Origin: an uncultured Ruminococcus sp. | GTDB lineage: Bacteria; Bacillota; Clostridia; Oscillospirales; Ruminococcaceae | Assembly (NCBI RefSeq): GCF_902762735.1 | Contig: NZ_CACWPP010000042.1 | Span: 1 to 38,254, forward strand | Length of the DNA stretch: 38,254 nucleotides | Direction of reading: 5' to 3' | In this document: positions 1-38,254 of the stretch, piece by piece | Layout: the number at the start of each line of letters is the position of its first letter | Numbering within the stretch: position 1 is the stretch's first letter | Translations under genes and position numbers: made by a program | The notes under the pieces: generated by a model | What the model saw: only the letters and a program-made list of their open reading frames with translations | The model's database searches: none | Told to the model about the DNA's origin: nothing

Positions 1-197
1 TTCCGGCTTTGTTCGCCCGCATTATTTTGTTTTGGTTTATTTTTGTGGGATTTGCCACATGATATTCTTAATGGGGGCGAAGCACCTGCACGCTTTCGGG
101 GAATTGTGCTTGTATCTGCACAGCTTTGTGTGTACAGGCGGCGGGAGCAAGCCCCCGCCCTACAACGTTAACGCACCGAACTTTCGCCCATGTCAAC
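1..197. repeat. Non-coding edge, probable decayed repeat element
   Basis: No convincing gene is seen here. The stretch directly abuts the heptamer array at 198-236 and holds a GC-rich hairpin (GGCGGGAGCAAGCCCCCGCC, 137-156). Reading the complementary strand away from the heptamers gives TTGACATGGGCGAAAG, similar to the sequence that follows the other heptamer arrays, so this is probably the body of the same dispersed element. Confidence 0.4.
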
Positions 198-236
198 AAT
201 TATGAATTATGAATTATGAATTATGAATTATGAATT
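198..236. repeat. Heptamer tandem repeat (AATTATG)n
   Basis: About five tandem copies of the 7-bp unit AATTATG (complement CATAATT). The stop codon of the carboxypeptidase at 228 is inside the array. Other arrays of the same unit lie at 19781, 20371, 32076, 37993 and 38055. Confidence 0.9.
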
Positions 237-1301
237 GCCAAAAAGCCCCCGCCGCGCGATAACGCGCCTGCTGAGATAATAGACGACCTCGCCCAGCTTT
301 TCGTCCTTTTTTATTGGACGGTAAACGAAATGTGGCAGAAACAGCCTGCTTTCGACCTTTTGTGCGGTCTCGGGCATCATGGTCATCACCATGTCTGGGA
401 TCTCGCAGACTATCTCACTGCCGTCTGCGCATGGGACTTTCACTGCGCTGTTTCGGGGTCTTATGCGCATCTGTTCCACCTTGCCGAAGCAGTGGTCGAA
501 CAGCGCCATGTGGTCGCGCCAGTCGTCAGGGTCGTTGAGGGTCACGCAGATAAGTTCACAGCCTTCGCGCATGCACGATGATACCAGACATCTCCGTGCC
601 TTGTCGGTGAAGCCTGTTTTTATGCCCGTTATTCCGCTTATTTTCAGCAGTTTGTTGGAGTTTATCAGCCACCTGTCATAAGGCGGATCGCCGAAAAACA
701 CCTTAGCTTTTTGCAGACTGCAAATGTCGCGGAAGTTTTGGTTTTTCATAGCTTCTGCGGCGAGTTTTGCCATATCCCGCGCGGTGGAATAGTGGTCATC
801 TGTGTAGTCATCAAGACCTGACGGTGTGACGAAGTGTGTGCCGCACAGCCCCATTTCAGCGGCTCTGCGGTTCATAAGTTCCACAAAAGCATCTACACTG
901 CCCGCCACCCTGACAGCCGCCGCGTTTGCCGCATCGTTGCCGCTGGGCAGGAGCATTCCGCAGGCGAGATCTCTCAGCGAGACTTCATCGCCTTTTTGAA
1001 GTCCCATCGAACTGCCCTCAGTCATTATCGCCTGACTGTCAACGATGAACCGCTCATCGAGGTCATTTTGTTCAAGTACTATCAGCGCCGACATTATTTT
1101 AGTGGTGCTGGCCATCGGAAGCTGTTCATCAGCGTTTTTTTCAAACAGTACCTCGCCTGTCGCGCCGTTGTAGACTATTGCCGCTTTTGCCGAAACATCG
1201 GGCAGTTCTTCCGCGCTGACATTTATCCTGCTTATGGAGAATATCAGCATCAGCGCCAGCACTGCCGCACCTGCGCAGAGTTTTATTTTATCGAGCCGCA
1301 T
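228..1301 (-). CDS. D-alanyl-D-alanine carboxypeptidase, serine peptidase S11
   Basis: Penicillin-binding-protein-type DD-carboxypeptidase, expected to trim the terminal D-Ala of peptidoglycan stem peptides outside the membrane. All three active-site motifs are present: SxxK as S65-TTK, SxN as S120-GN and KTG at 228-230. Residues 1-30 form a signal peptide (basic start, hydrophobic core, cut near VSA-E). At 357 residues it is of normal length, with a C-terminal region resembling the PBP5-type second domain. A GGGAG ribosome site precedes the ATG. It lies downstream of ytfJ on the same strand, an order compatible with a sporulation or cortex role (DacF/DacB-like), but the exact subgroup cannot be fixed from sequence reading. 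Its last codons, AAT TCA TAA, are supplied by the heptamer repeat. Confidence 0.93.
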   Translation of the reverse strand: MRLDKIKLCAGAAVLALMLIFSISRINVSAEELPDVSAKAAIVYNGATGEVLFEKNADEQLPMASTTKIMSALIVLEQNDLDERFIVDSQAIMTEGSSMGLQKGDEVSLRDLACGMLLPSGNDAANAAAVRVAGSVDAFVELMNRRAAEMGLCGTHFVTPSGLDDYTDDHYSTARDMAKLAAEAMKNQNFRDICSLQKAKVFFGDPPYDRWLINSNKLLKISGITGIKTGFTDKARRCLVSSCMREGCELICVTLNDPDDWRDHMALFDHCFGKVEQMRIRPRNSAVKVPCADGSEIVCEIPDMVMTMMPETAQKVESRLFLPHFVYRPIKKDEKLGEVVYYLSRRVIARRGLFGNS

Positions 1302-1627
1302 TTTACCACTCCCTCAGAAAATTTGTTTTCGGGAATAGTATTGCACGCATCTGCGCTGATATTTGTGGAAATTTTCGGAAAATTTGCGTGCCGCCGCATG
1401 CTGACGTGTTTTGTGTGCATCTTATTTGCTTTGCGCACCACATTTGCGGGTTGGCTGTTCTCTTGTAGGGACTGCTTGCCCGCCCGCCCTCCCGCAGGGT
1501 CTTGTGCCTTGAAATATTGGCATTCTATCGTGTGGGACTGCTGACCGCCCGCAAAGCTGTCGCGCCGGTGGACGCGGGCATTTCGTCACGCCCCCGAAAG
1601 AACTGCGTTTGTCGGGATCTTGTTCGC
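1302..1627. repeat. Intergenic, decayed dispersed repeat
   Basis: No gene seen. About 1440-1560 resembles the stretch near 19930-20075: both carry a GTGCCTTGA/GCACCTTGA block, then a TTCTATC block, then GACTGCTGACCG with CCGC following. This indicates diverged copies of one dispersed non-coding element. Confidence 0.45.
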
Positions 1628-2047
1628 TTAATTATCAAACTCTGCGTAATCGTCAGTCTCTTCGCTCGCCTTATTGCCCTTCTTGCTGTCAATGAAGGAA
1701 GTTATCTTGTCAAGTACGGTGGGTACCATATCGACGATAGCGTTGCCAGACGGCGAATTTGCAGTTATCTGTAACAGCTTGACTTCGCCTTTGTAAATGG
1801 CGATGAATGCAACAGGGGTTATGGTCACTCCTCCGCCCGAACCGCCGCCGAAAGTGTCTTTCGTGCTTTTGGTAGGCAGGTCAGAACCGCCCGATGCAAA
1901 GCCTACACTGACTTTCGATACAGGGATTATCGTCGTGCCGTCCCCTGTGACTATCGGTTTGCCTACTATCGCTTCACCGTCAGCAAGTTCTTTCACTTTG
2001 CTCATGGCAGTATTTACCAGTGCTTCTATCTTAGTGCTTTCGTTCAT
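1628..2047 (-). CDS. ytfJ: GerW/YtfJ-family sporulation protein
   Basis: Small protein of about 139 residues of the YtfJ (GerW) family, known in Bacillus as a spore protein needed for some germination responses. Typical features are the N-terminal helix ending in VGKPI, the stretch GTTIIPVSKVSVGFASGG, a Gly-rich loop (GGGSGGG) and the conserved block VTITPVAFIAIYKGEVKLLQI. The longer reading with a TTG start at 2056 was rejected because AAAGG ends immediately before that TTG. The ATG at 2047 lies 9 nt after AAAGG, which is proper spacing. It follows the DUF2953 gene by less than 20 bp, as in many Clostridia (scpA-scpB-DUF2953-ytfJ), and is probably in that operon. Confidence 0.9.
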   Translation of the reverse strand: MNESTKIEALVNTAMSKVKELADGEAIVGKPIVTGDGTTIIPVSKVSVGFASGGSDLPTKSTKDTFGGGSGGGVTITPVAFIAIYKGEVKLLQITANSPSGNAIVDMVPTVLDKITSFIDSKKGNKASEETDDYAEFDN

Positions 2048-2065
2048 ATTTAACAACCTTTCTGT

Positions 2066-3028
2066 TTAGTTTTCATCTGTTGCGGTCTGTATCTTTTCGG
2101 CAGACTTCTTCTTACGCCTTTTTTCGCGCCACTGCCTGAATTTGTAGGGTATGAAGATCTTCGCACAGCAGAACAGCAGACAGAATGCTATCGCTATCAT
2201 CGTGCTTGGTCTTACTTTGACCACCGCTTCACCCTCAGCGTCCAGACGCTTCACGTTGAAGTGACAGTTGATGTTCGCTTCTTTCACCCTCAGCGTGAAT
2301 ATCATCGCCAGGAAATTCAGCACCGAGAACAGCGCCGCCTGCAATTTTCCGTAGAACTGTGCGCTCTCCGCCGCATCTTCCTTGCCCGTGTCGATGTTTA
2401 TCTTAACGTCCTCGATCCGCACCGCTTTCAGCAGTTTCTTCGAGTATTTCCACGCAGGCGGGATATAGGGTTTGATGAATTCCCACTTGCGTTTCAGCCC
2501 GTCCAGCTTGCTTTCGCCCTTTTCGGGCTTTTCTTTTTTCTCGCGGGGCTTTTTCTCTTTTTTCTTCTTTTCCTTCTTTTTGCGGGACTTCCTGCCCTTT
2601 TTGCCCGCAGGCTTATCTTCGGGCTTTTCGTCCTCTGTGGAAGAAGTTTCCTCCCCGACGGAGATCTCTTCCTCCCCAAAGACTTCTTCGACCGACGCAC
2701 TGTGTATCTCTTCCGCCGCCGACTGCGTATCTGCCGTTTCATCGCGAATTTCAGCCGCGTTTTCTTCAACAGTCTCGGTCACTTCTTCAGAAGTATCTTC
2801 AGAGACCTCCTGCTTTGGCTTTTCAGCCTTTTTCCTGCGTTTTTTCTTTTTCTTCTTCTTCTTTTTCTTTTTGGGACGCGGGTACAGCGTTATGCCGAGA
2901 TATTTGAGTTTTATCTCAAAATTTCCACCCGTGCCGCCCCGCACGAATACCGTCACCGAAAAATGCAGCAGGATAACAATGACCAGTATTATTATCAGCA
3001 GAATTTTCAGAACTATCGTTGTTATCAC
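2066..3028 (-). CDS. DUF2953 (YtfI-like) membrane-anchored protein with polylysine run
   Basis: DUF2953 family protein of unknown biochemical role, usually encoded next to ytfJ in spore-lineage Firmicutes. One N-terminal membrane helix (residues 6-28) leads into FVRGG and a short beta segment. A low-complexity insert follows at about 53-175, made of 11 consecutive lysines (53-63), then Glu/Thr/Ser-rich and Lys-rich blocks. The conserved C-terminal part (about 180-300) contains KRKWEFIKPYIPPAWKYSKK and an RVKEANINCHF strand, with a second hydrophobic helix near 278-297. The start is a GTG with no good ribosome site, 24 bp after scpB, so translation is probably coupled. The highly charged insert is unusually long for the family. 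Confidence 0.8.
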   Translation of the reverse strand: MITTIVLKILLIIILVIVILLHFSVTVFVRGGTGGNFEIKLKYLGITLYPRPKKKKKKKKKKKRRKKAEKPKQEVSEDTSEEVTETVEENAAEIRDETADTQSAAEEIHSASVEEVFGEEEISVGEETSSTEDEKPEDKPAGKKGRKSRKKKEKKKKEKKPREKKEKPEKGESKLDGLKRKWEFIKPYIPPAWKYSKKLLKAVRIEDVKINIDTGKEDAAESAQFYGKLQAALFSVLNFLAMIFTLRVKEANINCHFNVKRLDAEGEAVVKVRPSTMIAIAFCLLFCCAKIFIPYKFRQWREKRRKKKSAEKIQTATDEN

Positions 3029-3052
3029 CGCCTGTTTACAGTTTTTTCGGGA

Positions 3053-3628
3053 TCATTCCCCGTCATTGTCAGCGGCGTTCTCATCTGCCGCGTCGATTAT
3101 CTCATCTATCGTCACCTGACCGCTTTGTTCGGGCAGCGGAGGCAGGTCTTTTATGCTTGAAAGCCCGAAAGCACGCAGAAAATTGTCGGTGGTAACGTAA
3201 GCTATCGGTCTTCCGGGAAGTTCCAGTCTGCCCGCTTCGCACAGCAGACCTTTCTCCACCAGCGAGTTGACCACGCCAGACGAATCCACGCCGCGCACGC
3301 TTTCTACAAAAGCCTTTGTAACAGGCTGATTGTAAGCCACGACCGTCAGCGCTTCCAGTGCCGCAGGCGACAGTGCCGAACTGCGCTTTATCTCCAGCAC
3401 AGCCTTTATCTGCGGCGCATAAGCCCGCTTTGTTGCCAGCTGATAGGCGCTGTCCAGCCGCAGAAGTTCAATGCCGCTGTTTACATATTTTTCATCGAGC
3501 AGTGCCGCCGCCTCATGCAGTGCCGTTATGTCGGTGTCCAGCGCCTGACACAGCCGCTTTGTTTCCACCGACTCTCCGCAGGCGAACAGCACAGCTTCCA
3601 GTGTATTTGCAAGTTCGTTTATTTCCAT
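3053..3628 (-). CDS. scpB: Segregation and condensation protein B
   Basis: ScpB, the winged-helix kleisin-associated subunit of the SMC-ScpAB condensin that compacts and segregates the chromosome. The 191-residue length is normal. Family signatures include the start MEINELANTLEAVLFACGES, LSPAALEALTVVAYNQPVTK with the following VRGVDSSGVVNSLVEKGLL, and RPIAYVTTDNFLRAFGL with LPPLPE. The ATG has an AAGGAT ribosome site. It begins 11 bp after scpA ends, the usual arrangement of the pair, which implies co-translation. Confidence 0.96.
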   Translation of the reverse strand: MEINELANTLEAVLFACGESVETKRLCQALDTDITALHEAAALLDEKYVNSGIELLRLDSAYQLATKRAYAPQIKAVLEIKRSSALSPAALEALTVVAYNQPVTKAFVESVRGVDSSGVVNSLVEKGLLCEAGRLELPGRPIAYVTTDNFLRAFGLSSIKDLPPLPEQSGQVTIDEIIDAADENAADNDGE

Positions 3629-3639
3629 TTATCTTATCC

Positions 3640-5487
3640 TTATCCGAGCCGCGCCCTGTAAGCCGACCAGCTCTTTGCGCCCCAGTAATAGCGCACTGCA
3701 AAAAGGTTCTCCCTTATTGGGAATGGTGTGACATCACTGCTGATGACAGCCGTTTCGTCTATGCCGTTGACTTCTTCGCTCTCGGCAGTACCCTCAGCCG
3801 TCATAGCAACCGCCGCACCCTCACCCGCGCCAACAGGCTTCACAAGACTGACTGTCTCACCGCCAAACGCGGAATTTTCGGGCTTTTCAGCCAAATCAGC
3901 GCCAACGCTCTTATCATCAGCGCCGACCATGACAGCCGAACCCTCACCCGCGCCAACAGGCTTCACAAGGCTGACTGTCTCACCGCCAAACGCCGAGTTT
4001 TCGGGCTTTTCAGCCAAATCAGCACCAACGCTCTTATCATCAGCACCGACCATGACAGCCGCGCCTTCACCCGCATCAACAGGCTTCACAAGGCTGACTG
4101 TCTCGCCGCCAAACGCGGAATTTTCGGGCTTTTCAGCCAAATCAGCACCAACGCTCTTATCGTCAGCACCGACCATGACAGCCGCACCCTCACCCGCATC
4201 AACAGGCTTTACAAGACTGACTGTCTCGCCGCCAAACGCGGAGTTTTCGGGCTTTTCAGCCAAATCAGCGCCAACGCTCTTATCATCAGCACCGACCATG
4301 ACAGCCGCACCCTCACCCGCGCCAACAGGCTTCACAAGGCTGACTGTCTCGCCGCCAAACGCCGAGTTTTCTGGCTTTTCAGCCGCCATCTCTGCCCGCA
4401 TATCTTCGGGCATATCCTGCCGCCCCTCATCTACCACTTTTTGCAGGGTGGGCGACAGTTCTATCCTCAGCACAGGGAGCGCCCCGCGCTGTCTTGTTTC
4501 GCTTTTGTAGACTGTCCGCTCGGTTGTGGACGGAATGTACGGCATCATCGCCTGAGGGTACACAGGTGTCGAAAATACGCCGTTTTCACGACCGCTGTAC
4601 CTATCTGCGGTAAAGTCCTCTCCCTCAGCCTGTGAGGGCTTTTCTTCCGCCGTGAGAGCGTCTTTTTCGCCCTCTTCAGCGCCGCCGTAAGGCGCAGTCA
4701 CCTCTTCCAACGCGGAATTTGCCGCGCGTGCGGCTTCTTCTGCTTCGATCTCAGCCTCGTCAAAGTGCGAAACTATCTTCCGCTTTTTCGCCGCAGAATT
4801 CATGTACACCCGCGTGTTGTCGTCGTTTAGGAATATGCGCCCCGATTTGGTGAGCTCCAGCACCGCCAGAAAGACCGCCACACGCTCACTTTTGTCAGCA
4901 CAGCCGTCATACATGCTGGTAAGGAAGCATTCGCCCTGTGTTATCAGCATTTTCAGCACATGGATTATTTTGGAAGTCACCGAAACTATCCTGTGTGAAA
5001 CTATCGGGCTGAACATCTCAGCCCTCAGCGGCTTGACCTTGCGTGCCTTTGCACTCATGCCCAGATAAGCGTCATACAGTTTCTGCTTGTCCATCGTGCC
5101 TGTGAAAGTCTTGTTTACAGGCAGTTTCATCGGCTGGCGCACGAATATCTCGCCGCCCGCATAGATCTCTTTTAGCTTTGCCGCCGCCATTTTGCACAGC
5201 GAATACTCTATCAGACTGCCTTGCAGTTCCTTTTTAAGTTCTTCGCCCTCATTTTCGCGGGGCAGCAGAGAAGCGGTCTTTATGTAGATCAGCCTTGCCG
5301 CCATTTCGAGGAAATCTGCGGCATCCTCGAAATCTTCTTCTTCGAGACCTTCCATATATTCCAGATATTGTTCCAGCAGAACTGCGATCTCTATGTCATA
5401 GATGTTCAGCTTGTGCTTGGTTATCAGGTGAAGCAGAAGGTCCAGCGGACCTTCAAACATATCCAGCTTGAAAAGTGCGGCTGACAT
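3640..5487 (-). CDS. scpA: Segregation and condensation protein A with repeat-expanded C-terminal tail
   Basis: Kleisin subunit ScpA bridging the SMC heads. Residues 1-235 are an ordinary ScpA: FEGPLDLLLHLITKHKLNIYDIEI at the N-terminus, DAADFLEMAARLIYIKTASLLP, and a C-terminal winged helix ending in LTKSGRIFLNDDNTRVYMNS. The usual family length is about 250 residues. This one has 615, with an extra ~380-residue acidic, Ala/Glu-rich tail. The tail contains five near-identical 41-residue repeats (about 366-567) and finishes with an aromatic-basic segment (PFPIRENLFAVRYYWGAKSW). The ATG overlaps the M50 protease stop by one base (TAATG), so the two are translationally coupled. The tail stays in frame through all repeats, which argues against sequencing error. 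Confidence 0.93.
   Translation of the reverse strand: MSAALFKLDMFEGPLDLLLHLITKHKLNIYDIEIAVLLEQYLEYMEGLEEEDFEDAADFLEMAARLIYIKTASLLPRENEGEELKKELQGSLIEYSLCKMAAAKLKEIYAGGEIFVRQPMKLPVNKTFTGTMDKQKLYDAYLGMSAKARKVKPLRAEMFSPIVSHRIVSVTSKIIHVLKMLITQGECFLTSMYDGCADKSERVAVFLAVLELTKSGRIFLNDDNTRVYMNSAAKKRKIVSHFDEAEIEAEEAARAANSALEEVTAPYGGAEEGEKDALTAEEKPSQAEGEDFTADRYSGRENGVFSTPVYPQAMMPYIPSTTERTVYKSETRQRGALPVLRIELSPTLQKVVDEGRQDMPEDMRAEMAAEKPENSAFGGETVSLVKPVGAGEGAAVMVGADDKSVGADLAEKPENSAFGGETVSLVKPVDAGEGAAVMVGADDKSVGADLAEKPENSAFGGETVSLVKPVDAGEGAAVMVGADDKSVGADLAEKPENSAFGGETVSLVKPVGAGEGSAVMVGADDKSVGADLAEKPENSAFGGETVSLVKPVGAGEGAAVAMTAEGTAESEEVNGIDETAVISSDVTPFPIRENLFAVRYYWGAKSWSAYRARLG
3785..4392 (-). repeat. Five tandem 123-bp repeats inside scpA
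   Basis: The anchor GGCTTTTCAG recurs at 3881, 4004, 4127, 4250 and 4373 on the plus strand, an exact 123-bp period. Each unit encodes 41 residues beginning EKPENSAFGGETVSLVKPV and containing MVGADDKSVGADLA. Copies differ by only a few substitutions, indicating recent expansion or homogenisation. Confidence 0.97.
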
Positions 5488-6170
5488 TACAGACTTACCT
5501 TGAATATGCTGTTAACTATCGGGTCAGCCCAGAAAGTCAGCTTTTGCAGAAGCCAGAAAATGCCACCTTCCATCCAGCCCACAGGACCGTCCAGCAGGTC
5601 GCTGCAAGTCAGCAGAGCGATCAATATTAAGGAGAGGTACATCTGGTACTGGTCTATCTTGGCGTTTATGCGTTCGGGCAGAAAGTACGAGAGTATCTTC
5701 TGACCGTCCAGCGGACCGACAGGTATCAGGTTGAACACTGCTAGACCGATGTTTATGGATATGAATGAGTGGCATATCAGCAAAAGCCAGCCGAGAGCTT
5801 CATTCATCGAGGTCATCAAAGCGCCCATCAGGAATTTGTAAACGATCGTAGCTATCAGCGCCATTATCAGGTTGGATATCGGACCTGCCGCCGCAGTCAG
5901 CGCCATGCCGCCGCGCATAGTATGCTTGCGGTCGAAGCGCCGCGGGTCTACCTGAACGGGCTTGCCCCAGCCGAAGCCGCACAGAAAGATGCCCAGCGAA
6001 CCAAAGGGGTCAAGGTGTGCCAGCGGGTTGAGTGTGAGCCTGTTTTGATAGCGCGGGGTATCATCGCCCAGTTTGGTAGCAGCCCATGCGTGGGCGAACT
6101 CATGCACAGGTATGCACATGAACAGTATTATCAGTCGTGAGCCGTATTTCAGTAAAGTTTCGATATTCAT
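5487..6170 (-). CDS. M50 (site-2 protease-like) membrane metallopeptidase
   Basis: Polytopic membrane zinc peptidase of the YwhC/RseP-like group of family M50. The zinc motif HEFAH (near residue 24) lies in the first membrane helix. The second catalytic motif NLIPVGPLDG (N-x-x-P-x4-DG, near 150) lies in a later helix. Five to six hydrophobic segments are visible, and the 227-residue length fits the short bacterial form without a PDZ domain. A GGAAAG ribosome site precedes the ATG. It heads the scpA-scpB run, a common Firmicutes arrangement. The substrate is unknown; these enzymes cut membrane-embedded regulators. Confidence 0.92.
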   Translation of the reverse strand: MNIETLLKYGSRLIILFMCIPVHEFAHAWAATKLGDDTPRYQNRLTLNPLAHLDPFGSLGIFLCGFGWGKPVQVDPRRFDRKHTMRGGMALTAAAGPISNLIMALIATIVYKFLMGALMTSMNEALGWLLLICHSFISINIGLAVFNLIPVGPLDGQKILSYFLPERINAKIDQYQMYLSLILIALLTCSDLLDGPVGWMEGGIFWLLQKLTFWADPIVNSIFKVSL

Positions 6171-6279
6171 TAGCTTTCCTCATTTCGTAAGCAGGTCATT
6201 ATCATTATTGACATTATTTTAGTCTGCATACATATAGTGATCGCTGCATCGTGCAGTGTCATCTGCATACACACTTAAT

Positions 6280-6308
6280 ATTATACTACATCTGCAAGAA
6301 TATTTCAA
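6280..6308 (-). promoter_or_regulatory. Vegetative promoter for the M50-scpAB operon
   Basis: On the minus strand TTGAAA (6303-6308) and TATAAT (6280-6285) are separated by 17 bp. The promoter lies about 110 bp before the M50 start and diverges from the rpmB promoter. Confidence 0.8.
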
Positions 6309-6376
6309 GTGCAAACGGTCGCTTTTGGTCATTTTTGATAGAATATGCATTTTTTTAAATTTTTTGTGAAAAGGGC

Positions 6377-6405
6377 TTGCATTTTTCTGAGAGATATGTT
6401 ATAAT
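6377..6405 (+). promoter_or_regulatory. rpmB promoter
   Basis: TTGCAT (6377-6382), 17-bp spacer, TATAAT (6400-6405). Transcription should start near 6412, leaving a leader of about 77 nt. Confidence 0.85.
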
Positions 6406-6427
6406 ACTCTAGTATCATGTGATTGGA

Positions 6428-6460
6428 TTTAAGCTGTCGGCTTAGATCGGTCAGCTTAAA
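6428..6460 (+). promoter_or_regulatory. rpmB leader hairpin
   Basis: Perfect 9-bp inverted repeat TTTAAGCTG (6428-6436) / CAGCTTAAA (6452-6460) in the untranslated leader, just upstream of the AAAGGAGGTG ribosome site. It could serve autoregulation or mRNA stability; no test is possible here. Confidence 0.6.
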
Positions 6461-6488
6461 TTTACACGTAAAGGAGGTGCGCACCGAT

Positions 6489-6674
6489 ATGGCAAAATGC
6501 GAGGTTTGCGGAAAGGGTGTTACTTTCGGTATCAAGGTATCTCACTCCCACAGAAGAACAAACAGAAGCTGGAAGCCCAATGTAAAGAGGGTAAAGGCTA
6601 TGGTTAACGGTTCTCCTACACACGTATATGTTTGCTCCAGATGCCTGCGTTCGGGTAAGGTTGAGCGCGCATAA
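6489..6674 (+). CDS. rpmB: 50S ribosomal protein L28
   Basis: Ribosomal protein L28 of the large subunit, 61 residues. The zinc-binding form has two CxxC pairs: CEVC near the start and CSRC near the end. Family signatures are KGVTFGIKVSHSHRRTNRSWKPNVKRV and the final LRSGKVERA. The start at 6489 (MAKCEVCGKG) is set by the strong AAAGGAGGTG site. A longer in-frame reading from 6423 would swallow the leader hairpin and is wrong. The gene is monocistronic, with its own promoter and terminator. Confidence 0.98.
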   Translation: MAKCEVCGKGVTFGIKVSHSHRRTNRSWKPNVKRVKAMVNGSPTHVYVCSRCLRSGKVERA

Positions 6675-6695
6675 GCAATTTTACAGAACCTAAAG

Positions 6696-6727
6696 GCACT
6701 CACGTTGATCGTGGGTGCTTTTTCTTT
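6696..6727 (+). terminator. rpmB terminator
   Basis: Stem GCACTCACG (6696-6704) / CGTGGGTGC (6710-6718), loop TTGAT, followed by a T-rich run. Confidence 0.9.
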
Positions 6728-6729
6728 TA

Positions 6730-6821
6730 TGACTATCCCTTTAGCACACTGACTAAAAATGCGGTAAACAAAAGGATAATTGAGCGCCCCATATTTTTGT
6801 GGTGTGTCAGCGGGATAACCA
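6730..6821. mobile_element. MITE family 1, internally deleted copy
   Basis: Begins TGACTATCCCTTTAGCACAC and ends GTGTGTCAGCGGGATAACCA, the imperfect terminal inverted repeats of family 1. The central GC-rich palindrome is missing. Flanks are TTTTCTTTTA on the left and TTTTCTTTA on the right, consistent with a short target duplication. Confidence 0.85.
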
Positions 6822-6831
6822 CATTTTCTTT

Positions 6832-6931
6832 ATCCCAATTTGGTTGTGTATTGTTCCCCCGCCGAAGGCGGGGGAACAATACGAAAGAACAGCCATTTTG
6901 TATCATCAGCAATACACGACCCAATTGGGAT
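6832..6931. mobile_element. MITE family 2, complete copy
   Basis: Terminal inverted repeats ATCCCAATTTGGTTGTGTAT and its degenerate inverse ending CCAATTGGGAT. The centre is the palindrome GTATTGTTCCCCCGCC / GGCGGGGGAACAATAC. Internal AAGAACAGCCATTTTGTATC is shared with copies at 18404 and 27813. Confidence 0.88.
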
Positions 6932-6985
6932 CCTTTTTATACCATCGTGTATACACAGCAGTATCATTCGGCAAAAGATACAAAA

Positions 6986-7015
6986 ATGCGCGGGCGGAGA
7001 ATTCCGTCCACGCAT
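6986..7015 (-). terminator. Terminator of the LtaS-like gene
   Basis: Minus-strand stem ATGCGTGGACGGA / TCCGCCCGCGCAT with small loop, followed by TTTTTG. It lies 10 bp after the stop codon and is symmetrical enough to act in both directions. Confidence 0.85.
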
Positions 7016-7024
7016 TGTTTTTTG

Positions 7025-9298
7025 TCATGCAATTATCTGTGTTCTTCTCCTGCCAGGTATCGGCGGCATGAAAAGTTCAGCTTTGCTGTTTTCATCGAAC
7101 TGTGCATCAATGCTGTTATCAAAGCCCTGTTCGGTCTTATTTATCATGTCGTAGAAGATTATAGCGTTGGATATGTCGATTATCTCATCGGCATAGCTTG
7201 CATGTGACTGGATATATTCATTATCGACTATGCCGTCATTTATGCGCTCTTCACACTTCGCCTGACTGTAAGTCTCGTCCTCGCTTTGCTTGAAAATACC
7301 GTGTATATTATCGCTGAATATCGGGTTTGGCGTATCCTTGTAGACCTGATTGCACGAAACGGATACCATCACGTTCTTATAGTCGGTCAGGTCGAAATAA
7401 GTGCCTTTCTGACAGTCATAGTATACAGTATCGGTGATGAAGTTGCCGTTGGGGAAGATCACCGCGTTCTCGGCATCTTCGGTGAAAGAGAAGATGTCGT
7501 GACCCAGCGCATACTTGTTTTCAAAGCCCAGCATGTTGCCCAGTGTAGGCTGAACATCGTACATGCCCATCACCTGAGTTATCTCCTTAGGTTCGTACTC
7601 GCCGCCCTTTGACCAGATTATGAAAGGTGTCTTGCGGTTTATGTTGTAGTAGAAATCGTCCACAGGCACATAACTCTCATCTTCTTCGGTGCGCACCGTG
7701 TCGGTGAAGGGGTCGTAGTTGAGGTATCTCTCGTACTCGGCGGGCTTTATCTTTGCATCGTGGTCGCCGTAAAGCACGAATACGGTGTTGTCCAGCAGAC
7801 CCTCGCTGTCAAGGTCGGTGAGGAACTGACCCAGCGCTTCATCGGCATAGTGTACCGATTTGAAGTAGCTGCCCAGCTTTGTCCCCTGTAAGAAAGGTGC
7901 GGAAACGTCCTCATACAGTCCCGTATCGCTGTTGAAGCGCTTGTAGCGGAACGTCACATCAAGGTCGCTCACACGCTCTATATCAGTGAAAGGCGTGTGG
8001 TTTGTAAGCATCAGGAAAGCGCCGTACCAGTTCTTGTTTTCCTCGTTTATCGCTTTGACCTTCGGCACAGCCTGCCTGAAAAAGCTCTTGTCCGAAAGAC
8101 CGAGACCGATAGTTTCATCAATGATGAAATCGTCTGAATAGTTGTAGAATTTATCATAGCCCAGCGAGCGGTGCAGGTTGAGCCTGTTCCAGTACGAACC
8201 GTTGTTGCCGTGCATGCTGTAAATGAAATAGCCCTTTTCTTTCAGCATCTTCTGGGTGGTGGTGTAGTCTCTGTCCCAGTAATTTATGGCGACAGTGCCG
8301 CTTGATGCGGGCATCAGCGAGGTGGCAAAAGTGAACTCCGAGTCAGAGCTTGTGCCGACGCTCTCCTGTGCGTAGAAATTCGAGAAATACAGACCTTCTC
8401 TTGCCAGCTTGTTGAGGTTCGGGGTCAGTTCTTCGCCGTTTATGTAGGTGTCCATGCAGAACTGCTGCATGCTCTCGCAGTGTATGACGATGACGTTCTT
8501 GCCCTCGAAAATGCCTGTGTAGTCATTCTTCTTCTCGGGTGCGACTTCTTCGGTCAGCTCATCTTTTTCGTCATAGAACTCGGTGAAAGCCTCTTTCTTC
8601 TCTTCATAGCCGAATATCAGGTTTATCTTTGAATAGGCGCTGGATACCGCATCGGAAGTCTGATAAGTATACATGCCGAAAGTGCCCAGCACATACTCTC
8701 TGTTCCACTGCTTGCGCAGTCTTGAATAATCTGTGCCAGTAAGTGTCGCCGCGAAGATGCCGAGCAGTACCAGTCCGCAGACTGCCGTGAACCCGAAATT
8801 GCGGCTGCGCTTCTGTTTTTGCTTGTTCTCGTTTTCATAGGTGCGGGTCTTTTTCTTGCAGAAGTGGTATGTAACTGCCAGCGCAGGTATGCTCCACAAA
8901 TACAGGAGGTCTTTAGGCTCCATGATATTCTTTATCACAGCGTCCATAACGCCCGGCAGCTGTGAGCCTGTCGAAAGCAGTGAGAATGACAGGAACGACT
9001 TGTAGTTTGAATAATAGATAGAATTGCCCGCCACTAAAATAGTATTTATGACATTTGCAGTCATAAGATAGCGAAAACGCCCTTTCAGCGTCTTAAAGCA
9101 GAAAGCGAAAGCCGCCATCAGCAGAGTAGCGGCAATATCAGCCATAAGCGGCTTTATCTGATTGTAGGCAAACTTGACTGTAAACACTCTCAGCAGGAAG
9201 CCGTTTATTACAGAAATGCCGACAAACGCCGGTATCATCGGGTTCTCACTGTAAAAAGATTTCAGCTTGCTTCCAATTTTTTTTAAGAATTTCAGCAT
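7025..9298 (-). CDS. LtaS-type sulfatase-fold membrane phosphotransferase
   Basis: Membrane enzyme of the lipoteichoic acid synthase / phosphoglycerol transferase family (alkaline-phosphatase fold), 757 residues. About five transmembrane helices lie between residues 20 and 190 (the last at 169-187), followed by an extracellular catalytic domain. Metal and nucleophile motifs are visible: VIVIHCESMQQF (E275), the GTSSDSEF motif holding the catalytic Thr (T316), NHTPF, and YGDHD. Known relatives transfer glycerol-phosphate from phosphatidylglycerol onto glycolipid or wall polymers. The exact acceptor here is unknown. A GGAG site precedes the ATG. It is a single gene with its own terminator. Confidence 0.9.
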   Translation of the reverse strand: MLKFLKKIGSKLKSFYSENPMIPAFVGISVINGFLLRVFTVKFAYNQIKPLMADIAATLLMAAFAFCFKTLKGRFRYLMTANVINTILVAGNSIYYSNYKSFLSFSLLSTGSQLPGVMDAVIKNIMEPKDLLYLWSIPALAVTYHFCKKKTRTYENENKQKQKRSRNFGFTAVCGLVLLGIFAATLTGTDYSRLRKQWNREYVLGTFGMYTYQTSDAVSSAYSKINLIFGYEEKKEAFTEFYDEKDELTEEVAPEKKNDYTGIFEGKNVIVIHCESMQQFCMDTYINGEELTPNLNKLAREGLYFSNFYAQESVGTSSDSEFTFATSLMPASSGTVAINYWDRDYTTTQKMLKEKGYFIYSMHGNNGSYWNRLNLHRSLGYDKFYNYSDDFIIDETIGLGLSDKSFFRQAVPKVKAINEENKNWYGAFLMLTNHTPFTDIERVSDLDVTFRYKRFNSDTGLYEDVSAPFLQGTKLGSYFKSVHYADEALGQFLTDLDSEGLLDNTVFVLYGDHDAKIKPAEYERYLNYDPFTDTVRTEEDESYVPVDDFYYNINRKTPFIIWSKGGEYEPKEITQVMGMYDVQPTLGNMLGFENKYALGHDIFSFTEDAENAVIFPNGNFITDTVYYDCQKGTYFDLTDYKNVMVSVSCNQVYKDTPNPIFSDNIHGIFKQSEDETYSQAKCEERINDGIVDNEYIQSHASYADEIIDISNAIIFYDMINKTEQGFDNSIDAQFDENSKAELFMPPIPGRRRTQIIA

Positions 9299-9448
9299 TT
9301 TGATCTCCTCGATAGAAAGTCACACAATATTATATGTCCATTTATGCTCATGTAATATACATTGTAAGACAATTTGTAACAATTGTCAAGAATTGACGTT
9401 GATTTTCAGTGAAATGCACAATGAGAGCAGTTATGCTCTGACATTATC

Positions 9449-9476
9449 ATTGTAGCATATTTTGCAGGAAAGTCAA
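9449..9476 (-). promoter_or_regulatory. Probable promoter of the LtaS-like gene
   Basis: Minus-strand TTGACT (9471-9476), 16-bp spacer, TACAAT (9449-9454). The leader would be about 145 nt and starts with the hairpin AGAGCA-GTTA-TGCTCT (9423-9438). A second TATAAT nearer the gene lacks a good -35. Confidence 0.5.
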
Positions 9477-9533
9477 CGCTTATGACATAAGTTTCAGCTT
9501 TTTAACACAGGAAAATAAAGTAAATTTAAGAAA

Positions 9534-9580
9534 ATCCCAATTTGGTTGTGTATCATAAGCAATACATATCAAAATTGTGA
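9534..9580. mobile_element. MITE family 2, deleted remnant
   Basis: Only the two ends remain: ATCCCAATTTGGTTGTGTAT joined directly to the sequence AGCAATACATATCAAAATTG of the other end. The central palindrome is gone. Confidence 0.75.
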
Positions 9581-9636
9581 GTTAAGAAACTGCGGTCTGC
9601 TGACAGGCTCACCTGCAAAAAAATGGAGCATTTCCA

Positions 9637-9666
9637 TTGACAGCCCGTGTCTGACTGTGATATAAT
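9637..9666 (+). promoter_or_regulatory. Promoter of the dockerin-VanY gene
   Basis: TTGACA (9637-9642), 18-bp spacer, TATAAT (9661-9666). The start near 9673 places the MITE at 9692-9800 inside the untranslated leader. Confidence 0.8.
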
Positions 9667-9825
9667 TATAGCGATCCGACTATTTAAATTATGACTATCC
9701 CTTTAGCACACCACTGCAAAATACCTTTATCAATGAGGAAAAACTGAGTTGATGTTATCTTTCCCCCGCCTGCGGCGGGGGAAAGATAACCGCCAACTGT
9801 GAATTTTAAGGCGGATCGCTATAAT
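9665..9825. repeat. 14-bp inverted repeat flanking the MITE in the dockerin gene leader
   Basis: ATTATAGCGATCCG (9665-9678) and CGGATCGCTATAAT (9812-9825) are exact inverse complements. The left arm begins at the last two bases of the -10 box, the same placement as the palindrome of the Spo0A-like gene (23950-23987). The loop is occupied by a MITE. Confidence 0.85.
9692..9800. mobile_element. MITE family 1 (variant b), right end missing
   Basis: Left terminus TGACTATCCCTTTAGCACAC, central palindrome TTATCTTTCCCCCGCC / GGCGGGGGAAAGATAA, then homology to the copy at 15572 stops after CGCCAACTGT. The right inverted repeat is absent. Confidence 0.8.
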
Positions 9826-9856
9826 ACGGCAGAGAACAAAAAGGAGGAATACAAAA

Positions 9857-10702
9857 ATGAAAATAACAGCAATAATTTCTGCGGCAGCTGCTGCGGCTGC
9901 CCTTGCAACACTCACAGCATTTGCAGATGCGGGTGATGTCAATGCAGACAGAGCAATCAATGTATCAGATGTCGTGCTGGTAGCGGCACATGTGAAAGGT
10001 CAGCGGGCGCTGAGCGGTGAGGCGCTGAAAAACGCCGATGTCAACGGCGACAACAAGGTGAATGTCACCGATATTATCACCATCGCCGCACATGTGAAGG
10101 GCATACACCGCATTGACGGCAGTTCGTCTTATGTTGAACCACAGCCTGAGCCTGAGCCGAAAGGACCGAACATCGAGGTCATAAACGGCGTTACATATGT
10201 TGACGGCATACTTATCGCGAACAAGACTTATTCTTTGCCCGATAATTACGGCTGGGGACTGACCGATGAAACGCTCAATGCCTTTTATCAGATGCAGGCG
10301 GGGGCGTGGCAGGACGGCATATCGCTTTGGATATGTTCGGGATTTAGGGGCTACTGGGATCAGTACTACCTCTACAATAACTACGTAGCCCGCGACGGCA
10401 AGGCTGAGGCTGACACTTATTCTGCAAGACCCGGACACTCCGAACATCAGACGGGACTTGCTATGGACCTCAACAATGCCAGCAGGTCTTTCTACGGCAC
10501 AAGAGAAGCCGCATGGATAGCCGATCACTGTGCTGAATACGGCTTCATAATCCGCTATCCGCAGGGCAAGGAGAACATCACGGGCTTCATTTATGAACCT
10601 TGGCATGTGAGGTATGTAGGAAAAGACCTTGCGCGTAAGATAACAGACAGCGGACTTTGTCTGGAAGAATATCTCGGCATCGACTCATACTACCACTATT
10701 GA
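9857..10702 (+). CDS. Secreted dockerin-bearing VanY-type D-Ala-D-Ala carboxypeptidase (M15B)
   Basis: Exported 281-residue protein combining a cellulosome-type targeting module with a peptidoglycan peptidase. Signal peptide: residues 1-23 (cut near TAFA-D). Dockerin type I: two calcium-loop repeats at about 26-48 (GDVNADRAINVSDVVLVAA) and 64-86 (ADVNGDNKVNVTDIITIAA). A Pro/Glu linker follows, then an M15 VanY domain at about 105-275. The VanY motifs are SGFRGYWDQ, the zinc motif SARPGHSEHQTGLAMDL and the C-terminal EPWHVRYVG. A strong AAGGAGG site precedes the ATG. A dockerin at the N-terminus is less common than at the C-terminus. By dockerin-cohesin logic the enzyme should dock on a cohesin-bearing surface protein. 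It is convergent with rqcH. Confidence 0.93.
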   Translation: MKITAIISAAAAAAALATLTAFADAGDVNADRAINVSDVVLVAAHVKGQRALSGEALKNADVNGDNKVNVTDIITIAAHVKGIHRIDGSSSYVEPQPEPEPKGPNIEVINGVTYVDGILIANKTYSLPDNYGWGLTDETLNAFYQMQAGAWQDGISLWICSGFRGYWDQYYLYNNYVARDGKAEADTYSARPGHSEHQTGLAMDLNNASRSFYGTREAAWIADHCAEYGFIIRYPQGKENITGFIYEPWHVRYVGKDLARKITDSGLCLEEYLGIDSYYHY

Positions 10703-10722
10703 AGCCGCCAAAGAAAACAAAA

Positions 10723-10756
10723 ATGCGTCCGTGATATTTAGCGGACGCATTTTTTA
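10723..10756. terminator. Bidirectional terminator between dockerin-VanY gene and rqcH
   Basis: Perfect stem ATGCGTCCG (10723-10731) / CGGACGCAT (10742-10750), with a T run on the plus side and an A run on the other. It serves both convergent genes. Confidence 0.92.
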
Positions 10757-10788
10757 TCTGTAGACAAAGCTGTGAAGTCTGTCAATAA

Positions 10789-12573
10789 TCATGCTTTATG
10801 AATCAATGACATTACCAGTTCTTCATCGGGCTTTACGGTTATGGTGTAGTTGTGGGTGAATATCACCATGCCCGGCTTTGAACCCGCAGGCTTCTTCACG
10901 AATTTGATGAAAGTGTAGTCAACATCGGCGCGGGAAGATGTTTTTGCCTTTGAGTAGTACGCCGCTATGACCGCCGCTTCTTCGATGGTGCGGTCGGGCG
11001 GGAGTTCATCGGGGGTGAACTTTGCCGCTTCGCCCCTGTCGGGACAGCTTATCACCACATGACAGCCTGTTATCTCCTTAGCGTGCAGCCATACATCGGT
11101 CTTTTTCGACTCCTTGCAGGTCAGGCGGTCGTTCTGCGCATTGTTCCTGCCTACCCTTATCTCGTAGCCGTCACTTGATGTGAACTTCATCGGCGGCAGA
11201 GCCTTAGGCGGCTTGCCTTTCTGCCTGCTTCGGCTGATGTAGCCCTGTTCGGTCAGTTCCTGCCTGAGCGCCGCTATGTCGCCCTCAGTGCGGGCGCGTG
11301 TGAGGGCATCAAGCACCGTGTCGAGGTACTTCGCTTCTTCCTCGCCTTTTGCTATCAGTTCTTTCAGGACTTTCTCGGCGGTGTCCAGCTTGCGGTATTC
11401 CTTGAAATACTTCTGCGCGTTCTGCACAGGTGTCAGCCGCTTGTCCAGCTTGACAGTGACTTCGTTCTGTGCTTCATCGTAGAAGTTTATGAGCTTAGCT
11501 TCGGTCATGCCCTTTTCCAGCGCGTAGAGATTAGCTGTGATAAGGTCGCCGTACTGTTTGAGCTGTTCGCGCTTGGCACAGTCTTTCAGTTCCAGCTGTT
11601 GATTTTTCACTCTCGATTCGGTGCGGTCGATGGTGTTCGCGAGAAGCCTGAAAAGATCCTGCGCTTTCTGTTTGGTGCGTGAAAGCGTATCGCGCTCGGC
11701 ATAGAAGAAATCCAGTAACTGCGATGGGCTGTCAAAATGCTTTGTCACCATAAGCCCGCCGTACTGGTCTATGTTGCAGAAGCAGAAATCTTTCAGTTCG
11801 CCGCCTGTGGTCTTGAGTACCGTGTATCTGTTCTCGCCGCTGTCGAACTGTGCGCGTATCTTCTTGATGAAAAACCACAGCCTGTCACGGTGGTCATCGG
11901 TCATATCACCCACGATGACCTCAGCGGAATGCGACACAAAGAACGCGCATTCCCGCGCAAATACAGGGGAAATGCCCTGCAAGGTCTTCATTATGCCCTT
12001 TGACAGTTCCAGTTTCGGGAATTCTGAGAGTTTCTCCTCAAATTCTTCACGCCCGCACTCGGTCAGCGAAAGCCTGTCATCACTTTCGGGCAGAGTGTAT
12101 TTCACACCCGGCAGCACAGGCGTTTCGGAAGTTTCAGACGAAATGCGCTTGATGCTGTCTATTATCTTTCCGTCTGCATCGGTCAGCATAAGATTTGCAC
12201 GCCTGCCCATAAGTTCCACCGTGACGGTCAGCCGCACTATGTCGCCCAACTCGTTTGAAGCATCGAAATCCAGCATGATAACACGCTCAAATGCGGGCTG
12301 ACGAATATCCACCAGCTTTGCCGATGACAGATGCTTGCGCATAAGCATGCAGAACATCGGCGGCTGTTTCGGATTTTCTATCTCCGCCGTTGTGAGGTGC
12401 AGTCTTGCAGTGCCCGCCACCGTGTTTATCAGAAGTTTCTTTATGCCGTCAAAAGTGCGCACCGCTATCAGCAGTTCGCCTTTAGATGGCTGATGTATCT
12501 TGTCAACGCGCCCGCCTATCAGGGGGAGCAGTTCTTTTCTTATCTCGCTTAAAAATACGCCGTCCAGCGCCAT
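10789..12573 (-). CDS. rqcH: RqcH, NFACT-family ribosome quality-control factor
   Basis: Bacterial Rqc2/NEMF homologue that binds stalled 50S-peptidyl-tRNA complexes and directs C-terminal alanine tailing; older annotations call it fibronectin-binding protein. The 594-residue length is usual. NFACT-N spans about 1-200, with start MALDGVFLSEIRKEL, IHQPSKGELLI, MLMRKHL and the QPAFERVI motif in the position of the functional D/E-R pair. A long helical coiled coil follows (about 270-430). NFACT-R lies near 450-560, with DGYEIRVGRNNAQND, DVWLHAKEITGCHVVI and a basic VDYTFIKFVKKPAGSKPG. The ribosome site AGGTGAT precedes the ATG. Confidence 0.95.
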   Translation of the reverse strand: MALDGVFLSEIRKELLPLIGGRVDKIHQPSKGELLIAVRTFDGIKKLLINTVAGTARLHLTTAEIENPKQPPMFCMLMRKHLSSAKLVDIRQPAFERVIMLDFDASNELGDIVRLTVTVELMGRRANLMLTDADGKIIDSIKRISSETSETPVLPGVKYTLPESDDRLSLTECGREEFEEKLSEFPKLELSKGIMKTLQGISPVFARECAFFVSHSAEVIVGDMTDDHRDRLWFFIKKIRAQFDSGENRYTVLKTTGGELKDFCFCNIDQYGGLMVTKHFDSPSQLLDFFYAERDTLSRTKQKAQDLFRLLANTIDRTESRVKNQQLELKDCAKREQLKQYGDLITANLYALEKGMTEAKLINFYDEAQNEVTVKLDKRLTPVQNAQKYFKEYRKLDTAEKVLKELIAKGEEEAKYLDTVLDALTRARTEGDIAALRQELTEQGYISRSRQKGKPPKALPPMKFTSSDGYEIRVGRNNAQNDRLTCKESKKTDVWLHAKEITGCHVVISCPDRGEAAKFTPDELPPDRTIEEAAVIAAYYSKAKTSSRADVDYTFIKFVKKPAGSKPGMVIFTHNYTITVKPDEELVMSLIHKA

Positions 12574-12598
12574 ATCATCACCTGCTTAAAAAAGATTA

Positions 12599-12777
12599 TG
12601 ACTATCCCTTTAGCACACCAACTAAAAATGCGGTGAACAAAAGGATAATTGAGCATTGTATATCTTTCCCCCGCCTGCGGCGGGGGAAAGATATACGCCA
12701 AGAACCTTAAGTTCTGTATAGCCGCTGTTTTTGTTCTGTATAGCCGCTGTTTTTGTGGTGTGTCAGCGGGATAACCA
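12599..12777. mobile_element. MITE family 1 (variant a), complete, with internal duplication
   Basis: Ends TGACTATCCCTTTAGCACAC and GTGTGTCAGCGGGATAACCA. Central palindrome TATATCTTTCCCCCGCC / GGCGGGGGAAAGATATA. Inside the right half, TTCTGTATAGCCGCTGTTTT is present twice in tandem. AAAAAAGAT occurs on both flanks, consistent with a target duplication of about 11 bp. Confidence 0.92.
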
Positions 12778-12854
12778 CAAAAAAGATAACTTTATTATAC
12801 CACGACTTTTCCAAAAAGTAAAGCAAAATGTGTTGGGTAAAGGCACAGCATGTT

Positions 12855-12926
12855 CATGTTTCCCTGTCCGCACCGAAGGAGGGGATAGAAACGCGGTCAC
12901 AGCCATTTTGCACCATCAGCAATATA
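12855..12926. mobile_element. Decayed MITE family 2 fragment
   Basis: CACAGCCATTTTGCACCATC and the preceding CCGAAGGAGGGG match the right half of family 2 with many substitutions and small deletions. No other feature is seen between the neighbouring MITEs. Confidence 0.6.
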
Positions 12927-12930
12927 ATTT

Positions 12931-13090
12931 GTGGTTATCCCGCTGACACACCAAAATAAACGATGTTATATTGGGAACTGAATATAGTTGGCGTTTATCT
13001 TTCCCCGCCTGCGGCGGGGGAAAGATAACATCAACTCAGTATTTCCTTGTTATAAAGGTATTTTTGGGTGGTGCGCTAAAGGGATAGTCA
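12931..13090. mobile_element. MITE family 1 (variant b), complete, with 11-bp target duplication
   Basis: Inverted orientation: starts TGGTTATCCCGCTGACACAC and ends with GCGCTAAAGGGATAGTCA. It contains CCCCGCCTGCGGCGGGG in its centre. The flanks are exact direct repeats CAATATAATTT at 12920-12930 and 13091-13101, direct evidence that the element transposed as a unit. Confidence 0.93.
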
Positions 13091-13111
13091 CAATATAATT
13101 TATATCACAGC

Positions 13112-13138
13112 AAAAAGAGCGGGAAAAACTCCCGCTCT
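13112..13138 (-). terminator. GH127 gene terminator
   Basis: Minus-strand stem AGAGCGGG / CCCGCTCT with loop AGTTTTT-like, followed by TTTTTG. Confidence 0.88.
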
Positions 13139-13162
13139 CGTATATCGTGTTCTTGCACGTTT

Positions 13163-15535
13163 TCAGCCCTTGCGCACAGTGTACAGGAAAGTACACAGCC
13201 TTGCCGATGCGCCGCCCTCTATGCCGCTGAATTCAAATGTGAGCGCCTTGCCGCTGATGCCGTTGGCGCTGACGTTTTCGGCGTACCTGTCCACTATATC
13301 GGCGGGTATCGGTATCTCGACCTGATATTCTTCGTCATCGCCGTCATAGTCAAGCACCTTGCTGTATATCTCACAGCCGCCCGCCTTTATGACGATGCCC
13401 CTGCCGCTGTCAGCTTTCGCAAAAGCCGCCAGCAGGGAAGTTTCGGCGCTGTCGTCCACCAGCATCCTGTAAGTGAAACTGCCGCCCGCGTTGGCACAGC
13501 GCGAAGTGCCGCTGTCTGTCACGCCTGTTGAGCCGTTTCCGTATTCTGCCATCTGATGCAGTTCATCGTTCTCATACTGCCCGTAACCCGGCTGAACTGT
13601 ATCCAGCAGGTCTTTCGGCTGACTGCTGCTGTTCTGTTCGCCGCCGTTCTCCAAAAACTGCCAGTAGATACCGTAGCGCTGTTTGTGCTGTGAGTAGTGG
13701 GGCAGGAAAGTCAGTTCGGCATCGGTGTGCTTTAAGGCGAATTCCAACCTGTTCCCGATACGCACAAGGTTCTCGGTGATGTTCTCTATAAATTCGCTTA
13801 CTGTGCCGTCTGCAATATGTATCTTCTCACTGCCGCTCGGTACGTAGGAAGTTTCTATCCTGCTGTACTGCGGTATCGTGACTTCTATGCCCGTCATGGT
13901 GTCGGTCATCTCGGCAGTTCCCAGCCTTGCACTCAGCACGATGGGACCGTATCTGAAACCGTAGGTGTTCTTATTGTCGGGCAGACTGTGCGCCCTTACC
14001 TCCATCGGGAGTTCTATCTCCACCACCGCGCCGTCAGCGATGCCGCTTACTTCTGCGTAGCCGCCGTTTATATCTGCATCGTATGCCTTGCCGTCAACGG
14101 TTATGACAGCATCATCTGCCAGCCAGTCGGGCAGCCTTAATTTCAGCGATATGCCGCCCTTGCCGTGTATCACGAACTTTGCAGTGTCGCTGTTCGGTAT
14201 ATCGGTGATCTGCTCGACTTTCACGCCCTTGTCAGACCAGTCTGCCGATGAACTGATATACTGGTTGACGATAAGCGCATTTCCCTCAGTGAAATATATG
14301 CTGTCGCCCAGCTTTGTGAAATTCTCCATGCCCGAACCTGTACAGCACCAGAACTTTGTGTAAGGGGTGCTGTACACCTTGAAATAGCCCGAAGCCATCG
14401 GCTGAAAATAGGTACTCATGCCCGTTTCGGGGTCCTGTGAGGAAAGTATGGCGTTTATGAAAGTGTTTTCGTAATAGTCGGCGTACTTCTTTTCGCCCGT
14501 TATCTCAAACAGCAGGCGGGAGAGTTTCAGCATGTTGTAGGTGTTGCATGTTTCGCAGTTTGCGTTGGTGCGCTCGGCATCGAGAACATAGTCACAGCCG
14601 AAATGTTCCCACTCGCTGTTGCCGCCTGTTATGTAGCTGTGCTTTTGCACCACCATATCCCAGAAGCGTTCTGCATATCCCAGATACCTGCCCGCATCGA
14701 CAGTTTCACCGTCAACCGTTCTGCCGTCAAGTATCGCGTAGCGTTTCAGCGCACCGAGAAACTTCGGTATTGTGGTGTTTGCGTGCTTGTTGTTGAGGGC
14801 ATTCTCGGTGCCTGCATATACATTCTCAAATAGCGGCACTTCATCGAAACAGTGTGCCGCTATCGCGTGTTCTTCCTTGCCTGTCACGGCATAGAGTTCA
14901 TACAGGCAGTCGTTCATGCCGCCGTATTCTATGCCCAGAACAGTGCGCTGTGTTTCTTCCGACCATCTGCTGACCCTGCGGTACACCCAGTCGCCCAGAC
15001 GTGAAGCCACTGTCTTTGCGTTCTCATAGCCTGTCAGCTTGTAGATGTCTATCGCGCCCGCCAGTATCTTGTGAAGCGTGTAATAAGGCACCCACGCCTG
15101 CGTCATTATGTTGGAGAGATTTTTTTCCACATTGTCGAACTGCGCTTCAACGTTGTTCTTGTCAATTATCTTCGCGCCGAATATGAACCCTGTTCCCAGC
15201 GCGTCCTGACATTCTTTAAGACCGTCTGTCATGGTGACAGCCAGCTTGTAAAGCGCCGCTTTTCGGTCATCGCCCTCTTGCAGAGATGCGTAAGCCTGCG
15301 CCGCCGCCGTCATGCAGTGACCCACACAATGCCCGCCGATGAGGTCGTCCTCCCAGCCTGAATATCGCACCGCACCGCGCATATCAAGCCCCGCAGTTTC
15401 ACGGAAGCCTGCCAGCAGTCTGTCAGTGTCAAAACTCAGCAGATAGGCTATCTCCTTGTTGAAAGCGTTTGCGCAGTATTTATCTGTCACCGTCACCTGC
15501 CCCATCGGAAGCGGGTGTATCTTAGTATTTCCCAT
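13163..15535 (-). CDS. GH127 family beta-L-arabinofuranosidase (cytoplasmic)
   Basis: Glycoside hydrolase of 790 residues matching the GH127 / DUF1680 type, whose characterised members release L-arabinofuranose with a zinc-bound cysteine nucleophile. Signature residues are present: NANCETCNTYNMLKL (C327, E328, C330) and FWCCTGSGMEN (C397, C398, E404), corresponding to the Glu/Cys zinc site of HypBA1. An (alpha/alpha)6 catalytic half (about 25-440) is followed by beta-rich domains. The start MGNTKIHPL has no signal peptide, so arabinosides must be imported first. A GGAG site lies 11 nt upstream. No transporter or regulator is adjacent; the gene is flanked by MITEs on both sides. Confidence 0.9.
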   Translation of the reverse strand: MGNTKIHPLPMGQVTVTDKYCANAFNKEIAYLLSFDTDRLLAGFRETAGLDMRGAVRYSGWEDDLIGGHCVGHCMTAAAQAYASLQEGDDRKAALYKLAVTMTDGLKECQDALGTGFIFGAKIIDKNNVEAQFDNVEKNLSNIMTQAWVPYYTLHKILAGAIDIYKLTGYENAKTVASRLGDWVYRRVSRWSEETQRTVLGIEYGGMNDCLYELYAVTGKEEHAIAAHCFDEVPLFENVYAGTENALNNKHANTTIPKFLGALKRYAILDGRTVDGETVDAGRYLGYAERFWDMVVQKHSYITGGNSEWEHFGCDYVLDAERTNANCETCNTYNMLKLSRLLFEITGEKKYADYYENTFINAILSSQDPETGMSTYFQPMASGYFKVYSTPYTKFWCCTGSGMENFTKLGDSIYFTEGNALIVNQYISSSADWSDKGVKVEQITDIPNSDTAKFVIHGKGGISLKLRLPDWLADDAVITVDGKAYDADINGGYAEVSGIADGAVVEIELPMEVRAHSLPDNKNTYGFRYGPIVLSARLGTAEMTDTMTGIEVTIPQYSRIETSYVPSGSEKIHIADGTVSEFIENITENLVRIGNRLEFALKHTDAELTFLPHYSQHKQRYGIYWQFLENGGEQNSSSQPKDLLDTVQPGYGQYENDELHQMAEYGNGSTGVTDSGTSRCANAGGSFTYRMLVDDSAETSLLAAFAKADSGRGIVIKAGGCEIYSKVLDYDGDDEEYQVEIPIPADIVDRYAENVSANGISGKALTFEFSGIEGGASARLCTFLYTVRKG

Positions 15536-15571
15536 CGTTATATCAGCTCCGTTGCCTTGTTTTTGTAAATA

Positions 15572-15708
15572 TGACTATCCCTTTATCAATGAGGAAAAAC
15601 TGAGTTGATGTTATCTTTCCCCCGCCTGCGGCGGGGGAAAGATAACCGCCAACTGTATTTGGTTCCCGATATAACATCGTTTATTTTGGTGTATCAGCGG
15701 GATAGTCA
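15572..15708. mobile_element. MITE family 1 (variant b)
   Basis: Starts TGACTATCCCTTTATCAATG, lacking the AGCACACCA part of the terminus, and ends GTATCAGCGGGATAGTCA. Palindrome TTATCTTTCCCCCGCC / GGCGGGGGAAAGATAA. TTTGTAAATA flanks it on both sides (near 15561-15570 and 15711-15720), consistent with a target duplication. Confidence 0.9.
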
Positions 15709-15940
15709 AATTTGTAAATATTTTATCGTATGAAAGCAGGTGCGCCGCGAATGACCGTCAGCCCCGAAAGCCTCACCCGAACTTCCTGCCTTTGCGTGAG
15801 CATCAGGCGCACGATGCCCTGTCAACGCTATAATTATACCACACTGCCGCCCTGATTGCAAGGGGTTGCCGCCAAAATTGTACGTACCATTCCTACAAAT
15901 ATTTTCACCTGTGTACGAACAATTTGCACAATACAACTTA

Positions 15941-15968
15941 AAAAAATCCCCCCGAAATATCGGGGGGA
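15941..15968 (-). terminator. Terminator of the zinc-ribbon protein gene
   Basis: Minus-strand stem TCCCCCCG (15961-15968) / CGGGGGGA (15947-15954), then TTTTTT. Confidence 0.9.
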
Positions 15969-15982
15969 TAGCAATATCGGTT

Positions 15983-18043
15983 TTAAGAAGCCTTCTCGGT
16001 CTCCTCAGCGGGCTTTTCCTCCTCCTTAGCGGTGGTGGTAGTTTCCTCAGCCTTTGAGTCCTCGTCCTTCTTCTCTTCCTTCTTGTCCTCTTCCTTAGCG
16101 GTAGTGGTGGTCTCCTCTGCCTTAGACTCTTCCTCCTTAGCGGTGGTAGTCGTGGTAGTGGTCTCCTCAGGCTTAGACTCTTCGGGAGCTGATGAACCCG
16201 AGCTGCCGCTCTTGGTAACGGTGTAGCCTTCCTTGCCTACAACTTCCTTGTTGAAGTCGTTCATTGAGCCGTAGAAAGCGATCTTTATATCGTCCCAGCT
16301 GCTGCTCTGGTAGAACTTGCCGTCAGCTGTCAGGACGTTATCCAGGTAAACGACTGCGAGCAGAGAGCCTGAGCTTTCTTCCTCATCATCGGTCTTTACC
16401 TTGATCTCATACAGACCGTAAACTCTGTTGACATAGCCGCTTACGTTGTTGTAGTTGTTCTTGGAAGTGAATGCAACATAGACATCCTTGAGTGCCATGC
16501 TGTCAACCTTTTCAACTTGGCCCTTGTAGGAAACGTTTGTAGCGTTGCTGAGCCAGCTTGCGCTGTTGCCCTGAAGCCTTGTCTTGATGTCAGTCTCTTC
16601 ATCGCTGATGATGTCCTTGAAATCAGCACTCTGGTATGCTTCCTTAGCGTTGTCGGCTGTTACGTATGCAGGCATCTTGTCATCAACAGTGAACTCCTTG
16701 ACAACGTAGCCGTCGCTGTCCATCTCGCCCTTGATCTTGTAGCCTTCGGATTTGAGGCTGTAACTGTAAGCCTTTACAGTGAACTTGTCGCCCGGTTTCA
16801 GGCTGTCGCCGTTTTCGATGTAGAAGTTTACATTGTCAACGACCATCTTATCCATGTTGTCGTTGTCAACGTCCTTGACTTTCAGGAAAGGTGTACCTCT
16901 GTCATATACGAATGCGATGTTCTCGAATACGTCGATCTCCTTCAGCTCTGTCAGACCGCTTACCTCGATCTCCTTAGTCAGATCGTCCTTGCTCTTGAGA
17001 ACGTAGCACTTCTTGCCGCTTTCAAAATAGAAAGCATCGCCTGCTGACTTGAGGTCATAAGCCTTGCAGGTAACAGTCACCTTGTCACCGTTTGACAGGT
17101 TGCTGTAATAGTCGTAGTCATAATAGATGTCATCGGGTGTATCGGATGTGGTTTCAACGTTCATCCTGCCCTCGCCGTCCAGACCTTCAAATGTCACCTT
17201 TACGAACTTCTCGTCGAAAGGATCGAACTCGATGCCTTCTTCGAGGTTCTTGACTTCGATGGTGAACTCGGTGTTGGTCAGCTTGATCTTGTTTTCTTTG
17301 AGGTAATCTGCGTCGTAGTCGATAGTTACCTTTACCTTGTCGCCGTTTTTCAGGTTCTTGTCCTTGTCGAACTTAGCCTTGATAAGGTACTTATCCTTAG
17401 AGTTTGTTTTCAGCAGAGCCTTTCTCATGGAAACTATCTCTTTGGTATCCTTAGCCTTTGTCCATGTCTTTTCAAGCACTGCGGGATCGACCGACAGGTA
17501 AGGCGAAACTTCCTTATTATCGGTAGTATCCATATCTTCGAGCAGATCTTCGAGATCTTCGTTTATCTCTTTAAGATTGTTTTTGAGTGCCAGCGCTGTA
17601 TCGCTCTCCTTATAAACGTAGCTTGGGTAAGCGTTCAGGTCGCCTGTGACAGTGCCGTAGTTGTTCAGACCCTCGAACTCAAAGTTGAACAGCTCCTTAG
17701 CGTCGATCTTCTGGTACTTTGTGACATTTACTATCACGATGATCGCCACAACGATCGCCACGATGCCTGCCAGCGGTATGAACGCCAGCTTAGGGTCTTT
17801 TTTGATCTTCATGATCAGCGGATTTGGTTTTTTGGGCACAGCGGGAGCTGCCTGCTGGAAGTTGTTGTACTGCTGTGTCTGACCGTAGTTTGCAGTGCCG
17901 TTCGGGAAAGCACCTGCCTGCGGATCAGCGCTGCCGACTGCAGCCTGAGCCGCATCAGCCGCATCAGCTACGACAGAGCCGCAGCCGCCGCAGAACTTCA
18001 TGCCGTCCTCGATCTGTGCGCCGCATGTTGCACAAATTCTCAT
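15983..18043 (-). CDS. Zinc-ribbon, single-pass membrane protein with large extracytoplasmic region
   Basis: Function unknown. An N-terminal zinc ribbon (CATCGAQIEDGMKFCGGCG, residues 4-22) is followed by an Ala/Gln-rich linker, one membrane helix near 100-120 (IPLAGIVAIVVAIIVIVNV) and about 480 residues of beta-rich extracytoplasmic sequence. The latter has recurring LKxGDKVKVT-type strands that look like internal repeats of one small domain. The C-terminal ~75 residues are Thr/Glu/Lys low complexity with four TTTTAKEE-type repeats. The start is set at 18043 (MRICATCG), because AGGAGG lies 8 nt upstream; a longer reading from 18067 would place the ribosome site inside the gene. Zinc-ribbon plus single-helix proteins of this kind are common and uncharacterised in Clostridia. 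Confidence 0.82.
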   Translation of the reverse strand: MRICATCGAQIEDGMKFCGGCGSVVADAADAAQAAVGSADPQAGAFPNGTANYGQTQQYNNFQQAAPAVPKKPNPLIMKIKKDPKLAFIPLAGIVAIVVAIIVIVNVTKYQKIDAKELFNFEFEGLNNYGTVTGDLNAYPSYVYKESDTALALKNNLKEINEDLEDLLEDMDTTDNKEVSPYLSVDPAVLEKTWTKAKDTKEIVSMRKALLKTNSKDKYLIKAKFDKDKNLKNGDKVKVTIDYDADYLKENKIKLTNTEFTIEVKNLEEGIEFDPFDEKFVKVTFEGLDGEGRMNVETTSDTPDDIYYDYDYYSNLSNGDKVTVTCKAYDLKSAGDAFYFESGKKCYVLKSKDDLTKEIEVSGLTELKEIDVFENIAFVYDRGTPFLKVKDVDNDNMDKMVVDNVNFYIENGDSLKPGDKFTVKAYSYSLKSEGYKIKGEMDSDGYVVKEFTVDDKMPAYVTADNAKEAYQSADFKDIISDEETDIKTRLQGNSASWLSNATNVSYKGQVEKVDSMALKDVYVAFTSKNNYNNVSGYVNRVYGLYEIKVKTDDEEESSGSLLAVVYLDNVLTADGKFYQSSSWDDIKIAFYGSMNDFNKEVVGKEGYTVTKSGSSGSSAPEESKPEETTTTTTTAKEEESKAEETTTTAKEEDKKEEKKDEDSKAEETTTTAKEEEKPAEETEKAS

Positions 18044-18142
18044 AACATAGTCCTCCTGTTTCTCCATATATTAGGGCTTATCGCCCTTAGGTCAACGTAC
18101 ATTTGAAATACCTTAAAAAATTAAACATAAATGTACACATTA

Positions 18143-18171
18143 AGTATAAAACATTAAAAACCTTTTGTCAA
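18143..18171 (-). promoter_or_regulatory. Promoter of the zinc-ribbon protein gene
   Basis: Minus-strand TTGACA (18166-18171), 17-bp spacer, TATACT (18143-18148). The leader starts with the inverted repeat GTACATTT / AAATGTAC (18097-18104, 18129-18136). Confidence 0.85.
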
Positions 18172-18331
18172 GGGTACTGCCCACATTTTTCGTAATAGCA
18201 CAAAACATGTTGGAAAAGTTCCATCTATTTAGCATTTTTTCACTATTACTAAATATGGAGAATTCAAATCATGCATCTGAAAAAATGCCGACAGCGGCAG
18301 ACTGTTCGCTCTGATTTATAGTAAACGACAT

Positions 18332-18401
18332 AAAATTTCAAACATATCCCGCTTACAGATACCATTAACGCAGTATCTGCAAGCGTTCTGTGTGAAATTT
18401 T
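18332..18401. repeat. Isolated 70-bp nested palindrome
   Basis: Outer arms AAAATTTCA (18332-18340) / TGAAATTTT (18393-18401). Inner arms CGCTTACAGATAC (18350-18362) / GTATCTGCAAGCG (18373-18385) have one mismatch. It does not match either MITE family and is not followed by a T run. Confidence 0.75.
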
Positions 18402-18403
18402 AA

Positions 18404-18488
18404 ATATCCCGTTCCCCCGCCGAAGGCGAGGGAACAATACGAAAGAACAGCCATTTTGTATCATCAGCAATACACATCAAAATTGGGA
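18404..18488. mobile_element. MITE family 2, left end truncated
   Basis: Carries CCCCCGCCGAAGGCGAGGG, then AAGAACAGCCATTTTGTATC and the right end ACACATCAAAATTGGGA. The usual left end TTTGGTTGTGTATTG is missing. Confidence 0.8.
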
Positions 18489-18498
18489 GTTTTAAATA

Positions 18499-18652
18499 TG
18501 ACTATCCCTTTAGCTCTCAAAAAATACCTTTATAACGAGGGAATACCGAATTTATGTTATCTTTTCCATGCCGCAGGCGGGGTAAAGATGACCGCCAAAT
18601 ATATTCAATTTAGGTCATAACATCGTTTATTTTGGTGAGTCAGCGGGTAAAC
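18499..18652. mobile_element. MITE family 1 (variant b), diverged copy
   Basis: Left TGACTATCCCTTTAGC and right GTGAGTCAGCGGGTAAACA ends. The centre is a weakened palindrome (TTATCTTTTCCATGCC / GGCGGGGTAAAGATGA) that has lost several pairs, so this is an older copy. Confidence 0.8.
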
Positions 18653-18680
18653 ACGATTCTTAATGTCGTTTACTATACAA

Positions 18681-18708
18681 AAAAGGCGGAGAGACCAAGT
18701 CCTCCGCC
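18681..18708 (-). terminator. Terminator of the APH-fold gene
   Basis: Minus-strand stem GGCGGAG / CTCCGCC around an 10-nt loop, followed by TTTTTT. Confidence 0.85.
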
Positions 18709-18738
18709 CGATATGATATTTGTGTCAGCCCAAAATAC

Positions 18739-19497
18739 TCAGGAGTAGTCAACAACGTCGATCCAGCGCATGAGCAGATCTTTTTCTTCTTCTCTGCCCT
18801 TTATCAGCTGAGCGGCAGCCACGATGGGCAGCCAAGCCTGAACATACTGCTTTGAAGTACCGCTCTTCAGGCAGTACTTGTCGAGATAAGCATCAGCAGT
18901 ATCGGGGTTGTTGAGGCAGAAGAGCAGGTAAGTTCTTGCCACATCGGCAGAAGCGTTGCCCTGTCTTGCGGCAGACCAGTTGATGACATAAGTGCCCTCA
19001 TCGTTGATGATGACGTTCTTTGGAGCGAAATTGCCGTGACAGAGCTTGATGTGCTTAGGCATCGAATCCAGTCTGGTCAGCAGTTCGTACTTCTTGATCT
19101 CGTCGATGGCGGCGAGAGATTTTATCTGTCTTGCCATTTTGTCTTTCAGCTTTGAGAGCAGGGGCATGTACTGAGCGTGTATCTCCATCTGTATGTCGAT
19201 GAACTGGTTGAGGTAGGTGTCCATCTTATCGGGGTTTTCGTCCATCAGCTGCTGGAGGGTCTTGCCCTTGATGAAGTCGAAGCAGATAGCCCACTTGCCG
19301 TCAACGACCGAAACTTCATGCAGTATAGGTGTTTTGATGAAAGAGTTGACCATCGTGGTCTCGCACCTTGCGTGAGTCAGCGCCGCGTAGAGGCATTTCT
19401 CCTTATACTCGGGCTTATTGTAAACGTTGATAGACTTTCCGTCACACTCATAGATGTCATAGATGTCGCCGTGAGCGATGAAGTTTTTCAGTTCCAT
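18739..19497 (-). CDS. APH/choline-kinase-fold protein lacking catalytic aspartates (putative pseudokinase)
   Basis: 252-residue member of the aminoglycoside phosphotransferase/choline kinase superfamily. The C-lobe landmarks are clear: LCHGNFAPKNVII (152-164) is the catalytic loop, normally HGDxxxxN, and VINWSAARQGNASADVARTYLL (171-192) is the metal-binding segment, normally I/L-D-W. In both the essential Asp is Asn (N156, N173), read directly from codons AAT and AAC. The downstream QGNASAD-ARTYLLF stretch is otherwise well conserved. It is therefore either a binding-only pseudokinase or an enzyme with altered chemistry. It has its own promoter and terminator and no resistance-gene context. 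The ribosome site AAGGAGAAT precedes the ATG. Confidence 0.85.
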   Translation of the reverse strand: MELKNFIAHGDIYDIYECDGKSINVYNKPEYKEKCLYAALTHARCETTMVNSFIKTPILHEVSVVDGKWAICFDFIKGKTLQQLMDENPDKMDTYLNQFIDIQMEIHAQYMPLLSKLKDKMARQIKSLAAIDEIKKYELLTRLDSMPKHIKLCHGNFAPKNVIINDEGTYVINWSAARQGNASADVARTYLLFCLNNPDTADAYLDKYCLKSGTSKQYVQAWLPIVAAAQLIKGREEEKDLLMRWIDVVDYS

Positions 19498-19563
19498 AGA
19501 TATTCTCCTTTTCTATATAGTGAAATTAACTGTTGAATTCCATAAATCTCTTGGAATGTCTAT

Positions 19564-19592
19564 ATTATACTACAAGCTGCGGCGAAAATCAA
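19564..19592 (-). promoter_or_regulatory. Promoter of the APH-fold gene
   Basis: Minus-strand TTGATT (19587-19592), 17-bp spacer, TATAAT (19564-19569). Confidence 0.8.
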
Positions 19593-19780
19593 GTCCTTTT
19601 CGTTATTTTCACAAATGTTAAGTATTTGTTCATAAATAATAATGCATCAGTTCATAAGTTAGGCTGAAATATGGAGACATTCTATAAAAGCAGGCTAATC
19701 CCATTGTGCAAAATGCCATAGCTCATGTGGAATGAAAAGCATATGAAAAAAGATTTTACATAATCTTAAAGGGGGGATCT

Positions 19781-19816
19781 ATAATTCATAATTCATAATG
19801 CATAATGCATAATTAT
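19781..19816. repeat. Heptamer tandem repeat array
   Basis: About five units of AATTCAT/AATGCAT, followed by AATTATTGGCATAG, the boundary sequence shared with other arrays. This copy is not attached to a gene end. Confidence 0.85.
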
Positions 19817-20370
19817 TGGCATAGTCGGAAGATCTTGCAGAGTACGCGGGCAAGCATCTGCACTGTATTATGCTTTGTGTGCATCTTATCAGCTTTATGA
19901 AAACTGCGATTTATTGTCGGCAGTTCTCTTTTTATGGAGGCGTTCCCCGCCCACCCGCCCGCCATATTTCGCACCTTGAGATCTGACGTTCTATCACGGG
20001 CATATGCGCGGGCAAGACACAGCCACGCGCACTTGGCATGCTGTCGCGCAGGACTGCTGACCGTCCGCCGAAAACGCTGTGCTTGTTAAACGACGGCAAA
20101 GCAGTCGTGACGGCGGGCGCGGACGATCTGTCTCCGAACGCAGAAAGAGCGCGGACAAGAATTTTTGTCCACGCTCTATTATTTGCGAATTGCCCGCTCT
20201 TTGGTCGGAAGAATGCTGTTCTTATCCGACTTGCGGGATTTTGCTTTGCTCTTATTGTTACGGCGGCAGGCTTGACCGACCGCTTTGACCCACGCACCGA
20301 TTTGCGTTTTTGCTCAGTTTTGTCTGCGGCAAAGCTCCTGCCGGAACGGAATTATTTCGGTCATGTCAAA
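19817..20370. repeat. Non-coding element between two heptamer arrays
   Basis: About 550 bp with no credible gene, bounded on both sides by heptamer arrays in inverse orientation. Parts resemble 1440-1560, and the far end resembles the right edge of the window (a GGTCAAGCCT block). It contains a strong hairpin AGAGCGCGGACAA / TTGTCCACGCTCT at 20147-20173 not followed by a T run. Confidence 0.5.
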
Positions 20371-20402
20371 AATTATGAATTATGAATTATGAATTGTGAA
20401 TT
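20371..20402. repeat. Heptamer tandem repeat array at a gene end
   Basis: Four units of AATTATG/AATTGTG. The last codons of the alcohol dehydrogenase (ATT CAC AAT TCA TAA on the minus strand) are part of the array. Confidence 0.88.
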
Positions 20403-21505
20403 GTACAAAGTATGTTTTTGTAAAGGGAGTATATGCTCTCTTTGGTGAGGTCTATCGGGTGATTTTTCAAGCGTTCGGTGTTGACCGAACCCGAAAGCAT
20501 CTCCAGTTCTTCCTCAGTGGCTTTCGGTGTATCAAGCCGCAGACTGTCATAAAAAGCGGAGAATTTCTCAGCCGCCGCCGCAGGTGAGTGACAGCCCATA
20601 ACTTCGGCAAGGTCGTCAAAAGTCTTTTCAAGATAGGACTGCCCGCGCGGATCTATACAAAGCGCGGTATTTTCCACCATAAAGGGGAACAGCGCCCTCA
20701 CGCAAAGCGCCGCCGCGTGACCGTGTGCCAGTCCGTAGTGAGTGGTCAGCTTATAGCACATGGCATGACCCGCAGTGGTGGCGGTGATGTTTATCGCCTG
20801 ACCCGCCAGATTTGCCGCCCTCAGCATATCAGCCCTGCCCTGCTCGGTGTTGTCAAGGTACGCCTTGCAGGAGGCGAAAAGCAGTCTTATCGCCTGCTCG
20901 GCGAAAGCCTTGCTCTCATCGGTGGAATGCACCGACCAGTAGGACTCCACCGCATGGCATAACGCATCCAGCATAGCGGCTTTTTTGTGGTACTCTGGCA
21001 GACTTTTCAGCGTGTCGGGGTCGAATACCACAGCTGTCGGTATACAGCTGTTATCGGTCACAGAAACTTTATTGCCGTTATAGTAGATGATGGCGTAGCG
21101 CGTCGCTTCACTGCCTGTGCCTGCGGTCGTGGGAACGGCTAGGAATTCTATGTTATTGGGGACTATCTTCTGCGATATGAACTCGGTGCTGTCGTCCATA
21201 GTGGCATACATTTTGATGCACTTTGCGGTATCCATCGCCGAACCGCCGCCCACAGCTGCTATCGTGTCACAGCCCTCATCTTTATAGAGCTTCACACCTG
21301 CCAGCACCGAAGAGTAGTCGGGATTAGGGGTAAAGTCGGAAAATCTCACGACCTTTAAGCCTGTGCGCTCTTCCAGACTGCGGAAATATCCGCCTATCTC
21401 CAGCCTGTCCATCGACCTGCCTCCCACCAGCAGTATTTTTCTCGCGCCGACTTCTTTAAAGTAAGCGTCCAGCGCTTCGGGTGCCTTGTCTATTATCTTC
21501 TGCAT
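20387..21505 (-). CDS. Iron-containing alcohol dehydrogenase, phosphonoacetaldehyde reductase (PhpC)-like
   Basis: Group III iron-dependent dehydrogenase, 372 residues, NAD(P)H-linked reduction of an aldehyde. Visible motifs are the nucleotide-binding AAVGGGSAMDTAK, PTTAGTGSEATRYAIIYYNG, the metal site DALCHAVESYWSVHSTDES, and TTAGHAMCYKLTTHYGLAHGHAAAL with its His ligands. The combination YYNGxKxSVT, WSVxSTDES and QAINITxTTAxHAM is, from memory, typical of the phosphonoacetaldehyde-reductase branch, but no phosphonate gene is nearby. A GAGGT site precedes the ATG. Its last codons come from the heptamer repeat. Iron-ADH family call is firm; substrate is tentative. Confidence 0.88.
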   Translation of the reverse strand: MQKIIDKAPEALDAYFKEVGARKILLVGGRSMDRLEIGGYFRSLEERTGLKVVRFSDFTPNPDYSSVLAGVKLYKDEGCDTIAAVGGGSAMDTAKCIKMYATMDDSTEFISQKIVPNNIEFLAVPTTAGTGSEATRYAIIYYNGNKVSVTDNSCIPTAVVFDPDTLKSLPEYHKKAAMLDALCHAVESYWSVHSTDESKAFAEQAIRLLFASCKAYLDNTEQGRADMLRAANLAGQAINITATTAGHAMCYKLTTHYGLAHGHAAALCVRALFPFMVENTALCIDPRGQSYLEKTFDDLAEVMGCHSPAAAAEKFSAFYDSLRLDTPKATEEELEMLSGSVNTERLKNHPIDLTKESIYSLYKNILCTIHNS

Positions 21506-21571
21506 TTTGTATACCTCATTTCTATATATATTGTAGGGGGACTGTCCCTCGTGCTTACATTATATGAACAT

Positions 21572-21867
21572 AAAAACGGGCAGAGAAACTCTACCCGCTT
21601 TATCCTAAAAAAATTGCCGCCTTGCCGTCGCATAGAAGATAAACCCGCAAAAATTTGCAGGGTGGGTAAGACGACCTTTGAGCCTCATGATCCCTTCGTC
21701 CGTAGACCGAACGGCAATTGCGGTTCGGGCGGGAGGTCTTCAATCTTCACTAAGAGTGCGAATCCCTTTTAGTAAGTGTTGGATTTACAATATCTATGCT
21801 TGATCGTACAAGGTAGCAATCAAAAAACTTATTTTGTTTTCAGAAGTCTTGCGGCTTCCTTTATGTT
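21572..21867 (-). ncRNA. Candidate structured small RNA with own promoter and terminator
   Basis: About 295 nt on the minus strand with no convincing ORF. The promoter TTGCAA (21897-21902), 17 bp, TATAAT (21874-21879) is followed by a start near 21867. The end is a strong terminator, stem CGGGTAGAG / CTCTGCCCG (21577-21597) then TTTTT. In between are nested inverted repeats: GAAGAT pairing with ATCTTC, AAGAC with GTCTT, and CCGAAC with GTTCGG. It sits between DUF1292 and the alcohol dehydrogenase. It does not obviously match the 6S, SRP, tmRNA or RNase P signatures I know. Confidence 0.6.
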
Positions 21868-21970
21868 GTCTATATTATACCACATCTTTCGCAGGATTGC
21901 AAACGGTAAAATAGACAAAATAGCGAGTATAATATTGTACAAACTAAAATATTGACATCGCAGGACAGGC

Positions 21971-22294
21971 TTATTCCTCGTCGTCCTCGAAATCGAACAT
22001 CTCGTCAAGACGCTCCTCAAAAGCCGCGCCTACGCGGTCGAACAGCTCTTCGTCCTCGATGGAAGCCAGTATCTCCTCGCCTGTCTCGGGATCGTATTCA
22101 ACTTTGAGGATCACCAGCAGCGAAGCCTCGTCGAGTATCTTGTCAGCGTCATCTTCTTCAAAATAGGGGGTCAGCGCGTAATATCTCTCGTCCTCGAAAT
22201 CCATGCAGTCCAGCAGTTCAAAGGTCTGCTTGTTGCCCTGCTCGTCCATCAGCTCATAAAGATCGGGGGTGTACTCATTCATCTGCTCGTCCAT
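21971..22294 (-). CDS. DUF1292 family acidic protein
   Basis: 107-residue acidic protein of the DUF1292 (YrzB-like) family, widespread in Firmicutes and of unknown function. Recognised by the small beta-rich core DLYELMDEQGNKQTFELLDCMDF, then ERYYALTPYF and SLLVILKVEYDPETGEEILASIEDEELFDRVGAAFEERL. Nearly a third of residues are Asp or Glu. Clear GGAGG site and ATG. It has its own promoter at 22361-22389. It is often found near yrrK/yrzL in other Firmicutes, but not here. Confidence 0.92.
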   Translation of the reverse strand: MDEQMNEYTPDLYELMDEQGNKQTFELLDCMDFEDERYYALTPYFEEDDADKILDEASLLVILKVEYDPETGEEILASIEDEELFDRVGAAFEERLDEMFDFEDDEE

Positions 22295-22360
22295 ACCAAG
22301 ACCTCCTTAAAAGTGAAAAACAGTAGCGGCGAAGCCCGTTTTGACCGCCGCAACATTTAT

Positions 22361-22389
22361 ATTATACAACATTATCTCGTGGAAGTCAA
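22361..22389 (-). promoter_or_regulatory. DUF1292 promoter
   Basis: Minus-strand TTGACT (22384-22389), 17-bp spacer, TATAAT (22361-22366). Confidence 0.8.
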
Positions 22390-22468
22390 GTAGCTTTTTC
22401 TAAAAAAAGACTATATTTATTTTTGAAATAATTAAATATAAAAAATATTGAAATGTTGAAAAAAACTA

Positions 22469-22497
22469 TTGACAAAGTACAAAAGATGTGGTATAGT
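22469..22497 (+). promoter_or_regulatory. Strong promoter of the long non-coding transcript
   Basis: TTGACA (22469-22474), exactly 17 bp, TATAGT (22492-22497), in an AT-rich context. It points into the 1.35-kb region without a long ORF; start expected near 22504. Confidence 0.88.
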
Positions 22498-23034
22498 ATA
22501 TTCAAGGAAAAGGAAAGCACATAAAACCGATAAAACGGTGGCGGTGATGAGCTGTGAGGCACGTTGTTATCGTTGGGTCTCGGTAATAAAGCTGATAGTT
22601 CCTTAAATGTGAGATATTCTCGGGTGAGAGTAAAGGTACTGCAAATAGTCCCGGGTGAGAACCTGTTTCACCAAGCAGTGCAGACTCCGCAGATGTCTTA
22701 GTTTGTTATGAGAGGAGCGAGTCCGATGGATGTAAGCGAGAGCCTTTTGAGTGTTCAGGGCTCGTACATTTCTTGATATAAAGCGGGAACATGACTCAGA
22801 CGTATGGGCTGACAGTTCTAAACAAAATAGTGTTATCGGGAAGAAGAAATAAACGGTCCGCAGGGAAGTTTCAGCAGTTCGTTTATACAATATGAATACT
22901 CAACGTTACAATTGAATATGTACCTGCTGTGGGTGGGACGGCGTGAAGTCGGCTCACATGGCGGGTCTTGATAAAAGTCCACTGTTCGGGCGCGGTACAT
23001 AGATCAGTGTACGCAAGAGACCGAGCATTTGAGA

Positions 23035-23550
23035 GTTAGGAGTGAGTCCACCAGTTTAATTAGACTTGACCTCCGAACGCGGGAGGTATCCCGACTATGG
23101 CGCTTATGGCGCAAATATCCCGAAAGGAAAGAAGACCGATGGCATAATTGGTTTTTAACTATCGAAAATCGGCGGCGGGTGAGCCGCACAAATCAATATA
23201 GGGAGTGGTGCATTATGAAAATGCGCGCTAGACTGCTGAATATCTAAATGTTAGGAGTGAGTCCGAAGGGTAATGCAGCTTAGTTCCTGAGCTAGAGGAA
23301 CACCCCGACAATGGCGCTTATGGCGCAAATATCCCGAAAGGAAAGAAGACCGATGGCATAATTGGTTTTAACTATCGAATATCGGCGGCGTGAGAGCCGC
23401 ACAGATCAATATAGGGAGTGGTGCATTATGAAAATGCGCGCTAGACTGCTGAATATCTAAATGTTAGGAGTGAGTCCGAAGGTACATGCAGCTTAGTTCC
23501 TGAGCTAGAGGAACGTCCCGACAATGGCGCTTATGGCGCAAATATCTTAC
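23035..23550 (+). repeat. 213-215-bp tandem repeats in the non-coding transcript
   Basis: Units start with GTTAGGAGTGAGTCC at 23035, 23250 and 23463 (periods 215 and 213). The first two are full length. The third matches only to about 23546, after GGCGCTTATGGCGCAAATAT. Most differences lie in the 40-nt stretch after the start, where a hairpin changes by compensatory replacement. Copies 1 and 2 both encode a 10-residue frame, MKMRARLLNI, at 23215-23247 and 23428-23460, each with GGGAG 9 nt ahead. Confidence 0.92.
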
Positions 23551-23803
23551 GAAAGGTGATCAGACCGATGGCTTGATTATTTGCCGCTGATGCGGTGTTC
23601 TGCTAAAATATATTGAAAGGTAACAAGACCAATGAGAAGCTGAGTTTTATTTGACTGTATTATCTCTACCGAAAGGAAAACAGATCCTGATGGATTTATA
23701 TATATACCTGCGCGTTTGCTATGAGTCTGCTTGCGATGCGGGTGACGGGTCTCGTTCAAACTTTCTGTATATTGTTAGAAAGGAATCAATCCCAATGGCT
23801 TAA
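23122..23803 (+). repeat. Six copies of a GAAAGG-spacer-ATG motif
   Basis: GAAAGG occurs at 23122, 23336, 23551, 23615, 23671 and 23778, followed in five cases by 11 nt, and once by 13, then ATG. The spacer ends in GACCG, GACCA, CCTG or CCCA. Four read ATG-GCN-stop and one ATG-AGA-AGC-TGA. The fifth opens a 38-codon frame (23690-23806) that closes on the TAA of the sixth. The last three copies lie outside the long repeats and differ in flanks, so the motif itself is being conserved. Confidence 0.8.
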
Positions 23804-23815
23804 TGTAGATCACCC

Positions 23816-23847
23816 GAGAGCTGCCGAGTTTACGGCAGCTCTCTTTG
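23816..23847 (+). terminator. Terminator of the long non-coding transcript
   Basis: Perfect 11-bp stem GAGAGCTGCCG (23816-23826) / CGGCAGCTCTC (23833-23843), loop AGTTTA, then TTTGTT, a modest T tract. Confidence 0.8.
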
Positions 23848-23923
23848 TTATGTCGATATTTTCGTCGTATGTTACAATTTGAAAACGTTTTCTGCCATAA
23901 AGGTAAATTCGGTTAACAAAGAC

Positions 23924-23951
23924 TTGATTTTTGTGAAATTTCTGGTATAAT
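23924..23951 (+). promoter_or_regulatory. Promoter of the Spo0A-domain gene
   Basis: TTGATT (23924-23929), 16-bp spacer, TATAAT (23946-23951); transcription start near 23958. Confidence 0.8.
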
Positions 23952-23987
23952 TTGTATTGTCCGATGCTTGTGACGGACAATACAAAT
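23950..23987 (+). promoter_or_regulatory. 14-bp palindrome at the transcription start of the Spo0A-domain gene
   Basis: ATTTGTATTGTCCG (23950-23963) and CGGACAATACAAAT (23974-23987) are exact inverse complements with a 10-nt loop. The palindrome starts within the -10 box and covers the start site. It could be an operator or a 5'-terminal mRNA hairpin. A second hairpin, GGCAGG-AAATA-CCTGCC, follows at 23998-24014. Confidence 0.85.
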
Positions 23988-24038
23988 CAATAACAGAGGC
24001 AGGAAATACCTGCCCGAATTCGGAGGGATTGAGATATT

Positions 24039-24449
24039 ATGAGAGAAGGAACTATTTGTATCAGGGGAAAAGAAATCAGTGATGACCAGCTGTATTATGA
24101 CATCACGCGCGTGCTTACAGCACTGTGTTTCAAACAAAAGTACAGCGGTTACAGCTATGTGCGCGAAGCAGTCAGGTTTGCGGTGAGGCAAGAACGTTTT
24201 GGAGGTATATCCAAATGTATCTATCCTGTGATCGCGAAAGAACTGGGAATAAGTTCGGCGGCTGTTGAGAGCGGTATGCGTACTGCCATACACAAAGCGT
24301 GGGTGCTGACTGATGATGAGATGAAAAGGGAATTGTTCGGCACATACGGCACAACGGCTGAATGGGTGCCGAGCAACAGCGAGTTTGTCTATATGATGGC
24401 GGACAGGCTGTCTTATCCGAGCGGCTTTAACAAAATACTGCATAGTTGA
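24039..24449 (+). CDS. Stand-alone Spo0A C-terminal DNA-binding domain protein
   Basis: 136-residue protein corresponding to only the effector domain of the sporulation regulator Spo0A, with no receiver domain and hence no phosphorylation site. Alignable Spo0A landmarks are GYSYVREAVRFAV (40-50 region), FGGISKCIYPVIAKELGIS, the DNA-recognition segment SSAAVESGMRTAIHKAW (72-88), LFGTYG, and the C-terminal PSNSEFVYMMADRL. The first ~25 residues have no receiver similarity. GGAGGG lies 11 nt before the ATG. It sits between the long non-coding transcript and adhE, with its own promoter/palindrome. It may be a constitutive or differently gated DNA-binding regulator. Known Spo0A binds TGTCGAA-type boxes; none is obvious here. 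Confidence 0.9.
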   Translation: MREGTICIRGKEISDDQLYYDITRVLTALCFKQKYSGYSYVREAVRFAVRQERFGGISKCIYPVIAKELGISSAAVESGMRTAIHKAWVLTDDEMKRELFGTYGTTAEWVPSNSEFVYMMADRLSYPSGFNKILHS

Positions 24450-24461
24450 ATATAATATAGA

Positions 24462-24547
24462 AACGGTCCTTATGCCGACGCGGACAGGGTGACGGAATGT
24501 CCTTTGAACAGCCCCGAGTCTACCGCTTAGGGTGGGATCGTTCTCAT
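24462..24547 (+). ncRNA. Candidate structured 3' RNA downstream of the Spo0A-domain gene
   Basis: Between the stop codon and the terminator, AACGGTCC (24462-24469) can pair with GGATCGTT (24535-24542, one G-T). This encloses a hairpin GGACA/TGTCC (24482-24502) and a CCC/GGG pairing, giving a three-way-junction shape. A preceding TATAAT (24451-24456) could make it a separate transcript. Identity unknown. Confidence 0.4.
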
Positions 24548-24550
24548 ATA

Positions 24551-24581
24551 GCACCGCAGCTTTTTGCTGCGGTGCTTTTTT
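24551..24581 (+). terminator. Terminator after the Spo0A-domain gene
   Basis: Perfect stem GCACCGCAGC / GCTGCGGTGC, loop TTTTT, followed by TTTTTTG. Confidence 0.95.
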
Positions 24582-24701
24582 GTAATGAAAAAGTCGGTTT
24601 TGTGGGGCAAAAAGCCGTTTATTTGCAGGTAAAGTCAATTCCCTTGCGAAAATGGTGCAGAACGTTCAGAAAAAATTTAAAAAGTTAGTGGTATATTGGG
24701 A

Positions 24702-24730
24702 TTGACAAAAAAATAACAAACTGGTATAAT
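24702..24730 (+). promoter_or_regulatory. adhE promoter
   Basis: Consensus TTGACA (24702-24707), 17-bp spacer, TATAAT (24725-24730). The leader is about 210 nt and can form hairpins GCACCG/CGGTGT (near 24848-24866) and GCGGG/CCCGC (near 24901-24918). No clear Rex operator was seen. Confidence 0.9.
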
Positions 24731-24945
24731 ATATACAGATAAAGCGCATGTCGTCTTTAACAAATACGAAACATATCTGAAACCTTACACAAACAACAGC
24801 TGTGTATCATTCGGATATACCGTTGATGAATGCGTAATATCTCCGCCGCACCGCCCGAAACGGTGTGCGCGGATCATAGTAGCGGTACTGAAAATGAAGG
24901 CGGGCATCATCACCCGCTTGACATTAGACATGGAGGAGTTAAATT

Positions 24946-27582
24946 ATGGCAAAAACTACTGCTAAGAAAAGCGAGCCTATCTACGTTGACAGCGTTGAGG
25001 CTCTGACTGCCAAGATCAAGGAGGTAAGAGAGGCTCAGGCTAAGTTCGCCGAGTACACTCAGGAACAGGTCGATAAGATCTTCAAAGCGGCTGCACTGGC
25101 TGCGAACAAGGCTCGTATCCCGCTGGCTAAAATGGCTGTTGAGGAAACAGGCATGGGCATCGTTGAGGACAAGGTCATCAAGAACAACTATGCTGCCGAG
25201 CATATCTACAATGCATACAAAAACGTGCAGACCTGCGGCGTTTTCGAGAGAAACGAATCATACGGCACAACTAAGCTGTATGAACCTATCGGTCTGATAG
25301 CAGCGGTAATACCGACCACAAACCCCACTTCCACCGCTATTTTCAAGACACTGATCTCGCTCAAGACCAGAAACGGCATCATCATCAGCCCACACCCCCG
25401 CGCAAAGAACTGCACCATCGCGGCTGCCAAGATAGTTCTCGATGCGGCTGTTGCTGCGGGCGCACCTGAGAATATCATCGGCTGGATAGATGTTCCCTCG
25501 CTGGATCTGACAAACGAGATAATGCGCGACTCCGACCTGATACTGGCTACGGGCGGTCCCGGAATGGTCAAGAGTGCTTATTCTTCCGGCACACCTGCAC
25601 TGGGCGTAGGCGCGGGCAACGCATCGGCTATAATCGACGCTTCTGCTGACATCAAGGTGGCTGTGAGCTCCATAATCCACTCAAAGACTTTCGATAACGG
25701 CATGATCTGCGCTACCGAGCAGACACTGATCGTTGACAAGAAGATATACAAAGAGGTCAAAGCTGAACTGAAGGCAAGAGGTTGTTATTTCCTTAACAAT
25801 GAAGAGGCTGACAAGGTAAGGCACACCATGATAATCAACGGCGCACTGAATGCGAAAGTCGTTGGTCAGAGACCTGTGACTATCGCAAAGCTCTGCGGCT
25901 TTGAAGTTCCCGAGAATGTCAAGGTGCTTATCGGTGAGGCTACCAGCACCGACCGTGACGAGGCTTTCGGCCACGAAAAGCTGACTACCGTGCTGGGTAT
26001 GTATAAGGCTGACGATTTCGATGATGCACTCGACAAGGCTGAGGCTCTGCTGGAGAATAACGGCGGTCTGGGTCATACTTCGGTACTGTGGATAGATAAC
26101 ATCAACGAGCGCGAGAAGATGATGAAGTTCGCTGAGAGAATGAAGACCAGCCGTCTTATCATCAACACTCCGTCTTCGCTGGGCGGCATCGGCGACCTCT
26201 ACAACTTTAACTTCACACCGTCGCTGACACTGGGCTGCGGCTCATGGGGCGGCAACTCAGTTTCCGAGAACGTGGGCGTTAAGCACCTGCTGAACGTTAA
26301 GACTGTTGTTGAGAGGAGAGAGAATATGCTGTGGTTCAGAGCGCCTGAAAAGGTTTATTTCAAGAAGGGCTGTCTGCCTGTTGCACTTGACGAGCTGAAA
26401 ACTGTCATGGGCAAGAAGAGGGCGTTCATCGTTACCGACCAGTTCCTCTACAAGAACGGCTACACCAAGCCTATCACCGACAAGCTGGATCAGATGGGCA
26501 TTGTACACAATACATTCTTCGATGTTGCACCCGACCCGTCACTGGGCTGCGCACAGGAGGGCGTAAAGGCTATACGTGCATTCGAGCCTGATACCATCAT
26601 CGCTATCGGCGGCGGTTCTGCTATGGACGCGGCAAAGATCATGTGGGTGATGTACGAGCATCCTGAGGCTGACTTCCTCGATATGGCTATGCGCTTCATC
26701 GACATCAGGAAGAGAGTCTACACATTCCCGAAAATGGGCGAGAAGGCTTACTTCATCTGCATCCCTACTTCTTCCGGTACAGGTTCTGAGGTAACACCTT
26801 TCGCAGTTATCACCGATGAAAAGACAGGTCACAAGTATCCTCTGGCTGACTACGCTCTGCTGCCTAACATGGCTATCATCGACACCGACCTGATGATGAG
26901 CGCACCTAAGGGTCTGACTGCCGCTTCGGGTCTGGACTGCATGGTGCATGACCTTGAGGCTCTGGCATCTGTAATGGCTACCGATTTCACTGACGGTATC
27001 GCTCTCCAGTCGCTGAAAATGACATTTGAGAACCTGCCCGAGTGCGTTGACAACGGACAGACCGCAGTTAAGGCAAGAGAAAAGATGGCTCACGCCGCAA
27101 CTATGGCAGGTATGGCATTCGCAAATGCATTCCTGGGTATAGGTCACTCGCTGGCACACAAGCTTGGCGCTTATCACCACCTGCCTCACGGCATCTGCTG
27201 CGCACTGGTAATAACCAACGTTATGAAGTTCAATGCTAACCCTGTTCCTACCAAGATGGGCACATTCTCGCAGTACGAGTACCCCAAGACCCTTGAAAAG
27301 TACGCTCTGGTAGCACGTTCGCTGGGTCTGTTCGGCAAGGACGACAAGGAGTGCTTCAAAATGCTCTGCGACAAGGTAGAGGCTCTGAAAGAGCGCGTAG
27401 GCTGCAAAAAGACTATTGCTGATTACGGCATCTCTGAGGAGGACTTCCTCGCTACTCTCGACCAGATGTCTGAGGACGCATTCGATGACCAGTGTACAGG
27501 CGCTAACCCGAGATACCCTCTCATCGAAGAGCTGAAAGAGATCTACAAGGCTTGCTACTACGGCACTGAGTACAACGGCTGA
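24946..27582 (+). CDS. adhE: Bifunctional acetaldehyde-CoA/alcohol dehydrogenase
   Basis: AdhE, 878 residues, converts acetyl-CoA to acetaldehyde and then ethanol with two NADH, the main electron outlet of fermentative Clostridia; known to assemble into spirosomes. The N-terminal aldehyde dehydrogenase half (about 10-440) has the catalytic Cys in FDNGMICATEQ (C255) and NAD-binding ATGGPGMVKSAYSSG. The C-terminal iron-ADH half (about 455-870) has IIAIGGGSAMDAAKIMW, PTSSGTGSEVTPFAVI, DCMVHDLEAL and GIGHSLAHKLGAYHHLPHG. A GGAGG site precedes the ATG. Codon choice is strongly biased, suggesting high expression. Monocistronic with a strong promoter and terminator. Confidence 0.97.
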   Translation: MAKTTAKKSEPIYVDSVEALTAKIKEVREAQAKFAEYTQEQVDKIFKAAALAANKARIPLAKMAVEETGMGIVEDKVIKNNYAAEHIYNAYKNVQTCGVFERNESYGTTKLYEPIGLIAAVIPTTNPTSTAIFKTLISLKTRNGIIISPHPRAKNCTIAAAKIVLDAAVAAGAPENIIGWIDVPSLDLTNEIMRDSDLILATGGPGMVKSAYSSGTPALGVGAGNASAIIDASADIKVAVSSIIHSKTFDNGMICATEQTLIVDKKIYKEVKAELKARGCYFLNNEEADKVRHTMIINGALNAKVVGQRPVTIAKLCGFEVPENVKVLIGEATSTDRDEAFGHEKLTTVLGMYKADDFDDALDKAEALLENNGGLGHTSVLWIDNINEREKMMKFAERMKTSRLIINTPSSLGGIGDLYNFNFTPSLTLGCGSWGGNSVSENVGVKHLLNVKTVVERRENMLWFRAPEKVYFKKGCLPVALDELKTVMGKKRAFIVTDQFLYKNGYTKPITDKLDQMGIVHNTFFDVAPDPSLGCAQEGVKAIRAFEPDTIIAIGGGSAMDAAKIMWVMYEHPEADFLDMAMRFIDIRKRVYTFPKMGEKAYFICIPTSSGTGSEVTPFAVITDEKTGHKYPLADYALLPNMAIIDTDLMMSAPKGLTAASGLDCMVHDLEALASVMATDFTDGIALQSLKMTFENLPECVDNGQTAVKAREKMAHAATMAGMAFANAFLGIGHSLAHKLGAYHHLPHGICCALVITNVMKFNANPVPTKMGTFSQYEYPKTLEKYALVARSLGLFGKDDKECFKMLCDKVEALKERVGCKKTIADYGISEEDFLATLDQMSEDAFDDQCTGANPRYPLIEELKEIYKACYYGTEYNG

Positions 27583-27628
27583 TAGGGTTGGACGCTTTGC
27601 TGTTCTGACTGAATTAACACAAAAGTAG

Positions 27629-27655
27629 GGTGGGAGCTTGCTCCCACCTTTTTTG
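27629..27655 (+). terminator. adhE terminator
   Basis: Stem GGTGGGAG (27629-27636) / CTCCCACC (27641-27648), loop CTTG, followed by TTTTTTTG. Confidence 0.93.
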
Positions 27656-27680
27656 TGACCGTTATATGCGGATAAAAAGA

Positions 27681-27718
27681 AATGCGCTCGCGGAAAACTC
27701 CGTGTGCGCATTTTTTTT
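27681..27718 (+). terminator. Second hairpin with T run downstream of adhE
   Basis: AATGCGCTCGCGGA / TCCGTGTGCGCATT stem followed by eight T. It resembles the terminators at 6986 and 10723 and could act as back-up for adhE. Confidence 0.7.
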
Positions 27719-27812
27719 GAGGGGATATATCTTCTGTCGAAAAAAGCCGTTTTTTCATCAGCATACACATCATAATTGCGGGAAAATTAATGCTTGCCAA
27801 TAATTATGAATT

Positions 27813-27911
27813 TCCCAATTTTGATGTGTATTTCTGATGATACAAAATGGCTGTTCTTTCGTATTGTTCCCCCGCCGCAGGCGGGGGAACAATACACAAC
27901 CAAATTGGGAT
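27813..27911. mobile_element. MITE family 2, complete, inserted in a heptamer repeat
   Basis: Inverted orientation, TCCCAATTTTGATGTGTAT to ACACAACCAAATTGGGAT, palindrome GTATTGTTCCCCCGCC / GGCGGGGGAACAATAC. Flanks are AATTATGAATTT (left) and ATTTATGAATTG (right), a near-perfect target duplication made from heptamer sequence. The stop codon of the GGDEF gene lies in the right-hand copy. Confidence 0.9.
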
Positions 27912-29003
27912 TTATGAATTGATGACTCTGTTCTTTCCGGAGGACTTGCCTGCATAGAGCCGCTTGTCTGCCAGCGAGATGATCTTTTCGATGTCGTCGC
28001 CCGCTTTGCCCTCTGCAACACCGATAGTGATGGTAATGCCGAACTGTCTGCCGCCCGACCTGAACGTTCTGTCAGCTATGGCGCGGCGTATCTTTTCGGC
28101 GCATTCACGCCCGTCTCTGACATCGGAATTCGGTATCACGAACAGGAATTCTTCGCCGCCCCAGCGTGCAGCGTAACCCTCAGCAGGTACAGAACGGCTG
28201 ATAATATCCGCAGACTGTTTCAGCGCGTCATCGCCCGCGCCGTGACCATAGCTGTCGTTGACTTGTTTGAAGTCGTCAATATCGCCCAGACAAACTGTAT
28301 AGCTCTTGCCCGTGCGCTCACTGTTGTGCTGTATGAGTTTCAGGTATTCGCCCATCGCGCGGCGGTTGAACAGCCTTGTCAGCGGGTCGATGGTGGCGAG
28401 CTTTTGCAGGCTCTCGTTCTTTGAAGTCAGCTTGAACTGCATAACTTCGCGGCTTATCATATAAATTGAAGAGAAGTACAGCAGGATAAGTGCGCCCAGC
28501 GCAGTATTAATAAAGTAGATCATGTCGTTCAGCGTGCTGTCGCGGAATGTGTACATGGCAGTGTCGAGCCTGCCGTACTTCGCACGCATCACGATGAAAA
28601 GCGTCAGGGGAACAAGTGTGCAGAGGTATGGGGTCAGCAGTCTTTTCAGCGGCATGTAGAACGGTATCGGCATGATGAACAGCAAAAACATGGCAAATCC
28701 CATATTCCAGCCAAGCGTGATAATGCCCAGACACGAATGCAGAACTATCTCTGCGAGCGATGCCATCACCAGCCCCTTTCGCAGACCTGTGCGAAAAAGC
28801 AGCACCAGCATGACGGTGTAGAACGCAACGCTGAAAATGTTGAAGTACATCATCGGTCGAACGCCCAGTATGCCGAACATTATGAGATAAAATATATGTC
28901 CCAGAAGCAGTGCCGCGCCTCCGATCGCGTAAGCGCGCCGCTCACTGGTCTTTTCAAATCTCATAAAGTTTATGTTATTTTTTTTGTGGGATTTTACTGT
29001 CAT
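27912..29003 (-). CDS. Membrane diguanylate cyclase (GGDEF)
   Basis: Predicted diguanylate cyclase making c-di-GMP from GTP. About six N-terminal membrane helices (residues ~18-180) act as sensor/anchor, followed by a GGDEF domain (~200-360). That domain has LATIDPLTRLFNRRAM, GDIDDFKQVNDSYGHGAGDDAL and an intact catalytic loop, AARWGGEEFLFVIPN. The RxxD product-inhibition site normally five residues before the loop is absent (PAEG there), so feedback inhibition by that site is not expected. The start is set at 29003 (MTVKSHKK), with GGGAGGTG upstream; a reading from 29042 would include the ribosome site. It ends in Ile-Asn-Ser-stop from the heptamer remnant. Confidence 0.92.
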   Translation of the reverse strand: MTVKSHKKNNINFMRFEKTSERRAYAIGGAALLLGHIFYLIMFGILGVRPMMYFNIFSVAFYTVMLVLLFRTGLRKGLVMASLAEIVLHSCLGIITLGWNMGFAMFLLFIMPIPFYMPLKRLLTPYLCTLVPLTLFIVMRAKYGRLDTAMYTFRDSTLNDMIYFINTALGALILLYFSSIYMISREVMQFKLTSKNESLQKLATIDPLTRLFNRRAMGEYLKLIQHNSERTGKSYTVCLGDIDDFKQVNDSYGHGAGDDALKQSADIISRSVPAEGYAARWGGEEFLFVIPNSDVRDGRECAEKIRRAIADRTFRSGGRQFGITITIGVAEGKAGDDIEKIISLADKRLYAGKSSGKNRVINS

Positions 29004-29046
29004 AAGAACACCTCCCTCATAAGCATAGTTAATTATATCCATTATT

Positions 29047-29075
29047 ATTATAAAATATTACGAAATTATTTTCAA
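29047..29075 (-). promoter_or_regulatory. GGDEF gene promoter
   Basis: Minus-strand TTGAAA (29070-29075), 17-bp spacer, TATAAT (29047-29052). Confidence 0.75.
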
Positions 29076-29312
29076 TGCATTAATTACACAAAATTACACG
29101 GGCGCTTTTGTCGAAAAAAGGGCAGTACATGCTTTTGGAGTTCAAATAACTGCGCATTTAAGGGCGCTCACAGCGCTGTTCAAACTAACGGCAGTGCGAT
29201 AGACAGTCTATCATTTAGGCGAAAGCAACTATTTTTGCGGCAGAAGTTTGTGCAGAAAAACTCATACTTTATGATGTTGCACAGCCGAAAAGGAGCTGTT
29301 ATTATATTAAAA

Positions 29313-29421
29313 ATCCAATTTGGTCGTGTACTGTTCCCAGCTGAAGGCGGGGGAAAATATGGGGCGCTCAATTATCCTTTTGTTTACCGCATTTTTAGTT
29401 GGTGTGCTAAAGGGATAACCA
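29313..29421. mobile_element. Hybrid MITE: family 2 left end joined to family 1 right end
   Basis: Starts ATCCAATTTGGTCGTGTACT (family 2) and, after a half-palindrome GGCGGGGGAAAATAT, continues as family 1: CAATTATCCTTTTGTTTACC to GCTAAAGGGATAACCA. This suggests recombination through the shared GC-rich core. The rest of 29076-29580 holds no recognisable feature. Confidence 0.75.
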
Positions 29422-29582
29422 CATTCAAAATTGAGTAAACGACATATTTACAGCTCTCGCGGGTACAATTCTTCTTGTGTCTGTGAGCGCTGAATATCTT
29501 GAACTTTATAATTCGCATATCGTAAAACAGGTGAGCTGTCTCCTGTTTCACACACCCTTTCAGACTTCCCCTTCGGCGACAA

Positions 29583-29616
29583 AAAGCGGCTGCCGTTTTC
29601 ATGCGGCAGCCGCTTT
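29583..29616 (-). terminator. hsp20 terminator
   Basis: Perfect minus-strand stem AAAGCGGCTGCCG / CGGCAGCCGCTTT, loop CATGAAAA, then TTTTTG. Confidence 0.93.
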
Positions 29617-29629
29617 GTATCATCTTATT

Positions 29630-30082
29630 TTAGCCTTCGATGGCTATGCATTTCTTCTGAGGTATCTCCTTTTTCGGCTCTTTCTTAGGTATGCAGAGGT
29701 TCAGCACGCCGTTCTCGAATTTTGCCTTGATCTCCTCCTCAGTCAGATCTTTGCCGACAAAGTAGCTGCGCTGCATAGCACCCGCATATCTCTCCTGCCT
29801 TATCAGCTTGCCCTCAGCCGATTTCTCGTCCTTGTCAAGACCTTTCGCGGCAGTAACGATCAGATAACCGTTTTGCAGGCTCAGCTCCAGCTCGTCTTTC
29901 TTGAATCCCGGCAGGTCGATGTCTATCTCGTACCTGTCATCATGCTCGGTGACATCGGTTTTCATCACGCGGTCTGCATGCCTGCCGTAGAGCTTGCGGT
30001 CAACATCGCCGAAGTCCTCAAACGTCGGGAAACTCATCATATCATCGAAGAAATCATTACCAAAAATTGTAGGCAGTAACAT
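29630..30082 (-). CDS. Small heat-shock protein (Hsp20/alpha-crystallin)
   Basis: 150-residue ATP-independent holdase chaperone of the IbpA/Hsp18 family. The alpha-crystallin domain spans about 40-140: MKTDVTEHDDRYEIDIDLPGFKKDELELSLQNGYLIVTAAK, ending in the consensus region ENGVLNLCIPKKEPKKE, with the C-terminal I-x-I tail CIAI near the end. A Phe/Asp-rich N-terminal arm is typical. AGGAGG precedes the ATG. The promoter carries a CIRCE operator, so the gene is expected to be repressed by HrcA and induced by heat. Confidence 0.95.
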   Translation of the reverse strand: MLLPTIFGNDFFDDMMSFPTFEDFGDVDRKLYGRHADRVMKTDVTEHDDRYEIDIDLPGFKKDELELSLQNGYLIVTAAKGLDKDEKSAEGKLIRQERYAGAMQRSYFVGKDLTEEEIKAKFENGVLNLCIPKKEPKKEIPQKKCIAIEG

Positions 30083-30221
30083 AGGTCAGTCCTCCTTTTC
30101 TCACACGCCGAGATCATCTCGGTAAACATATTTTGACCATTTGCTTTATGTTTATACATCTGAGCATTGGGACGATCGGCGGACTCCCGGGCGTTCCGCT
30201 CTGTTCCTTTGTTCTGACTAT

Positions 30222-30264
30222 ATTATAGCACCAACTTTTAGCACTGTCAAGGGGAGAGTGCTAA
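30222..30264 (-). promoter_or_regulatory. hsp20 promoter with CIRCE operator
   Basis: Minus-strand TTGACA (30245-30250), 17 bp, TATAAT (30222-30227). Overlapping the -35 is TTAGCACTG-N9-GAGTGCTAA (30238-30264), the HrcA-binding CIRCE element with one mismatch in the arm. Confidence 0.92.
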
Positions 30265-30387
30265 TTTTCACATATTTTTCAATTTTATGCGCATAAGCGT
30301 CACATCTTACAGCTTTTTCCAAAAAACAGCTGCCGCCATCGGGCAATAACCCGACAGCAGCAGCCGAATACTCTGCATTTATGGCAG

Positions 30388-30420
30388 ACAAAAAGACCCG
30401 ACACAAACGCATCGGGTCTT
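30388..30420 (-). terminator. rpsT terminator
   Basis: Minus-strand stem AAGACCCG / CGGGTCTT with a 12-nt loop, followed by TTTTTG. Confidence 0.9.
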
Positions 30421-30441
30421 GTGTACGTTATAAAAACGATC

Positions 30442-30693
30442 TTAGCCGAGCTTCTTAGCAAGCTGAGACTTCTTTCTTGCAGCGTTATTCTTGTGCAGAA
30501 TACCCTTTGTGCAAGCCATATCCACCTTCTTGATGGCAGCTCTTACAACCTGCTCCTTGTCGGAAGCGTTGTCTGCAACAGCAGCATCAGCCTTCTTCAG
30601 AGCAGTTTTCAGATCGGACTTGATAGCCTTGTTTCTCAGGGTCTTCTTCTCGATGACCTTAACTCTCTTCTTAGCAGACTTGATATTAGGCAT
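30442..30693 (-). CDS. rpsT: 30S ribosomal protein S20
   Basis: Ribosomal protein S20 of the small subunit, 83 residues, all-helical and very basic. Signatures are [13 protein letters not shown] at the start, [20 protein letters not shown], and the end [26 protein letters not shown]. The start at 30693 is set by GGAGGTG 8 nt upstream; a longer frame from 30711 is not supported. Divergent from gpr, a common neighbour pairing in spore formers. Confidence 0.97.
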
Positions 30694-30725
30694 TATGGAC
30701 ACCTCCCTCAATGAATAAAATCTCG

Positions 30726-30769
30726 CTTATCAGGATAAGCTATCCGCAGACTGAGAGGAAATGCGGATA
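30726..30769 (-). promoter_or_regulatory. rpsT leader hairpins
   Basis: Two inverted repeats lie in the untranslated leader: TATCCGCA/TGCGGATA (30741-30748, 30762-30769) and CTTATC/GATAAG (30726-30739). They may be an S20 autoregulatory leader; inference only. Confidence 0.55.
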
Positions 30770-30793
30770 ACAGATTGGCAAGCTACATAAGTT

Positions 30794-30822
30794 ATATTAC
30801 CACATTTTCCGCCGAATTGCAA
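30794..30822 (-). promoter_or_regulatory. rpsT promoter
   Basis: Minus-strand TTGCAA (30817-30822), 17-bp spacer, TAATAT (30794-30799). Confidence 0.65.
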
Positions 30823-30968
30823 GGGGTTTTCAAAAAAAATTACTCAAATTTTTTACCCTGCTTTTGTACATATTGTCAAATATGGCAGACCTGCCGACAG
30901 ATCACACCGAAACGTGCTTAGGCAGGCGTAAAAATATCCCTTTAAATCACAGAAAAGAGGTAACCAAA

Positions 30969-31838
30969 ATGAATGGATCACGCACCGACCTTGCTGTTGA
31001 AGCCGCACGCAGACTGTCTCTCAGCCGCGATATTGAGGGCGCAGAACGCCGCATCGACATCATCGAGAGCGCTCAGCTTGAAATGGCAGATATAACCATT
31101 TCCACCACAGCCGCCGCCAACGCCATCGGCAGACCTAAAGGGCGCTACATCACGCTGAAAGCCCTTGACAGCACATTTGAGAACTACTGCCCTTGCTTTG
31201 CCGAGAGGGTGAAAGTCCTCGCGGATAGCCTGCGTGACCTTGCGGGCGGCGCAGAAAAGGTGCTTGTGGCGGGGCTGGGCAACCGTCACCTTACAGCAGA
31301 TGCGCTGGGTCCTCTTGTGGTTGACGGGATATTCGCCACACGCCATATCATGCGGCTCTCCCACGAACTGGAAACAGGCGGTCTGACGGAAGTGAGCGCC
31401 GTTGAAACAGGTGTGCTGGGTCAGACGGGCATCGAGTCCACCGAGCAGATAAAAGCCCTCTGCGAAGCCGTCCACCCCGATATTGTCATAGCGGTGGATG
31501 CCCTTGCATGCTGGGAACTGGGGCATCTGGGGCGCACGATACAGCTTTGCGACACAGGCATATCTCCCGGAAGCGGTGTTGAGAATGCCCGCCGCGAACT
31601 TTCACGCGCCACACTGGGCGTTACCTGCATAGCGATAGGCGTGCCGATGGTGGTAGACCTGTCATCTGCCGCAGAAATGATATTCGACCGCCCCGCCCCC
31701 GAAGGCAGTGAGCGCATGACCGTCACACCCGCATCGGCGGACAGGCTTGTGCGCTCGGCGGCGGCATATATCTCGGAAGCTATAAATCAAGCCTTCCAGC
31801 CCACCCTCACCCCCGAAGAACTGCGGACGCTGGTGTAA
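30969..31838 (+). CDS. gpr: GPR endopeptidase, germination protease
   Basis: Aspartate-type protease (family A25) that degrades small acid-soluble spore proteins at germination; made in the forespore as a zymogen. Recognised by RTDLAVEA near the N-terminus, VLVAGLGNRHLTADALGPLVV, SAVETGVLGQTGIES, PDIVIAVDALA, TGISPGSGVENAR and VTCIAIGVPMVVDLSS. Its 289 residues are slightly short of the usual ~320-370. The start at 30969 follows AGAGGT; a reading from 30864 lacks a ribosome site. The upstream hairpin CCTGCC/GGCAGG (30891-30928) lies in the leader. No convincing sigma-G promoter could be pointed out. Confidence 0.93.
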   Translation: MNGSRTDLAVEAARRLSLSRDIEGAERRIDIIESAQLEMADITISTTAAANAIGRPKGRYITLKALDSTFENYCPCFAERVKVLADSLRDLAGGAEKVLVAGLGNRHLTADALGPLVVDGIFATRHIMRLSHELETGGLTEVSAVETGVLGQTGIESTEQIKALCEAVHPDIVIAVDALACWELGHLGRTIQLCDTGISPGSGVENARRELSRATLGVTCIAIGVPMVVDLSSAAEMIFDRPAPEGSERMTVTPASADRLVRSAAAYISEAINQAFQPTLTPEELRTLV

Positions 31839-31847
31839 AAAACATGC

Positions 31848-32003
31848 TGTTATCCCGCTGACATACCACAAAAACAGCGGCTATACAGAACTTAAGGTTC
31901 TTGGCGTATATTTTTCCCCCGCCGCAGGCGGGGGAAAAATATACCACGCTCAATTATCCTTTTGTTTACCGCATTTTTAGTTGGTGTACTAAAGGGATAG
32001 TCA
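31848..32003. mobile_element. MITE family 1 (variant a), complete, inverted
   Basis: Starts TGTTATCCCGCTGACATACC and ends TACTAAAGGGATAGTCA. Palindrome TATATTTTTCCCCCGCC / GGCGGGGGAAAAATATA: compared with 12599 both arms changed together. Only 9 bp after the gpr stop, so its hairpin may end that transcript. Confidence 0.92.
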
Positions 32004-32013
32004 TAAAAACAAA

Positions 32014-32046
32014 ACTGCGCCCACTAAATAATGAGCGCAGTTTTTC
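32014..32046 (-). terminator. alr terminator (bidirectional)
   Basis: Stem ACTGCGC / GCGCAGT (32014-32020, 32035-32041) with flanking A and T runs. Confidence 0.85.
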
Positions 32047-32075
32047 GACAAAAAGAAAAGCATAAATGCCTGTCA

Positions 32076-32110
32076 ATAATTATGAATTATGAATTATGAA
32101 TTATGAATTA
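32076..32110. repeat. Heptamer tandem repeat array at the alr stop codon
   Basis: About five AATTATG units. The end of alr (ATT CAT AAT TCA TAA) is formed by it. The neighbouring TGTCAATAATTATG matches the boundary motif of the other arrays. Confidence 0.9.
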
Positions 32111-33218
32111 AAACTCGCGGTACTCTGGGGGAGATGCCGCAGGTTATCTCGTAGCCGATGGTACCTGTCAGCGCGGCAAGGTGATCGGCGTTCATCTCAG
32201 CGTTCATAAGTATCGCTTCGTCGCCGGGTCTGATGTCGGGAAGGTCGGTGACATCGCACATGAACTGATCCATGCAGACGCGCCCGCAGATCCTGCACCG
32301 CTTGCCGCCGATGATGACTTCACCCTTGTTTGAGAGAGCGCGCGGGTAGCCGTCGGCATAGCCTGCGGTTATGGTAGCCAGCTTCATGCGCCTGTCACTG
32401 ACGAATGTTCTGCCGTAGCTGACAGCAGTGCCTGCATCTATCCACTTCACCTGTGAAACGACAGCTTTCCAAGTCATAACGGGTTTTGGCTCAAAGGGGA
32501 GCGGCTTTGCGGGGTCGGGGTAAAGCCCGTACATGATGATGCCCAGACGCGCCAGCGTGCTGCCCTCACCGAAACCGTAAGCGCCGCCCGCAGAATTCTT
32601 GATGTGGGCGTGTTTCAATTTTATGCCGCCCGCAGTCAGCAGGTCACGCACACGGAAAAAACGCTCTGCCTGCATGTTGGTGTAGTCGTCATCAGCCTGC
32701 GCCGTGCCGTCAGCAGAGGAAAAGTGGGTGAAGATGCCCTCCAGCGCGATATTCGGGGTCGCGGCTATCTCGGAGAGTTCAGCCGCCTGTTCTTCCGCAG
32801 TGCCGTGAACGCCGATGCGGGTCATGCCCGTGTCAACAGCGCCGTGTACCCTGACAGTACCCTCAGCATTTTTGCTCAGCTCACGGGCATAGCTGAGGTC
32901 GGTACATGCCTGTATGACATTGTGCTTTGTCATCAGCGGAGCGTATTCGGCCAAGGTGTAGCCGAGTATGAGAATATCCCCCGAAATGCCCATGACGCGC
33001 AGTCTGATGGCTTCATCAAGGTCAGCCACCGCAAAATATCGCGCACCCAGCTTCTCCTGCAAAAAAGGCACTATAAGACTGTCATCGTGCCCGTAACAGG
33101 CGGCTTTCACCACATACATCATTTCAGTGCCCGCAGACAGCAGCTTTTTGTACTCGGTGACATTGTATTCTACCGCCGACAGGTCTATCTCTGCCCAGCA
33201 GCGCTTTATGTAATCCAT
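32094..33218 (-). CDS. alr: Alanine racemase
   Basis: PLP-dependent racemase making D-alanine for peptidoglycan, 374 residues. The PLP lysine lies in MYVVKAACYGHD (usual form VVKADAYGHG). Further motifs are GEGSTLARLGIIMYGLYP, the catalytic-Tyr region GTAVSYGRTFVS and CGRVCMDQFMCDVTDLP. The end is YEITCGISPRVPRVLIHNS. The start at 33218 (MDYIKRCWAEIDLSAVEYN) follows AAGGAAG; a longer frame from 33296 would overlap the promoter. The final residues are derived from the heptamer repeat. Besides cell-wall supply, alanine racemase also modulates L-alanine germination in spore formers; linkage to gpr is compatible but not proof. Confidence 0.95.
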   Translation of the reverse strand: MDYIKRCWAEIDLSAVEYNVTEYKKLLSAGTEMMYVVKAACYGHDDSLIVPFLQEKLGARYFAVADLDEAIRLRVMGISGDILILGYTLAEYAPLMTKHNVIQACTDLSYARELSKNAEGTVRVHGAVDTGMTRIGVHGTAEEQAAELSEIAATPNIALEGIFTHFSSADGTAQADDDYTNMQAERFFRVRDLLTAGGIKLKHAHIKNSAGGAYGFGEGSTLARLGIIMYGLYPDPAKPLPFEPKPVMTWKAVVSQVKWIDAGTAVSYGRTFVSDRRMKLATITAGYADGYPRALSNKGEVIIGGKRCRICGRVCMDQFMCDVTDLPDIRPGDEAILMNAEMNADHLAALTGTIGYEITCGISPRVPRVLIHNS

Positions 33219-33264
33219 TTTAAAACTTCCTTTATAATAAGATCGTTGGCGAACAGCCAAACTA

Positions 33265-33293
33265 ATTATACTCCGAAACGGCAGGTTTGTCAA
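33265..33293 (-). promoter_or_regulatory. alr promoter
   Basis: Minus-strand TTGACA (33288-33293), 17 bp, TATAAT (33265-33270). The -35 directly abuts the T run of the mscL terminator. Confidence 0.9.
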
Positions 33294-33323
33294 CAAAAAA
33301 AGCTGCCCCGCAGGACAGCTTTG
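33294..33323 (-). terminator. mscL terminator
   Basis: Minus-strand AAAGCTGTCC / GGGGCAGCTTT stem with a TGC loop and a run of seven T ending at the alr -35 box. Confidence 0.88.
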
Positions 33324-33339
33324 TGTAAATGCATGAACT

Positions 33340-33828
33340 TTACTTTTCAGCCTCAGCCTTAGCAGCCTCGATCTTAGCCAGTGCTTCGGGAGAAGCAGTA
33401 GCGGTCAGCAGATCGCGGATCTCGCCCAGCAGCTTTTCTTCTGCGGTAGGCTCAGCAGGCTCTTCTTCCTTTTCTTCCTCTTCCTTCTTTGCAAGAGCAG
33501 CAGCCTTAGCAACAGCGCCGTTGACAGCCTTCAGCATAAGGAAAAGAACAAGTGCGATGACCAGGAAGTTGATGACTGATGAAACGAATGAACCGTAGTT
33601 GAACGAAACGCCTCTGATCTTGAAAGAGCCGCCGACTACCTGCATAACGCCGTTTTCATCCTTCTTTGCGCCGCCTGTTACGACTGCGATGAGGGGGTTG
33701 ATGAAATTGTCAGTCAGTGAAGTAACGATATTACCGAAAGCGGCACCGATGATAACACCGATAGCCATGTCCATAACGTTACCCTTGAGGGCAAACTCCT
33801 TGAACTCCGTCATAAATTTCTTAAACAT
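33340..33828 (-). CDS. mscL: Large-conductance mechanosensitive channel
   Basis: MscL, a homopentameric emergency release valve opened by membrane tension under hypo-osmotic shock. Two membrane helices are present: about 16-45, with the pore-lining GNVMDMAIGVIIGAAFGNIVTSL, and about 78-104 (SSVINFLVIALVLFLML). The periplasmic loop carries GGAKKDENGVMQVVGGSFKIRGVSFNYGSF. A Glu/Lys/Ala-rich C-terminal bundle ends in KLLGEIRDLLTA. The 162-residue length is at the upper end of normal because of an acidic insert. AAGG precedes the ATG. It is followed by its own terminator, then alr. Confidence 0.96.
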   Translation of the reverse strand: MFKKFMTEFKEFALKGNVMDMAIGVIIGAAFGNIVTSLTDNFINPLIAVVTGGAKKDENGVMQVVGGSFKIRGVSFNYGSFVSSVINFLVIALVLFLMLKAVNGAVAKAAALAKKEEEEKEEEPAEPTAEEKLLGEIRDLLTATASPEALAKIEAAKAEAEK

Positions 33829-33863
33829 ACCACTACACGTCCTTTCAGAAAATTTCTTTTACT

Positions 33864-33892
33864 ATAATATCACATCAAAGCAGTCAAGTCAA
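33864..33892 (-). promoter_or_regulatory. mscL promoter
   Basis: Minus-strand TTGACT (33887-33892), 17-bp spacer, TATTAT (33864-33869). Between here and 34085 no feature was seen. Confidence 0.65.
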
Positions 33893-34085
33893 GTCGAAAT
33901 TCGTTAAAATTTTATGCTTTTGAGAAAATTTTTGCAGGCTGAAAGGTATTATTTTCTTGCTTTGGCGGACTTGACCCGCGCTGACGAGAGGGAACGTCCG
34001 TTATCTTTAATAAGGTATAAAAAATCAAAAAATGCACAGAGTGAAAATGAATTGTAAATAGATTGTAAATGTTGAGGAAAGGGGG

Positions 34086-34114
34086 TTGTATTTTGAAAAA
34101 GACTGTGGTATAAT
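34086..34114 (+). promoter_or_regulatory. tRNA-Gln promoter
   Basis: TTGTAT (34086-34091), 17-bp spacer, TATAAT (34109-34114), about 45 bp before the first tRNA. Confidence 0.8.
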
Positions 34115-34159
34115 ATAGAAGCTGTCAGGGAAGACAGTAAAGCGATGGAGGACACCGGC

Positions 34160-34234
34160 TGGGGTATAGCCAAGCGGTAAGGCAACGGACTTTGACTCCG
34201 TCACTCGATGGTTCGAATCCATCTATCCCAACCA
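34160..34234 (+). tRNA. tRNA-Gln (anticodon TTG)
   Basis: Acceptor arms TGGGGTA / TATCCCA, D-arm AGCCAAGCGGTAAGGC, anticodon stem CGGA/TCCG with loop CTTTGAC (anticodon TTG), T-loop GGTTCGAATCC, and encoded CCA at 34232-34234. Confidence 0.96.
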
Positions 34235-34237
34235 TAC

Positions 34238-34310
34238 TGGGGCGTCGCCAAGCGGTAAGGCAACGGACTCTGACTCCGTCATGTCGAAGGTTCGAATCCT
34301 TCCGCCCCAA
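34238..34310 (+). tRNA. tRNA-Gln (anticodon CTG)
   Basis: Acceptor arms TGGGGCG / CGCCCCA, the same D-arm as the preceding gene, anticodon loop CTCTGAC (anticodon CTG), T-loop GGTTCGAATCC. No encoded CCA. The two genes are 3 bp apart and co-transcribed, and arose by duplication. Confidence 0.96.
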
Positions 34311-34314
34311 CTTT

Positions 34315-34347
34315 AGCACCTTACATAATAGTGTAGGGTGCTTTTTG
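34315..34347 (+). terminator. tRNA operon terminator
   Basis: AGCACC-T-TACA / TGTA-G-GGTGCT stem followed by TTTTTG. Confidence 0.88.
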
Positions 34348-34457
34348 TTTTCACAAAGCTGTGCCGATGGTCATTCTTACTATTAAATAAGGCAGAATTG
34401 TGGTGAAAATACTAAAATTTTTTTTCTGAACAGGGAAATATTATTAGCAATTTGCTA

Positions 34458-34486
34458 TTGACATAGTGGTGAAATTGTGATATAAT
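34458..34486 (+). promoter_or_regulatory. Promoter of the cohesin-like gene
   Basis: TTGACA (34458-34463), 17 bp, TATAAT (34481-34486). The ~250-nt leader begins with the hairpin CCGAACAGGA-GACG-TCCTGTTTGG. A second TATAAT at about 34631 could be an additional start. Confidence 0.85.
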
Positions 34487-34743
34487 GTGGACAAATCCGA
34501 ACAGGAGACGTCCTGTTTGGGGCATAATACGCGGTACATACTGTTGAGGCAGCTGCTGATAACTTACCGTTTGAGTAAAGTTAACGTAATGTTAATATAA
34601 TATTCAACAATAGTATGTATAAATGTATTATAATTAGAGGGCAAATTAATTGTATTACCATTGTTACAAGGCGGACAAGCCCGAGAACATGGGTATGATT
34701 AAGCAATAAAAATTCAAATTATTAGTTTTGGGAGGAATTTTTT

Positions 34744-35595
34744 ATGAACAAGAAGTTATTTGCACTTCTCACATCCGCAGCACTGATGGCTGGTTTCGTA
34801 CCTTCTGTTTTTGCAGAAGAGGCTGCTACCGGCGATGTTAAGGCTACTCTGGAGATCAAGCCTGTTGCTGCAACCGTAGCTGTTGATGGTGAGGCTACTT
34901 TCGACGTACTCATCTCTTGCGACCAGAAGATCGATACTCTGCAGTTTGCTTTCACAGCTGAGGGCGGTGAGATCGTTGATTTTGCTATTGATAAGGACGT
35001 TACAAAGTCCCTGGGCTTTGATGATGCTTATTTTGGCGGCAAGATGACTGAAGAGGACAAGAAAACTTATCCTAACAACGAAGATTATCAGGTTTCTTGC
35101 TACACCATGACATTTGGCGAGGGCATCGTTCCTAAGGATACTGTTCTTGGTAAGCTGACTGTTAAGGCTACCGGCGCTGAAGGTTCAACTGTTAAGGTTG
35201 CTACTTCTACCGCTCAGTTCCCTCAGGGTGGTCTGGTTAACTACAATATCGAGGACGAGGCTGCTCTGACCGTTGTTCCCGGTAGTGTAACTGTTGAGGC
35301 TGCTGCTTCTTCTGAGGAGTCTTCTGAGACTTCTTCTGCTGTTGATAGCGAGCCTTCTTCCGCATCTTCTGAGTCTGCTACTGATTCTTCTTCTTCCGCA
35401 GCTCCTGTTGTAAGCTCTTCTTCTGAGTCTGCTGCTTCTTCTGCTGCTGCTTCCAGCTCTAAGGCTGCTTCCAGCTCTAAGGCTGCTACTAACAACACTA
35501 CTTCCAACACCAACACTGGTGCTGCTTCTACCGCTGCGGTAGCTCTGGCTGCATCTGCTGCTGCTCTGGTTGTTATCTCCAAGAAGAGAAAGTAA
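34744..35595 (+). CDS. Surface-anchored cohesin-like protein with Ser/Ala-rich stalk
   Basis: Exported 283-residue cell-surface protein. Signal peptide 1-24 (cut at VFA-EE). A beta-sandwich of about 30-185 looks like a cohesin domain: KPVAATVAVDGEATFDVLISCDQKIDTLQFAFT, a central GEGIVPKDTVLGKLTVKAT and a closing LVNYNIEDEAALTVVPGSVTV. A Ser/Ala-rich stalk (about 188-255) is followed by NTNTGAAST, a hydrophobic helix and KKRK, a sorting-signal layout with a degenerate sortase-like motif (proline missing). A strong GGGAGG site precedes the ATG. It is a plausible monovalent anchoring scaffoldin for dockerin proteins such as the VanY enzyme at 9857; cohesin assignment is by fold-like pattern, not alignment. 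Codon use is strongly biased, suggesting high expression. Confidence 0.78.
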   Translation: MNKKLFALLTSAALMAGFVPSVFAEEAATGDVKATLEIKPVAATVAVDGEATFDVLISCDQKIDTLQFAFTAEGGEIVDFAIDKDVTKSLGFDDAYFGGKMTEEDKKTYPNNEDYQVSCYTMTFGEGIVPKDTVLGKLTVKATGAEGSTVKVATSTAQFPQGGLVNYNIEDEAALTVVPGSVTVEAAASSEESSETSSAVDSEPSSASSESATDSSSSAAPVVSSSSESAASSAAASSSKAASSSKAATNNTTSNTNTGAASTAAVALAASAAALVVISKKRK

Positions 35596-35632
35596 TCTGA
35601 GCGACTGTTAGAAGTCAATTTTACACGAATAT

Positions 35633-35666
35633 AACGGCAGAGTCTTTACGGCTCTGCCGTTTTTTG
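35633..35666 (+). terminator. Terminator of the cohesin-like gene
   Basis: Perfect stem AACGGCAGAG / CTCTGCCGTT, followed by TTTTTT. Confidence 0.95.
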
Positions 35667-35695
35667 TTGACAAGACTGCGGGTTTGGTGTATAAT
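35667..35695 (+). promoter_or_regulatory. Promoter of the lipoprotein gene
   Basis: TTGACA (35667-35672), 17 bp, TATAAT (35690-35695). Only ~10 nt separate the expected start from the ATG region, so the ribosome site GGGAGG is at or near the 5' end of the mRNA. Confidence 0.8.
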
Positions 35696-35713
35696 TAGCT
35701 GGGAGGTGCTTTG

Positions 35714-36262
35714 ATGAAAAAAGTAATACTCTGTCTGCTGACTGTGCTTACAGTGATCTTTGGGCTGACTGCCTGCGGCGAGAAAAGTCTGACGGCTGAA
35801 GAAGTGTCGATGTACGACCTTATCATCACAGAGGACAGCTCATCTGACGCTGATGGTGCTTCTGCCGAAAGTTCTTCTGCTGAAACGACGGCGGCTTCTG
35901 TAACGGCAGAAGAAAGCTCTGCGGCGGAAACTACTGCAAAAAAGTCAGCCGCAGCCACAACTGCCGCGCCCGAAAGTTCGCAGGGCGAGTATGTTGAATA
36001 TTGGTTCAGGACGAAAGATCTCCGTGATCGGCACTACGAAAAACATGGTATCGAGATGGGCTTTGCCAACGCCGATGAATACCGCAAAGCGGCTTCGGAC
36101 GTGGTGAACGACCCCGCCGCTCTGCATAAGACCGAAAAAGAGGACGGCGATGATGTCTACTATATCGAGGAGACCAACGAGTTCGTGGTGGTGTCAAAGG
36201 ACGGCTACCTGCGCACCTATTTCAATCCCGCGCGCGGCAAAGATTACTTCGATAAGCAGTGA
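35714..36262 (+). CDS. Lipoprotein with C-terminal HxxxHG...TNEF...LRTYF domain
   Basis: 182-residue exported lipoprotein: signal peptide and lipobox LTAC near residue 21, then a Ser/Thr/Ala/Glu-rich linker (about 35-95). The C-terminal domain (about 97-175) has RDRHYEKHGIEMGF, NADEYRKAASDVV, a Lys-rich turn, ETNEFVVVSKDGYLRTYFNP. This order of motifs resembles small metal-independent RNase-like domains (BECR-type) found at the ends of polymorphic toxins and phage proteins; I infer this from pattern only. The start is set at ATG 35714 (GGGAGG 7 nt upstream) rather than the TTG at 35711. No immunity-like gene can be named, although the next gene is an unknown cytoplasmic protein. Confidence 0.75.
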   Translation: MKKVILCLLTVLTVIFGLTACGEKSLTAEEVSMYDLIITEDSSSDADGASAESSSAETTAASVTAEESSAAETTAKKSAAATTAAPESSQGEYVEYWFRTKDLRDRHYEKHGIEMGFANADEYRKAASDVVNDPAALHKTEKEDGDDVYYIEETNEFVVVSKDGYLRTYFNPARGKDYFDKQ

Positions 36263-36297
36263 AATGTTAAAAAAGTGTTAAATCGGCACTAACTCCC

Positions 36298-36326
36298 TTG
36301 ACATGCGGGTGTTAGTGTCGTATAAT
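36298..36326 (+). promoter_or_regulatory. Promoter of the 36358 gene
   Basis: Consensus TTGACA (36298-36303), 17 bp, TATAAT (36321-36326), about 25 nt of leader. Confidence 0.88.
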
Positions 36327-36357
36327 ATTTGTATATTTTGGAAGGTGGGCTGAATGC

Positions 36358-36726
36358 ATGCTTAATGAACATAAGGTCAAATTTAAAAAGGCACTCGCTA
36401 AGGTGCTGGCAGATGTGCATGCTGATGTGCAGGCTAAGCTGCCTGAGACAGGTCCTGCTGACAATGCGCTGAATTTCAATCTGCCAATAATCGGCAGTGA
36501 TAATTTTGTGGCTTTTCTCATTGATAATTCTAAAGAGCCGCATGTGGGCAAGTATAATGTGGTCATCGGCGTGACGGGCAAAGGCACAAATCAGCTGGAA
36601 GCTGTTCATGCTGTGGTGGGTCAGACTAAGGCGCAGATAATTGCGTTCCTGACTAACGAAAATCTTCTCAACCGCCTGTGCGACAGGCTTGAGAAGGCTT
36701 CGGATACACTCGATGCGAATAAATAA
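36358..36726 (+). CDS. Hypothetical protein, 122 residues
   Basis: Not recognised. Soluble protein without signal peptide or membrane helix. An amphipathic N-terminal helix (KVKFKKALAKVLADVHADVQAKL) is followed by what looks like alternating strands (NLPIIGSDNFVAFLIDNS, HVGKYNVVIGVTG) and two further helices. GGAAGG lies about 12 nt before the ATG; a competing ATG at 36353 stops after two codons. It has its own strong promoter. Its stop is 16 nt before the Phe-rich leader ORF, so it may share a transcript with aroF. Confidence 0.75.
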   Translation: MLNEHKVKFKKALAKVLADVHADVQAKLPETGPADNALNFNLPIIGSDNFVAFLIDNSKEPHVGKYNVVIGVTGKGTNQLEAVHAVVGQTKAQIIAFLTNENLLNRLCDRLEKASDTLDANK

Positions 36727-36742
36727 CGAAAGGAAACTTTGT

Positions 36743-36859
36743 ATGATGCTGACCGTTAACGCAGTTTTTACATACTTTATCGGCTTTGAGCGATTTTTTG
36801 GCTCAGAGCGTTTTGGTCGTGGTATGAAAGCAAAGCGGACGGAAATTATGCATACTTAG
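36743..36859 (+). CDS. Phe-rich putative leader peptide of aroF
   Basis: A 38-codon ORF preceded by GAAAGGAAA. Six Phe and one Tyr fall within codons 9-24 (VFTYFIGFERFFGSERF). It ends 28 nt before a terminator hairpin upstream of a DAHP synthase gene, the layout of classical Phe attenuation. Translation is not proven. Confidence 0.6.
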   Translation: MMLTVNAVFTYFIGFERFFGSERFGRGMKAKRTEIMHT

Positions 36860-36887
36860 GTTGACTATATTTTCCATATGTTTACAA

Positions 36888-36923
36888 ACCGTGCTTTCGT
36901 ATTGCGAAAGTGCGGTATTTTTT
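36888..36923 (+). terminator. Attenuator-like terminator before aroF
   Basis: ACCGTGCTTTCG (36888-36899) / CGAAAGTGCGGT (36905-36916), 12 bp with two G-T pairs, then TTTTTT. GAAAGCA (36826-36832) in the leader ORF can pair with TGCTTTC of the left arm as an antiterminator. A further hairpin, GCTTTGAGC / GCTCAGAGC, covers the Phe codons. Confidence 0.75.
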
Positions 36924-36983
36924 ATGCAGAAATTCTGCCATAAATTGCTATAAATAACCATAAACTTACAGGAGGAATAAAAA

Positions 36984-38003
36984 ATGGTAATCGTATTGAA
37001 GGACGGAGCAAGCAAAAAACAGATCGACGAGCTGATCGGGTGGCTGACAAGGTTCGATGTGAAGTCAAATCTGGTTGAGGGCGTTCACTCGAAGATAATC
37101 GGTCTTATCGGCGACACCACCAGCGTTGACATCGAATCGGTGCAGGCTAAAGAGATAGTCGAAACTGTAAAGCGCGTTCAAGAACCTTATAAAAACGCCA
37201 ACCGCCGCTTCCACCCTCTGGATACCGTCATTGACGTGCGCGGCAGAAAGCTGGGCGGCGACCGCTTGCAGGTCATAGCGGGTCCATGCTCGGTGGAGAC
37301 CGAAGAGCAGACCATCAAGACTGCCATAGCTGTAAAAGAAGCGGGCGCGACAATGCTTCGCGGAGGTGCGTTCAAGCCCAGAACTTCACCTTACGCATTT
37401 CAGGGGCTGGGCAAAGAGGGCATCGAGATACTGAAAAAAGCCCGTGCTGAAACAGGTCTGCCAATAGTCACCGAAATTATGGACGTTTCGGATATAGACT
37501 TGTTCGACGATGTGGACGTTATCCAGGTGGGCGCAAGAAATTCACAGAACTTCACACTGCTTAAAGCGCTGGGTCGTCTGAAAAAGCCGATACTGCTGAA
37601 ACGTGGTCTTTCAGGCACTTTGCAGGAGCTTCTGATGTCGGCTGAATACATTATGAGCGAGGGCAACGATCAGGTCATACTGTGCGAGAGGGGCATACGC
37701 ACCTTTGAAACAGCGACTAGAAATGTACTGGACTTGGCGGCTGTTCCTCTGCTGAAACAGAAAACTCATCTGCCCATAACCGTTGACCCCAGCCATGCGA
37801 CGGGCATCGCATCGCTCATCGAGCCTTGTGCATTGGGTGCGATAGCTGTGGGGGCGCACGCTTTGGAGATAGAAGTCCATATAGACCCTGAGCATGCATG
37901 GAGCGATGGAGCGCAGTCCCTGACCCCTGCCGCTTTTGCTAAGACGATGGAAAAGATAAGAGCGATGGCAGAATTCTGCGGAAGAAGCGTGGATAATTCA
38001 TAA
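36984..38003 (+). CDS. aroF: 3-deoxy-7-phosphoheptulonate (DAHP) synthase, type I beta
   Basis: First enzyme of the shikimate pathway, condensing PEP and erythrose 4-phosphate. 339 residues with an N-terminal ferredoxin-like regulatory domain (about 1-70, MVIVLKDGASKKQIDELIGWL), as in the Thermotoga-type enzyme where it mediates feedback by Tyr/Phe. It is followed by the (beta/alpha)8 barrel: IAGPCSVE with metal Cys102, MLRGGAFKPRTSPYAFQGLG, IQVGARNSQNFTLLK, PILLKRG, ILCERGIRTFE, PITVDPSHATG. A strong AGGAGGA site precedes the ATG. Preceded by the leader peptide and attenuator. Its final codons GAT AAT TCA TAA are the first unit of a heptamer array. Confidence 0.97.
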   Translation: MVIVLKDGASKKQIDELIGWLTRFDVKSNLVEGVHSKIIGLIGDTTSVDIESVQAKEIVETVKRVQEPYKNANRRFHPLDTVIDVRGRKLGGDRLQVIAGPCSVETEEQTIKTAIAVKEAGATMLRGGAFKPRTSPYAFQGLGKEGIEILKKARAETGLPIVTEIMDVSDIDLFDDVDVIQVGARNSQNFTLLKALGRLKKPILLKRGLSGTLQELLMSAEYIMSEGNDQVILCERGIRTFETATRNVLDLAAVPLLKQKTHLPITVDPSHATGIASLIEPCALGAIAVGAHALEIEVHIDPEHAWSDGAQSLTPAAFAKTMEKIRAMAEFCGRSVDNS

Positions 38004-38020
38004 TTCATAATTCATAATTA
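37993..38020. repeat. Heptamer tandem repeat array at the aroF stop codon
   Basis: Three to four units of AATTCAT from within the last codons of aroF, followed by AATTAGTTGGCATG, the shared boundary motif. Confidence 0.9.
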
Positions 38021-38054
38021 GTTGGCATGCATTGGAGAATGCTGTGCCGCTTAT

Positions 38055-38088
38055 TAATTCATAATTCATAATGCATAATTCATAATTA
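38055..38088. repeat. Second heptamer array downstream of aroF
   Basis: About five AATTCAT/AATGCAT units. The segment after each array is also duplicated: TTGGCATGCATTGGAGAATG (after the first) and CTGGCGTGGGCGGGAGAATG (after this one), both continuing into a GTGCCGC block. The whole repeat-plus-boundary unit is therefore tandem. Confidence 0.88.
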
Positions 38089-38254
38089 CTGGCGTGGGCG
38101 GGAGAATGCCGTGCCGCCAACAAAACCAAGTAAGCACACAAAGCGAAGCTGAGTTAAAGCGCGCGGTCAAGCCTCGCGCCAGCAGGCTTGCGGGGAGCGC
38201 GAGGGGCAGAGCCTCTCGCATCGGGGAAGCAGTCCAAACGCGACAAACAAAACA
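38089..38254. repeat. Non-coding right edge, probable repeat-element body
   Basis: No gene seen. It contains GC-rich hairpins (e.g. GAGGGGCAGAGCCTC) and a GGTCAAGCCT block resembling the inverse of 20269-20278, so it is probably more of the heptamer-associated element. Confidence 0.4.

Follow-up and report, generated by a model that had tools for sequence, protein, structure and literature searches.

6S RNA occupies RNA polymerase by imitating an open promoter, and sponge RNAs of the CsrB/RsmZ type carry many repeated GGA motifs per RNA. Lambda bar RNA is a natural minigene, a two-codon ORF, and attenuator leader peptides are short ORFs beside hairpins. GOLLD, ROOL and OLE are large, structured RNAs whose primary function is unknown; GOLLD is said to bind ribosomes in pull-downs (PMC12286853). 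The minigene mg2 of axe-txe is reported to be a two-codon ORF translated without serving for its peptide (PMC8708949).

The locus described here lies in a 38,254-nt stretch of Ruminococcus DNA, analyzed as a whole and called the window, and appears to specify what we term the array RNA. Like GOLLD, ROOL and OLE, this RNA would be large, structured and of no known primary function. It differs from them in having no Rfam match, in lying on the chromosome beside a DUF1292 gene and a probable 6S RNA, and in consisting of tandem modules with Shine-Dalgarno (SD)-led micro-ORFs over roughly 745–1805 nt. Many of its sites have the composition of natural minigenes (SD, AUG, one codon, stop); however, the lambda bar and axe-txe minigenes are single and sit inside other transcripts, whereas 29 transcripts hold 312 sites, AUG-less ones included, at 1–19 per transcript (median 10). 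As in CsrB/RsmZ, GGA motifs recur many times in one RNA, but here an in-frame start and stop follow the motif and gaps are at least 43 nt. Short ORFs beside hairpins are shared with attenuators; in contrast to these, no downstream gene is constant among those tested, and the RNA ends in a terminator. 6S RNA has another sequence, structure and size, yet would be alike in occupying a general machine if our model is right, and a probable copy lies one gene away. A stand-alone RNA built of ribosome-docking micro-ORFs was not found in searches of the open-licence literature. Our preferred reading, plausible though tentative, is that of a structured RNA that would dock many ribosomes on micro-ORFs and act by occupancy, not through a protein product.

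Judged from its sequence, the locus looks like one conserved and apparently terminated transcription unit on the plus strand, with these features:

22469..22497, plus strand: promoter TTGACA-17-TATAGT with TG before the -10 box, 11 of 12 consensus letters
22547..22606, plus strand: possible 19-codon ORF (MSCEARCYRWVSVIKLIVP), weak; a similar frame only in the R. albus-like relatives L036-L039
22718..22764, plus strand: ORF1 hairpin CGAGUCC/GGGCUCG enclosing the start codon, compared in 31 sequences
22726..22776, plus strand: ORF1, 16 codons, MDVSESLLSVQGSYIS, SD AGGAG 8 nt upstream
22909..22919, plus strand: CAATTGAATAT element, close to where the 5' domain ends
23042..23059, plus strand: SD site without AUG, copy 1, frame GUG-AGU-CCA-CCA-GUU-UAA, SD at 23038-23042
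23069..23087, plus strand: hairpin H1, copy 1, ACCTCC/GGAGGT, covarying
23139..23147, plus strand: micro-ORF MA-stop (ATG GCA TAA), SD AAAGGA
23215..23247, plus strand: 10-codon ORF MKMRARLLNI-stop, copy 1, SD GGGAG
23257..23283, plus strand: SD site without AUG, copy 2, frame VSPKGNAA-stop
23283..23301, plus strand: hairpin H1, copy 2, GTTCC/GGAAC, covarying
23353..23361, plus strand: micro-ORF MA-stop (ATG GCA TAA), copy 2
23428..23460, plus strand: 10-codon ORF MKMRARLLNI-stop, copy 2
23470..23496, plus strand: SD site without AUG, copy 3, frame VSPKVHAA-stop
23568..23576, plus strand: micro-ORF MA-stop (ATG GCT TGA)
23632..23643, plus strand: micro-ORF MRS-stop (ATG AGA AGC TGA)
23690..23803, plus strand: SD-led ATG where relatives have MEI-stop; 37 codons, ending at the stop of the next micro-ORF
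23795..23803, plus strand: micro-ORF MA-stop (ATG GCT TAA)
23816..23850, plus strand: intrinsic terminator, 11-bp stem at 23816-23843, then TTTGTTATGT

The consensus promoter and 11-bp terminator of the original prediction are both present. All 19 aligned 5' ends, which were chosen by similarity to this same stretch, retain the promoter, from which we infer a transcription start near 22504. A terminator-like stem is present in 30 of the 34 transcripts examined, window included, and the remaining four are cut by contig or locus ends; RNA length in those 30, from about the -35 box to the stem, is 745–1805 nt. In short relatives the CAATTGAATAT element lies shortly upstream of the terminator. The longest ORFs between promoter and terminator encode 72 aa on the forward and 95 aa on the reverse strand, in agreement with the predicted 1.35 kb devoid of a long ORF. 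A Pfam search with four ORFs, these two among them, returned no match above the curated cut-off (best E 0.025), and a protein remnant was rejected on that basis.

Rfam 15 should include OLE, GOLLD, ROOL, HEARO and raiA. None of its covariance models scored above gathering on the RNA of the window or on the partial or complete stretches scanned from 25 relatives; the original prediction, too, had matched no motifs to OLE, GOLLD, ROOL or HEARO. Extending the search to E 5 yielded sub-threshold matches only, the best of which (mir-1267, E 0.0051) falls outside the RNA at 23941-23997, and the RNA stretches of relatives L157 and L172 also gave only sub-threshold matches. A known RNA family was rejected on these cmscan results, which cover the window, the region itself and relatives. 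tmRNA, usually present once per genome and marked by a tRNA-like domain and a tag ORF, was likewise rejected: it has no match in the window, and the genome has a tmRNA scoring above gathering on another contig.

The tandem repeats of about 213 nt proposed originally proved real, with two near-identical copies that are 95% alike over 181 nt in register at a spacing of 213 nt, and GTTAGGAGTGAGTCC present exactly at 23035, 23250 and 23463. Shorter units of type CGAAAGGAnnnnAGACCGATGGC begin at 23121, 23335, 23550, 23614 and 23777, and CGAAAGGA...GACCGATGGC occurs five times, exact or degenerate. The two alternative hairpins said to pair despite different sequences also exist. In 26 copies of this hairpin (H1) from 8 genomes, taken from 28 found by requiring CTTAG- and CCG-type flanks (L033:5382-5457 and L040:5838-5913 were left out), its five pairs are 99.2% paired. 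Two-sided changes number 24, as against 6.6 ± 2.7 after shuffling, and covariation is 0.618 versus 0.270; neither value was reached in any of 500 shuffles. The count of further pair types was unremarkable (199 of 500 shuffles). The covariation of H1 in homologues thus supports the idea that RNA structure at the locus is under selection. A second hairpin, NCGC-loop-GCGN, follows H1 and by eye seems to change with pairing mostly kept. The pairs of the ORF1 hairpin are kept in 99.5% of cells among 31 sequences, none of which shows a two-sided change, so this hairpin lends no covariation support.

These observations invite an explanation by structure alone, whereby the GGA...UCC elements are protein sites, as in a CsrA-type sponge, or tertiary elements, and the AUG and stop codons are incidental. 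It would account for the covarying repeat hairpin, the ORF1 hairpin kept in 31 sequences, the 82 GGAGUGAGUCC-type sites without AUG, and the GG and CC that flank sites and permit a short GGA/UCC hairpin. We nevertheless consider it unlikely because of how the sites are framed and of the synonymous changes in the 10-codon ORF described below. In frame 0, a stop follows within 17 codons at all 168 SD-CC[ACG]AUG sites of the 29 transcripts, compared with 106 and 128 in frames +1 and +2, although these and the following counts are drawn from related sequences and are not independent comparisons. Closure within two codons of the AUG, which gives the minigene arrangement of SD, start, one or two codons and stop, is seen at 117 of the 168 sites, as opposed to 23 and 39 in the other frames and to 84 of 465 AUGs lacking an SD. 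All three stop codons occur (TAA 83, TGA 51, TAG 34), and of 71 sites with ATG-GCN, 61 continue with a stop as third codon and none with TGG. Even sites without AUG close in frame. At 82 SD sites of GGAGTGAGTCC type another codon, often AAG or CCN, takes the place of AUG, and the frame closes within 18 codons in 79, versus 64 and 46 in the other frames. Many of these frames read V-S-P-K-x-x-x-A-stop or V-S-P-P-R-x-L-R-[AV]-stop, and 41 of the 79 end on an Ala codon. Such sites may represent either GUG starts or 30S binding without initiation. In the window, AAG or ACC/CCN replaces AUG at 23042, 23257 and 23470, and a short V-S-P-... frame is retained.

The conserved cores look like tiny ORFs with Shine-Dalgarno sites. 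In the aligned repeat core, whose conservation this may explain, SD GGGAG precedes ATG AAA ATG CGC GCT AGA CTG CTG AAT ATC TAA; the micro-ORF reading was listed for 16 of the 19 aligned 5' ends. The degenerate units noted originally do exist, but both they and the repeat cores appear to be SD-led micro-ORFs that had been missed. The label non-coding is not supported, because the most conserved stretches behave as micro-ORFs with three kinds of stop in frame and with synonymous changes in the 10-codon ORF. The locus combines covarying pairs, in the repeat hairpin, with coding constraint. Counts of frames, stops, SD energy, AUG-less sites, ORF1 and ORF2 synonymy and spacing exclude the cut transcripts L031, L035, L084 and L094 as well as L037, a near-copy of L036 that is kept for synonymy of the 10-codon ORF. 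Arrays are shown by 29 of the 30 uncut transcripts; the most distant, L096, has little beyond ORF1 and one site by the strict definition. In an outgroup set of eight arrays from seven other genera, for which site definition was looser and ends were set by eye, 21 of 49 sites close within two codons (12 and 7 in the other frames) and 44 of 49 within 17 (35 and 35).

That the ORFs are translated for their product is a second alternative, which we regard as unlikely: a polycistronic micropeptide gene, each transcript of which would yield many copies of MKMRxRLLNI, MDVSES... and MHNFSFSEVNK, acting, for example, as signals or as peptides that bind the ribosome. The 10-codon ORF is indeed conserved at the amino-acid level. 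Among 46 distinct sequences, selected solely by the motif upstream, codons differing by one base are synonymous in frame 0 in 890 of 2367 pairwise comparisons (37.6%), versus 283 of 2478 (11.4%) and 574 of 2626 (21.9%) in the other frames. Variants such as MVMRTRLLNI-stop, MKMHKRILNI-stop, MKVKMHKRPLNI-stop, MIRMCTRRLNI-stop and MKVNTAMRRNI-stop keep start and stop, and the stop itself is TAA, TGA or TAG among relatives. An -NI-stop ending is found in 47 of the 56 AUG-bearing copies and extends to far relatives (MKVNTAMRRNI, MLKVLTVRRNI); because it is kept while length varies from 10 to 12 codons, insertions have preserved the frame. Two further copies have 15 and 16 codons, and AUG is absent from its place in 5 of 61 copies.

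A peptide product fits the rest of the array poorly. The 117 sites that are ORFs of at most three codons vary in sequence, their peptides being MA (61), MRS (9), MEI (6), ME (6), MY (6), MR (5), MV (4), MG (4), MER (3) and others; such variation of the peptide beside a constant SD, start and stop points to the ribosome and not to the peptide. ORF1, 16–18 codons long across the compared transcripts, and ORF2 lack a clear codon signal. Synonymy in ORF1 is 0.331 against 0.218 and 0.279 in the other frames, which is weak, and the 0.25 of ORF2 against 0.349 and 0.167 gives no support. The proposal that codon constraint in both is as clear as in the 10-codon ORF was not borne out, and only the 10-codon ORF shows clear coding constraint. 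Of the tested neighbors of the window, DUF1292 alone is constant, and none was recognized as an export or processing gene.

The micro-ORFs seem to be selected for start, stop, frame and spacing. Gaps of less than 40 nt are absent among 283, where about 99 would be expected for random placing, although part of this floor stems from the motif itself, which spans about 30 nt, and sites less than 12 nt apart were counted as one. The smallest gap is 43 nt and the mode is 50–59 nt (97 of 283). In another genus, L149 has eight successive starts of different ORFs at distances of 54, 52, 50, 53, 51, 52 and 49 nt, its earlier sites being 130–382 nt apart. Across the eight outgroup arrays, 15 of 41 gaps measure 49–57 nt and two are below 40 (21 and 32). 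Nine genomes have both a MIRF...-type and a MHNF...-type ORF, and in all 9 the distance between the two starts is exactly 51 nt. The idea of unusually strong SDs was dropped, since pairing energies resemble or fall short of those found before ordinary genes. Values are -10.0 for the 10-codon ORF and -9.1 for AUG-less sites, compared with -8.8 for 18 long ORFs of the window, -2.6 at random window positions and -3.7 at random transcript positions. The 168 AUG sites have a median of -6.35, weaker than genes; 25% of them are at -8 or below versus 56% of the 18 ORFs, and the 2–3-codon ORFs form the weakest class (-5.9).

Number and spacing also bear on a third alternative, that the micro-ORFs work only in cis, with ribosomes shielding the RNA from nucleases or guiding its folding while the RNA functions otherwise, for example by base pairing. 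A precedent is reported for axe-txe, where a two-codon ORF works in cis and may stabilize the mRNA (PMC8708949), and structure and ORFs do alternate along the array RNA. Up to 19 sites per RNA, at the observed spacing, exceed what protection of one place needs, and we hold this explanation to be quite unlikely.

The original prediction placed the RNA upstream of a gene with a Spo0A domain. This is true of the window, L032 and L033, but incidental, as the Spo0A_C gene lies on the far side of DUF1292 in nine other fetched loci. A Spo0A-linked leader or attenuator was rejected on this synteny, no downstream gene being constant among those tested; full-length AdhE is downstream only in the window and L032-L034. 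Just after a promoter-like site (23924-23951) and before the Spo0A_C gene, the window also holds an inverted repeat, ATTTGTATTGTCCG, whose perfectly matching 14-bp arms are separated by 10 nt (23950-23987), a possible operator or leader hairpin. On the other side of the array RNA lie two features:

21971..22294, minus strand: DUF1292 gene, divergent neighbor
21610..21822, minus strand: 6S RNA candidate beyond DUF1292 (E 5.8e-5, 32.6 bits, gathering 46.4)

DUF1292 is divergent from the RNA at 33 of 33 anchored loci (L034 and L035 being one genome). By tblastn it also adjoins arrays of g98 (L147), g135 (L148, L149), g40 (L156-L158, L171), one g118 genome (L159) and g88 (L184, fetched by its DUF1292), and it adjoins the relative L161 from another family of the order. 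The 6S candidate, although below gathering, is the sole one found in this genome and is probably 6S RNA. In relatives, 6S RNA scored above gathering in 4 of 11 stretches (L073, L147, L154, L161) and in 1 of 12 more (L076), and the order 6S, DUF1292, array RNA recurs in L073, L076, L147 and L161.

By blastn the unit was detected in 18 of 61 genomes, its own one counted, all of the same genus. A model of the 5' element (R1) matched 27 of 29 genus genomes, among them each of the 20 whose completeness is at least 90% and whose contamination does not exceed 5%, although many of these genomes supplied model sequences and match by construction. R1, which is blind to rearranged arrays, matched 8 of 295 genomes of the order, which we take to be Oscillospirales, and 1 of 245 in the class, the own one. 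Scanning named genomes for the pattern turned up 30 stretches, of which 27 are labeled Ruminococcus (including R. albus 8, AR67 and KH2T6, R. bicirculans 80/3 and sp. YE71, FC2018 and Marseille-P6503) and three from MAGs labeled Clostridiales, Clostridia and Oscillospiraceae. Other genera of the family have arrays or ORF1-type elements of differing sequence. In one set 25 of 396 genomes matched; by eye, 12 were antisense to LRR genes or chance matches and 13 were arrays, three from the own genus and ten from four others. In another, 18 of 394 matched; the own genome, G067, G254, G674, G145, G230 and G602 are candidates beside DUF1292 or with arrays, a reading that leaves out L163-L166, G700, G593, G688, G500, G534 and G717. 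L160 and L162 have one site each and no array.

Short micro-ORF arrays were also observed in g132 (L152 4960-5330, also L150, L151 and L153), with MQ-stop, M-stop, MQSH-stop, MYR-stop, MTR-stop and MW-stop. DUF1292 was not found by tblastn beside these (L150-L153) or beside the g118 arrays L154 and L155, and because the g132 arrays stand without it, micro-ORF arrays may have arisen more than once. L172-L174, from another family of the order, gave weaker R1 matches (E 2e-4 to 1e-3) and have no DUF1292 within 1.5 kb. They carry an ORF1-type hairpin element at about 1501-1567, which in L173 and L174 is divergent from an ORF that, read by eye, resembles iron-containing alcohol dehydrogenase; the L172 hairpin shows a seeming C-G to U-A exchange. 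Two MAGs have the array duplicated on two contigs with equal flank (L034/L035 in G002, L031/L032 in G024), probably an assembly effect; in G024 a contig break falls inside the array.

Decay of a protein gene or mobile element, to which tandem repeats and the lack of a long ORF might point, is so improbable as to be negligible, given no Pfam match above cut-off, the presence of the 5' element in 27 of 29 genus genomes, the constant position of the unit beside one gene, and the lack of matches to phage or plasmid records and, for the 5' element, to viral contigs, on which a phage or plasmid element was also rejected.

The ribosome-docking model that we prefer builds on modules, each with an SD, in most cases a start codon, and a stop in the same frame 2–18 codons on; in the repeats, hairpins separate the modules. 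Ribosomes would initiate at each site and terminate almost at once, so that one RNA might carry many side by side, often about 50–55 nt apart. The frequent -NI-stop of the 10-codon ORF may slow termination, and each tandem duplication of 213 nt would provide the RNA with further docking sites. Against the model, the MEI-stop place of the window reads on for 37 codons. The RNA would most likely serve as a reservoir, brake or sensor of initiating ribosomes, and would be a translation-side counterpart of the probable 6S RNA one gene away, which would occupy RNA polymerase. It is possible, though doubtful, that the array RNA represents a new regulatory class in Oscillospirales, a translational counterpart of 6S RNA that stores, counts or slows initiating ribosomes and whose sites are tuned by duplication.

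The locus illustrates how densely a region called non-coding can be packed with ORFs that usual gene finding misses because they are too short. If the model is true, these RNAs would be a natural source of 2–3-codon ORFs for studying initiation, drop-off and termination. If many ribosomes are engaged, gut and rumen bacteria would have in the array RNA a novel means of buffering translation.
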